Source: Elioraea thermophila (ex Habib et al. 2022)
Lineage (GTDB): Bacteria > Pseudomonadota > Alphaproteobacteria > Acetobacterales > Acetobacteraceae
Length of the DNA stretch: 64,000 bases
Direction of reading: 5' to 3'
Assembly (NCBI RefSeq): GCF_003336755.1
Contig: NZ_QMDI01000013.1
Span: 62,001 to 126,000, forward strand
The notes beneath the pieces were generated by a model that saw only the letters and a program-made list of their open reading frames with translations, was not told the origin of the DNA and made no database searches. Shown here piece after piece: positions 1 to 64,000 of this stretch. Position numbers and translations under genes: made by a program. Numbering within the stretch: position 1 is the stretch's first letter; each line of letters starts with the position of its first letter.

Positions 1-925
1 CCAGCTGGGCTGGATCGAGTCCTGCCTGCATGGCGGCGTGACCAGCATGATCTCCGCCGGCGAAGTGCACCTGCCGGGCCGGCCGCGCGACCCCGTCGGC
101 GCGAAGGCCTTGGCCATCGTCGCCCGCAAGTCCTTCGGCGACATCATGCCGAACGGCGTACGCGTGCTCGCGGGCGCGGTGATCCCCGAACGCGGCCTCA
201 CCGAGCCTGATTTCGCCGAGATGGCGGCGGCAGGGGTGAAACTGATGGGCGAGATCGGCCTCGGCTCGGTCACGCAGGCCGAGGAGGCGCGCGAGATGGT
301 GGCGATGGCGCGACGGCACGGGCTTTCCACCGTCACCCATGTCGGCGGGCCGTCCGTGCCGGGCTCCTCCTACATCGGCGCCGACGTGGTGCTGGCGGCC
401 GATTCGGATGTCTGTTCGCACATCAACGGCGGCCCCACCGCGCTCGATCAGCGCCAGATCCGGCGCATCTGCGAGGAAACCACACGCGCGGTGGAGATCA
501 TCCACAACGGCAACCCGCGCGTCGCCCTGTTCGCCATGCGCACCATGCTCGAACTGGGCAAGGAGGCGCAGCTCACCTTGGGCACCGATGCGCCGGCCGG
601 CTCGGGCGTCCAACCCCTGGGCATGCTGCGCACCATCTCGCTGCTCTGTTCGGTCGGGGGTGCGGCGCCGGAACGCGCGATCTGCTGGGCAACCGGCAAC
701 GTCGCGCGCGTGCGTAGGCTTGAGCAGGGCGTGCTCGCCGTCGGCCGCCCTGCCGACCTCGTGCTCTGCGACCGTCCGCAGGGCTCGGACAGCACCAATG
801 TGCTCGAGGCGCTCTCGGTCGGCGACCTGCCGGGGATCGGCATGGTCATCACGGACGGCGTGATCCGGGTGACGCGAAGCCGCAACACCCCACCGGCGGA
901 ACGGATGCCCGAGCGCGTGGTGTGA
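1..925 (+). CDS. Enamidase-like amidohydrolase, C-terminal part (5' end outside window)
   Basis: The reading frame is open from base 2, so the N-terminus lies upstream. About 307 residues are visible and resemble the metal-dependent amidohydrolases related to enamidase of nicotinate fermentation. Visible marks are GWIES near the edge, HGGVTSMISAGEVH (an enamidase-like active-site stretch), THVGGPSVPGSS, DSDVCSHINGGPTA, and LTLGTDAPAGSGVQPLG with the Asp expected to act at the catalytic centre. The C-terminus has the usual GVLAVGRPADLVL composite-domain signature. By family it hydrolyses a cyclic amide or enamine C-N bond in the cytoplasm; the substrate cannot be told from sequence. It overlaps the next gene by GTGA, so both are probably co-transcribed. 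No nicotinate-pathway genes are visible in the window. Confidence 0.75.
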   Translation, partial: QLGWIESCLHGGVTSMISAGEVHLPGRPRDPVGAKALAIVARKSFGDIMPNGVRVLAGAVIPERGLTEPDFAEMAAAGVKLMGEIGLGSVTQAEEAREMVAMARRHGLSTVTHVGGPSVPGSSYIGADVVLAADSDVCSHINGGPTALDQRQIRRICEETTRAVEIIHNGNPRVALFAMRTMLELGKEAQLTLGTDAPAGSGVQPLGMLRTISLLCSVGGAAPERAICWATGNVARVRRLEQGVLAVGRPADLVLCDRPQGSDSTNVLEALSVGDLPGIGMVITDGVIRVTRSRNTPPAERMPERVV

Positions 926-1617
926 CCGCGCTTCCCCTCGGCCCCGCGGTCGACGACACGCCGCGGCCATTGCCCGCCCGCATCGCGCACGCGGGACGCA
1001 GCGTGCGCCTCGAGCCGCTCGGGCCGAGCCATGCCGCCGACCTCTGGCTGGCGGCGGCGGGAGCCGAGGCGAGCTGGACATACCTCTCCTACGGCCCTTT
1101 CGAGAGCGAGACCGCCCTGCGCAGGCACCTCGCCCGCCTCGCCGCCCGGCACGATCCCCTGTTCTTCGCCGTCCTGCCCACGGCGAGGGGCGGTGCCGCG
1201 GGCTGGATCTCCTTCATGGAGATGCGGCCCGACGATGCCGACATCGAGATCGGCCACATCTGGTTTCCGCCTGTCCTCGCCCGCAGCCGTGCGGCGACGG
1301 AGGCGATCGCCATCCTGATGCGCCACGCGCTGGATGACCTCGGCTACCGCCGCCTGACCTGGAAGTGCGACGCGCTGAATGCCGCCTCGCGCCGCGCCGC
1401 CGAACGCCTCGGCTTCACCTTCGAGGGCATCCACCGCAACCACCGCATCGTGAAGGGACGATCGCGCGACACGGCGTGGTATTCGATCATCGATGCCGAA
1501 TGGCTGCTGGTGCGCGATGCCCTCGCCGCCTGGCTCGATGACGCCAATTTCGACGAGGACGGGCAGCGGAAGCGGTCACTGGCCGCCATCAGGGCGGAGC
1601 TCGCCCGCGCGCGATGA
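922..1617 (+). CDS. GNAT family N-acetyltransferase (RimJ/RimL type)
   Basis: A 231-residue GNAT-fold protein. The N-terminal RSVRLEPLGPSHAADLW is the typical first strand and helix of RimJ/RimL-like acetyltransferases. The middle has GWISFMEMRPDDADIEIGHIWF, and the C-terminal half has the LGYRRLTWKCDALNAASRRAAERLGF acetyl-CoA/substrate segment (residues about 140-175). It should transfer an acetyl group from acetyl-CoA to an amine on a protein or small molecule; the acceptor is unknown. The GTG start overlaps the preceding stop (GTGA) and the end overlaps the next gene (ATGA), so it is translationally coupled in a run of four plus-strand genes. Confidence 0.85.
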   Translation: MTALPLGPAVDDTPRPLPARIAHAGRSVRLEPLGPSHAADLWLAAAGAEASWTYLSYGPFESETALRRHLARLAARHDPLFFAVLPTARGGAAGWISFMEMRPDDADIEIGHIWFPPVLARSRAATEAIAILMRHALDDLGYRRLTWKCDALNAASRRAAERLGFTFEGIHRNHRIVKGRSRDTAWYSIIDAEWLLVRDALAAWLDDANFDEDGQRKRSLAAIRAELARAR

Positions 1618-2414
1618 ACTATCGCCACGCCTTCCACGCCGGCAACCACGGCGACTGCCTCAAGCACGCCCTCCTCGTCGCCTTGCTCGATCGGCTCCTG
1701 CGCAAGGACGCGCCGCTCGCGGTGGTCGATCTGCACGCGGGTCGCGGCCGCTACGACCTCGGCGGCCCGGAGGCGAGCCGCACCGGCGAGTGGCGCGACG
1801 GAATCGGCCGCCTGCTCGACCAGCCGCCCGCACCGCTCGCCCGCTATGTCGGGCTCGTGCAGGCACTCGGCCTCTATCCCGGCAGCCCCGCCCTTGCGCA
1901 GGCTCTTCTTCGCCCGACCGATCGCCTCGTGCTGAACGAGAAGCAACCCGAGGAGTTCGCCGCCCTGCGCGCCTGGGCGGAGGGAGATGCCCGCATCGTG
2001 CTTCGTCAGGGCGACGCGTGGGCGCTGAAGGGGATCGTTCCGCCGGCGGGCTATCGGCGCGGCCTCGTCCTGTTCGACCCGCCCTATGAAGCGGAAGGCG
2101 AGCACGCGCGCCTCGCTGCTGCCTTGCGGGAGGCCCATCGCCTCGCCCCCACCTTCGTCCTCGCCGCTTGGTATCCGGTCAAGCATCTGGCGCCGGTGCG
2201 GGCCTTGCGCGACTCGCTCGCCGGCCTGCCCAAGCTGGTCGATGCCGCGCTCTACCTGCGCCCGCCGCTCGATCCGACGCGCCTGAACGGGTCGGGGCTA
2301 ATCGTCGTCAACGCGCCCTGGGGCTACGCCGAGGAAGCGCAGGCGATCGTTGAGGCGCTGCGCGGCCGCCTCGCCGACGAGGCGGGGGCGGCGGTCCACC
2401 TCGCCGCGGCATGA
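1614..2414 (+). CDS. rlmJ: 23S rRNA (adenine-2030-N6)-methyltransferase RlmJ
   Basis: A 266-residue protein with the hallmark RlmJ N-terminus (MNYRHAFHAGNHGDCLKHA), the SAM-binding segment VVDLHAGRGRYDL near residue 35, and the catalytic DPPYE motif near residue 160 typical of N6-adenine methyltransferases. The family methylates A2030 of 23S rRNA before ribosome assembly. Length matches the family (about 280). ATG overlaps the GNAT stop, and its own stop overlaps gpsA, so translation is coupled on both sides. Confidence 0.93.
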   Translation: MNYRHAFHAGNHGDCLKHALLVALLDRLLRKDAPLAVVDLHAGRGRYDLGGPEASRTGEWRDGIGRLLDQPPAPLARYVGLVQALGLYPGSPALAQALLRPTDRLVLNEKQPEEFAALRAWAEGDARIVLRQGDAWALKGIVPPAGYRRGLVLFDPPYEAEGEHARLAAALREAHRLAPTFVLAAWYPVKHLAPVRALRDSLAGLPKLVDAALYLRPPLDPTRLNGSGLIVVNAPWGYAEEAQAIVEALRGRLADEAGAAVHLAAA

Positions 2415-3397
2415 GCCGGCTCACCGTGCTCGGTGCCGGTGCGTGGGGCACTGCGCTCGCCGTTCGGCTGGCGGAACGGAACCGTGTGACGCTCTGGGCC
2501 CGCGACCCCACGCGAGCAAAGGCGATCGCCAGCGCGCGACGCAACGAGCGCTACCTGCCGGGGATCTCCCTGCCTGAGGCCGTCGTGGTGACGGCCGATC
2601 CGGCCGAGGCGATCGCCGGTGCGGAGGCGGTGCTCGTTGTCATCCCCACGCAGCATCTGCGGGCGGTGGCGGAGCGTTTCGCCGCCCTTTGGCCCTCCGG
2701 CATGCCGGTGGTGATCTGCGCCAAGGGCATCGAGGCCGGCACGCTCCGGCTGCCGAGCGAAATCCTCGACGCGGTGTTGCCGGGAGCACCCCTTGCCGTG
2801 CTGACGGGTCCTTCCTTCGCGCACGAGGTGGCGCGGGGCCTGCCCGCCGCCCTCGTCCTCGCGTGTCCGGACGAAGCCGTGCGGGCCGACCTCCGCCAGC
2901 GTCTCGCCATCGACCGCATTCGCCTGTACGGCTCGCCCGACGTGATCGGCGCGCAACTCGGGGGAGCGGCGAAGAACGTGATCGCGATCGCCGCCGGCGT
3001 GGTCGAAGGTGGGGGTTTCGGCGAGAACGCCCGGGCGGCGCTGATCACCAGGGGGCTTGCCGAACTCGCGCGGCTGATCCTCGCGGAGGGCGGGCGGGCT
3101 GAGACGGCGTCGGGGCTCGCCGGGCTCGGCGATTTGATCCTCACCTGCACCGGGGCGGCAAGCCGCAACCACAGCCTCGGCGTCGCCCTCGGGCGGGGCG
3201 AGCCGCTGGACGCGATCCTCGCCGCCCGCCGCGGGGTGACGGAGGGGGTCGCGACTGCACCCGCCCTGGTCGCCCGCGCGCGCATGCGGGGTATCGAACT
3301 GCCGATCGCGGAGGCGGTGGCCGACCTGCTGGCCGGCCGCGCCTCCCCGTCGGACCTGGCCGAGCGCCTTCTTGGCCGCCCGCCGCGGGACGAGTGA
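2411..3397 (+). CDS. gpsA: NAD(P)+-dependent glycerol-3-phosphate dehydrogenase GpsA
   Basis: A 328-residue protein that reduces dihydroxyacetone phosphate to sn-glycerol 3-phosphate for phospholipid synthesis. The Rossmann motif GAGAWGTALAVRLAERN lies at residues 7-23. GPSFAHEVARGLPAALVLA follows near residue 135, and the active-site region GGAAKNVIAIAAGVVEGG contains the conserved catalytic Lys. The C-terminal helical domain (GLGDLILTCTG) is complete. It ends the four-gene plus-strand run and converges on ccmB with one base between the stops. Confidence 0.95.
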   Translation: MSRLTVLGAGAWGTALAVRLAERNRVTLWARDPTRAKAIASARRNERYLPGISLPEAVVVTADPAEAIAGAEAVLVVIPTQHLRAVAERFAALWPSGMPVVICAKGIEAGTLRLPSEILDAVLPGAPLAVLTGPSFAHEVARGLPAALVLACPDEAVRADLRQRLAIDRIRLYGSPDVIGAQLGGAAKNVIAIAAGVVEGGGFGENARAALITRGLAELARLILAEGGRAETASGLAGLGDLILTCTGAASRNHSLGVALGRGEPLDAILAARRGVTEGVATAPALVARARMRGIELPIAEAVADLLAGRASPSDLAERLLGRPPRDE

Positions 3398-3398
3398 G

Positions 3399-4064
3399 TT
3401 ATTCCGCCGCCGAACGCAGCGCCACGCCGGCGGCGAGCGGCGCCAGCGGCAGGGCGGCGGCGAGCAGGGCGCCGAGCATGGCGAGATGGGGGGAGACGGG
3501 AAGACCCACCGAAGCGGCCTCCACCGCCGCCGCCCCGAAGATCAGCACCGGGATCGTCAGCGGCAGGACCAGCAGGGGAAGCAGCACGCCGCCGCGACGC
3601 GCACCGAGCGTGAGCGCGGCCCCCGCGATGCCGAGCAGGGAGAGCACCGCCGTGCCAAGCGCGAGGGCGGCAACCAGCGCGGGGATGGCGCGCAGCGGCA
3701 GCGCCAGCATCACGCCCCCGAACGGGGCGGCAAGCAGCAGCGGCACGCCGGTGGCAAGCCAGTGCACGGCCCCCTTCGCCGCCGCGATCGCCGCCGGATG
3801 CAGCCCCGAGACGAGCAGCTGATCGAGCGTTCCGTCCTCGTAATCGGCACCGACCAGGCGATCGAGCGGCAACAGCGCGGCAAGCAGGGCGGCGACCCAC
3901 ACCACGCCCGCCGCGATCCGCGCCAGCACCATCGGGTCCGGCCCCACCCCGAACGGAAAGAGCCCGCAGGCGAGCAGGAAGAAGGCGACGGCGGCGAGCG
4001 TGTCGCCGGCATTGCGGCGCGCAAGCGCAAGGTCGCGCGCCACCAGACCGAACCAGGCCTTCAC
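3399..4064 (-). CDS. ccmB: Heme exporter subunit CcmB
   Basis: A 221-residue polytopic membrane protein, about six hydrophobic segments, beginning [21 protein letters not shown] as CcmB proteins do and carrying FPFGVGPDP in the first extracytoplasmic loop. With CcmA it forms the transporter part of the CcmABCD complex, which releases holo-CcmE during cytochrome c maturation in the periplasm. ATG overlaps the ccmA stop (ATGA). No ccmC, ccmD or ccmE follows; the next gene is gpsA on the other strand, so the remaining ccm genes must be elsewhere. Confidence 0.93.
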
Positions 4065-4657
4065 GCCGCGAGCCTCAGCGTGCGGGCATCGGCGATCGGC
4101 AGATCGAGATGCGACGAGGCGACCACGATGCCGCCGCGCGCGCGGTGCGCCGCAACGAGACGCCCCAAGGTCGCAACCCCGGCGGCGTCCAACGCCACCG
4201 TCGGCTCATCGAGCAGCCAGAGCGGACGGTCGCCGAGCAGCAGGCGCGCGAGAGCCACGCGGCGTCGTTGCCCCGCCGAAAGGATTCGCACCGGCGCCTC
4301 GGCGAGCGGCTCGAGCCCGACCGCCACGATCGCCTCCTCCGCCGACCCGCCGCGAAGGCGCGCCTCATGATGGAGGGTCTCGAACACGGTCAGTTGCGGC
4401 TTCAGCGCATCGAGATGACCGAGGAGAGCGACGCGGGCGGCATGGGCGAGCGGATCTTCGCGGACGTTTTCGCCCTCCCAGGCGAGCGTTCCGTCGGCGA
4501 CACGACCGAGACCGGCGAGCACGCGCAGGAGCGAGGTCTTGCCCGCCCCGTTCGCGCCGAGCAGCACCAGCGCCTCGCCGCGCGCAAGGCAAAACGAAAC
4601 GCCGGCGAACACCAGCCGCCCCCCGCGCTCGCCGGCCAAGTCCCGCGCCTCCAACAC
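4061..4657 (-). CDS. ccmA: Heme exporter ATP-binding protein CcmA
   Basis: A 198-residue ABC ATPase of the short CcmA type. The Walker A motif [11 protein letters not shown] is near residue 33, the signature is [16 protein letters not shown], and Walker B is [13 protein letters not shown], followed by the H-loop His in ASSHLDL. It energises CcmB for cytochrome c biogenesis. The gene is divergent from acnA with 113 bases between starts, an arrangement common in alphaproteobacteria. It overlaps ccmB by ATGA. Confidence 0.93.
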
Positions 4658-4770
4658 CGCTGCCCCCGACTCCCGCTCGATGGACGGGTCGCACCCTATG
4701 GTGTAACGAGCCCTTCCGCCAACACGCCCAGGCGCTGTGTGCCATCTGGGGCGAAAGGAGAGCGACCGCC

Positions 4771-7464
<2,694 letters not shown>

Positions 7465-7498
7465 GCCGCTCCGCCGCCGGGGCGAAGGCGGAGGCGGC
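7465..7498. terminator. Hairpin between convergent acnA and methyltransferase genes
   Basis: Immediately after the acnA stop, GCCGCTCCGCC (7465-7475) can pair with GGCGGAGGCGGC (7487-7498) with one bulged base, leaving an 11-base loop. There is no clear U run on either side, so this may be a Rho-assisted or weak bidirectional terminator. Confidence 0.4.
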
Positions 7499-7500
7499 GG

Positions 7501-8715
7501 TCAGTCGAGCTGCAAGAGGAGGCTCTTGAGGTAAGCGCTCTCGGGCAGTTGCGGGTGTACGGGGTGGTCGGGCCCTGCCCCGGCAGCGCGCAGGATGCGC
7601 CCTTCCCGTTCAGCCTTTGCGAGGCCCTTGGCTGCGCAGGCAGCGAACTCCTCCGCCGAGACGTGGTGGCTGCAGGAGGCGAGGAACAGGAAGCCGCCCG
7701 GCGCGACCACCGAAGCGGCGAGGCGCGCGAGCTTCTCGTAGCCCTTCAGCGCCGGGCCGTGGTCCTTGCGTGACTTCGCGAAGGCCGGCGGGTCGGCGAT
7801 CACGAGGTCGAAGCGGGCGCCTTCGGCGGCAAGGTGCTCGAGCAGGCCGAAGGCCTCCGCCCGCACGATCTCGACCCGCTCGGCAAGCCCGTTCGTCCGC
7901 GCCGTCTCGGCCGCGATTGCCAAGGCCGGTTCCGAGCGGTCGGCGAGCGATACGCGTGCCGCCCCGGCGGCGGCGCAGCGCAGCCCGAAGGCGCCGGTGT
8001 GGCAGTAAAGATCGAGCACGCGCGCCCCTGCGGCGAGGGCTGCGACGGCGTCGCGGTTGAACCGCTGGTCGTAGAACCAGCCGGTCTTCTGCCCCTTCAG
8101 CACGTCGATCGGAAAGACGACGCCGCCCTCCTCCAGCTCGAGCCGCTGCGGCAGGCGGCCGGCGAGGACGGCCGCGCGCTCCGGCAGACCCTCGAGGGCG
8201 CGCGCTGGTCCTTCGTCGCGCGCGACCACGGCGAGTGGGGCGAAGAGATCGTCGAGCGCATCCAGGAGCTCCGCCTCCAGCCGCGCCGCCCCGGCCGCGC
8301 CGGCGGAGACGACGAAGACCTCGCCGTAGCGATCGATCACGAGGCCCGGCAGGCCGTCGGCCTCGGCGTGGCACAACCGATACCAGGGGGATGCGAAAAA
8401 CCGCGCGCGCAGGCAGGATGCGGCGGTCAGACGGGCGGCAAGGAACCGGGAATCGATCACCGCCTCCGGGTCGGGGGAGAGACGCCGGGCGGCGATGAGG
8501 CTATGGGGATTGAACATGAAGGTGCCGAACGCACGTCCCGAGGCGCTCTCGAGGCGCACGAGCCCGCCGGCAGGCAACGCGCGCAAGCCCGGGCTCCACT
8601 CGAGCTCGTTCGAGAACGCCCATGGATGACCCGCGCGGAGCCGTCGGTCATGCCCGGGCAGAAGCCGAAGAAGAGGGCGATCAAGGCGTGTCGGATGATC
8701 GGGATTGTCGGACAT
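7501..8715 (-). CDS. Class I SAM-dependent rRNA methyltransferase, RlmI-like (PUA plus methyltransferase domains)
   Basis: About 404 residues. The N-terminal PUA-type region (LRLLPGHDRRLRAGHPWAFS, residues about 10-30) is followed by a Rossmann-fold methyltransferase with VLDLYCHTGAFGLRCA (SAM site), IADPPAFAKS, and a Cys in FLASCSHHVS as in m5C methyltransferases of the COG1092 group, which includes RlmI (23S rRNA m5C1962). I use the ATG at 8715 (MSDNPDHP...); 15 further codons upstream are open but give no family-like sequence. It is divergent from the FNR-type gene. Exact target base is inferred from the family only. Confidence 0.85.
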   Translation of the reverse strand: MSDNPDHPTRLDRPLLRLLPGHDRRLRAGHPWAFSNELEWSPGLRALPAGGLVRLESASGRAFGTFMFNPHSLIAARRLSPDPEAVIDSRFLAARLTAASCLRARFFASPWYRLCHAEADGLPGLVIDRYGEVFVVSAGAAGAARLEAELLDALDDLFAPLAVVARDEGPARALEGLPERAAVLAGRLPQRLELEEGGVVFPIDVLKGQKTGWFYDQRFNRDAVAALAAGARVLDLYCHTGAFGLRCAAAGAARVSLADRSEPALAIAAETARTNGLAERVEIVRAEAFGLLEHLAAEGARFDLVIADPPAFAKSRKDHGPALKGYEKLARLAASVVAPGGFLFLASCSHHVSAEEFAACAAKGLAKAEREGRILRAAGAGPDHPVHPQLPESAYLKSLLLQLD

Positions 8716-8858
8716 TCGCGGCGAACTCCGGCGGGCCTGCAGGGAGCGGCGGGCCGTCAACCCCCGTTGTTTCCGACCGAAAAACTCGGGTAACCCTCGA
8801 GCGAGCGGGCGAGGTGAGCGACATCGCGGATCGCCTCAAAGGGGAGTTGAGCGCAGCC

Positions 8859-9599
8859 ATGGTTCAGCACGAACCCCTTCGCGTCGTCTCGCAGCGTCTC
8901 GGCGCGCTGCCCGCCCCCTGCGCCCACTGCGACGTGCGTGAACGCAACTTTTGCGCCGCGCTCGAGCCGGAGGAGGTGCTGGCGCTGACCAAGATCATGA
9001 CGGAGGCGAGGTTCGCCCCGCACGCCACGCTGTTCCGGGAGGGCGAGCCGGCCGAGACCGTCATGAACATCACCTCCGGGGCGGTGAAGCTGTACAAGCT
9101 GCTCGCCGACGGCCGCCGGCAAATCCTCGGCTTCCGCTTCGCGGGCGACTTCATCGGGCTGACCGCAGGACGCGAATACACCTACACGGCGGAGGCGCTG
9201 GAGGACACCCGAGTCTGCCGTTTCCCGCGCAAGCGCATGGAAGCCTTGCGCGAGAGCTTCAAGCGGATCGACAAGCGGCTGCTCGAACTCTCCATGGAGG
9301 AACTGGCGGCGACACAGGAGCAACTCGTCCTGCTCGGGCGCAAGACGGCGGAGGAGAAGGTCGTCTCCTTCCTGCTCCTGCTCGCCAACGGCCAGGTCCG
9401 GCGGGGCGAGCCGCTCGAGCCGATCCGGCTGCCGATGACGCGCAGCGACATCGCCGACTATCTCGGGCTGACCATCGAGACGGTGAGCCGCACCTTCTCG
9501 CTTCTCAAGCGGCGCGGGCTGATCGCGCTCGACGACACCACCCACGTGCGGGTGAGCGATCGCGCGGCGTTGGAGGAGATCGCCGCCGGTTCCGGCTGA
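8859..9599 (+). CDS. fnr: FNR-type oxygen-responsive transcriptional regulator (Crp/Fnr family)
   Basis: A 246-residue regulator from the ATG at 8859, preceded by AAGGGGAG; a GTG at 8814 would add 15 residues. Cys21, Cys24 and Cys32 form the N-terminal cluster in CAHCDVRERNFC, and Cys120 in LEDTRVCRFP aligns with the fourth [4Fe-4S] ligand of E. coli FNR. A cAMP-binding-like beta roll is followed by a helical dimer interface. The C-terminal helix-turn-helix MTRSDIADYLGLTIETVSR carries the E-x2-SR recognition residues that read TTGAT-N4-ATCAA. It should activate microaerobic or anaerobic genes. I see no convincing FNR box in its own upstream region. Confidence 0.9.
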   Translation: MVQHEPLRVVSQRLGALPAPCAHCDVRERNFCAALEPEEVLALTKIMTEARFAPHATLFREGEPAETVMNITSGAVKLYKLLADGRRQILGFRFAGDFIGLTAGREYTYTAEALEDTRVCRFPRKRMEALRESFKRIDKRLLELSMEELAATQEQLVLLGRKTAEEKVVSFLLLLANGQVRRGEPLEPIRLPMTRSDIADYLGLTIETVSRTFSLLKRRGLIALDDTTHVRVSDRAALEEIAAGSG

Positions 9600-9661
9600 C
9601 GCCCGCGGGACGGGGCGAGGGTCGCGGTGCGCTGCGACGGCGCGCGCCGCCGACAGGGCGC

Positions 9662-10741
9662 TCAGCGCACGAACACCCGCACCTCGGTGACCGTCGCCTC
9701 GCGCGCGGTCGCCGCCGACAGCGACAGCCGCTCCGACGGCATGCCCATCTCGACCAGCGCGCGCAGCACGCCCTCCGCCTGCCGGCGTGCCTCGTTCGCC
9801 GCCCGCGCCTGTTCGGCGGGCTCGCCGCGCGCCGGTGCCACCCCCTGCACCTCGAACTGGACGGCCGGGTTGCGGTCGAGCGCGGCGGAGACGGCGTCGT
9901 AGAGCGGCTGCCGGTAGGCGACTTCGGGGCGGTCGAAGCGGATGGTGACGAGCGGGCGTCGCTGCGCCGCCGCCGGCACGGGGCGGGGTGGTGCGGCCTG
10001 CGGCCCCGTGGCGACACGGGCCGAGAGGGGAGCGCCGAACATCCGTCCCGAATTGATCGCCAAGCCCAGGCTGCCCAGCGTGCGCCGCTCGGCGGCCACG
10101 GTGGCGGATTGGCGGCTGATGTCGTCGGTGATCTCGTTCAGAAGCCGCTCGATGGTGACGATGGTTCGGTTCAGGTCGTCCTCGAGCAGGTCGAGATTGC
10201 GGTGATCCTGATCCACGCCGCCCGACAGGCGATAGGCCGAGCGGATGGCGCTGTGCAGGAAGTTGGCGGTCGCGGCATTGGCAGCCACACGGGTGGAGAG
10301 GGCGGAAAGACGCCCGACGTTGCGGTCGAGCTCACCGAGCAGCCCCTGCGCTTCGTTCCAGGCCGCGATGAGCTCGGGATTGCCCGGCGTGGTGCCGACC
10401 TGCAGCCGCGCGGTCATCGTGCCGACGAGCGTCTGATAGCGGCCGGTGATGTCGGCGATCGCGGCCCGCACGGCGCGGAACTCCTGGGCGTTCGCCATCA
10501 CCGAACTGCGCAAGCCGGAGAGTTCGGAGGCGAGACCCTGCACGCGCTGATCGACCACCGTGCCCGTGGGCACCAGCCTGGCCGGCCCGGCGCCGAGGAT
10601 CGAGGAGTCCTCCGAGGCCGCGCCAAGCTCGAAGCGCGGCGACGCTTCCTCGGGCACCCGGCTCTGACAGGCGACCGCGAGCAGGGCGACGAGGGCCAGG
10701 GCGACGGGCTGAGCCGGAAGTCGGGCAGAAGGCACGGTCAC
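9662..10741 (-). CDS. Predicted lipoprotein with OmpA-like C-terminal domain
   Basis: A 359-residue protein with a lipoprotein signal (hydrophobic segment ending VALLAVACQ; Cys about residue 26), a long helical middle section (residues about 70-220) and a C-terminal OmpA-like fold starting at [20 protein letters not shown] and ending [10 protein letters not shown]. The helix [20 protein letters not shown] resembles the OmpA helix with a conserved Arg, but the Asp that usually binds peptidoglycan is not evident. It may anchor to the cell wall or act as a periplasmic scaffold. It is divergent from gatC with 150 bases between. Function is unknown. Confidence 0.65.
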
Positions 10742-10891
10742 GATTTTCCCAGGGATCGCCGGGCGGAGGGAGGACGCTCGCGCCTCCTCTAGCAGAGCGG
10801 TCGGCAGCCGCGAAAGGCCCGGGGCCCGTTCTGGCCCGCCGGCGCGCCGAGTGCTATCGAGCCCCCGCCGAACGGAACAAGGTCAGTCATC

Positions 10892-11191
10892 GTGTCGCTC
10901 GACGCCGCAACCGTCAGACGAATCGCCGATCTCGCCCGCATCGCCGTCACCGACCAGGAGGTCGCCCGCCTGCAGGGCGAACTCAACGGCATCCTCGCCT
11001 GGATCGAGCAACTGAACGAGGTGGCGACAGAGGGGGTGGAGCCGCTGACCGGCGCGGTGCGCATGCGGCTTCGCCTGCGCGAGGACATGGTGACGGAGGG
11101 CGACCAGCACGAGGCAATCCTCGCCAACGCGCCCGACCGCGCGGACAACGCCATGGGCTCGTTCTTCGCCGTGCCGAAGGTGGTGGAATGA
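10892..11191 (+). CDS. gatC: Asp-tRNA(Asn)/Glu-tRNA(Gln) amidotransferase subunit GatC
   Basis: A 99-residue small subunit starting at GTG 10892. It has the family pattern [19 protein letters not shown] at the N-terminus and the C-terminal segment [17 protein letters not shown] that wraps around GatA. GatC stabilises the GatAB complex, which converts Glu-tRNA(Gln) and/or Asp-tRNA(Asn). It overlaps gatA by ATGA, the first of two tight couplings in gatCAB. Confidence 0.95.
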
Positions 11192-12663
11192 GCAAGCCGA
11201 CCGATCTCACCATCGCCGAGGCGCGCGAGATGCTCGCCCGGCGCGCGCTGTCGGCGCGCGAACTCGCCGAAGCCCACATCGCGGCGATCGAGCGTCTCGC
11301 TTCGCTCAACGCCTACATCACCGTCACCGCCGAGCGGGCTCTCGCCGATGCCGCGCGGGCGGATGATCGTCTCGCCCGCGGCGAAGCGCGCCCCCTTGAG
11401 GGGATCCCGCTCGGCATCAAGGACCTGTTTTGCACCGAGGGGATCAGGACCACCGCGGCGAGCCGGATCCTCGACGGTTTCACCCCACCTTACGAGAGCA
11501 CGGTCACCCGCAAGCTGTGGGAGGCGGGGGCGGTGTGCCTGGGCAAGACCAACCTCGACGAGTTCGCCATGGGCTCGTCGAACACCACCTCCGCCTTCGG
11601 CCACGTGGTGAACCCGTGGCGCCGTCGCGGCGACAATCGCGATCTCGTCCCGGGCGGATCCTCGGGCGGATCGGCGGCGGCGGTGGCGGCCAGGCTCTGC
11701 CTCGGCGCGACCGCAACCGACACCGGGGGTTCGATTCGCCAGCCCGCAGCCTTCACCGGCACGGTCGGCATCAAGCCGACCTACGGGCGCTGTTCGCGCT
11801 GGGGCATCGTCGCCTTCGCCTCCTCGCTCGATCAGGCCGGGCCGATCGCGCGCACGGTGCGCGACGCCGCGATCCTGTTGCGCGCGATGTCCGGTTTCGA
11901 TCCGAAGGACAGCACAAGTGCCGATGTGCCGGTGCCGGATTTCGAGGCCGCGGTCGGCCGCGGCGTGAAGGGGCTGAGGATCGGCGTGCCGAAGGAGTAT
12001 CGCCTGCCGGGGATGAGCGCGGACATCGTCTCGCTCTGGGAACGGGGGGCGGCGTGGCTGCGCGAGGCGGGGGCGGAGATCCGCGAGATCTCGCTGCCGC
12101 ACACGAAATACGCGCTCCCTTGCTACTACATCGTCGCCCCGGCGGAGGCGTCGTCGAATCTCGCCCGTTACGATGGCGTCAGGTTCGGCATGCGGGTCGA
12201 TCCGGGTGGCGATCTCGATGATCTCTACGCCGCGACGCGCGCCGCCGGTTTCGGCGCCGAAGTGCGGCGGCGGATCCTGATCGGCACCTACGTGCTGAGC
12301 GCGGGCTACTACGACGCCTACTACCTCAAAGCGCAGAAGGTCCGGGCGCTGATCGCGCGCGATTTCGAGACCGCCTGGGCGGAGGTCGACGCCATCCTCA
12401 CCCCCGCCACGCCGACCTCGGCCTTCGCCATCGGCGAGAAGCAGGACGACCCGGTGACGATGTACCTGAACGACGTGTTCACGGTGACGGCCAATCTCGC
12501 CGGCCTGCCGGGAATCAGCGTGCCGGCCGGGGTCGACGAGGGCGGCCTTCCCCTCGGCTTGCAGGTGATCGGCCGGCCGTTCGATGAGGAGACGGTGTTC
12601 GCGGTGGCGGGCGCGATCGAGCGTGCGGCCGGTTTCGATGCGCTGCCGGCGGTGAGGGCGTGA
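11188..12663 (+). CDS. gatA: Asp-tRNA(Asn)/Glu-tRNA(Gln) amidotransferase subunit GatA
   Basis: A 491-residue amidase-signature enzyme that releases ammonia from glutamine and channels it to GatB. The Ser-cisSer-Lys triad is visible: Lys in [10 protein letters not shown] (about residue 78), Ser in [10 protein letters not shown], and Ser in the glycine-serine-rich [13 protein letters not shown]. Length is normal for GatA. It overlaps gatC by ATGA and gatB by GTGA. Confidence 0.97.
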
Positions 12664-14117
12664 CGATGGGCTACGTGATCGAAGGGCGGACGGGTCCATG
12701 GGAGATCGTCTGCGGGCTTGAGGTGCATGCGCAGGTGATCTCGAAATCGAAACTGTTCTCGGGGGCGGCGACGGCCTTCGGCGCGGCGCCGAACACCCAG
12801 GTCAGCTTCGTCGATGCCGCCTTTCCGGGGATGCTGCCGGTGCCGAACCGCGAGTGCATCGCGCAGGCGATCCGCACCGGGCTGGGGCTGAACGCGCAGA
12901 TCAATCTCTGGTCGCGCTTCGACCGCAAGAACTACTTCTACGCCGATCTGCCGGCCGGCTATCAGATCAGCCAGTACCAGCACCCGATCGTCGGTCGCGG
13001 CGAGATCACCATCGAGCTTGCGGACGGCAGGACGCGCCGCATCGGCATCACGCGCCTTCATCTGGAACAGGACGCAGGCAAGTCGCTGCACGACCAGCAC
13101 CCGACGAAGTCCTACATCGACCTCAACCGCGCCGGCGTGGCGCTGATGGAGATCGTTTCCGAACCCGACATCCGCAGCCCCGAGGAGGCCGGGGCATATC
13201 TGACGAAGCTGCGCCAGATCCTGCGCTATCTCGGCACCTGCGACGGCAACATGGAGGAGGGCTCGCTGCGGGCGGACGTGAACGTCTCCGTCCGCCGGCC
13301 GGGCGAGGGCTACCGCACGCGCTGCGAGGTGAAGAACGTCAACTCCATCCGCTTCGTCATGCAGGCGGTGGAGGCGGAGGCGCGGCGCCAGGTCGAGGTG
13401 TGGGAGTCGGGCGGCGAAGTGGCGCAGGAGACGCGCCTCTTCGACCCGGCGCGCGGCGTCACCCGACCGATGCGGTCGAAGGAGCACGCCCACGACTACC
13501 GCTACTTCCCCGACCCCGACCTCTTGCCGCTCGAACTCGACGCCGCGTGGGTGGAAGAGCTCCGCCGCACTTTGCCCGAACTGCCGGACGCGAAGGCCGA
13601 GCGCTTCCAGCGCGAGTACGGGCTTTCCGCCTACGATGCCCGGGTTCTGGTGGCTGAGCGCGCGACGGCCGACTTCTTCGAGGCGGTGGCACGAGGGCGC
13701 GACCCCAAGCTCGCCGCCAACTGGGTGATGGGCGACCTGTTCGCGGCGCTGAACCGAACGGGGCGGACGATCGAGACCTCGCCCGTCTCCGCCGAGGCCT
13801 TGGGGCGTCTGCTTGATCTGATCGCAGACGAGACGATTTCGGGCCGGATCGCCAAGCAGGTGTTCGAGGACATGGTCGAGACGGGGGCCGACCCCGCCGC
13901 CATCGTCGACGCCAAGGGGCTGCGCCAGGTGAAGGATACGGGCGCGATCGAGGCGGCGGTCGCTCAGGTGCTCGCCGCCAACGCCGACAAGGTTGCGGAG
14001 TACAAGGCCGGCAAGGAGAAGCTGTTCGGCTTCTTCGTCGGTCAGGTGATGAAGGCGATGGGTGGCAAGGGCAATCCGGCGCTCGTGAACGAGGTGCTGA
14101 AGCGCGCACTCGGCTGA
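12660..14117 (+). CDS. gatB: Asp-tRNA(Asn)/Glu-tRNA(Gln) amidotransferase subunit GatB
   Basis: A 485-residue tRNA-binding and kinase subunit. The N-terminal [20 protein letters not shown] and [17 protein letters not shown] are diagnostic, and the C-terminal YqeY-like tail ends [10 protein letters not shown]. The GTG start at 12660 overlaps the gatA stop; an ATG two codons on (12666) is an equally good start. It closes gatCAB; about 220 bases then lead to tRNA-Ser. Confidence 0.97.
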
Positions 14118-14269
14118 GCCTCGCCGTCCCTCCCATCAGAGGAGCGAGACCCGCCGACGGTCGGGAGCGGCGATGGTCGGCCGAGCTTGGGGGCTCGTTC
14201 GAGGGAAGCGGGCCGCGAGCGTCCTTCCCGATCTCACGGCGTTGGCGTGCCGGGGGCGGCGGCGGTTCG

Positions 14270-14298
14270 TTGACGCTCCGGCCGGCGGTCTCTACAAG
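14270..14298 (+). promoter_or_regulatory. Predicted promoter of tRNA-Ser
   Basis: TTGACG (14270-14275) is followed after exactly 17 bases by TACAAG (14293-14298), a good housekeeping sigma-factor match. Transcription would begin near 14305, about 30 bases before the mature tRNA end. The rest of 14118-14335 holds nothing else I recognise. Confidence 0.6.
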
Positions 14299-14335
14299 CG
14301 GTTGTCGCATACGCCGTGGGCGTGCCACTCACGGC

Positions 14336-14429
14336 GGAGGGGTGGCCGAGTGGCTGAAGGCGGCGGTTTGCTAAACCGTTGTACGGGTGTAAGCCCGTAC
14401 CGTGGGTTCGAATCCCATCCCCTCCGCCA
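14336..14429 (+). tRNA. tRNA-Ser(GCT), CCA encoded
   Basis: The acceptor stem GGAGGGG (14336-14342) pairs with CCCCTCC (14419-14425), followed by discriminator G and an encoded CCA (14427-14429). The anticodon loop TTGCTAA gives anticodon GCT, reading AGC and AGT serine codons. A long variable arm (TACGGGTGTAAGCCCGTA) is present, as expected for serine tRNA, and the T arm is GTGGG-TTCGAAT-CCCAT with one wobble pair. The gene stands alone. Confidence 0.97.
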
Positions 14430-14515
14430 CTCCGTCCTACCGTTCAGCCCGAACCGACGGCGCCGAGGGGATTGGATTCCGATCACCCAGGGCGGTCGTG
14501 TGCGGCGCACGCCGC

Positions 14516-15495
14516 TTAGCCTTCGGCCCCCGCGTCCTTCGCCCCGGGGTCATCCAGGCTGAACTGGCGAGTTTGGTCGTCGTAGGCGAACGCCTCGGCA
14601 AAGCGTCCCCAGCCGATGACGGCGCGCAGGCTCTCCGCTGCCGCTTGTGGCGACATGTGATCCTCCAGTTCGTCGGCGAAGCGTGTCCACGGCGCCCCAT
14701 GATTCGGGCGTTCGTCGAGGACGCGGCGGATATGGCCGGCAAGCGGCACGTAGGCGAGCAAGTGGCGGCGGAAGAGCCGTTTGCGCTCCTCCGTGCCGGC
14801 GGGGGCGAACTGCCGCCCGGCTTCGGTGAGCCGCACGTCGCCGCCGGCCACCTCGGCAACGCAGCATTTGCAGCGTCTCGGCGATCGGGAAGAGGTCGTC
14901 GATCGTAAGGTGCAGCGCCGATGCCAGCACCGGCAGGTCGGCCTCGCCGCCATAGGGGGCCGGGCCAGCGTCTCGGCAAGGCCGGCGAGCAGGTTCGACG
15001 ACACCCGCGGCAGCACGATCCCGATGCCGGAGCCCGGCAAGTGATCGGTCGCGGCACGGCCCGTTCGGCCGGGCACCTCCTGTTCGGTGAGCGCGACGTA
15101 GAGCCGCTCCACCACCTCGCGGAACGCAGGATCGAGCCGATCGCGCGGACGAGGCAGCACGATCGCGACCTCGTCGACGATCCGCCCCGGGTGACTGCCG
15201 AAGACGAGAACGCGGTCGCACGTCAGCACCGCCTCCTCGATGTCGTGCGTGACCAGCACCACCCCGCGGATCGGCAGCCTTCCATCCGACCACAGGTCGA
15301 GGAAGTCGCCGCGCAACGTCTCCGCCGTCAACACGTCGAGGGCGGAGAACGGCTCGTCCATCAGCAGCACGGCCGGATGGACGACGAACGCGCGCGCGAA
15401 GCCGACCCGCTGGCGCATGCCGCACGAGAGTTCGCGCGGATAGGCGGAGTCGAAGCCGTCAAGCCCGATCAGGTCGATCGCGGCGTTGGCGCGCC
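14516..15495 (-). pseudogene. Truncated ABC transporter ATPase remnant (nitrate/sulfonate type with AAA-associated C-terminal domain)
   Basis: The 3' part of an ATP-binding subunit is recognisable from AAIDLIGLDGF, through the signature region (LSCGMRQRVGFARAF, where LSGG has become LSCG), Walker B (VLLMDEPFSALDVLT), the H-loop (LVTHDIEEAV) and the C-terminal domain ending AFAYDDQTRQFSL. The first half, with Walker A and the Q-loop, is missing: the sequence runs straight into permease codons near 15490-15500. Two frameshifts are visible. One base is missing from the C run at 14955-14959, and the frame is restored near 14867. Between them the family sequence (YGGEADLPVL, LHLTIDDLFPIAETL) reads in another frame. 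It cannot make a working ATPase. Confidence 0.85.
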
Positions 15496-16314
15496 GGCCG
15501 TCGTGTCGAGGCGAAACCGTTCCGACCAAGCGACGAGGGGGCGAAACAGGCGCTGATCGTACAGGAGGATGACCACCAGCATAGCCGCCAGCGCCCAGAG
15601 GATGGCGGCAAGGTCGCGCGCGGCGATCGCCGCCGCGATGAAGGAGCCGATGCCCGGCAGGGTGATCGTGGTTTCGCCGACGGTGATCGCCTCCGATGCG
15701 ACGACGAAGAATCAGCCGCCCGACATCGACATCATCATGTTGGCGACCAGTTGCGGCACGGCGAACGGCACCTCGAGGCGCCAGAACCGCGCCCAGGCCG
15801 ACAGCCGGAAGCTCCGCGCCGCCTCCGCCAGTTCCTCCGGCACGGTGCGCAGCGACTGGTGGAAGCCGAACACCATGTTCCAGGCCTGACTGGTGAAGAT
15901 GGCGAAGATCGCGGCGAACTCCGCCCCCGCCATGCGGCCGGGCGTGAGGGAGAGGAAGAACGTCACGGTGACCGAGATGAAGCCGAGGATCGGCACCGAC
16001 TGCAGGATGTCGAGCAAGGGGGTCAGGAGGCGCTCGGCGAAGGCGCTCTTCGCCGCCAGCGGCGCCTAGGTGAAGGTGAACAGGAGGGAGAGCGCAGGCG
16101 CGGCGAGCCTGCGCACCACCGTCTGCACCGCGTAGGCCGGCAGGGAGGTGGCGGAGAGCCGGATCGCCGCGAGACCCGCTTCCGGCAGGGGCTGCAGGGC
16201 CTCGCGGCTTGCTTCGGCCACTACCACCAGGGCAGCGAAGACGAGGATCACCGCGACGAGGTCGGCCCGGGTCGGGAAGCGTGCTGGAAGGGCTTGAAGG
16301 CTGGATGGTCTCAT
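15490..16314 (-). pseudogene. Disrupted ABC transporter permease, 5' half only
   Basis: From the ATG at 16314 a permease of the family that partners nitrate/sulfonate-type ATPases can be followed in one frame: MRPSSLQALPARFPTRADLV, PLLDILQSVPILGFISVTVTFF, FTSQAWNMVFGFHQSLR, EEAARSFRLSAWARFWRLEVPF-like, and TLPGIGSFI. Two in-frame stops interrupt it. TAG at 16066-16068 replaces the Tyr expected in LLFTFTY, and TGA at 15712-15714 replaces the Trp expected in MSMSGGW. The frame then meets the ATPase remnant near 15495, so the permease's second half is gone. This looks like one internal deletion plus later point decay. Confidence 0.85.
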
Positions 16315-16530
16315 GCAGGGAACATGCGGCCGCCGCCAGCCCGTGCATCGCAGGCCGGCAGCATCCGACGCGCTCGGACGGACTGACGGGACGCCAGCAG
16401 TTCGAGCCGCCGCGCCGATAGCGTTGCGTCCTTCGTCCAAGGCGGCTCAGTCCGGCCTATCTGGAGGTCGCCACGCCGGACACGATTTCGTAAGCACAGC
16501 AAGACGGAGCGATCGAGCGAAGGAGCCAAG

Positions 16531-17520
16531 ATGCGCGGCGTGTTCTCCTGGCCGTTCTCCGGCCGCCGACGGTTCGATACCCTTTCGGCAGAAGAGATCC
16601 TCGCTCTCGCCATCTCCGCCGAGGAGGAGGACTCCCGCATCTACGCGCTCTACGCCAAGCGTCTTCGCGACTCCTACCCCGCCACCGCCGGGATGTTCGA
16701 GGCGATGGCGGCAGAGGAGGACGCGCACCGGCGGCGGCTGATCGACCTCTATCGCGCCCGCTTCGGCGACCTGATCCTGCCCATCCGGCGGGAGCACGTC
16801 GCCGACTTTTACGACCGCCGCCCCGTCTGGCTGGTGGAGAACCTGCCGCTCGATCGCATCCGCGCCGAGGCGGCGGCGATGGAGCGCGAGGCCGAGCGCT
16901 TCTATCGCCAAGCGGCAGCGCGGACGACGGATGCCGAGGTGCGCGCCCTGCTCGGCGACCTCGCCGCCGAGGAAGCCCGGCACGAGCGCGACGTCGAGGC
17001 GATGACGGAGGAGCTGCGGGCGAGCGGGGCCGCTTCCGAGGAGGACCTCGCCGCGCGCCGGCAGTTCATCCTGACCTGGGTGCAACCGGGCCTGGCGGGG
17101 CTGATGGACGGCTCGGTCTCCACCCTCGCCCCCATCTTCGCCACCGCCTTCGCCACCCAGGACCCGTGGACGACGTTCCTGGTCGGGCTCTCGGCTTCGG
17201 TCGGCGCCGGCATCTCCATGGGCTTCACCGAGGCCGCGCACGACGACGGCAAGCTGTCGGGCCGGGGCTCACCGGTGAAGCGCGGGCTTTCCTGCGGCGT
17301 GATGACGACGATCGGCGGGCTGGGCCACGCCCTGCCCTACCTGATCCCGCATTTCTGGACCGCCACCGTCATTGCGCTCGCCATCGTCTTCGTCGAGCTC
17401 TGGGCGATCGCCTGGATCCAGAATCGCTACATGGAAACGCCCTGGCGAAGGGCGGTGTTCCAGGTCGTGCTCGGCGGCAGCCTGGTGCTGGCGGCGGGGA
17501 TCCTGATCGGCGGCGGCTGA
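16531..17520 (+). CDS. mbfA: MbfA-type iron exporter (ferritin-like plus VIT1/CCC1 membrane domain)
   Basis: A 329-residue membrane-bound ferritin. The N-terminal erythrin domain (residues about 15-165) has diiron-type Glu and E-x2-H motifs (SAEEEDSRI, AEEDAHRRR, AAEEARHERD). The C-terminal VIT1-like domain has about five membrane segments, including LAGLMDGSVSTLAPIFATAF and SASVGAGISMGFTEAAHDD. In rhizobia and Agrobacterium MbfA exports iron and protects against peroxide under Irr control. The start is ATG 16531 behind GAAGGAGCC. I see no clear Irr (ICE) box in the 210 bases upstream. It converges on dctM with 8 bases between. Confidence 0.9.
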   Translation: MRGVFSWPFSGRRRFDTLSAEEILALAISAEEEDSRIYALYAKRLRDSYPATAGMFEAMAAEEDAHRRRLIDLYRARFGDLILPIRREHVADFYDRRPVWLVENLPLDRIRAEAAAMEREAERFYRQAAARTTDAEVRALLGDLAAEEARHERDVEAMTEELRASGAASEEDLAARRQFILTWVQPGLAGLMDGSVSTLAPIFATAFATQDPWTTFLVGLSASVGAGISMGFTEAAHDDGKLSGRGSPVKRGLSCGVMTTIGGLGHALPYLIPHFWTATVIALAIVFVELWAIAWIQNRYMETPWRRAVFQVVLGGSLVLAAGILIGGG

Positions 17521-17528
17521 GCGGGCAT

Positions 17529-18857
17529 TCAGCCTCCGCCGACGGCGCGGACCAGGCCAAGCGACAGCGACGGCAGCGCGACGCAGAGCGCGAGCTTCAG
17601 CGCATCCGCAGCCAGGAACGGCAACACGCCGGCGAAGATCCGCGGCAGCGCCACGTCGCGCGCGATGCCACCGGCCACGAACACGTTCAGACCCACGGGC
17701 GGCGAAATCAGCCCCATGCCGACCACGATCAGCACCAGCACACCGAACCAGATCGCGACCTCATCCCGCGTCAGCCCGAAGTCGAGCGCAACAACGAGCG
17801 GAAAGAACACCGGCAGCGTGAGCAGGATCATCGCCAGCTCGTCCATCACCGCGCCGAGCAGGATGTAGAGGGCAAGGATCGCGACCAGCACGGCAACGGG
17901 CGAAACGTCGAGCCCCTCCAGCCAGAACTGCAGCACGTCCGGCGCCTGGGTGAGCGCGAGGAATGCGTTGAACACGTTGGCGCCGAGCAGGATGGCGAAG
18001 ATCATCCCCGAGGTCTCGGCGGTGGCGCGCAAGGCTTCGGCCAAGCCCCAGAGCCCGAAGCCGCGCCGTGCGAGGGCCACCAGCAGGACCGCGACCGCGC
18101 CGACGGACGCGCCTTCGGTCGGCGTAAACACGCCGCCGTAGATGCCGCCCAGGACGATGACGCCGACCCCGAGCACGGGCAGAACGCGGCGCAGGGCCGC
18201 GCGGTCCCCCCTGCCCTCGCCCTCTCCCGCGAGTTCCGGCCGCAGCCGCACCGTCAGCGAAACCGCGAGAGCGTAGAGAAGCACCGCGAGCAGGCCGGGC
18301 AGGAGCGCGGCGAGGAAGAGGCGGGCGATGTTCTGTTCCGTGACGATCGCGTAGATGACGAGGATTACCGACGGCGGAATCAGGATGCCCAGGGTTCCGC
18401 CCGCCGAAACGAGGCCGGTGGCGAAGCCCGGCGCGTAGCCGAGACGGCGCAGTTCCGGCAGCGCGGCGCGCGCGAAGGTCGCCGTGGTGGCGACGGAAGA
18501 GCCGCAGACGGCACCGAAGGCCCCGCAGGCGACGATGACCGCGATCGCCGGCCCGCCGCGCCTACGCCCGAACAGGGATTCGGCGGCAGCGAACAGATCA
18601 CCGGCGAGACCTGCCCGCTCGGCGATCGCGCCCATCAGGACGAAGAGGGGGATGACGGAGAGGGTGTAGTTAGCGAACAGGTGGTACGGCGTGCCCTTGA
18701 GGTAATTGAGCAGGATCGGCCAGCCCGCGATCTGCGCGTAGCCCACACCGCCGACGAGCAGCATGGCGAGCGCGATCGGACAGCGCAGCACGATCAAGAC
18801 CAGGAGGGCGGCGAAGCCCTCGAGCGCGGCCAGGATCTCAGGCGGCACGCCGGTCAA
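17529..18857 (-). CDS. dctM: TRAP transporter large permease (DctM family)
   Basis: A 442-residue polytopic protein with about 12 hydrophobic segments and TRAP-M hallmarks: PLFVLMGAIAERAGLAGDLF, CGSSVATTATFARAALPEL, GTLGILIPPSVILVIYAIV, GVFTPTEGASVGAV and LISPPVGLNVFV. It imports an organic acid with the Na+ or H+ gradient. I place the start at TTG 18857, whose last bases overlap the dctQ stop (TTGA); GTG 18848 is an alternative. A longer open frame upstream is only dctQ read out of frame. It is the last gene of the pob/pca unit, so an aromatic acid substrate is inferred. Confidence 0.92.
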   Translation of the reverse strand: MTGVPPEILAALEGFAALLVLIVLRCPIALAMLLVGGVGYAQIAGWPILLNYLKGTPYHLFANYTLSVIPLFVLMGAIAERAGLAGDLFAAAESLFGRRRGGPAIAVIVACGAFGAVCGSSVATTATFARAALPELRRLGYAPGFATGLVSAGGTLGILIPPSVILVIYAIVTEQNIARLFLAALLPGLLAVLLYALAVSLTVRLRPELAGEGEGRGDRAALRRVLPVLGVGVIVLGGIYGGVFTPTEGASVGAVAVLLVALARRGFGLWGLAEALRATAETSGMIFAILLGANVFNAFLALTQAPDVLQFWLEGLDVSPVAVLVAILALYILLGAVMDELAMILLTLPVFFPLVVALDFGLTRDEVAIWFGVLVLIVVGMGLISPPVGLNVFVAGGIARDVALPRIFAGVLPFLAADALKLALCVALPSLSLGLVRAVGGG

Positions 18858-19357
18858 TGGCGGGGATCGTGCGAAGCGACGAAGGGGCGGACGAGGGCGG
18901 CAAGACCCGCCAGCGCGAAGGCGGCCGAGCCGATGCCGGCCACCCACCAGGTCGACATGCCGAGCGCCATCGTCACCGTGCCGGTGCGATGGAGTTCGGT
19001 GGCCGTGACGAACAGGCGCTCGGCGAGCAGGAAGCACACGCCAGCCCAGACCAGCAGCCACACCGTGTCGATCGCGCGCTGCAGCCGTTCGGGAAGCCAG
19101 ACGGTGAAGCTCGTCACCGCGACATTGGCGCCGCGCGAGGCGGCGAAGGCGAAGGCGACGAAGAGCGCGATGGCGGAAGCGAGCGAGACGAGTTCGAAGT
19201 CGCCGCGGATGGCGCGGCCATCGAGCCAGCGACGGAGCACGCTTGCGCAAGTGAGCAATGCGGCGGCGACCAGGACGACCCCGCCCGCCACCGCGACATG
19301 GCGCGCGACCAAGCCGGGCAGGCTTGCTGCACCGGGCGTCCGCACTCCCTTGCGCAC
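18854..19357 (-). CDS. dctQ: TRAP transporter small permease (DctQ family)
   Basis: A 167-residue protein with four hydrophobic segments (residues about 20-40, 60-80, 98-115, 135-155) and the DctQ-type pattern RGANVAVTSFTVWLPERLQRAID between segments 2 and 3. It joins the large permease and assists the binding-protein-dependent uptake cycle. It starts 45 bases after the dctP stop and overlaps dctM. Confidence 0.88.
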   Translation of the reverse strand: MRKGVRTPGAASLPGLVARHVAVAGGVVLVAAALLTCASVLRRWLDGRAIRGDFELVSLASAIALFVAFAFAASRGANVAVTSFTVWLPERLQRAIDTVWLLVWAGVCFLLAERLFVTATELHRTGTVTMALGMSTWWVAGIGSAAFALAGLAALVRPFVASHDPRH

Positions 19358-19402
19358 GCCGCTTCCCGCTTCGCCGACCCGACCGCGCTCAGCCGAAGGT
19401 CG

Positions 19403-20461
19403 TCACGCCCGCCCGCGGCCGATCTCGCTGATCAGCGCGCGCGCCTCCTCGAGCAGCGCCCCGCCGTCGATGTTGCGCTCGCGCATCGCGCGCACCCAGG
19501 CGTCGATCACCGGCTCGGTCGCGCGCTGCCAACGGAGGCGCTCCTCCTCGGTGATGCTGACGATCTCGTTGCCGCGCCGGCGCACCTGTTCCACCACCAC
19601 GGGACCCTGCTCGTCCCACACCTTGGAGGCCATCTCGGCCGCGGCCTCGCCGGAGTTGCGATCCAGCACCGCGCGCAGGTCGGCGGGCAGGGAGTCGTAG
19701 CGCGCACGGTTCATCGCCAGCACGAAGGTGGCGATGTAGAGCGTGGGGCTGCCCGGAATTTCGGTGTGGTGGCGAACCATCTCGTGCAGACGAATGGCGG
19801 GCACCACCTCCCACGGCACCACCGCGCCGTCGATCACGCCTTGGGAGAGGGCTTCGGGCACCTGCGGGATCGGCATGCCGACCGGGGAGGCGCCGAGCGC
19901 GCGCAGGGCCTCGCCCGCCTGGCGGGTCGGAAAGCGCAGCTTGAGGCCCCGCAGATCCTCCATCGTGCGCACCGGCTTGCGCGCGTGGATCACGCCATGG
20001 TCGTGGCCCCAGGCGCACAGGATGTGGGTGTCGGCGAACTCCTCGCGCAGGCGGCGTTCGAAGAAGCGCTGCACGGCGAGCGCGTTCACGTAGGACTGGC
20101 GGTGCGGCACGAAGGGCAGTTCGAACACCTCGATGCGCGGGAAGCGCCCGGGCGTGTTGCCGGGCAGGGTCCAGACGATGTCCACCACCCCGTCGCGCGC
20201 CTGGTCGTAGAGCTGCGGCGGGGCCCCGCCCAGTTGCATGGCGGGGAAGATCTGCACGCGCAGACGCCCGCCGCTCTCGGCCTGGATCTTCTGCGCCCAG
20301 GGGACGAGGAAGTTGCGGTGCACGTTGCTGACGGGGCCGAGGAAGTGATGCAGCCGCAGCGTGACTTCCTGGGCGCGCGCAGCGGTGGGGCGCAGGAGCG
20401 CCGGTGCGGCCAGGGCACCGGCAATCAGTCCGCGCCGTGCAAGGCCCACGCCTTTCGTCAT
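19403..20461 (-). CDS. dctP: TRAP transporter substrate-binding protein (DctP family)
   Basis: A 352-residue periplasmic receptor. The N-terminus MTKGVGLARRGLIAGALAAP ending TAARA-QE is a cleavable signal with a twin-Arg flavour. The mature protein begins VTLRLHHFLGPVSNVHRNF. The typical helix MEDLRGLKLRFPTRQAG contains the conserved Arg that grips the substrate carboxylate, and VIDGAVVPWEVVPAIRLHEMV is also family-like. By position downstream of pcaD, the ligand is probably 4-hydroxybenzoate, protocatechuate or a related acid; sequence alone does not prove this. It lies 69 bases after the pcaD stop. Confidence 0.9.
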   Translation of the reverse strand: MTKGVGLARRGLIAGALAAPALLRPTAARAQEVTLRLHHFLGPVSNVHRNFLVPWAQKIQAESGGRLRVQIFPAMQLGGAPPQLYDQARDGVVDIVWTLPGNTPGRFPRIEVFELPFVPHRQSYVNALAVQRFFERRLREEFADTHILCAWGHDHGVIHARKPVRTMEDLRGLKLRFPTRQAGEALRALGASPVGMPIPQVPEALSQGVIDGAVVPWEVVPAIRLHEMVRHHTEIPGSPTLYIATFVLAMNRARYDSLPADLRAVLDRNSGEAAAEMASKVWDEQGPVVVEQVRRRGNEIVSITEEERLRWQRATEPVIDAWVRAMRERNIDGGALLEEARALISEIGRGRA

Positions 20462-20530
20462 GGTCCGTCTCCTGCTTCGTTTCTTGCCGGCTCTAAACCA
20501 TGCTCCGGGAGCGTCCGCAACGCCTTACCG

Positions 20531-21310
20531 TCAGGCGCGCATGCCCCCTTCCTCCATCCAAGTGAGCAGGCTCGCCACCGGCGCGTCCCGCTCGATCGGC
20601 ACGAGGTGGGCAGCGCGGCGCAGCAGCATGAAGTCGGCACCGAGATCGGCCGCCAGCGCCTCGCCCAGCGCCGGTGGCGTCGCCGGATCCTCGGACGCCG
20701 AGACGACCAGCGTCGGCACATGGCGCGGCGGACGCGTGCCGCGCAGGTCGAAGCGGCCGATGGCGCGGCAACAGGCGGCGTAGCTGGCGGGATCGACGCG
20801 CAGGAACGCCTCGCGCACCTCTGCCACGCGTTCGGGCTCGCGCGCGGCGAAGCCGGGCGTGAACCAGCGCCCCATCACGGCATCCACGATCGCGCCGAGC
20901 CCGTCGCGCTCCACCACGCGTGCCCTCTCCTCCCACGTCTCGGGCGAGGGGATGTGCGCAGCGGTGGCGATCAGCACCACCGCGATCAGACGCTCGGGCG
21001 CGCGCCGCAGCAGCAGTTGGCCGATGAGGCCACCGATGGACAAACCGACGAAAAAGGCTCGCCCTCCGTTCTCCGCGATCAGTTCCGCCACGCGGTCTGC
21101 GATCGCCTCGAGGGTCAGCCCGGGCGCCGGCGGAGATGCGCCGTGCCCCGGCTTGTCGAAGCGAAGGCAGCGGAACCGCATGGAAGCCCGGCCGATCACC
21201 TCCCGCCACATGTGCAGGTCGGCGCCGAGGGAGTTGGCGAAGACGGCCAGCGGCGCATCGTCCGGTCCGTCCAGACGGTGATGGAGAACGAGCGACGTGT
21301 CGGTGGTCAT
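20531..21310 (-). CDS. pcaD: 3-oxoadipate enol-lactonase PcaD
   Basis: A 259-residue alpha/beta hydrolase that opens beta-ketoadipate enol-lactone to beta-ketoadipate. Visible marks are FANSLGADLHMWREV (oxyanion region), RFDKPGHGAS, the nucleophile elbow FFVGLSIGGLIGQ with Ser, an Asp in VVSASEDPATPP and a His in RRAAHLVPIERD. It starts at ATG 21310, overlapping the pcaB stop by ATGA. It is the plain hydrolase and not the PcaL fusion; there is no carboxymuconolactone decarboxylase domain. Confidence 0.9.
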   Translation of the reverse strand: MTTDTSLVLHHRLDGPDDAPLAVFANSLGADLHMWREVIGRASMRFRCLRFDKPGHGASPPAPGLTLEAIADRVAELIAENGGRAFFVGLSIGGLIGQLLLRRAPERLIAVVLIATAAHIPSPETWEERARVVERDGLGAIVDAVMGRWFTPGFAAREPERVAEVREAFLRVDPASYAACCRAIGRFDLRGTRPPRHVPTLVVSASEDPATPPALGEALAADLGADFMLLRRAAHLVPIERDAPVASLLTWMEEGGMRA

Positions 21311-22668
21311 TCCTCCCTCCCCTCCCCCGCGACTCGGCGCAACGCCGAGGCGACATCCCTCACCCGGCGCGCCGCCGCGATTGCGCTGCGGGCACCCGCT
21401 GCCGATGCCGCGTCCGGCGTGCAGGCCTCCGCCGCCTCGGCATGGCCGGCCGCGCGCAGGGCGTCTTCGAGCGTGCCGGCCGCGCCCGAGCGTACCATGT
21501 CCGCCGCCCGCGCCACCGCCTCCGCCGCCCTCTTGCGCCCGAGCCGAGGGGCGAGCGCCTCCGCCGCCCGGTCGGCGAAGACGAGGCCGCGAGCGGCAGC
21601 GAGGTTGGCACGCATACGCTCCCCGTCGGGCTCTCCTGCGGCGGCGAGCCGGGCGAGCTCGGCACTCGCGCGCGCCGCAAGCGAAAACAAGGCCGGCAGG
21701 GCCTGCCACTCCGCCTGCCAACCGCCGCCGCCGCGCTCCTCCGCCACGGCCGTCGCCGCGATCAGGGCGGAGGCGAGACCGGGCGCGAGATGATGAGCGG
21801 CCAGGATTGCGCTCTCGCCGGCAGGGTTGCGCTTGTGCGGCATCGCCGAGGAGCCGCCGCGGCCCTCGCCGGTGCGCACGATCACCTCGCCGACGGCATC
21901 GGAACGAAGCTCGGCGAGGTCGCGCGCGATCTTTGCCGCCGTGCCGATGAGGCCAGCGAGCCAAGTGCCCGTGCGCGCGATGCGCCAGCGCCGCGCGTGC
22001 CAGGCAAGCGGCTCGGCAGCGAGGCCGAGGAGAGCGGCGAACCGGGCGGTCAGGTCGGGCGCGGCGTCGCCGTAGGCCGCGGCGATGCCGACCGGCCCGC
22101 CGAGCGACACCGCGGTCACAAGGCGGAGCAGCTCGGGCAGCTCCGACGCCGGCTCGGCAAGCCCCGCCGCCCACTGCCCGACACGGGCGCCGAAGGTGAT
22201 CGGCGCTGCCGCCTGGCCGTAGGTGCGCCCGAGACAGAGGAGATGGGCGTAGCGTTCCGCCAGCGCAGCGAAACCGTCGAGCGCGGCAGAAAGGTCTTCG
22301 GCAAGCAGGCGGAACGATCGGCGGATCAGCAGCGAGAGAGCGGTGTCGAGCAGATCCTGGCTGGTGGCGCCGCGATGCAGAGCCCAGGCGAGATCCGACG
22401 GCAGTCGGGCCTCGAGTTGGGCGAGGAAGGCGATGGTCGGCACGGCGGAGCGCCGTGCACCCTCGGCGATGGCGGCGAGATCGAACGCCTCCGCCGGCAC
22501 GGCCCGGATCGCATCGGCGAGCCCCATCGGGGCGAGGCCGAACGCGGCCTGCGCCTCCGCCAGCGCTGCCTCCACCTCGAGCATGGCAGCGAGAAGCGAG
22601 CGATCTGACCAGATCGCCGCCATCCGCGGCTCGACGACGACGGCGTTGAGGAGGGAGTCCCCGATCAC
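21307..22668 (-). CDS. pcaB: 3-carboxy-cis,cis-muconate cycloisomerase PcaB
   Basis: A 453-residue member of the fumarase/argininosuccinate lyase superfamily. It carries the signature GSSAMPHKRNPAGES (about residue 265), LHRGATSQDLLDTALSLL and GRTYGQAAAPITFG. It lactonises 3-carboxymuconate, the product of PcaGH. I choose GTG 22668 because it gives the normal length and starts VIGDSLLNAVVVEPRMAAIW; the frame is open for 31 more codons inside the preceding gene. Stop overlaps pcaD. Confidence 0.92.
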   Translation of the reverse strand: MIGDSLLNAVVVEPRMAAIWSDRSLLAAMLEVEAALAEAQAAFGLAPMGLADAIRAVPAEAFDLAAIAEGARRSAVPTIAFLAQLEARLPSDLAWALHRGATSQDLLDTALSLLIRRSFRLLAEDLSAALDGFAALAERYAHLLCLGRTYGQAAAPITFGARVGQWAAGLAEPASELPELLRLVTAVSLGGPVGIAAAYGDAAPDLTARFAALLGLAAEPLAWHARRWRIARTGTWLAGLIGTAAKIARDLAELRSDAVGEVIVRTGEGRGGSSAMPHKRNPAGESAILAAHHLAPGLASALIAATAVAEERGGGGWQAEWQALPALFSLAARASAELARLAAAGEPDGERMRANLAAARGLVFADRAAEALAPRLGRKRAAEAVARAADMVRSGAAGTLEDALRAAGHAEAAEACTPDAASAAGARSAIAAARRVRDVASALRRVAGEGREE

Positions 22669-22690
22669 GCGCGGCAGAGGGCTCTGCGGC

Positions 22691-23536
22691 TCAGGCGACC
22701 GGCGCGGCTGGCAGGCGAAGGATGGCCCGCGCCTCGGCCACCGTCGCCGGCCGCCGGCCATATTCGCCGCAGAGCGCGACCACGCGGCGCACCAGAGCGG
22801 CGTTGGAGGGTGCGAGCGTCTCGCGATCGAGCCGGACGTTGTCCTCGAGCCCCGTCCGGCAGTGCCCGCCGAGCTCGAGCGACCAGCGGTTCAGCACGAT
22901 CTGGTTGCGCCCGATCCCCGCGCCGGTCCAGGTGGCGTCGGGAGCGAGCCGCGCCAGCGTGCGGACGAGGAACTCGAAGGTCTCGCGGTCCGCCGGCAGC
23001 GCGTTCTTCACCCCCATGACGAACTGCACGTGCAGCGGCCGAACGATCTTGCCTGCCTCCGCCATCGCCACCGCGTTGAACAGCATGGCGAGGTCGAACA
23101 CCTCGATCTCGGGCTTGACGCCGTATCGCAGCATCTCGGCGGCGAGCCAGTCGATCAGCTCGGGGTCGTTCTCGTACACGCGCGTGGGGAAGTTGCAGGA
23201 GCCCGTCGCCAGCGAGCACATGTCGGGGCGGAGGGGGATCATGCCGCCGCGCTCGCGCCCCGTCCCGGAGCGCCCGCCGGTGGAGAGCTGGATGATCATG
23301 CCCGGGCAGTGCTTGCGGATCCCCTCCATCAGCCGCGCAAAGCGCTCGGGGTCCGAGGTCGGGCGGCCCTGATCGTCGCGCACATGGGCGTGCACCAGCG
23401 TCGCACCCGCCTCGAACGCCTCGTGGGTGGACTCGATCTGCTCGGCGATCGAGATCGGCACCGCGGGATTGTCGGATTTCTGCGGCAGCGACCCGGTGAT
23501 CGCCACCGTGATGATGCAAGGTGTCGCTTCTGCCAT
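22691..23536 (-). CDS. Beta-keto acid cleavage enzyme (BKACE, DUF849 family)
   Basis: A 281-residue TIM-barrel enzyme of the 3-keto-5-aminohexanoate cleavage family. The metal-binding HAHVRDDQG near residue 50, IIQLSTGGRSG, EIEVFDLAML and the C-terminal GGHCRTGLEDNV are intact. The family condenses a beta-keto acid with acetyl-CoA to give acetoacetate and a new acyl-CoA; members acting on beta-ketoadipate would yield succinyl-CoA. Placed between pcaG and pcaB, it probably replaces the CoA transferase and thiolase (PcaIJ, PcaF), which are absent. That role is inference; the fold and chemistry are well supported. The gene is 42 bases after pcaG and 22 before pcaB. Confidence 0.88.
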   Translation of the reverse strand: MAEATPCIITVAITGSLPQKSDNPAVPISIAEQIESTHEAFEAGATLVHAHVRDDQGRPTSDPERFARLMEGIRKHCPGMIIQLSTGGRSGTGRERGGMIPLRPDMCSLATGSCNFPTRVYENDPELIDWLAAEMLRYGVKPEIEVFDLAMLFNAVAMAEAGKIVRPLHVQFVMGVKNALPADRETFEFLVRTLARLAPDATWTGAGIGRNQIVLNRWSLELGGHCRTGLEDNVRLDRETLAPSNAALVRRVVALCGEYGRRPATVAEARAILRLPAAPVA

Positions 23537-23578
23537 CGGCGCCTTTCTTGTCGCGTTTCCGACCGCTCGGCCTCGCGC

Positions 23579-24145
23579 TCAGAGGTCGAAGAACACCGTC
23601 TCGTTCTCGCCCTGCAGCCGGATGTCGAAGCGGTAGCGTCCGGGGGCGAGCTTGTCTGCGAGGAGGGTTGCGCGTCGCGCGGGCGGCACGGCGAGCAAGA
23701 TCGGATCGCGCGCGTTCCGTTCCGCCTCGTCCGCGAAATGGACGCGGGTCACCAGCGGGCCGAGCAAGCCCCGCGCCTGCACGATCAGCCAGAGATGCGG
23801 CGCCTCGTCGCCGGCGGCAACGCCGGGACGAACGGTGCGGAAGCGGAAACACCCATCCCTGTCCGTCGCCGCCCGGCCGTAGCCGCGGAAGCCTCGTCCC
23901 GGCTCCCAGCCACCGCGGGCATCGCGTTGGCGCGCCTCGATCAGGGCGTCGGAGACGGGGGCGCCATCGCCGTCGAGCACCCGGCCCATGAGCACCAGGG
24001 GTTCGCCTTCGGCCTCGTCGGTCGCGATCTCCTCCGTGGCGAGGGGAAGGAAGGGCAGGCCGATGCGGTGCGGCGCCAGCCCGATCGCGAAATAGGGGCC
24101 GACCGTCTGCGTCGGCGTCTGCCCGAGCCGGTTGGCGCGCGCCAT
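23579..24145 (-). CDS. pcaG: Protocatechuate 3,4-dioxygenase alpha subunit PcaG
   Basis: A 188-residue intradiol dioxygenase subunit. The N-terminus LGQTPTQTVGPYFAIGL is diagnostic for PcaG, followed by PLVLMGRVLDGDGAPVSDALIE and the C-terminal RYRFDIRLQGENETVFFDL. The alpha subunit shapes the active site, while iron is held by PcaH. ATG at 24145 overlaps the pcaH stop (ATGA), so the two subunits are translationally coupled in equal amounts. Confidence 0.95.
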   Translation of the reverse strand: MARANRLGQTPTQTVGPYFAIGLAPHRIGLPFLPLATEEIATDEAEGEPLVLMGRVLDGDGAPVSDALIEARQRDARGGWEPGRGFRGYGRAATDRDGCFRFRTVRPGVAAGDEAPHLWLIVQARGLLGPLVTRVHFADEAERNARDPILLAVPPARRATLLADKLAPGRYRFDIRLQGENETVFFDL

Positions 24146-24876
24146 CACGTGGTCTCCCACGGGGTGGCGGCCGGCCCGCGCAGGACGAAGTCGAAGGCGA
24201 AGCCGAGGGCGTAGCCCTCGACGGTGAGGCTGAGATCGAACCGCGCGATCAGCCGTTCGCGGGCATGCTCCGGCACGCTGCGGAAGATCGGGTCGAAGGC
24301 AAGCAGCGGGTCGCCCGGAAAATACATCTGGGTGACGAGACGGTCGGCGAAATGCCGCCCGAACAGGGCGAAATGCAGATGCGCCGGCCGCCAGGCGTTG
24401 GGGTGGTTGCGCCACGGATAGGCCCCCGGCCGGATGGTGACGAAACGGTAGCGCCCCTCGGCATCGGTCCGGCAGCGACCCACGCCGAGGAAGTTGGGAT
24501 CGAGCGGCGCGTCATGATCGTCCACCGGGTGGCGGTAGCGGCCCGCCGCGTTCGCCTGCCAGAGCTCGACGATGGTGTCCGCAACCGCGCGCCCCTCCTC
24601 GTCGAGCACGCGCCCCGCGACGATGATGCGCTCGCCCACCGGCTCGCCATTGATGCGGCCGTTGCGCGTCAGATCGGCATCGATCTCGGTGACCACGACG
24701 TCGGAAAGATCCGGTGCCGGCACGAGCGCGGCGAGCGGAGGAACCGCAACGAGCGGCTCGCGCGGGCCGCGCCGCGCCGTCGAGCGGTATCCGGGGTCGA
24801 TCCAGGCCGGATTGGCGGCGCGATCGCGCGGAGCAAGCGGGGGGAGGCCGGCGTCAGTCGAGCGGGAGTCCGACAT
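24145..24876 (-). CDS. pcaH: Protocatechuate 3,4-dioxygenase beta subunit PcaH
   Basis: A 243-residue catalytic subunit. Fe(III) ligands expected from the family are visible: Tyr in NAAGRYRHP, Tyr in RPGAYPWRN, and the two His in RPAHLHFALFG. The N-terminal DPGYRSTARRGPREPLV matches the family. It cleaves protocatechuate between its hydroxyl-bearing carbons to 3-carboxy-cis,cis-muconate. Its start lies 23 bases inside the pobA 3' end, another tight coupling. Confidence 0.95.
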   Translation of the reverse strand: MSDSRSTDAGLPPLAPRDRAANPAWIDPGYRSTARRGPREPLVAVPPLAALVPAPDLSDVVVTEIDADLTRNGRINGEPVGERIIVAGRVLDEEGRAVADTIVELWQANAAGRYRHPVDDHDAPLDPNFLGVGRCRTDAEGRYRFVTIRPGAYPWRNHPNAWRPAHLHFALFGRHFADRLVTQMYFPGDPLLAFDPIFRSVPEHARERLIARFDLSLTVEGYALGFAFDFVLRGPAATPWETT

Positions 24877-26026
24877 AGTTCTCGGCGATCACGGTGCGGG
24901 CGGCGCGCGAGGCGGCGACGTAGGCGCGTTCCGCCTCCTGCATCTTCGCCTCGAACGGCGCGAGGTCAGGGAAGCTGTGCATGAGCCGCGTCATCATCCA
25001 CGAGAAGCGCTCGGTTCGCCAGACCCGCGCCAGCGCTATGGCCGAGTACGCGTCGAGCGCGGTCTCGTCGCCCTCGCGCAGGAAGCGGATGGCGGCACGC
25101 GCGGCGTACCAGGCATCGGCGGCGGCGAGATTGAGGCCCTTCGCCCCCGTCGGCGGCACGACGTGCGCCGCATCGCCGAGCAAAAGGAGGCGGCCCACGC
25201 GCATCGGTTCGGCGACGAAACTTCGCAACGGCGCGATCGAACGCTCGATCGCCGGCCCTGCCGTGACGCGCGCCGCGATCTCGGCCGGCAAGCGACGGCG
25301 AAGCTCGGCCCAGAACCGCTCCTCGGTCCAGTCCTCGAGACGCTCACCGGCGGCGACCTGGACGTAGTAGCGGCTTCGCGTGGGCGAGCGCAGGGAACAG
25401 AGGGCGAAGCCCCGGTCGGAAGCGGCGTAGACGAGCTCCCCGTGCGCCGGAGGGACGTCGGCCAGCAGGCCGAGCCAGCCGAACGGATAGGCGATCTCGT
25501 AGGTCCTGATCGCCTCGGCCGGCAGGGCCCGCCGAGCGAGGCCATGGAAGCCGTCGCAGCCCAGCACGAGGCGGCAGGAGAGGACGATCGTCTCGCCCGC
25601 GCGGCGACAGACGACGCGGGGCGCCGCATCCAGGTTCTCGATCGCCACCGCCTCCGTCTCGAACAGGAGCGGCAGACCGGCCGCCTCCCGATGCGCGATC
25701 AAGTCACGCACCACCTCCGTCTGCCCGTACACGGTCACATGACGGCCGGGGACGAGATCGGGGAAGGCGATCCGCACCATCGTCTCGCCGAAGGCAAGCA
25801 CGAAGCCCTCGTGCACGAGGCCCTCGCGGTCGAGACGCGCCGCGGCGCCAAGCCGGCGCAGGGTCTCGACGGTCGACTGCTCGAGCACGCCGGCCCGCAC
25901 GCGCTGCAGCACGTAATCGCGCGCGCGGTGTTCGACGATGATGGTCTCGATTCCGGCTTCGGCGAGCAGGGCTGCCGATATGAGCCCCGCCGGCCCGGCG
26001 CCGATGATGCAGACGTCGGTTCGCAC
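24854..26026 (-). CDS. pobA: 4-hydroxybenzoate 3-monooxygenase PobA
   Basis: A 390-residue FAD monooxygenase making protocatechuate from 4-hydroxybenzoate with NAD(P)H and oxygen. It has the dinucleotide motif IIGAGPAGLISAALLAEAGI at the N-terminus, the RVRAGVLEQSTVETL substrate region, DG in LGCDGFHGLAR, and the FAD motif GDAAHVVPPTGAKGLNLA. GTG 26026 behind CAGGGGAC gives the normal length (P. fluorescens PobA is 394); the upstream open frame runs through tRNA-Glu and is not coding. It is the first gene of the catabolic operon. Confidence 0.95.
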   Translation of the reverse strand: MRTDVCIIGAGPAGLISAALLAEAGIETIIVEHRARDYVLQRVRAGVLEQSTVETLRRLGAAARLDREGLVHEGFVLAFGETMVRIAFPDLVPGRHVTVYGQTEVVRDLIAHREAAGLPLLFETEAVAIENLDAAPRVVCRRAGETIVLSCRLVLGCDGFHGLARRALPAEAIRTYEIAYPFGWLGLLADVPPAHGELVYAASDRGFALCSLRSPTRSRYYVQVAAGERLEDWTEERFWAELRRRLPAEIAARVTAGPAIERSIAPLRSFVAEPMRVGRLLLLGDAAHVVPPTGAKGLNLAAADAWYAARAAIRFLREGDETALDAYSAIALARVWRTERFSWMMTRLMHSFPDLAPFEAKMQEAERAYVAASRAARTVIAENYVGLPLD

Positions 26027-26060
26027 CGTCCCCTGTTCCCTGCTGCGCGTTCTCGCGCGT

Positions 26061-26090
26061 GCGTCGGTCGAGAGGATAGCCGGCCGACGC
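26061..26090. promoter_or_regulatory. Inverted repeat upstream of pobA (operator or tRNA terminator)
   Basis: GCGTCGGTC (26061-26069) faces GGCCGACGC (26082-26090) with 12 bases between; 8 of 9 positions are complementary. On the minus strand the spacer holds TATCCT, a possible -10, with CTGGCG 17 bases upstream. It could be the operator of the pob/pca/TRAP operon or a hairpin ending the tRNA-Glu transcript; there is no U run, which favours the first reading. Confidence 0.4.
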
Positions 26091-26126
26091 AGAGCCGCCA
26101 GGAGGGCCGGCCGGTCGTCCTGAGGT

Positions 26127-26202
26127 GGCGTCCCGTACGGGATTCGAACCCGTGTTGCGGCCTTGAAAGGGCCGAGTCCTAGGCCTCTAGACGAACGGGA
26201 CG
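26127..26202 (-). tRNA. tRNA-Glu(TTC), CCA encoded
   Basis: Read on the minus strand, the acceptor GTCCCGT (26202-26196) pairs with ACGGGAC (26137-26131), followed by G and an encoded CCA ending at 26127. The anticodon loop CTTTCAA gives TTC, reading GAA and GAG. D arm and T arm (CGGGTTCGAATCCCG) are normal. It sits 49 bases after the recJ stop on the same strand. Confidence 0.97.
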
Positions 26203-26251
26203 CTGCTCGGCACCGCCGCCTAGCGCGGCCGCGCCGGGGATGCAAGCGCGG

Positions 26252-28015
26252 TCAAGGCAACGCGGCATCAACGAGGCGCAAGCCGACCGCCTCGCCGCCG
26301 CGGAAACGGTCCGGCCGCAACGCCCCGACAGCGCGGACCAAGCCGCCGCGGGCCGCCGCAAGCCCCTGCGCCAGCGCCGTACCACCGCAGCGGAAGGCGA
26401 TCGCCTCGACGCGGCGCCCGCTCTCGCCTTCCAGCACGACGCGCAGATGCGCCCCCGACCCGCCGACCGCGCTGACCGCCGCGACCCGCCCAGCCACCTC
26501 GACCAGCGGCTCCGCGTTGCCGAGGCCGAAGGGCCCAAGCCTCGCCAGAGCCTGCACCGCCTCCGACGTCGCACCCTCAACCCGGCAGCGGCCTTCGATC
26601 ACCACGGGCTCCCGCACCTCGCCCTCGGCTCCCCAGGCAGCGTCGAGCGCCTCGGCCAAGCATTGGAGCCGCGAGGCCGGCAGCGTCACCCCGGCGGCCG
26701 CGGCGTGGCCGCCGCCCTTCAGCGCGATGCCCTCGCGCACCAGCGCCGCAATGGCCGCCCCGAGATCGAAGCCCGGCACGGACCGCCCCGAGCCCACCGC
26801 CCTCTCGCCCTCCAACGCCAGGGCGAGCGCAGGGCGGCCGAAGCGTTCGCGCACCCTGCCGGCGACGATGCCGACCACGCCGGGGTGCCAGCCAGCTCCG
26901 GCCACCACCAGCACCGATCGGCCCGCCTCCACTTGGCGTTCAGCCTCGGCAAAGGCAGCCTCCACCACCGCCGCCTCGATCGCCTGCCGGTCGCGGTTTA
27001 GCCGATCGAGCCGTTGCGCCAGCGCCTGCGCCTCGCGCGCGTCATCCGCAAGCAAGAGGGCGACACCGAGCCCCGCGTCATCGAGCCGCCCGGCGGCGTT
27101 CAGCCGCGGCGCCAAGGCGTAGCCGATCGCTTCCGTATCGATCGTCTCGATGCCGACGCCGGCGACGGCCGCCAGCGCCGCGAGGCCGGCCCGAGGGCTG
27201 CGCCGCATCGCCTCCACCCCGCGCGCGACGAAGGCCCGGTTGAGGCCGACGAGCGGCATCACGTCGGCCACGGTGGCGAGTGCCACGAGATCGACGAGAT
27301 CAAGCACAAGCTCGTTGCCGACCGCGCGCGACGAGCCCGCTTGCCGGAGCGCCCGGTTGATCGCGACGGCGGCAAGAAAGGCGAGCCCGCTCGCGCACAG
27401 CGTGCCGAGGGCTGGGTCGCGTGGCGGCGCATTCGGATTGACGTGGGCGAAAACGCCCGGCGGCGGTCCATCGCAGCGGTGGTGATCGAGCACCAGCACG
27501 TCCGCCTCGGGCGCGATCGCGGCGATCGGTCCCGGCGCGTTCGATCCGCAGTCGAGACAGACGATCGCCCTCGCCCCGGCGGCGACCAGCTCACGGAAGG
27601 CGCGCTCGTTCGGCCCGTAGCCGTCGCGCAGACGATGCGGCACGGCGTGCAGCACGCGGACGCCGAGGCCGGCGAGGAACCGCGCAAGAAGGGCGACGGC
27701 CGCCTGACCGTCGACGTCGTAGTCGCCGAACAGGGCGATGGTCTCTTCGCGCCGCGCCGCCCAGGCGAGACGATCGGCGAGCGCGTCCATGCCGGGCAAG
27801 GAGGACGGGTCGGGCAGCCAGTCCTTCAGCCGCGGCGCGAGATGACGCGCGAGGTCGGCCTCCGCCACGCCGCGCGCGACGATCACACCGGCGAGCAGCT
27901 CCGGCAGGCCGTGACGCTGCGCGAAGCGCAGAGTGGTGTCGGGATCGGCGGTGCAGTCCTGCCAGGGTCGCCCGGAGAAGGATCGGACGTCGCTCCCCGC
28001 CTGACCGCCGCGCAC
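26252..28015 (-). CDS. recJ: Single-stranded-DNA-specific exonuclease RecJ
   Basis: A 587-residue DHH/DHHA1 nuclease. Motifs are DYDVDGQAAVALL (motif I), CLDCGSNAP (motif II), LDHHRCDG (DHH), APRLNAAGRLDDA and, near the C-terminal DHHA1 domain, LKGGGHAAAAGVTL. It degrades single-stranded DNA 5' to 3' in recombination and mismatch repair. The C-terminal oligonucleotide-binding domain is present. It starts 7 bases after the glpX stop, so the two are probably co-transcribed. Confidence 0.95.
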   Translation of the reverse strand: MRGGQAGSDVRSFSGRPWQDCTADPDTTLRFAQRHGLPELLAGVIVARGVAEADLARHLAPRLKDWLPDPSSLPGMDALADRLAWAARREETIALFGDYDVDGQAAVALLARFLAGLGVRVLHAVPHRLRDGYGPNERAFRELVAAGARAIVCLDCGSNAPGPIAAIAPEADVLVLDHHRCDGPPPGVFAHVNPNAPPRDPALGTLCASGLAFLAAVAINRALRQAGSSRAVGNELVLDLVDLVALATVADVMPLVGLNRAFVARGVEAMRRSPRAGLAALAAVAGVGIETIDTEAIGYALAPRLNAAGRLDDAGLGVALLLADDAREAQALAQRLDRLNRDRQAIEAAVVEAAFAEAERQVEAGRSVLVVAGAGWHPGVVGIVAGRVRERFGRPALALALEGERAVGSGRSVPGFDLGAAIAALVREGIALKGGGHAAAAGVTLPASRLQCLAEALDAAWGAEGEVREPVVIEGRCRVEGATSEAVQALARLGPFGLGNAEPLVEVAGRVAAVSAVGGSGAHLRVVLEGESGRRVEAIAFRCGGTALAQGLAAARGGLVRAVGALRPDRFRGGEAVGLRLVDAALP

Positions 28016-28022
28016 GATCGCC

Positions 28023-29048
28023 TCAGCCGCCCATCCACAGCTTGCGGTTGAAGTTGTGGTGCGCCTCGATGTAGCGCACCGTGCCGGACTTGGAGCGCAT
28101 CACCAGCGAATGAGTGATCGCGCCACCGCCGAAGCGGCGCACGCCGCGCAGCATGGTGCCGTTGGTCACGCCCGTCGCGGCGAACATCACGTCGCCGCGG
28201 GCCATCTCCTCCGTCGTGTACTTGCGCGAGAGGTCGGTGATGCCCATCCGCCGCGCGCGGGCCTTCTCCTCCTCGTTGCGGAAGACGAGCCGGCCCTGGA
28301 TCTGGCCGCCGATGCAGCGAAGCGCGGCGGCGGCGAGCACGCCTTCCGGCGCGCCGCCCGTGCCCATGTAGACGTCGATGCCGCTCTCGGGCTGGCTCGT
28401 CGCGATCACGCCCGAAACGTCGCCGTCGCTGATCAGCATGATGCGTGCTCCGGCGGCGCGCACCGCCTTGATCAGTTCCGCATGCCGCGGCCGATCGAGG
28501 ATGCAGACGACGAGGTCGGACACTTCCATGCCCTTCGCCTTCGCCACCTCCTTCAGGTTGCGCTCCGGGGTTTCGTCGAGATCGACGATGCCCTCCGGCA
28601 GACCGCCGCCGACGGCGATCTTTTCCATGTAGACGTCAGGCGCATTGAGGAAGTTGCCGGCCTCGGCGAGTGCGACCACGGCGAGCGCATTGTTGCCGCC
28701 CTTGGCGGTGATCGTCGTTCCCTCGAGCGGGTCGAGCGCGATGTCGGCCTTCATGCCGCCGCAGCCGACCTTCTCGCCGATGTAGAGCATCGGCGCCTCG
28801 TCGCGCTCGCCCTCGCCGATCACCACCGTGCCGTCGATCGCCACCGTGTCGAAGGCCCGCCGCATCGCGTCCACCGCCGCCTGATCGGCCGCCTTCTCGT
28901 CGCCCCGCCCCATCAGGCGCGAGGCGGCGAGGGCCGCGGCCTCGGTGACGCGGACCAGTTCGAGGGCGAGGTTGCGGTCGATGTGGCGGGCATCGGGCGC
29001 GTTGCCGCCGGCGGCGAAGACGCGCGCGGAAGTGGCCGTGTCGCTCAT
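28023..29048 (-). CDS. glpX: Class II fructose-1,6-bisphosphatase GlpX
   Basis: A 341-residue enzyme of gluconeogenesis with the lithium-sensitive phosphatase fold. Visible are the N-terminal RNLALELVRVTEAAALAASR, GEGERDEAPML, the metal-site ALDPLEGTTITAKG, and YMGTGGAPEGVLAAAALRC. Start at ATG 29048 behind AAGGAAAC; the open frame upstream overlaps hom. It follows hom by 38 bases, an order (hom-glpX-recJ) seen in many alphaproteobacteria. Confidence 0.95.
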   Translation of the reverse strand: MSDTATSARVFAAGGNAPDARHIDRNLALELVRVTEAAALAASRLMGRGDEKAADQAAVDAMRRAFDTVAIDGTVVIGEGERDEAPMLYIGEKVGCGGMKADIALDPLEGTTITAKGGNNALAVVALAEAGNFLNAPDVYMEKIAVGGGLPEGIVDLDETPERNLKEVAKAKGMEVSDLVVCILDRPRHAELIKAVRAAGARIMLISDGDVSGVIATSQPESGIDVYMGTGGAPEGVLAAAALRCIGGQIQGRLVFRNEEEKARARRMGITDLSRKYTTEEMARGDVMFAATGVTNGTMLRGVRRFGGGAITHSLVMRSKSGTVRYIEAHHNFNRKLWMGG

Positions 29049-29086
29049 GAGATCGTTTCCTTCCCGAACCTTGTGATCCACCCCGT

Positions 29087-30382
29087 TCAGAGGGTTTCGA
29101 TCCTGATCACGGTCGGCGGCTCGACCACCGCCTCCAGCGAGGCGATGCGGGCCACCGCCGCGGCGAACGCCGCCTCCTCGCACGGATGCGTCGTCAGCAC
29201 AACGGGAACCGTCTCGCCGGGCGAGCGACCACGCTGCAGCATGCTCTCCAGGCTCACCGCATGGTCGCGCAGCACGGCCGAGACCTCTGCGATCACGCCC
29301 GGGCGGTCCACCACCATCAGACGCAGGTACGCCGCCCCGCGGCGATGCGCGATGGGAACGGCGGCCGCGGGCTCGAGGCCCACCGCACTGCGTCCCCAGG
29401 TCGGCGTACGCCGGCCGCGCGCGATGTCGATCAGATCGGCGACCACCGCCGACGCCGTCGGCCCCCCGCCGGCGCCACGACCTTCCAGGATGACGCGGCC
29501 GGCATGATCGCCTTCGATCATCACCGCATTGAACACGCCGTCGACATGCGCGAAGGGCGAGGCTTCGGGCACGAGGGCGGGATGGACGCGCGCCGCCACC
29601 CCCTCGTTGGTTTCCTCCGCGATGCCGACCAGACGGATGACGTAGCCGAGGTCGCGGGCGAAACGGATGTCGAGATCGGTAATCCGTCGGATCCCCTCGA
29701 CGGAGAGCGAGGCGAAGTCGAGCGGGCGGCCGAAAGCGAGGCCAGCGAGAATGGCGAGCTTGTGTGCGGCATCCACCCCGTCGATGTCGAAAGAGGGATC
29801 GGCCTCGGCGTAGCCGAGCGCCTGCGCCTCGGCCAGCACCTCGGCGAAGGCGCGGCCCGTGTCGCGCATGGCAGTGAGAATGTAGTTGGAGGTGCCGTTC
29901 AGGATGCCGGCGATGCGCAGCACGCGGTTGGCGGCGAGGCCTTCGCGCAACGCCTTGATGGCCGGAATGCCGCCGGCGACCGCCGCCTCGAAGGCGAGCG
30001 CCGCCCCTGTTCGTTCCGCCCGCGCAGCGAGGTCGGCGCCGTGCAGGGCGAGCATCGCCTTGTTCGCCGTCACCACCGGCTTGCCGGCGTCGAGCGCGGC
30101 CTCGACCGCCGCGCGCGCCGGACCATCCGCCCCGCCGATCACTTCGACCAGGACCTCGACCGAGGCGTCGCGGGCGAGCGCCACCGGATCCTGGAACCAG
30201 GCGAGCCCGTCAAGCGCCACGCCGCGATCCTTGCCGCGATCGCGCGCGGAGACGGCGACCGGCACGATCGGCCGGCCCGCCCGCGCCGCGATCAGTTCCG
30301 CGTTCGCGCGCAACAGGCCGAGGGTCGCTGCCCCCACCGTGCCGAGTCCGGCGAGGCCGACGCGCAGGGGAGCCCCGCTCAT
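29087..30382 (-). CDS. hom: Homoserine dehydrogenase
   Basis: A 431-residue enzyme reducing aspartate semialdehyde to homoserine for threonine and methionine synthesis. The Rossmann segment VGLAGLGTVGAATLGLL is at residues 8-24, the catalytic region includes GILNGTSNYILTAM and DPSFDIDGVDAAHKLAIL, and a C-terminal ACT domain (AYLRLMVVDRPGVIAEVSAV) suggests feedback inhibition by threonine. ATG overlaps the aminotransferase stop by ATGA. Confidence 0.95.
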   Translation of the reverse strand: MSGAPLRVGLAGLGTVGAATLGLLRANAELIAARAGRPIVPVAVSARDRGKDRGVALDGLAWFQDPVALARDASVEVLVEVIGGADGPARAAVEAALDAGKPVVTANKAMLALHGADLAARAERTGAALAFEAAVAGGIPAIKALREGLAANRVLRIAGILNGTSNYILTAMRDTGRAFAEVLAEAQALGYAEADPSFDIDGVDAAHKLAILAGLAFGRPLDFASLSVEGIRRITDLDIRFARDLGYVIRLVGIAEETNEGVAARVHPALVPEASPFAHVDGVFNAVMIEGDHAGRVILEGRGAGGGPTASAVVADLIDIARGRRTPTWGRSAVGLEPAAAVPIAHRRGAAYLRLMVVDRPGVIAEVSAVLRDHAVSLESMLQRGRSPGETVPVVLTTHPCEEAAFAAAVARIASLEAVVEPPTVIRIETL

Positions 30383-31605
30383 GCCGCCGTCTCGACCTCG
30401 GAGGACATGGCCGGCGCGTTCGTGCCCTGCAGGAAGGCGCGGATGGCCCGGCAGGCCTGGCGGATGCGCTGCGTGTTCTCGACGAGCGCGATGCGCACGT
30501 GCCCATCGCCATGCTCGCCGAAACCGACACCGGGGCTGACCGCAACCTTGGCGCGATCGAGCAGGAGCTTGGCGAATTCGAGACTGCCCAGATGGCGGAA
30601 GCGCGGCGGGATCGGCGCCCAGGCGAACATCGAAGCGGCGGGGGCGGGAACTTCCCAGCCGGCAGCGGCAAGGCCGCGGATCAGCACATCGCGCCGTTCG
30701 CGATAAAGCGCGCGCATCTGCTCCACGCAGTCCTGCGGCCCGTTCAGGGCGGCGACGGCGGCGACCTGAATCGGGGTGAAGGCGCCGTAGTCGAGATAGG
30801 ACTTCACCCGGGCGAGAGCGGCGATCAGCCGCGGGTTGCCGGCGGCGAAACCGATGCGCCAGCCCGCCATCGAGTAGGTCTTCGACATCGAAGTGAACTC
30901 GACGGCGATGTCCTTCGCCCCCGGCACGGCGAGGATGGAGGGTGGCGGTTCGCCCTCGAAATAGATCTCGGCGTAGGCGAGATCGGAGATGACGAACACC
31001 TCGTGCCGGCGGGCGAAGGCAACGACCTCGCGGTAGAAGTCGAGCGAGGCGGTGAGCGCGGTCGGGTTGGAGGGGAAATTGACGATCAGCGCGGTCGGCT
31101 TCGGCACGGAGTGGATCACCGCGCGATCCAGCGCACGCAGCATCTCCTCGCCGGGCTCGTGCGGGATGGAGCGCACCGCAGCACCGGCGATGACGAAGCC
31201 GAACTGGTGGATGGGATAGGAGGGGTTGGGGACGAGAATGACGTCGCCCGGTGAGGTGATGGCCTGCGCGAGGTTGGCGAGCCCTTCCTTCGAGCCGAGG
31301 GTGACGCAGACCTCCGTCTCGGGGTCGAGGGCGACGCCGAAGCGGCGGGCGTAGTAGCCGGCGAGCGCGCGGCGCAGTCCCGGGATGCCGCGGGAGACCG
31401 AATAGCGGTGCGCGCGCGGGTCGGCCACCGTCTCGACGAGCTTGGCGACCACATGCGGCGGTGCGGCGCTGTCCGGGTTGCCCATGCCGAGATCGATCAC
31501 GTCCTCGCCGCGAGCGCGCGCCTCCGCCTTCAGCCGGTTCACCTCGGCGAAGACGTACGGGGGAAGGCGACGGATGCGGTGGAATTCGCTCTGGGCGGAG
31601 GGCAT
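30379..31605 (-). CDS. PLP-dependent aminotransferase (AlaC / LL-DAP aminotransferase-like)
   Basis: About 408 residues from the ATG at 31605 (MPSAQSEFHRIRRLPPYVF). A fold-type I aminotransferase with DLGMGNPDSAAPPHV, SRGIPGLRRALAGYYARRFG, NFPSNPTAL, and the PLP-binding Lys in EFTSMSKTYSMAGWRIGFA. The closest families are AlaC-type alanine:glutamate transaminases and enzymes annotated as LL-diaminopimelate aminotransferase. Coupling to hom by ATGA suggests a role in amino acid biosynthesis. An ATG 13 codons upstream is possible but less family-like. Confidence 0.88.
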   Translation of the reverse strand: MPSAQSEFHRIRRLPPYVFAEVNRLKAEARARGEDVIDLGMGNPDSAAPPHVVAKLVETVADPRAHRYSVSRGIPGLRRALAGYYARRFGVALDPETEVCVTLGSKEGLANLAQAITSPGDVILVPNPSYPIHQFGFVIAGAAVRSIPHEPGEEMLRALDRAVIHSVPKPTALIVNFPSNPTALTASLDFYREVVAFARRHEVFVISDLAYAEIYFEGEPPPSILAVPGAKDIAVEFTSMSKTYSMAGWRIGFAAGNPRLIAALARVKSYLDYGAFTPIQVAAVAALNGPQDCVEQMRALYRERRDVLIRGLAAAGWEVPAPAASMFAWAPIPPRFRHLGSLEFAKLLLDRAKVAVSPGVGFGEHGDGHVRIALVENTQRIRQACRAIRAFLQGTNAPAMSSEVETAA

Positions 31606-31673
31606 GCGCTTCGGTTCCGGGGCTCTCTCGGGTCGGAGGGCCACAGCCGGACCCGACTCGTCAACCTGGACCT

Positions 31674-32771
31674 TCAGTATATCAGCCGGACCTCGGCGCC
31701 GCGACCGGCAGGACCCGGGCGGGATTCGGCCGCGATCTCCACCGCCTCCGCCGGAACGCCGGCCGCCCGCAACGCCTGGGCGACGGCCTGAGCGCGCGCC
31801 AGCGCAAGCCCGTGATCCTCGCCGGCCGCGTCGAGAAAGCCGATGACGCGCAGCCCCGCCGCCCCGCGCGTGCGGGCGATGGCCAGCAGCGTGTCGCGCT
31901 CGCCGGGCGGCAGGACGGCGGAGCCGCGGGCGAAGGCGATGGCCGCGCCGGAACCGGTGGCGCTCGGCCGCACCGCGACCGGCGTCGCTGCCGGCGGCAG
32001 GACGGAGCGGTCGACGATGACGGAAGGATCGGGCGTGGGCGTGGCAGCGGCCGCGCGGGGTGACAGGTCCGCCGGCGGCGGGGGCACAGGGGACGGGGCC
32101 ATGGGCGGTGCCGGCCTTGCGGATGCTGGCGAGGGCTGGACAGGCGACGGGGGCGCGAGGGGGGCGGGATCCGCCTCGAGCCGGGCCGGCGGCGGCGGGG
32201 CGGGCGGAATGTCCGGCACGGGCGGAGGCGAGGTCACCGTCGGTGCTACGGTAACGGGTGGCGCGGCAGCCTCGCGCGCTGAAGCAGCGACGGCAGCCGA
32301 CGGCGCGCCGGCGATCGGCGGCGGAGAGGGCGGGGCGACAACCAACGGGTCAGGCACGACAGGACCGACGATGCCCTCGGGCTCGGCGCGGAAGCCGAGC
32401 GGCCCCGCCGTTTCGGCCGCGGCGGGGAGCGGCGTCGCGCCGGGCGGGCGGCGCGGTGCCCCGGTGTGCCGTGCATTTTCCCGATCCGCCACCAGCGCTT
32501 CGGCCACCCGCCGCCGCTCCTCCGCCGACGGCGGCACCGGGCGGGCCGGCACCGTGCCGAGATTGGGGAACGGACGATCCGCACCCGGCACCTCCGGCAG
32601 GCCGGCAAGCGACGGACGCCCGCCGAGCACGCGCACCTGCTCGATCGGATCGAGCCGCGGGCCGCAGCCGGTGGTCAGCAGAAGGACGAGCCATGCGATG
32701 GGCGCGCGCCGGCAACGCCCGCGCCCCCTTGCTTGATCGCACCTCCGCGCGGCACTAGGGTCCTTCGACAT
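31674..32771 (-). CDS. Proline-rich lipoprotein with OmpA-like C-terminal domain
   Basis: A 365-residue predicted outer-membrane lipoprotein. A basic N-terminus leads to IAWLVLLLTTGC, with Cys about residue 36 as lipidation site. Residues about 110-260 are a Pro/Ala-rich spacer, likely unstructured and long enough to span the periplasm. The last 90 residues resemble OmpA: FARGSAVLPPGERDTLLAIA, IGFLDAAGEDHGLALARAQA with Asp and Arg near the peptidoglycan-binding positions. It would tether the outer membrane to the cell wall. It is divergent from phaC with 43 bases between starts. Confidence 0.65.
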   Translation of the reverse strand: MSKDPSAARRCDQARGRGRCRRAPIAWLVLLLTTGCGPRLDPIEQVRVLGGRPSLAGLPEVPGADRPFPNLGTVPARPVPPSAEERRRVAEALVADRENARHTGAPRRPPGATPLPAAAETAGPLGFRAEPEGIVGPVVPDPLVVAPPSPPPIAGAPSAAVAASAREAAAPPVTVAPTVTSPPPVPDIPPAPPPPARLEADPAPLAPPSPVQPSPASARPAPPMAPSPVPPPPADLSPRAAAATPTPDPSVIVDRSVLPPAATPVAVRPSATGSGAAIAFARGSAVLPPGERDTLLAIARTRGAAGLRVIGFLDAAGEDHGLALARAQAVAQALRAAGVPAEAVEIAAESRPGPAGRGAEVRLIY

Positions 32772-32814
32772 TCCTCATCTCCGCGGCCGATCCGGGACAA
32801 GGACGCTCAACGCG

Positions 32815-34611
32815 ATGGCAGAGGACAAGGCCGCCCAGGCCTTCAAGATGCCCGACCCCGCCCTGCTGACGCGCAACATGGCGGACATCGCGCGCCGTAG
32901 CCAGCGCATCGTGATGGAGTTCCTCAAGCGCCAGGGCAACGGGACTTTGCCGGGATTCGATCCGCTCAACATCGGCGGCGCCTTCCTGGAAATGACCGCC
33001 CGGCTGATGGCCAACCCGGTGGCGCTGATGCAGGCGCAGGTCGCGTTCTGGCAGGACTACATGCTGCTGTGGCAGAACACGGCGCGCCGGCTGCTCGGCG
33101 CCGAAGCCGAGCCCGTCGTCACGCCGCCGCCCGGCGACCGTCGCTTCCGCCACGAGGACTGGCACGAGAACGAGATCTTCGACTTCATCAAGCAGTCCTA
33201 CCTCCTCTCCGCCCGCTACATCCAGTCGCTGGTGAAGCAAGTGGAGGGGCTGGACGAGAAGACGGCGCAGAAAATCGACTTCTACACGCGCCAGTTCGTC
33301 GATGCGATGGCCCCGACCAATTTCGTCCTGACCAACCCGGAGGTTTTGCGCCGCACGATCGAGACGGGCGGGGAAAATCTGGTGCGCGGCCTCAACAACC
33401 TGCTCGCCGACCTCGAACGCGGCAAGGGCCGGCTGCAGATCAAGATGACCGATTACGAGGCGTTCAAGGTGGGCGAGAACATCGCCACCACGCCCGGTTC
33501 GGTGATCTACCGCAACGACCTGATCGAGCTCATCCAGTACGCCCCCGCCACGGAGGAGGTCCTCAAGCGCCCCCTCCTCATCATCCCGCCCTGGATCAAC
33601 AAGTACTACATCCTCGACCTGCGGCCGAAGAACAGCTTCATCCGCTGGGCGGTCTCGCAAGGCCACACGGTGTTCTGCATTTCCTGGGTGAACCCGGACG
33701 AGCGGCTCGCGCAGAAGACCTTCGAGGACTACATGCTGGAAGGGCCGCTCGCCGCGCTGGAGGCCATCCGCAAGGCGACCGGCGAGACGGACGTCAACGC
33801 CATCGGCTATTGCCTGGGCGGCACGCTGCTCGCCTGCACGCTCGCGCACATGGCGGCGAAGGAGGATGCGCGAATCCGCTCCGCCACCTTTTTCACCACG
33901 CTGGTCGATTTCTCGGAAGCGGGCGAACTCTTGGTGTTCATCGACGAGGAGCAGCTGAAGGCGCTCGAGGAGACGATGAACAAGCGCGGCTATCTCGACG
34001 GGCACGAGATGGCGGTGACCTTCAACATGCTGCGCGCCAACGACCTGATCTGGTCGTTCGTGGTGAACAACTATCTGCTCGGGCAGGAGCCGTTCCCGTT
34101 CGACCTGCTCTATTGGAATTCCGACTCGACCCGCATGCCGGCGGCGATGCATTCGTTCTACCTGCGCAAGATGTACCAGGAGAACAAGCTGGTCGAACCG
34201 GGCGGCATCACGCTTGCCGGCACGCCGATCGACCTGCGCAGGATCGCCGTGCCGACCTACATCCTGGCCACGCGCGAGGACCACATCGCGCCGTGGAAGG
34301 CCTGTTACAAGGCGACACAGATCTATTCCGGCAAGAAGCGCTTCGTGCTCGCCGCCTCGGGCCACATCGCCGGCGTGGTCAATCCGCCAGAGGCCGGCAA
34401 GTACAGCCACTGGGTGAACACGGACTTGCCGCCCGACCCTGAAGCCTGGCTCGCTGGCGCGACCGAACTCGCCGGCTCCTGGTGGCCGGATTGGCAGCGT
34501 TGGGTGGCCGGGTTGTCGCGCGCCAAGGTGAAGGCGCGCACGCCCGGTGAGGGCGAACTGCCGGTACTGGAACCCGCGCCCGGCAGTTACGTGCGCGTCA
34601 CCGCACAGTAG
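32815..34611 (+). CDS. phaC: Class I poly(3-hydroxyalkanoate) synthase PhaC
   Basis: A 598-residue polymerase that builds polyhydroxybutyrate from (R)-3-hydroxyacyl-CoA on granules. The catalytic triad is visible: Cys333 in the lipase-like box IGYCLGGTLL, Asp489 in REDHIAPWKACY, and His517 in SGHIAGVVNPP. The N-terminal helical domain contains GGAFLEMTARLMANP-like sequence and FWQDYMLLWQ. Length is typical of class I enzymes, which act without PhaE. The phasin gene lies 20 kb away on the same strand; phaA and phaB are not in the window. Confidence 0.97.
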   Translation: MAEDKAAQAFKMPDPALLTRNMADIARRSQRIVMEFLKRQGNGTLPGFDPLNIGGAFLEMTARLMANPVALMQAQVAFWQDYMLLWQNTARRLLGAEAEPVVTPPPGDRRFRHEDWHENEIFDFIKQSYLLSARYIQSLVKQVEGLDEKTAQKIDFYTRQFVDAMAPTNFVLTNPEVLRRTIETGGENLVRGLNNLLADLERGKGRLQIKMTDYEAFKVGENIATTPGSVIYRNDLIELIQYAPATEEVLKRPLLIIPPWINKYYILDLRPKNSFIRWAVSQGHTVFCISWVNPDERLAQKTFEDYMLEGPLAALEAIRKATGETDVNAIGYCLGGTLLACTLAHMAAKEDARIRSATFFTTLVDFSEAGELLVFIDEEQLKALEETMNKRGYLDGHEMAVTFNMLRANDLIWSFVVNNYLLGQEPFPFDLLYWNSDSTRMPAAMHSFYLRKMYQENKLVEPGGITLAGTPIDLRRIAVPTYILATREDHIAPWKACYKATQIYSGKKRFVLAASGHIAGVVNPPEAGKYSHWVNTDLPPDPEAWLAGATELAGSWWPDWQRWVAGLSRAKVKARTPGEGELPVLEPAPGSYVRVTAQ

Positions 34612-34631
34612 GCCGCGCTCGAAGCGAGACC

Positions 34632-35180
34632 TCAGCGCGGCGGACCCGCCTCGCGCTCGAGAGCGAGCCGGAGTTCGCGCAGCGGCCGCACGACCTGGCG
34701 GGGAACCTCGAAGCGCTGCAAGCGCTCGCGCGTCGCGGTCGGGTCCGGCGAGACGGGAGGAGCGAAGGCGGCGCGCGCCGCCGCCTCGTCGCCGCGCCGC
34801 AAGGCTTGGGTGGCGGCCCACAACGCATCGACCACCGCCTGCGCAGTCGCTTCCGACGCGATCGCCGCCGCCGCGCGCAGATTTGGCCGTGCCTCGCGCA
34901 ACAGCCGCCCCGGCCAGCGATCGGCCATCCGGCCGGACGACGCCTCGACGGTGGCGATCTCGTACATCAGGAGCGCATAGGCCGCGTTCGCCGGCCGGTC
35001 GATCAACGCGTGCGGGCGGGCGACGAGCAGGTGGAACGCATTCTCCGCCGCCTGGAACAGGGGATCGGCTGCGCCCTGGAACACGCCGGGCGGGATGACG
35101 ATGCTTTCCACGGGCTCCCCTCCGCAGGCGGCGAGGGCGGCGAGCGCCGGTGCGACAAGAACGACCCGCCGCCGGATCAT
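34632..35180 (-). CDS. Predicted lipoprotein of unknown function
   Basis: A 182-residue protein with a clear lipoprotein signal (MIRRRVVLVAPALAALAACG, lipidation Cys19). The mature part is largely helical (ENAFHLLVARPHALIDRPAN, LLREARPNLRAAAAIASEAT) and I do not recognise a family. It overlaps the gamma carbonic anhydrase gene by ATGA and ends the fadJ-acyl-CoA dehydrogenase operon, converging on phaC with 20 bases between. Confidence 0.7.
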   Translation of the reverse strand: MIRRRVVLVAPALAALAACGGEPVESIVIPPGVFQGAADPLFQAAENAFHLLVARPHALIDRPANAAYALLMYEIATVEASSGRMADRWPGRLLREARPNLRAAAAIASEATAQAVVDALWAATQALRRGDEAAARAAFAPPVSPDPTATRERLQRFEVPRQVVRPLRELRLALEREAGPPR

Positions 35181-35731
35181 TCCGCCGCCTTACTCAGGGC
35201 GCGCGCGCGATACTCCATCCGGTAGCGGGAAGCCAGATCGGCGTAGTGAGGCGCCGTTTTCGCGAAGAAGGCGTCGGTCGGCCGATCCAGCTTGCGCATG
35301 AACTGCGCCGGCGCCCCGGCCCACAGCTCGCCCTTGGGGATCACCTTGCCGGGCGGCAGCACGCCGCCGGCGGCGAGCATCCCGCCTTCCTCGATCACCG
35401 CGCCATCCAGCACGATCGCCCCCATGCCGACGAACGCCCTGTCCTCCAGCGTGCAGGCATGCACGATCGCCATGTGGCCGATCGTCACCTCGTCGCCGAT
35501 CAGGCACGGGTGGGTTTCGCGGTTGACGTGGATGATGGTGCCGTCCTGCACGTTGGTGCGCGCACCGATGCGCACGCGGTTGACGTCGCCGCGCACCACG
35601 CAGTGGAACCAGATCGAGCTCGCTGGCCCGACAACCACGTCGCCGATCACCGCCGCGGTGGGCGCGATCCAGGCGGTGGGGTCGACCTCCGGCAGCTTGC
35701 CCGCGAAGGGGTAGAGCGGCCCTTGCATCAT
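35177..35731 (-). CDS. Gamma-carbonic anhydrase family protein
   Basis: About 184 residues forming a left-handed beta-helix of hexapeptide repeats (WIAPTAAVIGDVVVGPASSIW and following). The three zinc-ligand His candidates lie in GTIIHVN and IGHMAIVHAC, as in YrdA/PaaY/CaiE-like proteins. Many such proteins have weak carbonic anhydrase or thioesterase activity. The start is ATG 35731 (MMQGPLYPF); eight more codons upstream are open. It lies 25 bases after the acyl-CoA dehydrogenase, so a metabolic role with CoA esters is possible, as for PaaY, but unproven. Confidence 0.85.
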   Translation of the reverse strand: MMQGPLYPFAGKLPEVDPTAWIAPTAAVIGDVVVGPASSIWFHCVVRGDVNRVRIGARTNVQDGTIIHVNRETHPCLIGDEVTIGHMAIVHACTLEDRAFVGMGAIVLDGAVIEEGGMLAAGGVLPPGKVIPKGELWAGAPAQFMRKLDRPTDAFFAKTAPHYADLASRYRMEYRARALSKAAE

Positions 35732-35756
35732 CGTCTCCTGCCCACCACGACCCACC

Positions 35757-36908
35757 TCACGCGGCGCGGATCAGCCCGCCGCCATCGGCGAGCCGCGCAA
35801 GATGATGGGCGGCATTGCCGAACAGCGCGTCGATCGCGAGCAGCCGCGCCATGCAGTGCCCGACCGCGTAGTCCATGGTCAGGCCGATGCCGCCGTGCAG
35901 CTGCACGGCCATCTCGGCGACGAAACGGCCGCGCCGGCCGATCAAGGCCTTCACCGCCGAAAGCGCCCGCCGCCGCTCCGCCGCATCCGGCTCATCGAGG
36001 CTCATCGCGGCCCAGATCGCCATCGACCGCGCCTCCTCGATCGCGATCAGCATGTCGGTCGCGCGATGTTGTAACACTTGAAACGAGCCGATCGGGCGCC
36101 CGAACTGCCGACGCGTCTTCAGGTAGTCGATGGTGAGGCGATGCGCGAGCGTCATCACGCCGACCGCCTCGGCGGCGAGGGCGGCGATCGCCTCCTGCAC
36201 CACGCGCTCGATGAGGGGAAAGGCCTCCCCCGGTTCGCCGAGCACGCAGTCGTCGGCGACCGCGACGTCGTCAAGCACGATCTCCGCCGCGCGGCGACCG
36301 TCGTTGGTGCGCAGCGTGCGGCGCGCAAGACCCGACGCCGTCGCCGGCACCAGGAAGGCGGCAAGCCCCCGCTCCTCTCCCGGCGCACCCGTCACCCGCG
36401 CCGTGACCACCAGATGGTCGGCGACATCGCCGTGCAGGACGAGCGTCTTGCGACCGTTGAGGCGCCACCCGCCATCCTCCCGTCGCGCCGTCGTCACGAC
36501 GTCGGCAGGATCGGCCGTTGCCCCGCGCTCGGTGTGCGCGAAGGCGAGCAGGACCTCCCCGGCGGCGAGGCGCGGCACGATCGCCGCGCGCAGTTCGGCC
36601 GAAGCACCGTGGCGCAGAAAGCCGCCGCCCAACACCACCGTCGCCAGCCACGGCTCGAGCACCAGCGCCTCGCCCAAGGCCTGCGCGACCAACATGGTCT
36701 CCACCGCGCTTCCGCCGAGACCCCCTTCCTCCTCGGCGAACGGCAGCGCGAGGACGCCGAGCTCTGCGAACGCGCGCCAGACCTCGCGGCTCCAGCCCTC
36801 GGGCGTACGCGCGTGGGCCTTGCGCCGATCGAACCCGTAGCGGTCGGCGAGCAGGCGGCGAAGGCTCGCCTCGAGCAGACGCTGTTCCTCGGAAAGCTCG
36901 AACTCCAT
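35757..36908 (-). CDS. Acyl-CoA dehydrogenase, PimD-like small subunit
   Basis: A 383-residue FAD-dependent dehydrogenase. The N-terminal ELSEEQRLLEASLRRLLADRY, LPFAEEEGGLGG, FAHTERGATADPADV and RRQFGRPIGSFQVLQHRATD match the pimeloyl-CoA dehydrogenase small-subunit type more than ordinary fatty-acid enzymes. It likely forms a heterodimer with the product of the preceding gene, four bases upstream, and desaturates a dicarboxyl- or ring-derived acyl-CoA. Substrate is inferred. Confidence 0.82.
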   Translation of the reverse strand: MEFELSEEQRLLEASLRRLLADRYGFDRRKAHARTPEGWSREVWRAFAELGVLALPFAEEEGGLGGSAVETMLVAQALGEALVLEPWLATVVLGGGFLRHGASAELRAAIVPRLAAGEVLLAFAHTERGATADPADVVTTARREDGGWRLNGRKTLVLHGDVADHLVVTARVTGAPGEERGLAAFLVPATASGLARRTLRTNDGRRAAEIVLDDVAVADDCVLGEPGEAFPLIERVVQEAIAALAAEAVGVMTLAHRLTIDYLKTRRQFGRPIGSFQVLQHRATDMLIAIEEARSMAIWAAMSLDEPDAAERRRALSAVKALIGRRGRFVAEMAVQLHGGIGLTMDYAVGHCMARLLAIDALFGNAAHHLARLADGGGLIRAA

Positions 36909-36912
36909 CGCC

Positions 36913-38121
36913 TCAGAGCCCCAGGAAAGCCTTGGCCATGATGTTGCGCTGGATCTCGTTGGTGCCTCCGTAGATCGAGAACTTGCGCCAGTTCATCCAC
37001 AGGGGCGCGCTCATCGCCGCCCAGTCCGGCACGGATGGCACTTCGTTGCTCGGCCGGTCCGGCTCCGCCTCGGGTGCGGCGAGCGCCCCCTCCCCCGCCG
37101 CCTCCAAGGTCAGCGTGGCGATCGCCTGCAGGATCTCCGATCCGCGGATCTTGAGAAGCGACGACGCAGGATCCGGGGCACGGTCGCCGGCGCGCGTCGC
37201 CTCCGCCGCCACCACCCTCAGGCAAGTGATCTCCAGCGCCTTCACCTCGACCTCGATGGCGGCGAGACGGTCGCGGAACGAGGGATCGTCGATCAGCCGC
37301 CCCCGGGGGGAGCGGGTTTCGGCGGCGATCCGCTTGAGGCGCCTGATCCGCTCCTTCGCGATGCCGACCCGCGCCTGGCCCGCCCGTTCGTGCGACAGCA
37401 GGAACTTGGCGCAGTCCCACCCGCGCCTCGGGTCGCCCACCATGTTCTCCGCCGGCACCCGCACCTCGTCGAGGAAGACCTCGTTCACCTCGTGCTCGCC
37501 GTCGATGGTGAGGATGGGCCGGACGGTGATGCCAGGGCTCCTCATGTCGATCAGCAGGAAGCCGATGCCTTCCTGGGGTTTCGCCGCGCTCGGATCCGTG
37601 CGCACCAGGGCGAACATCCAGTCCGCCCAGTGCGCGAGCGTGGTCCAGGTCTTCTGCCCGGTGACGATCCAGTGCTCTCCCTCGAGGCGGGCCGTTGTGC
37701 GCAGGCTCGCGAGATCGGACCCCGCCTCCGGTTCGCTGAAGCCCTGGCACCACCAGTCCTCGAGCGTGACGATGCGGGGCAGGAAGCGGCGCTTCTGCGC
37801 CTCGGTGCCGAAGGCGATCAGCACCGGGCCGACCATTTGGGTGCCGAACTGTTGCGGCTGCGGTGCGGGTGCCGCCTGCAGGGCTTCGCGGAACAGGTAA
37901 CGCCGCACCGGATCCCAGCCGGGACCGCCAGCCTCCTTGGGCCAATCCGGCACCGACCAACCGCGCGCGGCGAGGGTGCGGTGCCAGGCCACCCACTGCT
38001 CCTTGGTCGGCAGGCGTCCACTCTCCATCCGCGCGCGCGTCGCGGGATCGAGCGCGGCGTCGATGAAGGCGCACACCTCCTCGCGGAAGCGGCGCTCCTC
38101 CTCGCTCAGGCGCAGGTCCAT
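36913..38121 (-). CDS. Acyl-CoA dehydrogenase, PimC-like large subunit
   Basis: A 402-residue acyl-CoA dehydrogenase starting at ATG 38121 (MDLRLSEEERRFREEV). Signatures are WWCQGFSEPEAGSDLASLRT, GQKTWTTLAHWADWMFALVR, DGEHEVNEVFLDEVRVP and the C-terminal FSIYGGTNEIQRNIMAK. These fit the large subunit of pimeloyl-CoA-type dehydrogenases, which pair with a smaller partner encoded next door. The gene begins 7 bases after the fadJ-type stop. Confidence 0.85.
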   Translation of the reverse strand: MDLRLSEEERRFREEVCAFIDAALDPATRARMESGRLPTKEQWVAWHRTLAARGWSVPDWPKEAGGPGWDPVRRYLFREALQAAPAPQPQQFGTQMVGPVLIAFGTEAQKRRFLPRIVTLEDWWCQGFSEPEAGSDLASLRTTARLEGEHWIVTGQKTWTTLAHWADWMFALVRTDPSAAKPQEGIGFLLIDMRSPGITVRPILTIDGEHEVNEVFLDEVRVPAENMVGDPRRGWDCAKFLLSHERAGQARVGIAKERIRRLKRIAAETRSPRGRLIDDPSFRDRLAAIEVEVKALEITCLRVVAAEATRAGDRAPDPASSLLKIRGSEILQAIATLTLEAAGEGALAAPEAEPDRPSNEVPSVPDWAAMSAPLWMNWRKFSIYGGTNEIQRNIMAKAFLGL

Positions 38122-38128
38122 CGCCGCC

Positions 38129-40195
38129 TCACGCCGCGCGGGCGAACCCTTCGCCGGCGGCGGCGAGGCGTTCCAGCAAGGGGGCCGGGCGAAGGGTCTC
38201 GTCGCCGGTGAGGGCGGCGAGTTCGGCGAGGCGATCGCGCACTGCGGCGAGGCCCCGGTTCTCCGCATACCACATCGGCCCGCCGCGCCAGGCGGGCCAG
38301 CCGTAGCCGTGGACGAACACGACGTCGATGTCGGAGGCGCGGGCGGCGATCCCCTCCTCCAGCACGCGCGCTCCCTCGTTCACCATGGCAAGCACCATGC
38401 GATCGAGGATCTCCTCGGGCGGAATGGCGCGCGGCGTCCGGCCGAGCTTGGCCGCCGTCTCGCGGATGATCCGTTCCGCTTCCGGATCGGGCTCGCCGGT
38501 CCGTCCGTCCGCACCGTAGCGGTACCAGCCAGCCCCGGTCTTCTGGCCGAGCCGTCCGGCGGCGACCATCGCGTCCGCGATCGGGAAGGAGATGCCGAAG
38601 GCGCGTCGGGCCGAGGCGCCGATGTCGAGCCCGGCGAGATCGGCCACCGCGAAGGGGCCCATCGCCATGCCGAAGGCCGTCAGCACGCGGTCGATCTCCC
38701 ACGGCAGCGCCCCCTCCTGCAGCATCAATTCGCCCTGACGGGAGCGCGCGAAGGCGACCCGGTTGCCGACGAAGCCGAACCCGTTGCCGACGACGACCGC
38801 AACCTTGCCGATCCGTTTCGCCACCGCGAGCGCGGTCGCGAGCGTGCCGGGTTCGGTCGCCTTGCCGCGCACGATCTCAAGGAGCCGCATCACATGCGCG
38901 GGGCTGAAGAAGTGCAGGCCGAGAACATGGCCCGGGCGAGACGTCGCGGCCGCGATCGCATCGACGTCGAGATAGGAGGTGTTGGTGGCGAGGATCGCGC
39001 CGGGACGCGCGAGGCGATCGAGCTCGCGGAAGACGCCTTGCTTGACCCCCATGTCCTCGAACACGGCTTCGACCACGAGATCGGCGTCGCGGAGGTCGGC
39101 GAGGTCGGTGCTGCCGCGGATGCGCCCGAGCCGCTCGCTCAACTCGGCTTCCGTCAACTTGCCGCCCTCGACGCTGCGCCGCCAGGTGGACTCGATGCGG
39201 CCGAGGCCGCGTGCGAGCGCGTCGGCGGCGCGTTCGACGACGACGACCGGCAGCCCCGCGGCGGCGAACGCCATCGCGATGCCGGTACCCATGGTGCCGG
39301 CGCCGACGACGCCGACGCGCTCGACCGCCGCGGGCTCGACACCCTCCAGGCCCGGCACCTTCTGCGCCTCGCGTTCGGCGAAGAAGACGTGGCGCAGCGC
39401 CCGGCTCTGGTCTCCCGCCACCAGGCGGTCGAACAGGGCGCGCTCGGTGCGCATCCCCTCCTCGAACGGCACGGTGAGCGCGGCGCGCACGGCCTCCGCC
39501 GTCGCCGGCGGGGCCTCCATGCCGCGCGCGCGACGGACCACCGCCTCCGCAGCCCGGTCGTAGCTCGTGAGTTCCCCGGCGGTGCGACGGTCGCGCACGC
39601 GCGGGATTTCTCGCCCCGAAGCGAGCACCTCGCGCGCGAAAGCGATCGCGCCGGCTTCGAGATCGCCCTCGATCAGCCGGTCGATGATGCCGAGCGTCAG
39701 CGCGCGTTCCGCCGGCACCGCATCACCGGTGGAGATCAGCGCCAGCGCGGGTTCGGCGCCGATCAGACGCGGCAAGCGCTGCGTGCCGCCCGCACCGGGC
39801 AGGATGCCGCGCTTCACCTCCGGCAGGCCGACCATGGCGCCGGGCGAAGCCACCCGTGCGCGACAGCCGAGCGCGAGTTCGAGTCCACCGCCGAGGGCAT
39901 GGCCATGGATCGCAGCGACCGTGAGCCCGGGGAAGGCATCGAGCGCGTCGATCACCTCGGTCAGCGTAGGCGAGAGGCGCGGCTTGCCGAATTCCGTCAT
40001 CTCCGCGCCGGCCGAGAACATCCGCCCCTCGCCGATCAGGACGAGCGCCTTCGCCCCCTCGCTCTTCGCCCGCTCGATCGCCGCAACCAGCTGAGCGCGC
40101 AGTGCGTGCTTGAGCGTGTTCACCGGCGGGTTGGCGAGACGAAGCACGACCACCTCGCCGTGCCGGACTTCGCGGACCAGCGCGTCCTCGACCAT
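38129..40195 (-). CDS. Enoyl-CoA hydratase / 3-hydroxyacyl-CoA dehydrogenase, FadJ/PimF type
   Basis: A 688-residue bifunctional beta-oxidation enzyme. An N-terminal crotonase domain (residues about 10-190) has the oxyanion-hole segment HGHALGGGLELALG and the catalytic-type VKRGILPGAGGTQRLP. A Rossmann 3-hydroxyacyl-CoA dehydrogenase domain begins RVGVVGAGTMGTGIAMAF (about 290), followed by its C-terminal domains (GNRVAFARS, GQKTGAGWYRY). I use ATG 40195, preceded by GGGAGGAACG. It opens a five-gene operon with two acyl-CoA dehydrogenases; with PimC/PimD-like partners it suggests dicarboxyl-CoA oxidation. Confidence 0.9.
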   Translation of the reverse strand: MVEDALVREVRHGEVVVLRLANPPVNTLKHALRAQLVAAIERAKSEGAKALVLIGEGRMFSAGAEMTEFGKPRLSPTLTEVIDALDAFPGLTVAAIHGHALGGGLELALGCRARVASPGAMVGLPEVKRGILPGAGGTQRLPRLIGAEPALALISTGDAVPAERALTLGIIDRLIEGDLEAGAIAFAREVLASGREIPRVRDRRTAGELTSYDRAAEAVVRRARGMEAPPATAEAVRAALTVPFEEGMRTERALFDRLVAGDQSRALRHVFFAEREAQKVPGLEGVEPAAVERVGVVGAGTMGTGIAMAFAAAGLPVVVVERAADALARGLGRIESTWRRSVEGGKLTEAELSERLGRIRGSTDLADLRDADLVVEAVFEDMGVKQGVFRELDRLARPGAILATNTSYLDVDAIAAATSRPGHVLGLHFFSPAHVMRLLEIVRGKATEPGTLATALAVAKRIGKVAVVVGNGFGFVGNRVAFARSRQGELMLQEGALPWEIDRVLTAFGMAMGPFAVADLAGLDIGASARRAFGISFPIADAMVAAGRLGQKTGAGWYRYGADGRTGEPDPEAERIIRETAAKLGRTPRAIPPEEILDRMVLAMVNEGARVLEEGIAARASDIDVVFVHGYGWPAWRGGPMWYAENRGLAAVRDRLAELAALTGDETLRPAPLLERLAAAGEGFARAA

Positions 40196-40266
40196 CGTTC
40201 CTCCCGTCATCGCGGCAAGGGTGAGCCGGCCAACGCGCCGAGGCAAGAGGACCTGAAACGCGCAAA

Positions 40267-40294
40267 GGGCGCCGGAAGTGGTCCTCCGGCGCCC
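40267..40294 (-). terminator. Rho-independent terminator of fusA
   Basis: GGGCGCCGGA (40267-40276) and TCCGGCGCCC (40285-40294) form a perfect 10-bp stem with an 8-base loop, 28 bases past the fusA stop. On the minus strand it is followed by TTT. Confidence 0.75.
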
Positions 40295-40322
40295 CGCCGC
40301 GAACCTGCCCGGTCGCGACCCG

Positions 40323-42401
40323 TCAGGCGGACTTCGCCATGATCTGTTCGGCGATGTTCCGCGGCACCGGGTCGTAGTGGTGGAACTGCATGGTGAAGGA
40401 GGCTCGCCCCTTCGACATCGAGCGCAGATCCGAGATGTAGCCGAACATTTCGGAGAGCGGCACGTGCGCCCGCACGATCACCGACGTGCCGAGGATGTCC
40501 TGGCTCTGGATCATGCCGCGGCGTCGGTTGAGGTCGCCCACCACGTCGCCGACATGGTCGGGCGGCGTGGTCACCTCCACGTCCATGATCGGCTCGAGGA
40601 TGATCGGCCCCGCCTTCTTCATCCCTTCGCGGAAGCAGGCCTTGGCCGCGATCTCGAAGGCGAGCGCGGAGCTGTCCACGTCGTGGTACTTGCCGTCGAG
40701 CAACGTGGCCTTGAAGTCGACGGTCGGGAAGCCCGCGAGCACGCCGGTTTCGGCCTGGTTGCGGATGCCCTTCTCCACCGCCGGGATGTACTCCTTCGGC
40801 ACCGCGCCGCCGACCACCGCGTTCTCGAACACGATCCCCGCGTTGCGCTCGAGCGGCTCGAACTGGATCTTCACCTCGGCGAACTGGCCGGCACCGCCCG
40901 TCTGCTTCTTGTGCGTGTAGGTCTCGACATGGGTGCGGGTGATCGTCTCGCGATAGGCCACCTGTGGGGCGCCGATGTTGGCCTCCACGCCATATTCGCG
41001 CTTCAGGCGATCAATGACGATCTCCAGGTGCAACTCACCCATGCCGGAGAGGATGGTCTGCCCGGTCTCCTGGTCGGTGCGCAGACGCAAGGACGGATCC
41101 TCGGCGGCGAGCTTCTGCAGACCGAGCGTCATCTTCTCGATCGCGTCCTTTGTCTTCGGCTCGACCGAGATGTCGATCACCGGCACCGGGAAGGCCATGC
41201 GCTCGAGCACCACCGGGTAGGAGGGGTCGCAGAGCGTGTCGCCGGTCTGCGTGTCCTTCAGCCCGATGAAGGCCGCGATGTCGCCGGCGTAGACTTCCTT
41301 GATCTCGTCGCGCTTGTCGGCGTGCATCTGGAACATCCGCCCGATGCGCTCCTTGTGGCCCTTGGTGCTGTTCAGCACCTGATCACCTGAGCGCAGGACG
41401 CCCGAATAGACGCGCACGAAGGTGAGCGTGCCGTACTTGTCGTTGATGATCTTGAAGGCGAGCCCCGAGAACGGCGCGTCCTCGCTGATGACGATCTCGC
41501 GCGGCTCTTCGGACGAACCCTCGGGCGGGACGGTCTTGATGCCGGGGATCTCGTTCGGCGCCGGCAGATAGTCTAGAACGGCGTCCAGCAACGGCTGCAC
41601 GCCCTTGTTCTTGAACGAGGTGCCGCACAGCACGGGGCGGAACGTTCCGGCGATGGTGCCCTTCTTGATGCAGCGCTTCAGAGTCTCGACAGAGACGTCA
41701 CCCTTGTCGAAGTACTCCTCCATCGCCGCGTCATCGACGGAGAGCGCGGTGTCGAGCAGCTTCTGGCGATACTCCTTCGCCTTCTCCTCGAGCTCGGGCG
41801 GGATGGGGGCGTCGCGGAAGGAAGCACCGAGCTCGGACCCGTCCCACACCACGGCCTTCATCTCGACCAGATCGACGATGCCGACGAACTGGTCCTCGGC
41901 GCCGATCGGCAGTTGGATCTCCAGCGGAACGATACCGAGCTTGTCGATCAGCGACTGCACCGCCTTGTAGAAATCGGCCCCCGTGCGGTCCATCTTGTTG
42001 ATGTAGACGATGCGCGGGACGTTGTAGCGGTCGGCCAGACGCCAGTTCGTCTCGCTCTGCGGCTGGACCCCCGCCACCCCCTCGATGATGAAGATCGCGC
42101 CGTCGAGCACGCGAAGGCTGCGGTTCACCTCGATGTTGAAGTCGATGTGGCCCGGCGTATCGATGATGTTGATGCGGTGCCCCTTCCACTCGCAGGTGAC
42201 GGCGGCCGAGGTGATGGTGATGCCGCGCTCGCGCTCCTGCTCCATGTAGTCGGTGGTGGTGGAGCCCTCGTGCACCTCGCCGATCTTGTGGCTGCGACCG
42301 GTGTAGTAGAGGATGCGCTCGGTCGTCGTCGTCTTGCCGGCGTCGATGTGCGCGGTGATGCCGATGTTGCGGATGCGCGAGAGGGGAACGTTGCGCGGCA
42401 C
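40323..42401 (-). CDS. fusA: Elongation factor G
   Basis: A 692-residue translational GTPase that drives ribosomal translocation. The P loop [19 protein letters not shown], switch I region [29 protein letters not shown]-type YINKMDRTG and the tip of domain IV ([17 protein letters not shown]) are intact. It stands alone: rpsL, rpsG and tuf are not beside it, and it has its own terminator. The switch I stretch ([14 protein letters not shown]) differs from what I recall as usual in alphaproteobacteria (ATMDWMEQEQERG), so it may be a second or divergent EF-G copy. Confidence 0.95.
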
Positions 42402-42607
42402 GGTGGCCTCCTCGGTCTCGCCCCAAGCATGGCCGGGGCCTCAAGCAAAGGGCGGGCGCGACCGGGGGCGGTGACCAGGGCACCGCCGCGATCGCGCCGC
42501 GCTCTCGGAACGCGCGCTAGATGACGCGGCGAGCGGCAAAAAGCAAGCGCCGCAGTGTCTGGCCGGCGTGCGGGCGGCGCGGGGCGGATGGGCGACTGCC
42601 CGCGAGT

Positions 42608-42623
42608 CTCACGGATGCGTGAG
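42608..42623 (-). terminator. Small hairpin downstream of ychF
   Basis: CTCACG (42608-42613) and CGTGAG (42618-42623) form a 6-bp stem with a 4-base loop, 37 bases after the ychF stop. No U run follows, so a termination role is uncertain. The remaining 42402-42659 contains the upstream region of neither gene with any clear promoter match; I see nothing else in it. Confidence 0.3.
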
Positions 42624-42659
42624 CCTAACGAGGCCTGAGGCGGCGCGGTCCACCCGACG

Positions 42660-43754
42660 TCAGACGTTGAAGCGAAACAGCATCACGTCGCCGTCCTGCA
42701 CCACGTAGTCCCGCCCCTCGATGCGTAGCTTGCCCGCCTCGCGCGCGCCCGCTTCGCCGCCGCAGGCGACGTAGTCGTCGTAGGCGATCGTTTCGGCGGC
42801 GATGAAGCCACGCTCGAAATCGCCATGGATCACCCCCGCCGCCTGCGGCGCCTTGGTGCCGCGCACGATGGTCCAGGCCCGCGTCTCCTTCGGCCCCGCG
42901 GTGAAGAAGGTGATCAGGCCCAACAGCCCGTAGCCCGCGCGAATGACGCGATCGAGCCCGGAGTCGGCAAGGCCGAGGCTGTCGAGGAAGGCCTTCTTCT
43001 CCTCCGCCGGCAGTTGCGCGATCTCGGCCTCGATCGCAGCCGAAACGACGACCGAGGCCGCCCCCTTCGCGCGCGCCATCTCCGCCACCTTCGCGCTCCA
43101 GGCATTGCCGGTGGCGGCAGAAGCCTCATCCACGTTGGCGACGTAGAGGACGGGCTTGGTGGTGAGCAGATTGAGCGCCCGCGCCCGCCCTTCCTCACCC
43201 GGCGGGATGGCAACGCGGGCCGGTTGACCACGGGCGAGGGCGGCCATGATCGGCTCGATCAGCGAAACGTGCGCCGCCGCGTCGCGATCGCCTCCGCGCG
43301 CCTTCTTCTGCAGGGCGGGCAGGCGTTTCTCCAGGCTCTCGAGGTCGGCGAGCATGAGTTCGGTCTCCACCGTCTCGGCATCGCGCAGCGGGTCGACCGA
43401 CCCCTCGACATGGGTGACGTCCGTGCCCTCGAAGCAGCGCAGCACATGGACGATCGCATCGACCTCGCGGATGTTGGCGAGGAACTGGTTGCCCAAACCT
43501 TCCCCCTTCGAAGCGCCGCGCACCAAGCCCGCGATGTCGACGAACTCCAGGCTCGTCGGCACCACCTTGGCCGACTTCGCGATGCGGGCGAGCGTGTCCA
43601 GCCGCGGGTCCGGCACCGCCACCCGGCCGACATTCGGTTCGATGGTGCAGAAGGGATAGTTCGCCGCTTGGGCGGCCGCCGTCTCGGTCAGCGCATTGAA
43701 CAAGGTGGATTTGCCGACGTTGGGCAGGCCGACGATGCCGCAGTTGAAGCCCAT
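42660..43754 (-). CDS. ychF: Ribosome-associated ATPase YchF
   Basis: A 364-residue Obg-family protein that prefers ATP. The P loop [15 protein letters not shown] is at residues 8-22, the G4 region reads YVANVDE in place of NKxD, in line with ATP preference, and the C-terminal TGS domain ends [13 protein letters not shown]. YchF binds ribosomes and responds to redox stress. It follows pth by 51 bases in a rplY-pth-ychF unit, a widely conserved order. Confidence 0.96.
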
Positions 43755-43805
43755 CGCGTGGTCTCCGGCGGGGTGAAGGCGGGGTGAAGACGTGGGGAGC
43801 GCGGG

Positions 43806-44408
43806 TCAGACCGAGGGCGCGCGCGCGGGCCGCTCGGCCGCCATGTTCACCGCGTTGAGGAACGGCTCGATCCGGCCCTCGACGAGCAGCGGGGCGGCTT
43901 CGGCGAGGCGATCGAGCAGCGGCTCGAGCCATACCGAATCCGAGGCGTGGAAGTTGCCGAGCACGTGGCCGACCACCTTCTCCTTCTGCCCCGGATGGCC
44001 GATGCCGAGGCGCACGCGCCAGAACTCAGGGCCGCCGCAGAGCTGGGTGATGGAGCGCAGCCCGTTGTGGCCGGCATTGCCGCCACCCTTCTTCACTCGC
44101 ACCCGGCCCGGCGCGAGGTCGAGCTCGTCGTGGAAGACGACCACATGCTCGAGGGGCAGCTTGTAGAAGGCCATCGCCGCCCGCACGCTCTCTCCGGAGG
44201 CGTTCATGTAGGTCTGCGGCTCGAGGGCGAGCACCTTGCGCGCCGCAATCGTGCCTTCCGCGAACAGGCCGCGAAACCGCGCCCGCCACGGCGCGAAGCC
44301 GTGGCGGGCGGCGATGCGCTCGATCGCCATGAAGCCGATGTTGTGGCGGTTGCGCGCATGCTCCGGGCCGGGGTTGCCGAGCCCGACCCAGAGCGCGGGC
44401 AGCGTCAC
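43806..44408 (-). CDS. pth: Peptidyl-tRNA hydrolase Pth
   Basis: A 200-residue enzyme that rescues peptidyl-tRNAs. Signatures are WVGLGNPGPEHARNRHNIGF with the catalytic His, FHDELDLAPGRVRVKKGGG with the key Asp, and GGNAGHNGLRSI. GTG at 44408 overlaps the rplY stop (GTGA), which fixes the start; a longer open frame exists only because rplY is read out of frame. Confidence 0.95.
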   Translation of the reverse strand: MTLPALWVGLGNPGPEHARNRHNIGFMAIERIAARHGFAPWRARFRGLFAEGTIAARKVLALEPQTYMNASGESVRAAMAFYKLPLEHVVVFHDELDLAPGRVRVKKGGGNAGHNGLRSITQLCGGPEFWRVRLGIGHPGQKEKVVGHVLGNFHASDSVWLEPLLDRLAEAAPLLVEGRIEPFLNAVNMAAERPARAPSV

Positions 44409-45103
44409 TTCTTGGCGGGCGCCTTGGCCGGAGCGGCCGCCTTGCCTGCCGCCGGCTGCGCGCCCTTCGCAGGCGCGGCACCCTTGGCCGGCGCGGCCGG
44501 CGCGGCCTCGGCGGCAGCCGGCGCGGCCTCCGCGCCCTTGGTCGGCGGCGCGATGGTGGCGATGGTGAAGTCGCGATCCGCGATCACCGGCCGCACGCCC
44601 GGCGGCGCCTTGATCGCGCTCCAGTGGATGGTGTCGCCGATGGTCAGGCCCGCGAGATCGACCTCGAACTTGTCGGGCACGTTCTCCGGGGTGCAATAGA
44701 CCTCGACCTCGTGGCGCACGACGTTCAGCACGCCCCCTGCCTTCAGCCCCGGACAGGTGGCCTCGTTGAGGAACACCACCTCGACCGCGAACCGCACCTC
44801 CTGGCCGGGAGCGAGGCGCTGGAAATCGACATGCTCCGGCCGGTCGGTGACCGGGTGGAACTGCACGTCGCGCAACAGCGCGCGCTCGCTCTCCTCGCCA
44901 ACCTTCACCTCATAGAGGCGCGACCGCCAGCCGTGGCGGTTGATCTCGCGCAGGATGGCGCGGGGCTCGACCGCAATCAGCCGCGGCTCTCGCTTGGCGC
45001 CGTAGATGACGCCGGGGATCCTGCCTTCCCGCCGGGTCGCGCGCGCCGCCCCCTTGCCGGCCCGCTCGCGCGACACGGCCTCGATCGTGACGATCTCGAC
45101 CAT
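44405..45103 (-). CDS. rplY: 50S ribosomal protein L25/general stress protein Ctc
   Basis: A 232-residue L25 of the long Ctc (TL5) type that binds 5S rRNA. The N-terminal L25 domain (residues 1-95) has ERAGKGAARATRREGRIPGVIYG; a C-terminal beta domain follows (VYCTPENVPDKFEVDLAGL, about 130-180). The last 45 residues are an Ala/Pro/Lys-rich low-complexity tail of PAKGAAPAKG-like repeats, probably disordered. The start is ATG 45103 behind GGAG; ATGs at 45115 and 45121 are in frame. An intrinsic terminator ends 30 bases before the start codon. Confidence 0.94.
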   Translation of the reverse strand: MVEIVTIEAVSRERAGKGAARATRREGRIPGVIYGAKREPRLIAVEPRAILREINRHGWRSRLYEVKVGEESERALLRDVQFHPVTDRPEHVDFQRLAPGQEVRFAVEVVFLNEATCPGLKAGGVLNVVRHEVEVYCTPENVPDKFEVDLAGLTIGDTIHWSAIKAPPGVRPVIADRDFTIATIAPPTKGAEAAPAAAEAAPAAPAKGAAPAKGAQPAAGKAAAPAKAPAKK

Positions 45104-45123
45104 CGCTCGCTCCATTTCCATGC

Positions 45124-45156
45124 AACAGAAAACGCGGGCCTCCAGGGGTGCCCGCG
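45124..45156 (-). terminator. Rho-independent terminator or attenuator just upstream of rplY
   Basis: On the minus strand CGCGGGC (45156-45150) pairs with GCCCGCG (45139-45133) around a 10-base loop, followed by TTTTCTGTT. It lies 11 bases after the phosphatase stop and about 20 bases before the rplY start, so it either ends the prs-phosphatase transcript or attenuates rplY-pth-ychF. Confidence 0.75.
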
Positions 45157-45167
45157 CACAGAGGTGA

Positions 45168-45746
45168 TTACACTTCGAGGGCGGGGACCGCAAGCGGGGT
45201 CAGCCGCCAGACGCCCCCTTGCTCCTCCGGCGGCTCGAGCAGCAACGGCTCGGCGTTCGGGGTCTTGACGTCGATCGGAAGCCCCATGGCGGCACGCACG
45301 GCCCGGAAGAAAGCACCGTGCCCCACGACGAGCACGATCGGGTCGCGGGCGAGCGCGCGGTTCATGGCGCCCAGCGCACGGGCCGAGAGGACAGCGAAGG
45401 ACTCTCCCCCCACCGGCGTGAACGCCCCCCTCACCCAGTGCCCGAACCACTCGCCGTTCGGCTGGCCCTCCTGCACGCCGAACGCCGCCTCGCGAAGGTC
45501 AGGGTCCTCGTGCAGCGGCAGATCGAGCGCCTCGGCGATCACCGCCGCCGTGTCGCGGGCGCGCGAGAGGGGAGAGTGGACGATGGTGGCGATGCCCTGG
45601 CCGCGCAGGGCGGCGGCAGCGGCGCGGGCCTGGGCCCAGCCGCGGGCGTTCAGCGGCACGTCCACATTGCCCTGGCTCACCCCGCGCGCGTTCCACTCCG
45701 TCTCGCCGTGACGAAGGAAGATGAAGCGGGTGCGAATCAGCGCCAC
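45168..45746 (-). CDS. Histidine phosphatase family protein (phosphoglycerate mutase-like)
   Basis: A 192-residue protein of the RHG superfamily. The N-terminal FIFLRHGETEWNARGVSQGN carries the phospho-accepting His and Arg, HSPLSRARDTA follows, and the second catalytic His is in VLVVGHGAFFRAV. Physiological substrate is unknown; relatives include GpmB-like and alpha-ribazole phosphatases, and no cobalamin genes are nearby. It begins 18 bases after prs, with which it is probably co-transcribed. Confidence 0.88.
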   Translation of the reverse strand: MALIRTRFIFLRHGETEWNARGVSQGNVDVPLNARGWAQARAAAAALRGQGIATIVHSPLSRARDTAAVIAEALDLPLHEDPDLREAAFGVQEGQPNGEWFGHWVRGAFTPVGGESFAVLSARALGAMNRALARDPIVLVVGHGAFFRAVRAAMGLPIDVKTPNAEPLLLEPPEEQGGVWRLTPLAVPALEV

Positions 45747-45764
45747 GGCGTGATGGATCCCCGC

Positions 45765-46697
45765 TCAGCAGAACAGCGAGGAGACGGAACTCTCCTCGCT
45801 GATGCGCCTGATCGCCTCGGCGAGCAGGGGGGCGACCGTGATCTGGCGGATGTTGTGGCAGACGCGCACCGCCTCGGTGGCGAGGATGGAGTCCGTCGTC
45901 GTCATCATCTCGATCGGGGACGATGCCACGCGCGCCACCGCCCCTCCCGAGAACACGCCGTGCGTGACGTAGGCCGAGACCGACGTCGCGCCCGAACGCA
46001 TCAGCGCCTCGGCCGCGTTGCACAACGTGCCGGCGGAGTCGACGATGTCGTCGATCAGGATGCAGTGCCGGCCGGCGACGTCGCCGATCACGTTCATCAC
46101 CTCGGACACGCCGGCGCGTTCGCGGCGCTTGTCGATGATGGCGAGGTCGCAGTTGAGCCGGGTCGCGATCTGGCGCGCGCGCACGACGCCACCGACATCC
46201 GGGCTCACCACCATGATGTCGCGGCCCTCGTAGCGCTGGCGGATGTCGGCGGCGAACATCGGCGCGGCGAAGAGGTTGTCGACCGGGATGTCGAAGAAGC
46301 CCTGGATCTGGCCAGCGTGCAGGTCGAGCGTCAGCACGCGGTCGGCTCCGGCTTCGGTGATCAGGTTGGCGACGAGCTTGGCGCTGATCGGCGTGCGGGG
46401 GCCCGACTTCCGATCCTGCCGCGCGTAGCCGTAGTAGGGGATCACCGCGGTGATGCGGCGCGCGGAACCACGGCGCAGCGCATCCATGGTGATCAAGAGC
46501 TCCATCAGGTTGTCGTTCGCCGGATAGGAGGTGGACTGCACGACGAACACGTCCTCGCCGCGCACGTTCTCGTGGATCTCGACGAAGATCTCCATGTCGG
46601 CGAAGCGCCGCACGGAGGCCTTGGTCAGCGGCAGGTTGAGCGCCGTGGCTACCGCCTCGGCGAGGGGGCGGTTGGAGTTGCAGGCGACGATCTTCAT
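45765..46697 (-). CDS. prs: Ribose-phosphate pyrophosphokinase Prs
   Basis: A 310-residue enzyme making PRPP from ribose 5-phosphate and ATP for nucleotide, histidine and tryptophan synthesis. Family marks are the N-terminal [20 protein letters not shown], the [15 protein letters not shown] loop, [18 protein letters not shown] and the PRPP loop [19 protein letters not shown]. Full length and typical. Upstream 46698-46793 contains TTTACG-17 bases-TAACCC on the minus strand, a weak promoter candidate. Confidence 0.96.
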
Positions 46698-46793
46698 CGC
46701 GCGCTCCGTCGCGGCGTGGGCTGAGGGCAGGGTGGCCGAGGGGTTAGCAACGGGGGCTTGGCGCGTAAAGGCGCGCGCGCCGCACGGCAGGGC

Positions 46794-47657
46794 TCAGCCG
46801 CCGGCGCGCGCGCGGCGGATCACCTCGGCCACTCCACCGGCCGCCTGCTCGGCGACCACCGACGCGACGTCGGCCCACAGCCCATCCAGCGTGCCGCGTG
46901 GCACCTCGTTCAGCTGCGTCACCGTGCCGAGCTCGGTGCCGTCCGCCCGCGTGACAGTCCAGATGATCTCCACCCGTTGTTGCCGTCGCGGCAGGTCAGT
47001 GATCGAGACGCGGCCCTCGAGGTCGAATTCGGCCTGGGCGCCCTCCTGCACCACCAGGCCCTCGCGGGCCAAGGCGTTGCGCAAGGCGCGGGCGAGCGAA
47101 ACGTTGCCGTCGCCCGGTGCGCCGCGCACGCCGGCAAAACGAAGGGTCGGCGCCCGCGCCTCCGCCGCCTCGGCGCCTGCCGCGCGCGTCGAGGCGTCGA
47201 CCCGGGCAAGCAAGTCGGCGACCGCTGGGGCAGCTTCCGCTGCGGCTCGCCGCAGCACGCCCTCCTCCCCGCCGGCCCAGGGCCCGGCGGGCAGCGGCCG
47301 CGGGCCGCCCGCCGCCCCGAGCACCGCGCCTTCGGCATCGACCAGCGTGTAGGTCAGACGGACCACGCCGGCGGCGGGTTCGGCGGCGGCAAGCAGGCGG
47401 TAGCGCGGACGGGCAATGCCGGCCGCGGTTGCCGGCACCTCGCGCTCCTGCAGCGCCTCGGCGAGGAAAACGGCGAAACGCCGGGCGGCATCCTCGGTCA
47501 AGCCCAGGCTGGTCGAGGGGGGAACGACGATGCGCGCGGGCGGACTGCGCGTCAGTTCCGCCGGCGAACCGCTCTCGGGCGTGCGCTCGAACGGCATCGG
47601 CAACCGCCCGCAGGCGGCGGCCGCGAGCAAGACCAACACGGCCAGGATACGCATCAC
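46794..47657 (-). CDS. Predicted lipoprotein of unknown function
   Basis: A 287-residue protein with a strong lipoprotein signal (MMRILAVLVLLAAAACGRL; lipidation Cys16). The C-terminal half (residues about 160-285) shows two-lobed alternating strands and helices, including NVSLARALRNALAREGLVV and RVEIIWTVTRADGTELGTVTQ, reminiscent of envelope lipoproteins that oligomerise, but I do not recognise a named family. Start may be GTG 47657 or ATG 47654; both overlap the stop of a 22-codon upstream frame. Confidence 0.65.
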   Translation of the reverse strand: MMRILAVLVLLAAAACGRLPMPFERTPESGSPAELTRSPPARIVVPPSTSLGLTEDAARRFAVFLAEALQEREVPATAAGIARPRYRLLAAAEPAAGVVRLTYTLVDAEGAVLGAAGGPRPLPAGPWAGGEEGVLRRAAAEAAPAVADLLARVDASTRAAGAEAAEARAPTLRFAGVRGAPGDGNVSLARALRNALAREGLVVQEGAQAEFDLEGRVSITDLPRRQQRVEIIWTVTRADGTELGTVTQLNEVPRGTLDGLWADVASVVAEQAAGGVAEVIRRARAGG

Positions 47658-47722
47658 GTCAGCACGCAGGTCGCGAGCAAGGCAAGGAGGAGAAGGAGCA
47701 GAAACCAGACGAGGTAGGGCAC
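47654..47722 (-). CDS. Possible 22-residue single-span membrane peptide
   Basis: A GTG-started frame of 22 codons encodes MPYLVWFLLLLLLALLATC and three more residues, a single hydrophobic segment. Its TGA shares a base with the ATG of the lipoprotein gene (TGATG), the kind of coupling expected for a leader or small membrane protein. No family is recognisable and the frame is too short to judge by coding statistics. Confidence 0.3.
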   Translation of the reverse strand: MPYLVWFLLLLLLALLATCVLT

Positions 47723-47841
47723 GGCGCGCGCCTTAGCACAGGCAGGAGCGTGAGCGGAGACCGGGCGGCTAGGCCCGTGCCACACGCCGCCGTATCCTGG
47801 TCGTGCCGGGGAGGATCGCACAGCCCGCTCGAGGAAACCTG

Positions 47842-48207
47842 ATGACCACGCACATGCGCCGGGGCCTCCTTGCCCTGCTGCTCGCCCTGCCCTCTGCCGC
47901 CGCCCTCGCACAGCCGCGCCAGCCGGGCCAGGGCCGCGGCGGCGGGCAAGCGGGCCAGGGCCGGGGGCCGGGGCAGGGCCAGCCGCGGGCGCAACAGCGG
48001 CCGCAGCAACAGCCCCCGCGGCAACAGCAGCGTCAGGCGCAGCGCCAGCCCCAGCGGCAGCAGCAACAACGGCAACAACAGCAGCAGGAGCAACTGCGCC
48101 GGCAGCGGCAGATCGAGGAGCAGCGCCGCCGCCAAGAGCAGCGTGGTCCGGCACCCAACCAGTCTCCCGGCCCGAGAGGTCCCGGCGGCCCGCCCGGCCG
48201 CGGCTGA
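47842..48207 (+). CDS. Gln/Arg/Pro-rich low-complexity secreted protein
   Basis: About 121 residues: a signal peptide (MRRGLLALLLALPSAAALAQ) followed by about 100 residues made almost only of Gln, Arg, Pro and Gly, with long Gln runs. ATG 47842 follows GAGGAAAC. Such a polycationic, disordered chain could bind nucleic acid, cell-wall polymers or anionic polysaccharide; no function is known. It converges on pgeF with 10 bases between. The gene could be over-predicted because low-complexity DNA is open in several frames, but the signal peptide and ribosome site support it. Confidence 0.6.
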   Translation: MTTHMRRGLLALLLALPSAAALAQPRQPGQGRGGGQAGQGRGPGQGQPRAQQRPQQQPPRQQQRQAQRQPQRQQQQRQQQQQEQLRRQRQIEEQRRRQEQRGPAPNQSPGPRGPGGPPGRG

Positions 48208-48217
48208 GCCTGGCCCC

Positions 48218-48967
48218 TCAACCCGGCAGCGCGATCGCCGAAAGCTGGTGCCCGATCGGGCCGCCGCCCCCGTGCATGGCGCGGCGATGGCTGAAGAACC
48301 GCGCTTCGTCGGTGTAGGTGTCGAGGCCCAGGTCGAACACCCGCGGCACCCCGGCGGTGACCAGACGCGCGGCGCAGTAGCCGGGCAGATCGAACAGGCG
48401 GCGGTCGGGTCGAGCTGCGGGCGCGAGGAACGGGGCTCCGGTCGGCCCGAGTGCGACGATGACGTCCTCGCCGACCTCGTAGAAGGGTTGGCGTATGCAG
48501 GGGCCGATCGCGGCGAGAACCCGCTCCCGCCGCGCACCGAGCCGCTCCATCGCCGCCACCGTCGCCTCGAGCACGCCGGCGATCGCGCCCCGCCAGCCCG
48601 CATGCGCCGCCCCGACCACACGGGCTTCGGCGTCCGCGAACAGCACGGGGGCGCAATCGGCGGTGACGATGGCGAGCCCCACGCCCCCGAGCCGGGTCAC
48701 GGCGGCATCCGCCCGCGGACGATCCGCCTCGCCCCATGGCGTCTCGAGCACCGCCACCTCAGCCCCGTGCACCTGAAACAGCCCGATCAGGCGATCGACC
48801 CCGAGGGCGGCGGCGGCCCGGCGTCGGTTCTCGGCCACCGCGGCCGGGTCGTCCTTGCCCGAAAGCGAACAGTTCAGGGAGGCGAAGGGGCCTGAGGACA
48901 CGCCGCCCTGCCGGGTGAAGAAGCCATGCAGGACGGGAAGCCCGGCGGTGAGCAGCGGCGGGGTCAC
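48218..48967 (-). CDS. pgeF: Peptidoglycan editing factor PgeF (YfiH/laccase-domain protein)
   Basis: A 249-residue YfiH-family protein. Metal-binding residues are in FQVHGAEVAVLETP (His), ADCAPVLFADAE (Cys) and GAAHAGWRGAIAGVLE (His). The family includes E. coli PgeF, which limits wrong amino acids in peptidoglycan precursors, and enzymes with purine nucleoside phosphorylase activity. GTG 48967 overlaps the upstream methyltransferase stop (GTGA). Confidence 0.92.
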   Translation of the reverse strand: MTPPLLTAGLPVLHGFFTRQGGVSSGPFASLNCSLSGKDDPAAVAENRRRAAAALGVDRLIGLFQVHGAEVAVLETPWGEADRPRADAAVTRLGGVGLAIVTADCAPVLFADAEARVVGAAHAGWRGAIAGVLEATVAAMERLGARRERVLAAIGPCIRQPFYEVGEDVIVALGPTGAPFLAPAARPDRRLFDLPGYCAARLVTAGVPRVFDLGLDTYTDEARFFSHRRAMHGGGGPIGHQLSAIALPG

Positions 48968-50007
48968 GGCGTGAAGCCCGGCGGGGTCGCGGCGCCGGGC
49001 GGCAGCACCGCGAGCGCCTTGAACAGGAGCCCCATCGCGTCCGGGTCCATCAGCCGGCGCGCCGCGGCCTGCAGCTGGCGGGCCGTCGCCGGCGGAGCGT
49101 TGCGGCAAAGGATCGCCGTCCGCTCCGGCAAGCCGAGCGCGCGCAGGAAGGCGCCCTGCGGAACGGGGCCGAACACCGATGCCCCCGCCCCGCGCGCCGC
49201 GCGGGCCAGAGCGGCGAAGTCGACCTGGGCGGAGAGGTCGGCCTCACCCGGTGCGGCGAGCGGATCGACCGGCTGATGAGCGCGCACCGCCTGCAGCGTG
49301 TCCTCCGCCCCGCCGAGGTGACCGTAGTCGAGCACGAGCACCGCCCCGCCGAAGCGTACCACCCGCTGTGCCGCTTCGGCGATCCATGCCTCCACCGCCT
49401 CGCTGACCTCCCCTGCCCTGCCCGGCGGCGGCGTGGCGGGGATCTCGGTCCAAACCAAGTTGTCGCCGTCGAGCGCGACCGCCCGCTCCGCCCACGCCTC
49501 ACCGCGGCGGCGGAACTGCCGCACGGGCAGCGCATCGAGGAACTCGCTGGCGATCAAGAAAAGTGGGGCCTCAGGCAGAGTGGCGAGGCTCTCGTGCCAG
49601 GCAGCGACGCGGTCGCCGAGACGCGCTGCCTGCAGGGCGCGCAGGGTGGGGCTCGTCTCGATCAGGTGCACCGAACAGGCGGCGGCGAAATCCGGCGCAA
49701 GCCGATCGATCAGCCGCAGCGCATCGGCCATCAGCGTGCCGCGCCCCGGCCCCGCCTCGGCGAACACGGCGGGCGTGGGCGCCCCTTGCGTCCGCCACAC
49801 CTCCACCATCCAGGCGCCGATGAGTTCGCCATAGGCCTGGGTGGTTTCGGGGGCGGTGATGAAGTCGCCCCCCCGCCCGAGCGGGTCGCGCGTGCCGTAA
49901 TATGCGGCGTTGGCCAGCGCCATGAAGCGATCGAGCCGCATCGGGCCTCGCGCGGCGATCTCGGCCGCGATCACCGCGCGCGCGTCCGGCTGGTCGCGAT
50001 CGCCCAT
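48964..50007 (-). CDS. SAM-dependent methyltransferase, MidA/NDUFAF7-like (DUF185)
   Basis: A 347-residue protein related to mitochondrial NDUFAF7, which dimethylates an arginine of a complex I subunit. Family marks are IAARGPMRLDRFMALANAAYYG, GGDFITAPETTQAYGELIGAW, VFAEAGPGRGTLMADALR (SAM site) and FLIASEFLDALPVRQF. The start at ATG 50007 lies 37 bases inside lgt and keeps the conserved N-terminal helix. Function in bacteria is uncertain. It belongs to the rfaD-lgt-midA-pgeF overlap chain. Confidence 0.87.
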   Translation of the reverse strand: MGDRDQPDARAVIAAEIAARGPMRLDRFMALANAAYYGTRDPLGRGGDFITAPETTQAYGELIGAWMVEVWRTQGAPTPAVFAEAGPGRGTLMADALRLIDRLAPDFAAACSVHLIETSPTLRALQAARLGDRVAAWHESLATLPEAPLFLIASEFLDALPVRQFRRRGEAWAERAVALDGDNLVWTEIPATPPPGRAGEVSEAVEAWIAEAAQRVVRFGGAVLVLDYGHLGGAEDTLQAVRAHQPVDPLAAPGEADLSAQVDFAALARAARGAGASVFGPVPQGAFLRALGLPERTAILCRNAPPATARQLQAAARRLMDPDAMGLLFKALAVLPPGAATPPGFTP

Positions 50008-50762
50008 GCGCCGACGAGGAGCATCGGGACGGACAGTACCTGGCCCATGGTCAGCCCACCCGCCAGGAATCCCATGAAATCGTCCGGTTCGCGAAACAGT
50101 TCGCCGACGATGCGGGCGATGCCGTAGCCCGCGAGAAACGCGCCGCCGAGAAACCCCCGCCGGGCGCGCAGCCGGCCGTTCCGCGACAACAGAGCCATGA
50201 CCGCGAACAGCACCAGCCCCTCGAGCACGGCCTGGTAGAGCTGGCTCGGGTGCCGCGCCAGCTGCAGGGGATCGGCCGGGAAGACCATCGACCACGGCCC
50301 GTCCCAGGGCCGGCCCCAGAGCTCGCCGTTGATGAAGTTGGCGATGCGCCCGAGCCCGAGCCCGATCGGGGTCGCCACCGCCACCCGGTCGATGAAGGCG
50401 TAGAAGTCGATCCCCCGCGCGCGGCAGAACAGGAGCGTGGCGAGGATCACGCCGATGAGGCCGCCGTGGAAGGCCATGCCCCCCTTCCACACCATCAGCG
50501 CCTCGAGCGGGTTCGCGAGGTAGTACGAGGGGCGATAGAAGAGGACGTAGCCGAGGCGGCCGCCGAGAATCACGCCGAGCACGGCCCAGGTCAGAAAGTC
50601 GTCGACCTGCTCCCTGCTCGCCGCGCGAGGCTCCTGCTCCACCAGGCGGCGCACCAGGCGCCAGCCGAGCACGATGCCGGCGATGTAGGCGAGCGCGTAC
50701 CAGCGGATGGCGAACGGCCCGATGGAGACCAGGACCGGGTCGATCGCCGGGTAGGGGATCAC
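49971..50762 (-). CDS. lgt: Prolipoprotein diacylglyceryl transferase Lgt
   Basis: A 263-residue inner-membrane enzyme with about seven membrane spans. It adds diacylglycerol from phosphatidylglycerol to the lipobox Cys. Key segments are GGRLGYVLFYRPSYY, GGMAFHGGLIGV with the essential His, GRIANFINGELWGRPWDGPW (Lgt signature) and ARHPSQLYQAVLEG. GTG 50762 overlaps the rfaD stop. Several predicted lipoproteins in this window would be its substrates. Confidence 0.95.
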   Translation of the reverse strand: MIPYPAIDPVLVSIGPFAIRWYALAYIAGIVLGWRLVRRLVEQEPRAASREQVDDFLTWAVLGVILGGRLGYVLFYRPSYYLANPLEALMVWKGGMAFHGGLIGVILATLLFCRARGIDFYAFIDRVAVATPIGLGLGRIANFINGELWGRPWDGPWSMVFPADPLQLARHPSQLYQAVLEGLVLFAVMALLSRNGRLRARRGFLGGAFLAGYGIARIVGELFREPDDFMGFLAGGLTMGQVLSVPMLLVGAWAIATSRTRAR

Positions 50763-51745
50763 GGCGCGCGTCCCTGATGGGCCGGCAGCAAATGCTCGCG
50801 CACGTAACGGGCCACGCCGTCCTCGAGCGGGGTGAAGGGTCGCGTGTAGCCCGCCGCCCGCAGCCGCTCGAGGCGGGCCTCGGTGAAGTATTGGTACTGC
50901 GCGCGCAAATGCGCGGGCGTGTCGATGAACGAAATGGCCGGTTCCCGCCCCAGCGCGGCGAAAATCGCGTGCACGAGGTCGAGATAGGTCCGTGCGCGGC
51001 CGGTGCCGACGTTGAACAGGCCCGAGACCTCGGGGTGATCGAGCAGCCAGAGCACGACGTCGACGCAATCCCCGACCCAGACGAAGTCGCGCGCCTGGTG
51101 TCCGTCCGCGATGTCGGGGCGGTGGCTGCGGAACAGGGTGGCGGGGCGGCCCGAGAGGATCTCGTCCGTCTTCACCTTCACCACGGAGATCATCGCGCCC
51201 TTGTGGTCCTCGCCCGGCCCGTAGACGTTGAAGAACTTCAGCCCCGCCCACTGCGGCGGGCGGGGACGGCCGCGCGCGATGAGGTCGGCGACGCGCCGGT
51301 CGAAGGCATGCTTCGACCAGCCGTAAAGGTTGAGGGGCCGCAGCCGAGCGAGATGATCCGGCGAGGAGTCGTCGTCGAAGCCGGCAGAGCCGTCGCCGTA
51401 GGTCGCAGCGGAGGAGGCGTAGATCAGCGGCACGTCCTTGCGCGCCGCCCATTCCCATAGCCGCAGCGAGAGCGAGACGTTGGTGTGTACGGCACGGTCG
51501 CCGTCCGTCTCCGTGGTGGACGAGACGGCCCCCATGTGCACGATGGCGGACAGAGGCGGCGACCGCCCGAGCCAGGCGTCGAGATCGTCGGGCAGGACGA
51601 ACTCGGCAACGAGCGTGCGCGCCAGGTTCCGCCACTTCGGCCCCGCCCGCAGCCGGTCGCAAACGACCACCTCTTCGCCGCGTCCCGCGAGGGCGGCGGC
51701 GATGTTCGAGCCGATGAAGCCGGCACCGCCGGTGACGAGGATCAT
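50759..51745 (-). CDS. rfaD: ADP-L-glycero-D-manno-heptose 6-epimerase RfaD/HldD
   Basis: A 328-residue short-chain dehydrogenase-like epimerase for LPS core heptose. The N-terminal ILVTGGAGFIGSNIAAAL binds NADP, catalytic-type YGWSK (Tyr, Lys) follows NL, and HKGAMISVVKVKTDEI and RDFVWVGDCVDVVLWLL match HldD. It heads the minus-strand chain and is divergent from ubiK with 111 bases between. Confidence 0.94.
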   Translation of the reverse strand: MILVTGGAGFIGSNIAAALAGRGEEVVVCDRLRAGPKWRNLARTLVAEFVLPDDLDAWLGRSPPLSAIVHMGAVSSTTETDGDRAVHTNVSLSLRLWEWAARKDVPLIYASSAATYGDGSAGFDDDSSPDHLARLRPLNLYGWSKHAFDRRVADLIARGRPRPPQWAGLKFFNVYGPGEDHKGAMISVVKVKTDEILSGRPATLFRSHRPDIADGHQARDFVWVGDCVDVVLWLLDHPEVSGLFNVGTGRARTYLDLVHAIFAALGREPAISFIDTPAHLRAQYQYFTEARLERLRAAGYTRPFTPLEDGVARYVREHLLPAHQGRAP

Positions 51746-51856
51746 GGGGCGAGCATGCTGGGAAGGACGGGGGGACTCGGGCCGGTTGCCGCCGCGGCGT
51801 CGCGCTTATACGGTCCGCCGCCGGCCGGAAACAACGGCGCGGCAAGGAGGGGTCCA

Positions 51857-52132
51857 ATGCGCGGGCGAACGATGCTCGACGATGCGGCGGGCGTGGCCGG
51901 GGGAGCGGTGTCGCTCCTTGTCGGCCTGCGGCGGGAGATGGAGGCGATGGCGCGCGCGGCGGCGGAGGCGGTGATCCGTCGCCTCGATCTCGTCACCCGC
52001 GAGGAGTTCGAGGTGGTGCGTGAGATGGCGCAGCGGGCGCGCGAGGAGAACGAGCGGCTGGCGGCCCGCGTCGCCGCCCTCGAGGGCCATGCGCCGCCGC
52101 CGCGGGACGAGGTGGAGGGCACCGCCCCCTGA
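51857..52132 (+). CDS. ubiK: Ubiquinone biosynthesis accessory factor UbiK (BMFP domain)
   Basis: A 91-residue protein starting at ATG 51857 behind AAGGAGGGG. It has a short N-terminal amphipathic helix (LLVGLRREMEAMARAAAEAV) and a C-terminal coiled coil (EEFEVVREMAQRAREENERL), the BMFP/UbiK pattern. UbiK with UbiJ assists the aerobic Ubi complex. Length matches the family (about 80-100). Confidence 0.85.
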   Translation: MRGRTMLDDAAGVAGGAVSLLVGLRREMEAMARAAAEAVIRRLDLVTREEFEVVREMAQRAREENERLAARVAALEGHAPPPRDEVEGTAP

Positions 52133-52300
52133 GCCCCGCCGCGTGACGGCCGCGTGAAGTCTCATCGCCGGTGGAAGCACTTTCTTGCGCCGACGCGAGT
52201 CGGGTCCGTAGCCTAAGGGTGGTGGTGCGCGGCGGGGCGTTCCCCAACATCTCGCCGCTGCGACGCCGCCTCGCCCCCTCAGGACAGGGAGCCCAAGGCC

Positions 52301-52807
52301 ATGGCCGACCGTCTCGCCCTGCGCGACCCGGATGTCACCCCGAACCCGCTCGACCTCCTCGAACAGATCGTCGCCGCCAACGACTGGACCTTCGACCGCC
52401 GCGGCGAGGACGCGATGGCGGTCGAGGTGCCCGGCAAGTGGTGCGACTACACGCTTTATTTCTCGTGGTGCGAGGAGATCAGCGCGCTGCATTTTTTCTG
52501 CGCCTTCGAGCTGAAGGTGCCGCCACCGCGGCGCGCGGCGGTGCATGAGCTGCTCGCGCTCGCCAACGAGAAGCTCTGGTTCGGGCATTTCGGCGTGTGG
52601 TCGGAGGAAAATACCCCCGTGTTCCGGCACTCGGTGCTGCTGCGCGGGGCGGGCGGGCTCTCCGTCGAGGCGCTCGAGGACATGGTCGACATCGCGGTAA
52701 CGGAGTGCGAGCGCTTCTACCCGGCCTTCCAATACGTGCTGTGGGGCGGCAAGTCGCCCGCCGAGGCGCTCTCTGCCGCGATGCTGGAGTGTGCCGGCGA
52801 GGCCTGA
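52301..52807 (+). CDS. YbjN domain-containing protein
   Basis: A 168-residue cytoplasmic protein of the YbjN family (NPLDLLEQIVAANDWTFDRR, CDYTLYFSWCEEISALHFFC, LLALANEKLWFGHFGVWSEE). The fold resembles type III secretion chaperones; in alphaproteobacteria it usually precedes proC, as here. Function is unknown. ATG follows GGGAG. The end overlaps the open region before proC by none if proC starts at 52824. Confidence 0.88.
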   Translation: MADRLALRDPDVTPNPLDLLEQIVAANDWTFDRRGEDAMAVEVPGKWCDYTLYFSWCEEISALHFFCAFELKVPPPRRAAVHELLALANEKLWFGHFGVWSEENTPVFRHSVLLRGAGGLSVEALEDMVDIAVTECERFYPAFQYVLWGGKSPAEALSAAMLECAGEA

Positions 52808-52823
52808 GCGGGAGAGCCTCGGC

Positions 52824-53612
52824 GTGACGGCAAAGGACCGCCCGATCCTCCTCGTCGGCTGCGGCAAGATGGGCGGGGCCATGCGCGCCGGGTGGCTGGA
52901 GGCCGGGCGTGCGGTCGTGGTGGTCGAGCCGGGGCCCCACGCTCCCGACGGTGCCGTGTCATCCCCCGAGGCGCTTCCGCCGGACCTGGCGCCAGCCGCC
53001 GTGGTGTTTGCGGTCAAGCCGCAGGATGCCGCGAAGGTTTTGCCGGCCTATGCCCGGTTCGCGGGCGCAGCCGTGTTCCTCTCCATCATGGCCGGGCGAA
53101 CCATCGCCGGCATGCGCGCGCTCCTCGGCGAGCGGGCGGCGGTGGTGCGGGCCATGCCGAACCTGCCGGCCTCGATCCGGCGCGGTGTGACCGTCGCCTG
53201 CGCCGGGCCCGGCGTGGGCGAGGCCGAGCGCGCGCTGAGCGACGCGCTCCTTCGTGCCATCGGGACCGTCGGCTGGGTCGAGGAGGAGGGGCTGATGGAT
53301 GCGGTGACCGCGGTGTCCGGCTCAGGCCCGGCTTACGTCTTCCTGCTCGCCGAACTGATGGAGGCCGCTGGCCGCGCGCAAGGCCTGCCGCCCGATCTCG
53401 CCCGGCTGCTGGCGCGCGAGACGGTCGCCGGGGCTGGCGCGCTGCTCGCCGCCTCGAGCGAGGATGCCGCCGATCTGCGCCGTGCCGTGACCAGCCCGGG
53501 CGGCACGACGGCGGCCGCGCTTGCGGTGCTGATGGCCGAGGACGCCTGGCCGAAAGCGGTGGCTGAGGCGATCGCCGCCGCCGCCCGGCGTTCCCGCGAA
53601 CTGGCAGGCTGA
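52824..53612 (+). CDS. proC: Pyrroline-5-carboxylate reductase ProC
   Basis: A 262-residue enzyme catalysing the last step of proline synthesis. Rossmann motif VGCGKMGGAMRAGWLEAG at the N-terminus, RAMPNLPASIRRG in the middle and the signature AVSGSGPAYVFLLAELMEA. I take GTG 52824 behind GGGAG; a GTG/ATG 11 codons upstream would overlap the YbjN gene. Complete and typical of the family. Confidence 0.94.
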   Translation: MTAKDRPILLVGCGKMGGAMRAGWLEAGRAVVVVEPGPHAPDGAVSSPEALPPDLAPAAVVFAVKPQDAAKVLPAYARFAGAAVFLSIMAGRTIAGMRALLGERAAVVRAMPNLPASIRRGVTVACAGPGVGEAERALSDALLRAIGTVGWVEEEGLMDAVTAVSGSGPAYVFLLAELMEAAGRAQGLPPDLARLLARETVAGAGALLAASSEDAADLRRAVTSPGGTTAAALAVLMAEDAWPKAVAEAIAAAARRSRELAG

Positions 53613-53627
53613 GCTGGCCGGGGCTAT

Positions 53628-54296
53628 GTGAGCGGCATGGACGCGATCGACGCTTTCGACCGGGACGTCACCGCCGCGCTGATGCGGGTCGCCGCCCGCG
53701 AGGGCTGGACGAACACCACGCTCGCCGAGGTCGCGCGCGAGGCCGGAACCACGCTCGCCGCCCTTCGGCCACGCTTCCGCGATCGGGCCGACGTGCTCGA
53801 CCGCTTCGGCATGGTGATCGACGCCACCGTGCTCGCCGGCACCCCGCCGCTCAACGAGGCGGACACGGTGAAGGACCGTCTGTTCGACATCCTGATGCGC
53901 CGGTTCGACGCCCTCGCCCCGCACCGGGCGGGCGTGCTCGAGGTGTGGCGGGCGATGCGGCGCGATCCCCTCTTCGCCGCCGCCCGCGTGCCGCCGACCA
54001 TCCTGTCGATGCGGTGGATGCTGGAAGCGGCCGGCGTGCCCTCGTCAGGGCCGACGGGGCTCCTCCGCGCGCACGCGCTGTTCGCGGTCTGGCTCGCCGC
54101 CTTCCGCGCCTGGGAGACGGACGAGACGCCCGACATGGCGCCGACCATGGCCGCGCTCGACAAGGGGCTGACGCGGGCCGAGAGCCTGGCCGAGACGGTG
54201 GAGCCTTGGCTCGGCGGACGCGCCTTCTCCCCACCGCCGCCGCCCGAGACGCCGCGGGCCCCGCTGGGTGCCGCCTCGGAACCCTCCGGCGTCTAG
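53628..54296 (+). CDS. TetR-like regulator (COQ9-like fold possible)
   Basis: A 222-residue helical protein. Residues about 10-60 form a TetR-type helix-turn-helix (AAREGWTNTTLAEVAREAG, LRPRFRDRADVLDRF), followed by a helical ligand domain and a Pro-rich tail. The TetR fold is shared with COQ9-like lipid-binding proteins. It follows proC by 15 bases and precedes the phasin gene, so it may control storage or envelope genes; this is inference. Start is GTG 53628 or ATG 53637. Confidence 0.75.
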   Translation: MSGMDAIDAFDRDVTAALMRVAAREGWTNTTLAEVAREAGTTLAALRPRFRDRADVLDRFGMVIDATVLAGTPPLNEADTVKDRLFDILMRRFDALAPHRAGVLEVWRAMRRDPLFAAARVPPTILSMRWMLEAAGVPSSGPTGLLRAHALFAVWLAAFRAWETDETPDMAPTMAALDKGLTRAESLAETVEPWLGGRAFSPPPPPETPRAPLGAASEPSGV

Positions 54297-54344
54297 ACCT
54301 TCGAAGCGCGCCGTCCGTTTCGTTGTTGCGCTGCACAAGAACGT

Positions 54345-54373
54345 TTGACGGCGGCGGCGGCGCCCGCTAGACG
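54345..54373 (+). promoter_or_regulatory. Predicted phasin promoter
   Basis: TTGACG (54345-54350), 17 bases, TAGACG (54368-54373), with the phasin ATG 76 bases downstream. Just upstream, TTGTTGCGCTGCACAA (54323-54338) has TTGT/ACAA arms around a TGC-rich centre and could be a regulator site, for example of a PhaR-type protein; no phaR is in the window. Confidence 0.5.
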
Positions 54374-54448
54374 CGCCGCGGCAGCCGGTGCCCTTCCCAT
54401 GCTCGGCCCGGCCCGCCCACCCGATCCGCCAGCGAGGAGCCCGCGCCG

Positions 54449-54880
54449 ATGACCAAGAAGCCAGAGAGCCTGTTCGACATGGACTTCACCAAGATCATGG
54501 CCGAGTTCAAGCTGCCTCAGGTCGACGTCGAAGCCCTGGTCGCCGCCCAGCGCAAGAACATCGAGAGCCTGTCCACCGCGAACCGCCTCGCCCTTGAGGG
54601 CATGCAGGCAGTGGCCAAGCGCAACATGGAGATCATGCAGGCGACACTCGCCGACCTGACGGAGGCGATGAAGGCGCTCGCCGCCGCCGAGGCCCCGCAG
54701 GCGAAGGCCGCCAAGCAGGCCGAGCTGATGAAGCAGACCTACGAGAAGGCCATGCAGCACATCCGTGAGCTGCAGGACATGATCCAGAAGATGTCCGGCG
54801 AGGCGATGAACGTGTTGAACAAGCGCATCGCCGAAGCACTCGACGAGGTGAAGGCGATGATGGAGAAGGCGAAGGCCTGA
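54449..54880 (+). CDS. Phasin family protein
   Basis: A 143-residue, nearly all-helical amphipathic protein (phasin_2 / TIGR01841 type) that coats polyhydroxyalkanoate granules. Marks are FDMDFTKIMAEFKLPQVDVE, RKNIESLSTANRLALEGMQ and a Lys/Met-rich helical C-terminus. It is rich in Lys, Met and Gln and has no Cys or Trp, unlike its neighbours. ATG is preceded by GAGGAG. With PhaC it indicates PHB storage. A strong hairpin follows. Confidence 0.93.
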   Translation: MTKKPESLFDMDFTKIMAEFKLPQVDVEALVAAQRKNIESLSTANRLALEGMQAVAKRNMEIMQATLADLTEAMKALAAAEAPQAKAAKQAELMKQTYEKAMQHIRELQDMIQKMSGEAMNVLNKRIAEALDEVKAMMEKAKA

Positions 54881-54908
54881 GCGGCGCCTGCCCCTCCCGT
54901 CGGTCGGC

Positions 54909-54930
54909 AAGGGCGCCCGCGGGCGCCCTT
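54909..54930. terminator. Terminator hairpin between phasin and sensor kinase genes
   Basis: AAGGGCGCCC (54909-54918) and GGGCGCCCTT (54921-54930) form a perfect 10-bp stem 28 bases after the phasin stop, followed by CCTGTTT. It probably serves both converging genes. Confidence 0.75.
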
Positions 54931-54943
54931 CCTGTTTGCGGGT

Positions 54944-56287
54944 TCAGGCGGGAAGCCTGATCCGCGCCCTCAGGCCTCCTTGGGGACTGTCCTCGAGCAG
55001 GATCTCGCCGCCATGCGCGCGCACGATGTCGCGCGCGATGGTGAGCCCGAGCCCCGTGTGCCCTGGGCCCGCGCTGTCGCCGAGGCGGACGAACGGTCGG
55101 AATGCCTCCTCCCGCCGTTCGGGCGGGATGCCCGGCCCGTCATCGTCGATGGTGATTTCCACCGCCTCGCCGCCCGGTCGCGCCACCCGCCGCGCCGCCA
55201 GCCACACCTTCTTGGCGTGACGACGCGCGTTGTCGATCAGGTTGGTCAGGCACCGGCGCATGGAGTCCGGCCGAAGCAGCAGCACGATCGGCGCCCCGCC
55301 CTCCCCCTCCACCTCGACCACGGCGCCCGAGGCACGGGCCTTCGCCGCCGCCTCGCCGAGCAGGGCGACGATGTCGGTCGGCTGCGCCTGCTCCGCCGCC
55401 TCGCCGCGGGCGAAGGCGAGGTAGCCCTCGATCATCCGCTCCATCTCGGCGACGTCCTCCTCCAGGGCGGCGATCTCCTCCGCCTCCTCCGGGTTGCGGC
55501 GTGCGAGCACCGCGAGAGCAAGCCGCATCCGCGTGAGCGGCGTGCGGAGATCATGACTCACCCCGGCCAGCATCTCGGTGCGCTGGGCGAGGAAACGGCG
55601 GATGCGCTCCTGCATCCGGTTGAAGGCGGCCGCCGCCTGGCGAATCTCGGTCGCACCCTCCGGCTTGATCGGGCCCGGATCCGCCCCCTTGCCGAAGGCT
55701 TCCGCCGCCGCCGCCAGCCGCCGCACGGGCTTGACTTGGTTGCGCATGAAGAGCGCGGCGATCGCGAACAGGATCAGCGCCGAACCGATCAGCCACAGCA
55801 CGAACACGGTGACCGTTCCGGTGAAGAGCCGTTTCGCCGGCGCCTCGACGTGCAGAACCCCGTCCGGCAACTGCACCTGGATCTGCACCTCGCGATCGGT
55901 CCGGCTCGACCAGTCGATGCGAAACGGCAGGCCGAGCCGCTCGGCCAGCGCCGTGCGCAGCTCCGCCTCCGTCGGTCCCTCCAGCACGTCGGGTGGAGAG
56001 GCGGGCAGCGTCTCGCCCGGGGCGAAGCGGATGGCGAGATCGGTGCGGGCGAGGAATTGCCGTGTGAGCCACTCGCGGTCGGCCTCCGTGGGGAAGCGCT
56101 CGAGCGTGGCGACGGCGAGTGCGACGTCGCCCGCCACCGCATGCGCAAGCCGCCGCGACACCACCTCCCAGTGCGTGCCGTAGAACATCTGCAGGGCGAT
56201 CGCCTGCAGCACCACGAGGGGCGTGACGATGATGAGAACGCTGCGCCCGAACAGCGTCCGCGGCAGGAAGCGTTTCAGTGCCGTCAC
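54944..56287 (-). CDS. EnvZ-like sensor histidine kinase
   Basis: A 447-residue inner-membrane kinase. Two membrane spans (about 15-35 and 155-180) flank a periplasmic sensor region; a HAMP linker (VKPVRRLAAAAEAFGKG) leads to the H-box GVSHDLRTPLTRMRLALA (about residue 245), N-box LTNLIDNARRHA, and G boxes IDDDGPGIPPE and GHTGLGLTIARDI. The H-box reads as in EnvZ. ATG overlaps the response-regulator stop (ATGA), so they form a two-component pair. Signal unknown. Confidence 0.93.
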   Translation of the reverse strand: MTALKRFLPRTLFGRSVLIIVTPLVVLQAIALQMFYGTHWEVVSRRLAHAVAGDVALAVATLERFPTEADREWLTRQFLARTDLAIRFAPGETLPASPPDVLEGPTEAELRTALAERLGLPFRIDWSSRTDREVQIQVQLPDGVLHVEAPAKRLFTGTVTVFVLWLIGSALILFAIAALFMRNQVKPVRRLAAAAEAFGKGADPGPIKPEGATEIRQAAAAFNRMQERIRRFLAQRTEMLAGVSHDLRTPLTRMRLALAVLARRNPEEAEEIAALEEDVAEMERMIEGYLAFARGEAAEQAQPTDIVALLGEAAAKARASGAVVEVEGEGGAPIVLLLRPDSMRRCLTNLIDNARRHAKKVWLAARRVARPGGEAVEITIDDDGPGIPPERREEAFRPFVRLGDSAGPGHTGLGLTIARDIVRAHGGEILLEDSPQGGLRARIRLPA

Positions 56288-57003
56288 GAGGGCTTCAACA
56301 CGTAGCCCCGCCCGCGCACCGTCTGCAGGAAGATCGGTTCGCGCGGATCGGGCTCGATCTTGCGGCGAAGCCGCGTCACCTGCACGTCGATCGCGCGCTC
56401 GCCGGCCTCCTCCTGGCCGAGCGCGGCAGCGAGGTCCTCGCGGGTGAGAATCTCGCCGGCGCGGCGGGCAAGCGCCGCGAGGAGAGCGGCTTCGCCGCCG
56501 GTGAGGCGGATCGTCTCCGCGCCGCGGGTCAGCGTGCCGCGGGCGGGATCGAACACCGCATCGCCGAGGATGACGGGGGCATCCGCGGCGGCGGCCGGGC
56601 GCGCGGCCCGGCGGCGCAGGATGGCGCGGATGCGCAACGCAAGCTCGCGCGGCTCGAAGGGCTTGGCGAGATAGTCCTCCGCCCCGTGCTCGAAGCCGGC
56701 AATGCGGTCCTCCGGCGCGCCGCGCGCGGTGAGCAGCACCACCGGAATGTCGTGCGTGCGGGCGACCCAGGCGGTGAGGTCGAAGCCGCTCTCGCCCGGC
56801 ATCATCACGTCGAGCACGATGAGGTCGAAGGCGAGCCCCGAAAGCTTGGCCCGCGCCTCGGTGGCATCCGCCGCCACGGTCACGCGGAACCCCTCCCCCT
56901 GCAGGAAGCGGCGCAGGAGGTCGCGCAGCCGCGTGTCGTCATCCACCACCAGGATGTGCGGCGCATCGGGCGGCGGTGCGGCTTCGCGCATCGGCGGCGC
57001 CAT
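56284..57003 (-). CDS. OmpR-family response regulator (PetR-like)
   Basis: A 239-residue regulator. The receiver domain has the acidic pair in ILVVDDDTRLRDLLRR, the phosphorylated Asp in LIVLDVMMPGESGFDL (about residue 63), Thr in VVLLTARG and Lys in YLAKPFEP. The C-terminal winged helix ends RAIDVQVTRLRRKIEPDP...VRGRGYVLKPS. Position beside a MarR gene and ilvE recalls petR-petP of Rhodobacter, so PetR-like is a likely name. It is 22 bases after the MarR gene. Confidence 0.92.
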   Translation of the reverse strand: MAPPMREAAPPPDAPHILVVDDDTRLRDLLRRFLQGEGFRVTVAADATEARAKLSGLAFDLIVLDVMMPGESGFDLTAWVARTHDIPVVLLTARGAPEDRIAGFEHGAEDYLAKPFEPRELALRIRAILRRRAARPAAAADAPVILGDAVFDPARGTLTRGAETIRLTGGEAALLAALARRAGEILTREDLAAALGQEEAGERAIDVQVTRLRRKIEPDPREPIFLQTVRGRGYVLKPS

Positions 57004-57025
57004 GCCCCGCCCCCGGCCGTTCCCC

Positions 57026-57544
57026 TCAGGCGACCTTGCCGGCGACCGGTGCCCCGGCCGCGGCGACGCGCAGCCCGAGCCGCGCCCGCGCCTCGGGTCC
57101 GAGCAGACCGAGCATCACCTTGCGGAAGCCCTCCACCGCCGGCCCGCCCGCATCGCGGAAGGCGCGCGCGAGCAGCGCGCGCTGGCTTTCGAACAGGCGC
57201 CGCTCCAGCGCCTCGCCGGCCGGGGTGAGCGAGAGCAGCCGCTGGCGGCGATCCGACCGCCCGCGCGACTGCACCACATAGCCCCCCGCGATCAGCGGCT
57301 GCAGCACGCGCCCGAGCGACTGCTTGGTGATGCGTAGGATTCCGAGCAGCTCGGAGACCGTGATGCCGGGATGGCGGCCGACGAAGTAGAGGACCCGGTG
57401 ATGCGCCCGCCCCATGTCGAGTTCGGCCAGGATGGCATCCGGGCCAGCCGTGAAGTCGCGATAGCCGTAAAACAGCAGTTCCATGGCGAGGCGGATCTCC
57501 TCCTCGCGCAGGTAGAGAAGCCCCGCCGTGCCCCGCCCGTCCAT
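57026..57544 (-). CDS. MarR family regulator (PetP-like)
   Basis: A 172-residue winged-helix regulator. The helix-turn-helix region GRHPGITVSELLGILRITKQSLGRVLQ is near residue 60-85, and the wing carries the conserved Asp-Arg of GRSDRRQRLLSLTPAGE. Order MarR-response regulator-kinase with divergent ilvE matches petP/petR loci of alphaproteobacteria. A palindrome in the 133-base divergent region is a likely binding site. Confidence 0.9.
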   Translation of the reverse strand: MDGRGTAGLLYLREEEIRLAMELLFYGYRDFTAGPDAILAELDMGRAHHRVLYFVGRHPGITVSELLGILRITKQSLGRVLQPLIAGGYVVQSRGRSDRRQRLLSLTPAGEALERRLFESQRALLARAFRDAGGPAVEGFRKVMLGLLGPEARARLGLRVAAAGAPVAGKVA

Positions 57545-57589
57545 GCGGACTCGTCTCCTCTGGGTCCCGCGCGGGATTACGTCAGTATC

Positions 57590-57603
57590 GTTGACATATC
57601 AAC
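57590..57603. promoter_or_regulatory. Palindromic operator candidate between MarR gene and ilvE
   Basis: GTTGACATATCAAC has perfect 5-base arms (GTTGA/TCAAC) around CATA. It overlaps the -35 of the predicted ilvE promoter, so a bound protein would block it. MarR proteins favour such short inverted repeats. Unlike an FNR box (TTGA-6 bases-TCAA) the core spacing here is 4. Confidence 0.5.
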
Positions 57604-57619
57604 CCACCCCGCCTAGCGT
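57591..57619 (+). promoter_or_regulatory. Predicted ilvE promoter
   Basis: Consensus -35 TTGACA (57591-57596), 17 bases, then TAGCGT (57614-57619); the ilvE ATG is 59 bases downstream. Confidence 0.55.
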
Positions 57620-57677
57620 CGCGTGGCGTTGCGCGAAACGCACCCGGCACGCAACACTCTTGCGAGGACCCGCCTCC

Positions 57678-58577
57678 ATGGCTCTCGTTCCCTATGACGA
57701 TCGCGACGGGCTGATCTGGTACGACGGCGTGCTGCGGCCGTGGCGCGAGGTCAAGCTGCACGTGCTGAGCCACGGCCTGCATTACGCCTCAGCCGTGTTC
57801 GAGGGGGAGCGCGCCTACAACGGCCACGTCTTCAAGCTGCGCGAGCACAGCCAGCGCCTCGTCGACTCCGCCCGCCTGATGGACATGGCCCTGCCCTGGA
57901 CGGTGGAGCAGATCGACGAGGCGACCAAGGCCACCCTCGCCGCCTCAGGGCTTTCGGACGCCTATGTCCGCCCGATCGCCTGGCGCGGATCGGAGATGAT
58001 GGGGGTGTCGGGGCAGAAGAACACCATTCATCTCGCGATCGCGGTCTGGTCCTGGGGGGCCTATTTCGGCGACGACCGCATGAAGGGCATCAGGCTGACC
58101 ACCGGGGAATGGCGCCGCCCCCATCCGCAGACGGCGCCGACGGCGGCGAAGGCGGCCGGGCTCTACATGATCGCCACCCTGAACAAGCACGCCGCCGAGG
58201 CGAAGGGGTACAACGACGCGCTGATGCTGGACTGGCGCGGCCAGATCGCGGAAGCCACGGGCGCCAACATCTTCCTCGTCATCGACGGCGAGCTGCACAC
58301 ACCGACCCCCGACTGCTTCCTCGACGGCATCACCCGCCGCACGGTGATGGCGCTCGCGCGCAAGCGGCAAATGAAGGTGGTGGAGCGCGCGATCTGGCCG
58401 GAGGAGCTCGCCAAGGCGACCGAGGTGTTCCTGACCGGCACCGCCGCCGAGGTGACGCCGGTGGCGGAGATCGACGGCCATCGCTTCACCCCGGGCCGGA
58501 TCACCGAGACGCTGCTGCAGGACTATGAGCGGCTGGTGCGGCTGCCGCCCGAGGAGGTCGAGCGTCTCGCGGCCTGA
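57678..58577 (+). CDS. ilvE: Branched-chain amino acid aminotransferase IlvE
   Basis: A 299-residue fold-type IV PLP enzyme for the last step of leucine, isoleucine and valine synthesis. Marks are HVLSHGLHYASAVFEGERAYNG, the PLP Lys in ATLNKHAAEAKGYNDALML, GQIAEATGANIFLV and FLTGTAAEVTPVAEIDG. ATG 57678 is chosen; 50 codons upstream are open but cross the promoter. Typical length. Confidence 0.94.
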   Translation: MALVPYDDRDGLIWYDGVLRPWREVKLHVLSHGLHYASAVFEGERAYNGHVFKLREHSQRLVDSARLMDMALPWTVEQIDEATKATLAASGLSDAYVRPIAWRGSEMMGVSGQKNTIHLAIAVWSWGAYFGDDRMKGIRLTTGEWRRPHPQTAPTAAKAAGLYMIATLNKHAAEAKGYNDALMLDWRGQIAEATGANIFLVIDGELHTPTPDCFLDGITRRTVMALARKRQMKVVERAIWPEELAKATEVFLTGTAAEVTPVAEIDGHRFTPGRITETLLQDYERLVRLPPEEVERLAA

Positions 58578-58581
58578 CCGG

Positions 58582-58611
58582 GGCGGCGTCTGCGCATCGC
58601 GGAACGCCGCC
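58582..58611 (+). terminator. Hairpin after ilvE
   Basis: GGCGGCGT (58582-58589) pairs perfectly with ACGCCGCC (58604-58611) around a 14-base loop, starting 5 bases after the ilvE stop. There is no U run. Confidence 0.4.
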
Positions 58612-58722
58612 AGTGCCGTCCAGGCGAATCCGGAGTCCGGCGGCGGCGGGGCCGGTCCGGTGTGTTGCTGTCTGAGGAAGTGAGGCGTCGGCGGCGCCCG
58701 CGTTGTTGAGACGCCGCTGCCG

Positions 58723-60198
58723 TTGGCGCCCGTCGCCCGCTCTGCCACACACCCTACCGTGCCCGCCCTCCTCGTCGTCCTCGTCCTCACCCTCGCCCGC
58801 GTCCTCTGGCTCGGGCTCAACGAGCCCAACCTCTACGCCGACGAAGCGCAGTACTGGATCTGGGCGCAGACCATCGCCGGCGGCTACTACTCCAAGCCCC
58901 CCCTGATCGCCTGGACCATCGCCGGCTTCACCGCCCTCTGCGGCGAGACGGAGGGCTGCATCCGCCTCTTCTCCCCGCTCGCCCACGCGGCGACCGCACT
59001 GCTCCTTGCCGCCACCGCGAACCGGCTGTTCGATCGCCCAACCGGGTTCTGGACGGCGCTGCTCTACGCCACCCTGCCCGCCGTCTCCGTCTCCTCCGCC
59101 ATCGCCTCGACGGACGCGCTGCTCCTGCCGGCTTGGGCGGCAGGGCTCTACGCCCTTGTGCGCCTGCGCGAGGCCCCCTCCCTCGCGTGGTGGGCGGTGG
59201 TCGGCCTCGCGGTGGGGGTGGGCATGCTCGCCAAGTACACGATGGCCGGGTTTTTGCTGTCCCTGGCCCTGTGGTGGCTCGTCGAGCGCGGGCCCAAACC
59301 GGCGTTGACAGGACCGGGGCCCTGGCTCGCGCTCGGCCTCGCCCTCCTCGTGCTGACGCCCAACCTCGTGTGGAACGCGCTGCACGGCTTCGCCACCATC
59401 CGCCATGTCGGCGAGAACACCAATCTCGCCCGCGGCGCCTCGTTCAACCTTGGCGAGGCGGCGGAGTTCTTCGGCGCGCAGTTCGGCGTGTTCGGCCCCC
59501 TCACCTTCGCGCTCCTGCTCTGGATCCTGTCCCGCCGCGACACTTGGCGCGAGGCGCGCACGCGCCTCCTTGCCCTGTTCGTCGTGCCCTTGGGCGCGCT
59601 GATCCTCGGCCAATCCTTCCTCTCGCGGGCGAACGCGAACTGGGCGGCGCCGATCTATGCAGCGGGCACGATCCTGGTCGCCGCCTGGGCGGTGGCGCGG
59701 GCCCGCACCCTGCTGCTGCGGGCTTCGGTCGCTTTGCACGTCGCGGCCGCCCTGGCGATTTTCGCCGGGCCCCCTGCCCTCGCCGCCGCGGGGGTGGACC
59801 TCCCTCGCCGCTTCGACCCCTGGATGCGCCAGCGCGGCTACGACGTGCTCGGCCAGGCGATTGCGCGCGAAGCCGCCCCCCATGCGGGCGCGCGGTTCCT
59901 GTTCGACCAGCGGCGCGACATGGCGAGCTTGACCTATTACATCCGGCCGCACCCGTTCGACGCGCGGATGTGGGAACCGGACGGCGTGGCGCGCAACACC
60001 TTCGAGCAGACGGCTCCACTCAGGCCCGAGGATCGCGGCCCCTTCCTGTACGTGACGCGCCGCGAGGATCCGACCGACGTGGTGTCCCGCTTCGACCGCG
60101 CGGAACGCCTCGCCCGCCTCGTCGTGCCCACCCACCGCGACGCCGCGCTGCGCTACACGCTGTGGCGCCTGGACGGTTTCCGGGGCTACCGCGACTGA
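58723..60198 (+). CDS. Glycosyltransferase family 39 / ArnT-like membrane transferase
   Basis: A 491-residue polytopic protein with about 11 hydrophobic segments. The first periplasmic loop carries LNEPNLYADEAQYWIWAQ, with the Asp-Glu pair typical of GT39/ArnT enzymes, followed by GGYYSKPPLIAWTIAGF. The C-terminal soluble part (from PHAGARFLFDQ) is present. These enzymes move a sugar from a polyprenyl-phosphate donor onto lipid or protein in the periplasm; the acceptor is unknown. Start is TTG 58723 or, equally plausible, GTG 58759. Confidence 0.85.
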   Translation: MAPVARSATHPTVPALLVVLVLTLARVLWLGLNEPNLYADEAQYWIWAQTIAGGYYSKPPLIAWTIAGFTALCGETEGCIRLFSPLAHAATALLLAATANRLFDRPTGFWTALLYATLPAVSVSSAIASTDALLLPAWAAGLYALVRLREAPSLAWWAVVGLAVGVGMLAKYTMAGFLLSLALWWLVERGPKPALTGPGPWLALGLALLVLTPNLVWNALHGFATIRHVGENTNLARGASFNLGEAAEFFGAQFGVFGPLTFALLLWILSRRDTWREARTRLLALFVVPLGALILGQSFLSRANANWAAPIYAAGTILVAAWAVARARTLLLRASVALHVAAALAIFAGPPALAAAGVDLPRRFDPWMRQRGYDVLGQAIAREAAPHAGARFLFDQRRDMASLTYYIRPHPFDARMWEPDGVARNTFEQTAPLRPEDRGPFLYVTRREDPTDVVSRFDRAERLARLVVPTHRDAALRYTLWRLDGFRGYRD

Positions 60199-60321
60199 CG
60201 CGCGCCCTCGCCCCCTCTTGAAGGCTCGCGACGCATTTCCCACAGCATCAACCGGCTACGCCCCGTCCTTGGGTGCGCTCGCCTGCGGGCGGGGCGGACC
60301 GGAACAGAGGAGACGCACGCC

Positions 60322-60675
60322 ATGATGGACTGGAGGAAAGCCCTGTTCGGCGGCCAGATCCTCGTCGGTCTGGCGCTCGCCGTCACCCCTTGGCTGTTCG
60401 GTTTCGTTGGCGAGACCGTGCCGGCCTGGACTGCCTGGGCCACCGGCGCGGTGATGGCCTTGAGCGGGGTCGCCGCCCTCGCCTGGTTCGCCTTCGCCGC
60501 CTCCTGGGTGGCGCTGGTGGCCGGCGTATGGTCGATCGTCGCCCCCTGGCTGCTCACCTTCTCCGCCCAGACGGCGGCGATGTGGAGCCATGTGGCGGCC
60601 GGCGCCCTGATGGCGATCTCCGCCGCCGCGGCGCTCTGGTACGAATACCAGCCGCGCAAGACGGCGCAGGCCTGA
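60322..60675 (+). CDS. SPW-repeat membrane protein
   Basis: A 117-residue membrane protein with four hydrophobic segments and two SPW-type repeats: TPWLFGFVGETVPAWTAWATG at about 22-42 and APWLLTFSAQTAAMWSHVAAG at about 75-95. Function of the family is unknown. ATG 60322 follows GAGGAGACG. It stands alone and converges on moaE across a terminator. Confidence 0.85.
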   Translation: MMDWRKALFGGQILVGLALAVTPWLFGFVGETVPAWTAWATGAVMALSGVAALAWFAFAASWVALVAGVWSIVAPWLLTFSAQTAAMWSHVAAGALMAISAAAALWYEYQPRKTAQA

Positions 60676-60706
60676 GCCTGAGCGATCCCGACCGGTGGAG
60701 CATGAA

Positions 60707-60737
60707 AACGCCCGCGTGGCCCACCTCCGCGGGCGTT
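60707..60737. terminator. Terminator between SPW gene and moaE
   Basis: AACGCCCGCG (60707-60716) and CGCGGGCGTT (60728-60737) make a perfect 10-bp stem with an 11-base loop. On the minus strand it is followed by TTTTCATG-like sequence, so it mainly ends the moaE transcript, 15 bases after its stop. Confidence 0.75.
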
Positions 60738-60752
60738 CCGCGTCTTCGGCTC

Positions 60753-61232
60753 CTACTCCGCCGCTGCCCGCCGCGGCGTGAGCCAGCGTGCTGCGGCGGC
60801 GTCGTCCTCGGCCCGCGCCGCCACCCAGGCAGAACTCCCGTCGCGGAACTCCTCACGCTTCCAGAACGGCGCCTTGGTCTTCAGCCAGTCTATCAGGAAG
60901 GCGCAAGCGTCGAGTGCGGCCTGACGATGCGCCGAGGCCGTCGCCACCAGCACGATCGGGTCACCCGGCATCAGTCTGCCCACGCGGTGGATCACCGTGC
61001 AGCCGAGGAGCGGCCAGCGCGTCTCGGCCTCGGCCGCGATCGCGCCGAGCGCCCGTTCCGTCATCCCCGGATAATGCTCCAGCGTCATCGCCACGATCGG
61101 CCGCCCGCCCGCGGTGTCGCGCACCACGCCGAGGAACAGGCCGATCCCGCCGATATCCGTCCGGCCCGCGGTCAGACGCGCGATCTCCGCCGCGGTGTCG
61201 AACGGCGCCTCCTGCACGACGATCCGCGCCAT
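60753..61232 (-). CDS. moaE: Molybdopterin synthase catalytic subunit MoaE
   Basis: A 159-residue subunit that converts cyclic pyranopterin monophosphate to molybdopterin with thiocarboxylated MoaD. Marks are GGIGLFLGVVRDTAGG, LEHYPGMTERAL, HRVGRLMPGDPIVLVA and the Lys-rich active site WLKTKAPFWKREEF. ATG 61232 behind GGAGGAAGG fixes the start, 14 bases after moaD. Confidence 0.95.
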   Translation of the reverse strand: MARIVVQEAPFDTAAEIARLTAGRTDIGGIGLFLGVVRDTAGGRPIVAMTLEHYPGMTERALGAIAAEAETRWPLLGCTVIHRVGRLMPGDPIVLVATASAHRQAALDACAFLIDWLKTKAPFWKREEFRDGSSAWVAARAEDDAAAARWLTPRRAAAE

Positions 61233-61246
61233 GGCCCTTCCTCCGT

Positions 61247-61498
61247 TCAACCGCCGGTCACCGGCGGGAAGAATGCGACCTCATCGCCCGGCGCGATGGG
61301 CGTCTCGGGCCCGGCGAAATCCTGATTGACGGCGCAGCGCACGGTCGCGAGGTCGGCGAAGGCTGCGGCGTGCCCCGGCGAACGGGCGGAAAGCCAAGCG
61401 ATCAGGTCAGCGACCGTGCGCACGCCGGCGGGCGGCTCGACCTCCTCCGCCGCTGTTCCGGCCTTCTCGCGAAGCCACGCGAAATAAAGGATTTTCAT
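61247..61498 (-). CDS. moaD: Molybdopterin synthase sulfur carrier subunit MoaD
   Basis: An 83-residue ubiquitin-like protein ending in the Gly-Gly that is thiocarboxylated (AFFPPVTGG). The N-terminal MKILYFAWLREKAGTA is typical. ATG overlaps the stop of the lipoprotein upstream (ATGA). It works with MoaE in molybdenum cofactor synthesis. Confidence 0.94.
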   Translation of the reverse strand: MKILYFAWLREKAGTAAEEVEPPAGVRTVADLIAWLSARSPGHAAAFADLATVRCAVNQDFAGPETPIAPGDEVAFFPPVTGG

Positions 61499-62058
61499 CG
61501 CGGCGCCGGCACGGTGCGGATGCGCCCGTCCGCCCCCATCAGGGTCATCGTGCCGCCGTCCTGCAGGGTGGTGCCGCTGCCGGCCGGGCCGCCGAAGGTG
61601 CCGATGCGTCCCGTTCCGCCCGTCGTCACCGTGCCCGGCTCGGTGCCGGGGATCGCCTGGCCGCGGCGGACCACCGACGGGGGCGCGAGCTCGCGCGGCG
61701 GCACGCGCGCCTGCAGCTCGGCCGGGTCCTGACCGGTGATGGTTTCGGTGCCGGGCCGGGTGGAGGAGCCACGCGGGGCGCGCTCGCGCCGCTCGCGCGC
61801 GGCACGCTCCTCCTCCGTCTCGAACAGCGGACGCCGTTCCAACGTCATGCGCGGCCAGGCGACGGCCGGGTCGGCAACCAGGGGGCTCACCCCGTCATCG
61901 GCGCCGACGAGACGGCGCCCGGTGTAGCTGTCAGGCGGGACGGAGGGGCGAGACGAGGCGCCGAATCCGCCAAACCCCTCACCGGAGCCGGCGAAGCCAG
62001 CACACCCGGCCAGCAGCGACCCACCCACCAACAGGGCCATCAGCCCCACGCCGCGCAT
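61495..62058 (-). CDS. Predicted lipoprotein of unknown function
   Basis: A 187-residue lipoprotein from ATG 62058 (MRGVGLMALLVGGSLLAGCA, lipobox LAGC, Cys19), with GAGAGGG upstream. The mature chain is Gly/Pro/Arg-rich and probably unstructured, with a charged stretch FETEEERAARERRERAPRG in the middle. No family recognised. It is inserted between pgsA and moaD, which are often direct neighbours in this group, and is coupled to moaD by ATGA. Confidence 0.65.
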   Translation of the reverse strand: MRGVGLMALLVGGSLLAGCAGFAGSGEGFGGFGASSRPSVPPDSYTGRRLVGADDGVSPLVADPAVAWPRMTLERRPLFETEEERAARERRERAPRGSSTRPGTETITGQDPAELQARVPPRELAPPSVVRRGQAIPGTEPGTVTTGGTGRIGTFGGPAGSGTTLQDGGTMTLMGADGRIRTVPAPR

Positions 62059-62116
62059 GACACGTCCCTCTCTCCGCCCCATTCCGATCTGCGCGTTTGC
62101 GGCCGGTGGCGCAAGC

Positions 62117-62701
62117 CTACTCCGCCGCCGGCGCACTGCGCACGTGCTTCAGCCCCGCCGCCAGATAGTCCCAGCCGGTGATCAGGGTCAGGGCGGCCGC
62201 CACCAGCAGCAGCCCCTCGCCGGCAAGCTGCACCGGCAACCATCCCAAGCCGAGCAGCGCCGCCGAAGCATCGCCCGCCAGCAGCATGCCCAAGGCGGTC
62301 ATCTGCACCCCGGTCTTCCACTTGGCGAGCCGCGTGACGGGCAGCCCATGCGCGAGCCCGGCCAGATACTCGCGCAGGCCAGAGACCAGGATCTCGCGCG
62401 AGAGGATGACGACGGCGGCGATCAGCCCAAGATCGGACAGCCGCCCCAACCCGGCGAGCAGGACGAGGGTCGCCCCGACCAGCAGCTTGTCGGCGATCGG
62501 GTCGAGCATGCGGCCGAATTCGGAGGTCTGCTGGCGGCTGCGCGCCAAGTGGCCGTCGAGCCAGTCCGTGACCGCGGCGAGCACGAACACCACGCAGGCG
62601 GCAAGATCGCCGGCGGGGAGGCGGAGCAGGCCGAACAGCACGATCAGCGGGATCGCGGCGATGCGCGAGAGGGTGAGCAGGTTGGGCAGATCGCTCGGCA
62701 C
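62117..62701 (-). CDS. pgsA: CDP-diacylglycerol-glycerol-3-phosphate 3-phosphatidyltransferase PgsA
   Basis: A 194-residue integral membrane enzyme for phosphatidylglycerol synthesis. The CDP-alcohol phosphatidyltransferase signature is complete: DWLDGHLARSR, then EFGRMLDPIADK with the catalytic Asp residues. N-terminal LPNLLTLSRIAAIPLIVLF is typical. GTG 62701 is 14 bases after the uvrC stop and gives the normal length. Confidence 0.94.
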   Translation of the reverse strand: MPSDLPNLLTLSRIAAIPLIVLFGLLRLPAGDLAACVVFVLAAVTDWLDGHLARSRQQTSEFGRMLDPIADKLLVGATLVLLAGLGRLSDLGLIAAVVILSREILVSGLREYLAGLAHGLPVTRLAKWKTGVQMTALGMLLAGDASAALLGLGWLPVQLAGEGLLLVAAALTLITGWDYLAAGLKHVRSAPAAE

Positions 62702-62714
62702 GGGCTCCTCGGGC

Positions 62715-64000
62715 TCAGCCGCGTGCGCCGAGTGTATCCGGCGCCGCACCGGGATGGAAATGCTCATAGATCCGCCGCGCCAGCGCCTTGTCGATGCCGG
62801 GGCAGGCCTCGAGCGCGGCGAGCCCCGCCTGGGCCACGCCGCGCACCGAGCCGAAGTGGTTGAGCAGAGCCCGCCGCCGCGCCGGTCCAACCCCCTCGAT
62901 AGCGTCGAGGCCCGAACGGCCGAGCGCCCTCTGCCGGCCTGCGCGGTGGGCGGCGATGGCGAAGCGATGCGCCTCGTCCCGCAGGCGCTGCAGGTAATAG
63001 AGCACCGGGTCGCGCGGCGGCAGCTGGAGCGGCTCTCGCCCCTCCTGGAAGAACCGTTCCCGCCCGGCGTCGCGATCGGGGCCCTTGGCGATGGCGACGA
63101 GGGGCAGGTCGTCGATGCCGAGCTCCTCGAGGACGGCCCGGGCGGCGGAGAGCTGACCGGCACCGCCGTCGATCAGCACCAGATCGGGCCATACCCCCGC
63201 CTCGCGCGCGGGGTTCTCGCGCAGGGCCCGGCCGAAGCGGCGGGTGAACACCTCGCGCAGCATGGCGAAATCGTCGCCCGGCGCGACGGGGCCCTTGATC
63301 GCGAACTTGCGGTATTGCGCCTTCACGAAGCCTTGCGGGCCGGCGACGATCATCACGCCGTAGGGCTCGCGCCCCATGGTGTGGGAGTTGTCGTAGACCT
63401 CGATCCGCTCCGGCGGGGCGGGCAGGCCGAACACGCGGGCCACCCCCTCGAGCAGGGCCGCCTGGGCGGTGCTCTCGGCGAGCCTGCGCTCGAGCGCCTC
63501 GCGGGCGTTGCTGAGCGCGTGTTCGACCACCGCACGTTTCGATCCCCGCTGTGGCACGGTGATCTCCACCTTGCGCCCCGCCCGCAGGGAGAGGGCCTCG
63601 GCAATGAGATCCAGTTCCGGGATCGGGTGCGAGAGCAGGATCAGCCGCGGCGGCGGCTTGTCGTCGTAGAACTGGCCGAGAAAGGCGGCGAGCACCGCCC
63701 CCTCGTCATCGCCCTTGGCGTGGGCCGGGAAATGGGCGCGGTTGCCGTTGTTGCGCCCGCCGCGGACGAAGAACACCTGCACGCAGGACTGCCCGCCGGC
63801 GGTGTGGCAGGCGATGACGTCGGCATCGCCCAGGTCCGCTGGGTTGACCACGTCGGTGGACTGGACATGGGTGAGGCCGCGGATGCGGTCGCGGATCACC
63901 GCCGCCCGTTCGAAGTCGAGGGCCTCGGCCGCGGCCTCCATCTCGCGCGCGAGTTCCGCCTGCAGCGCAGTGGTATCGCCCTCGAGGAAGCGTCGCGCCT
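62715..64000 (-). CDS. uvrC: Excinuclease ABC subunit C, C-terminal part (5' end outside window)
   Basis: About 428 C-terminal residues are visible; the N-terminal GIY-YIG domain lies past the window edge. From the edge: UVR domain ([22 protein letters not shown]) that meets UvrB, the RNase H-like nuclease domain ([34 protein letters not shown] with catalytic Asp residues, [13 protein letters not shown]), and two helix-hairpin-helix motifs ([40 protein letters not shown]). It makes the dual incisions in nucleotide excision repair. It leads the uvrC-pgsA-lipoprotein-moaD-moaE run. Confidence 0.95.

Follow-up and report, generated by a model that had tools for sequence, protein, structure and literature searches.

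A beta-keto acid cleavage enzyme (BKACE) was proposed earlier as the ending of the beta-ketoadipate pathway in Methylobacterium and Ralstonia. In the available portions of two reports from 2022 and 2025 (PMC8963497; PMC12379598), Methylobacterium carries a pcaHG-kce-pcaB-pcaL cluster without pcaIJF, the DUF849/BKACE protein is predicted to convert beta-ketoadipate and acetyl-CoA to succinyl-CoA and acetoacetate, and the M. nodulans cluster, when moved into M. extorquens, supports growth on protocatechuate. The accessible text on R. eutropha H16 describes a COG3246 gene co-regulated with catBCD of the catechol branch (PMC6449761), and activity of the BKACE family on beta-ketoadipate is reported second-hand in an extract of a further paper (PMC4922564). 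No deletion of a pca-linked BKACE gene was found in the partial Methylobacterium and Ralstonia literature covered.

Here the analysis concerned a window of Elioraea thermophila DNA, that is, the whole stretch of 64,000 nucleotides. A sequence-only reading had described a run pobA-pcaH-pcaG-BKACE-pcaB-pcaD at positions 20531-26026, joined by overlaps and short gaps; all six genes were found there, in this order on the minus strand, followed by dctPQM. The features are as follows:

26126..26201, minus strand: tRNA-Glu(ttc), directly upstream of the operon (ARAGORN)
24854..26026, minus strand: pobA, 4-hydroxybenzoate 3-monooxygenase, first operon gene, GTG start (TIGR02360, 549 bits, cut-off 539)
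24145..24876, minus strand: pcaH, protocatechuate 3,4-dioxygenase beta subunit (TIGR02422, 311 bits, cut-off 296)
23579..24145, minus strand: pcaG, protocatechuate 3,4-dioxygenase alpha subunit (TIGR02423, 185 bits, cut-off 126)
22691..23536, minus strand: BKACE, predicted 3-oxoadipate:acetyl-CoA acetyltransferase (NF053568, 492 bits, cut-off 350; PF05853, 320 bits)
21307..22668, minus strand: pcaB, 3-carboxy-cis,cis-muconate cycloisomerase, diverged, GTG start (TIGR02426, 272 bits, under the cut-off of 356)
20531..21310, minus strand: pcaD, 3-oxoadipate enol-lactonase (NF051488, N-terminal part, 244 bits; TIGR02427, 234 bits, under the cut-off of 256)
19403..20461, minus strand: dctP, TRAP transporter substrate-binding protein (PF03480, 168 bits)
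18854..19357, minus strand: dctQ, TRAP transporter small permease (PF04290, 56 bits)
17529..18848, minus strand: dctM, TRAP transporter large permease, start as given by the gene caller (PF06808, 281 bits)
32815..34611, plus strand: phaC, class I PHA synthase, outside the operon (TIGR01838, 810 bits, cut-off 623)

The pobA and pcaH genes overlap by 23 bases, the pcaH stop and the pcaG start have one base in common (TGATG) and pcaB and pcaD overlap by 4 bases, with gaps of 42 bases between pcaG and BKACE and 22 bases between BKACE and pcaB. The dctPQM genes begin 69 bases past pcaD on the same strand and thus extend the run beyond the six genes of the sequence-only reading. A promoter scan gave no sites, and a terminator scan gave two, no more than in shuffled sequence. 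PcaB and PcaD fell under their NCBIfam equivalog cut-offs, with no other equivalog matching either. Profile searches found no gene for PcaC, PcaI, PcaJ or PcaF in the operon, and PcaD (259 aa) carries no PcaC domain, in agreement with the earlier claims that the run holds neither pcaC nor a PcaL fusion and no genes for CoA transfer and thiolysis.

As in the Methylobacterium cluster, in so far as the accessible text describes it, BKACE lies between pcaG and pcaB and pcaIJF is absent from the Elioraea operon; unlike that cluster, which includes pcaL, PcaD stands alone with no PcaC, and pobA and a TRAP transporter form part of the run. We take pcaL to be a PcaD-PcaC fusion. The BKACE gene is associated with the protocatechuate branch in Elioraea, in contrast to the catechol branch in the available account of R. 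eutropha H16. Compared with the canonical pcaHGBCDIJF set, PcaH, PcaG, PcaB and PcaD are common to both, whereas PcaC and PcaIJF are missing from the Elioraea operon. The BKACE ending is already described for Methylobacterium, and the less expected part is the absence of pcaC.

The nine-gene order was identical in four of the seven genus genomes examined, these being all four with pcaH, which indicates that the arrangement is more than chance. BKACE (96-97% identical between Elioraea species) and dctP (96% identical and in the same position in three other genus genomes) were the best conserved operon genes. From gene content, gene order, family assignments and this conservation we infer that the nine genes probably form an operon that breaks down 4-hydroxybenzoate or another, related aromatic acid, with a BKACE ending and with CO2 loss most likely brought about in trans by a carboxymuconolactone decarboxylase-like protein, CMD2. 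In the reactions predicted for Elioraea, the aromatic acid would be the substrate taken up by DctPQM, PobA would hydroxylate 4-hydroxybenzoate, PcaHG would cleave the ring and PcaB would lactonise the product; CO2 would then be removed by a factor not encoded in the operon, most likely the unlinked CMD2 on contig C6, before PcaD hydrolysis to beta-ketoadipate. BKACE would convert beta-ketoadipate and acetyl-CoA to succinyl-CoA and acetoacetate, the latter being activated by acetoacetyl-CoA synthetase or an unlinked CoA-transferase pair and split by a PhaA-type thiolase, or alternatively reduced and stored as PHB.

Membership of BKACE in the 3-oxoadipate:acetyl-CoA acetyltransferase family is well supported, a reading that is not new, and its activity is predicted from sequence. 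The protein scored 142 bits above the cut-off of the curated family NF053568, its closest solved relative being 3no5 (457 bits). The short name of NF053568 points to a Cupriavidus protein. Kce belongs to the same Pfam family, and H49, H51, E231, D232 and R227 of BKACE align with the corresponding His/His/Glu/Asp/Arg positions of Kce 2y7d, but BKACE scored under the Kce family cut-off (272 against 382 bits). The ligand positions used to test membership hold His, His and Glu (H49, H51, E231); we assume that these bind the metal, and roles for D232 and R227 are likewise presumed. Two further residues, K20 and R89, were invariant in the window BKACE and 80 relatives and are not common to Kce, which has E at the position of L17 and A at that of R89, while the second BKACE of the genome has P and A in place of K20 and R89. 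In the active-site comparison that had been proposed, K20 and R89 set the window BKACE and its relatives apart from both Kce and the second BKACE, and the fetched loci offer these two as residues to mutate. The second BKACE itself (contig C5) was rejected as the pathway enzyme as it is a member of a different curated family, NF053538.

The BKACE-pca link was present in fetched loci of Alpha-, Beta- and Gammaproteobacteria, with pcaG near BKACE in 21 of the 80 loci from other bacteria; 18 of these 21 had no thiolase match and 19 no CoA-transferase match in the locus (flanks of at most 8 kb, some shorter). Together with the NF053568 score and K20/R89, this linkage supports the earlier proposal that BKACE may turn beta-ketoadipate and acetyl-CoA into acetoacetate and succinyl-CoA. 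Strict replacement of pcaIJF by BKACE was ruled out by G102 and G159, from another genus, in which BKACE, a CoA-transferase pair, a thiolase, pcaB and a PcaDC fusion occur in one run, the G102 thiolase being PcaF by score (694 bits, cut-off 597). BKACE is hence not always a substitute for pcaIJF.

That several genera have no linked PcaC raises a testable question, namely what decarboxylates gamma-carboxymuconolactone there. PcaC was missing from the operon in all four genus genomes with pcaH, and pcaC-less clusters were present in other genera of Acetobacteraceae. A search of the window genome, as had been advised, gave no true PcaC, and it did return a paralogue below the cut-off: the best PcaC match was a CMD2 gene on contig C6 (G000:C6:504341-504703) with 139 bits against the TIGR02425 cut-off of 155.7. 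It carries PASL and lacks the PAAN motif. In a tree of the family, CMD2 formed one clade (59 rows, support 100/92) separate from the PcaC of pca clusters, and the third residue after the proline-alanine motif was N in 52 of 53 PcaC rows compared with 1 of 59 CMD2 rows; matches under 100 bits to the profiles were left out of this tree and the near-copies L111 and L123 were removed first, L111 re-entering from another table. CMD2 was also kept by all three genus genomes without pcaH (one of them, G202, 75% complete). The C6 gene is accordingly not simply pcaC, in view of its score, separate clade, lack of PAAN and retention in the pcaH-less genomes; it is the likeliest stand-in for PcaC rather than a member of that family.

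Among the Acetobacteraceae genomes in which no full-length PcaDC fusion occurs, 57 of 59 with pcaG had a strong PcaC-family match (E up to 1e-30) as opposed to 17 of 86 without pcaG, counts compiled by hand from the matches listed and uncorrected for kinship and genome size. Of the 57 matches, 42 were read, giving 40 CMD2 and two PAAN-type proteins (G187 and G168), and all nine read of the 17 were CMD2. On these sequence comparisons, an unlinked CMD2 acting in trans is the likeliest answer for the CO2 step, with about an even chance of being right. Loss of PcaC is not tied to BKACE: in G065, G093 and G114 no BKACE exceeds the cut-off, yet the pcaD-pcaHG clusters of these genomes lack a fused PcaC. 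Another 20 pcaHG loci from Acetobacteraceae were also retrieved; 15 of them had no PcaB in the stretch, so that the set has little bearing on the PcaC question. In the literature on pcaC absence, BKACE was mentioned by PMC8963497 alone among the matches listed.

It is possible, if less likely, that the CO2 step has no dedicated enzyme, either because gamma-carboxymuconolactone decarboxylates spontaneously fast enough or because a diverged PcaB releases the decarboxylated enol-lactone. Such a scheme concerns this step only and is compatible with the BKACE ending. It would be consistent with CMD2 not being found in G197 (operon-bearing, 88% complete), with the PcaB score under its cut-off and with the long stem of Elioraea PcaB (1.21 changes per column in a PcaB tree that left out matches under 230 bits and from which L161, on the same contig as L142, was dropped). 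The solved relatives of PcaB also include trans-aconitate decarboxylase Tad1 (172 bits), a PcaB-like protein reported as a decarboxylase in the available part of its description (PMC4720413), but the protein is nearer to the lyase CreD (190 bits) and nearer still to true PcaB 1q5n and 1re5 (210 and 200 bits). The nearest solved relative of PcaD was 2xua. In the PcaB tree, genomes without PAAN-type PcaC fell into two parts, and G041, whose PcaB is a near relative of the Elioraea protein, has a full-length PcaDC fusion elsewhere in its genome, so that this PcaB type alone does not mean loss of PcaC; together these observations rule out one PcaB clade as the explanation. PcaC was moreover retained in 14 of the 21 loci with pcaG beside BKACE, and no report on the rate of uncatalysed CO2 loss was found among the literature matches listed. 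A complete PcaC-free branch, in which diverged PcaB, or PcaB with uncatalysed CO2 loss, would feed enol-lactone to PcaD and then BKACE, taking protocatechuate to succinyl-CoA and acetoacetate with four enzymes, is doubtful.

A classical finish by enzymes encoded elsewhere in the genome, with BKACE as a parallel route or with a different beta-keto acid as its substrate, also appears improbable. The suggested search for pcaI, pcaJ and pcaF had a divided outcome: none of the three Thiolase_C (PF02803) matches through which PcaF was sought was a PcaF equivalog, but an unlinked 3-oxoacid CoA-transferase pair on contig C2 scored over both cut-offs (pcaI/scoA 343 bits, pcaJ/scoB 283 bits). This pair could be a PcaIJ, judging from those scores and from its 67-69% identity to the pairs of G102 and G159 that lie beside BKACE and a thiolase. 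It adjoins acyl-CoA ligase-like and SCP2-thiolase-like genes, however, and no pca genes; the PhaA-type thiolase on contig C7 that would complete the route is far under the PcaF cut-off (401 against 597 bits), and BKACE is kept in the operon throughout the pcaH-bearing genus genomes as one of its two best conserved genes.

For the favoured BKACE ending, acetoacetate has to be dealt with. The CoA-transferase pair, the thiolase, an acetoacetyl-CoA synthetase (876 bits, cut-off 521), phaB and phaC are predicted to cover its onward use. The sequence-only reading had the route one enzyme shorter and sparing a CoA transferase; BKACE does replace transferase and thiolase, but acetoacetate that is not reduced or stored requires its own activation and a thiolase, which leaves no net saving. 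PhaC is encoded in the window, as had been noted, and the gene content would allow acetoacetate to feed PHB, but no tie to the operon was found. The need of the BKACE route for an acetoacetate-handling module matters for lignin-to-product engineering.

Loss of a true pcaC from the assemblies is very unlikely, since, although these are draft genomes and three of the four operon-bearing ones are 81-88% complete, the window genome, with 11 contigs and a completeness of 98.7%, has two CMD-family matches in all, and the stretches of 13-18 kb fetched with the operon from the other three contained no PcaC. A plasmid search returned 83 records with a BKACE match.

The run of six genes named in the sequence-only reading was confirmed in order and place; neighbouring genes overlap by up to 23 bases or are separated by no more than 42. 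The genes for a TRAP transporter (dctP, dctQ and dctM) extend the run by three, starting 69 bases past pcaD, and a tRNA-Glu gene lies upstream. Elsewhere in the window, apart from the operon, lie genes for a class I PHA synthase and for a phasin (67 bits; cut-off 30).

20531-26026, minus strand: pobA, pcaH, pcaG, the beta-keto acid cleavage enzyme (BKACE) gene, pcaB and pcaD
32815-34611: class I PHA synthase
54449-54880: phasin

PobA, PcaH, PcaG and BKACE exceeded their NCBIfam cut-offs and PcaB and PcaD scored under theirs. The genome is a 3.03 Mb draft in 11 contigs (98.7% complete). In the genus, pcaH occurred in four of seven genomes, all with the identical nine-gene order; the best conserved operon proteins were BKACE and DctP (96-97% against the other three genomes), with PcaB (77-83%) and PcaD (79-80%) among the least conserved.

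The BKACE matched NF053568 (3-oxoadipate:acetyl-CoA acetyltransferase) with 492 bits (cut-off 350) and the Kce family with 272 bits (cut-off 382), its closest solved structure being 3no5 (457 bits). Kce 2y7d aligns with the window protein at H49, H51, E231, D232 and R227. K20 and R89, either of which may hold the far carboxylate of the substrate, are invariant across this protein and 80 relatives and are replaced by proline and alanine, respectively, in the other BKACE of the genome. The latter (L018:7190-8110, contig C5) belongs to NF053538, 3,5-dioxohexanoate:acetyl-CoA acetone transferase (551 bits; cut-off 430), and adjoins a 3-hydroxyacyl-CoA dehydrogenase family gene (L018:6210-7178).

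The BKACE part of the operon is already known. Methylobacterium is reported to carry a DUF849 gene between pcaG and pcaB without pcaIJF, with beta-ketoadipate as the suggested substrate (PMC8963497), and pcaHG-kce-pcaB-pcaL moved with vanABK into M. extorquens gave growth on protocatechuate (PMC12379598). The same substrate was suggested for a Ralstonia protein of the family, whose homologues often sit with protocatechuate dioxygenase genes (PMC6449761), and was tabulated for BKACE from a 2014 study (PMC4922564). No description of a BKACE operon without PcaC was found in the open-licence literature searched.

The operon contains no pcaC. Two CMD-family matches were present in the genome, one AhpD-like and one, on contig C6, PcaC-like (139 bits; PcaC cut-off 155.7). 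The C6 gene fell within a clade of 59 rows, here termed CMD2 (support 100/92), whose sister group, in a tree built on few columns, consisted of only four PcaC rows. The PAAN motif of PcaC reads PAGL, PASL or similar in CMD2, and its last residue is N in 52 of 53 PcaC rows versus 1 of 59 CMD2 rows. CMD2 occurred in six of the seven genus genomes, including three without pcaH (two 100% complete, one 75%). In the genomes G000 (containing the window), G200 and G201 it is followed by a gene (L014:7605-9728, L121, L122) assigned no family by NCBIfam, which we take to encode an AtuA/DUF1446 protein; the loci of G097, G154 and G202 (L110, L111, L124) yielded no homologue of this gene.

Fusion of PcaC to PcaD is frequent in relatives: across the family, a PcaDC fusion exceeded its cut-off in 53 of 200 genomes, with two more full-length under it. 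Among genomes without a full-length fusion, a strong PcaC-family match (E up to 1e-30) was found in 57 of 59 with PcaG versus 17 of 86 without, a contrast uncorrected for kinship and genome size. Of the former matches, 42 were read (40 CMD2; two PAAN-type, in G187 and G168), as were nine of the latter, all CMD2. Clusters of PcaH, PcaG, PcaB and unfused PcaD also occurred in G092, G151, G194, G027, G065, G093 (79% complete) and G114 (87% complete, cluster on a short contig), and the PcaC-family matches listed for these seven (E up to 1e-10) were all CMD2. The PcaG contrast, together with the identity of the matches read, favours CMD2 as the putative decarboxylase. Alternatively, a dedicated decarboxylase may be unnecessary. 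Pointing that way are the Elioraea PcaB, which sits on a long stem in the tree, the resemblance of this protein to the PcaB-like decarboxylase Tad1, and the genus genome G197, which carries the operon and in which CMD2 was not found.

By established biochemistry, the net outcome of the classical ending is conversion of beta-ketoadipate and CoA to succinate and acetyl-CoA. The BKACE ending gives the same net when a thiolase and a transferase that uses succinyl-CoA act after it; with the synthetase and thiolase instead, it yields succinyl-CoA and acetyl-CoA and spends ATP, which becomes AMP. By these balances, the proposed saving of an enzyme and a CoA transferase holds where acetoacetate is stored or used as such, and fails otherwise. 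The genome encodes acetoacetyl-CoA synthetase (876 bits; cut-off 521), acetoacetyl-CoA reductase (353; cut-off 302) and the PHA synthase (810; cut-off 623). Contig C2 carries a pair of CoA-transferase genes assigned to the pcaIJ/scoAB subfamilies, beside acyl-CoA ligase-like and SCP2-thiolase-like genes. No PcaF equivalog was found among the three Thiolase_C matches, comprising the one PhaA-like thiolase (401 bits as PcaF; cut-off 597) and two of SCP2 type.

A bacterial genome scan gave at least 594 BKACE relatives, and the best 80 loci were examined with profiles built for this analysis. PcaG lay near BKACE in 21 of these, accompanied by PcaC in 14, a thiolase in three and a weak CoA-transferase match in two; with flanks of at most 8 kb, several shorter, absence counts are upper bounds. 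Others of the 80, such as L173, L180, L205 and L229, had a PcaD-like lactonase near BKACE and no pcaG in the stretch, as expected if BKACE also ends the catechol branch.

In the window's own family, BKACE exceeded the cut-off in 28 of 200 genomes at 29 places, with PcaG in the fetched stretch at 13, another pca gene above 200 bits at seven more and neither at nine. In G102 and G159 a single run (L081:8544-14545 and L082) holds BKACE, a thiolase (PcaF in G102; 694 bits, cut-off 597), a CoA-transferase pair, pcaB and a PcaDC fusion. Both endings can thus coexist in one run, which counts against BKACE as a simple replacement of the classical one. BKACE was in two adjacent pieces in L107 (G053:C14), L108 (G088:C1) and L109 (G183:C24), the first two beside pca genes, reflecting decay or sequencing error.
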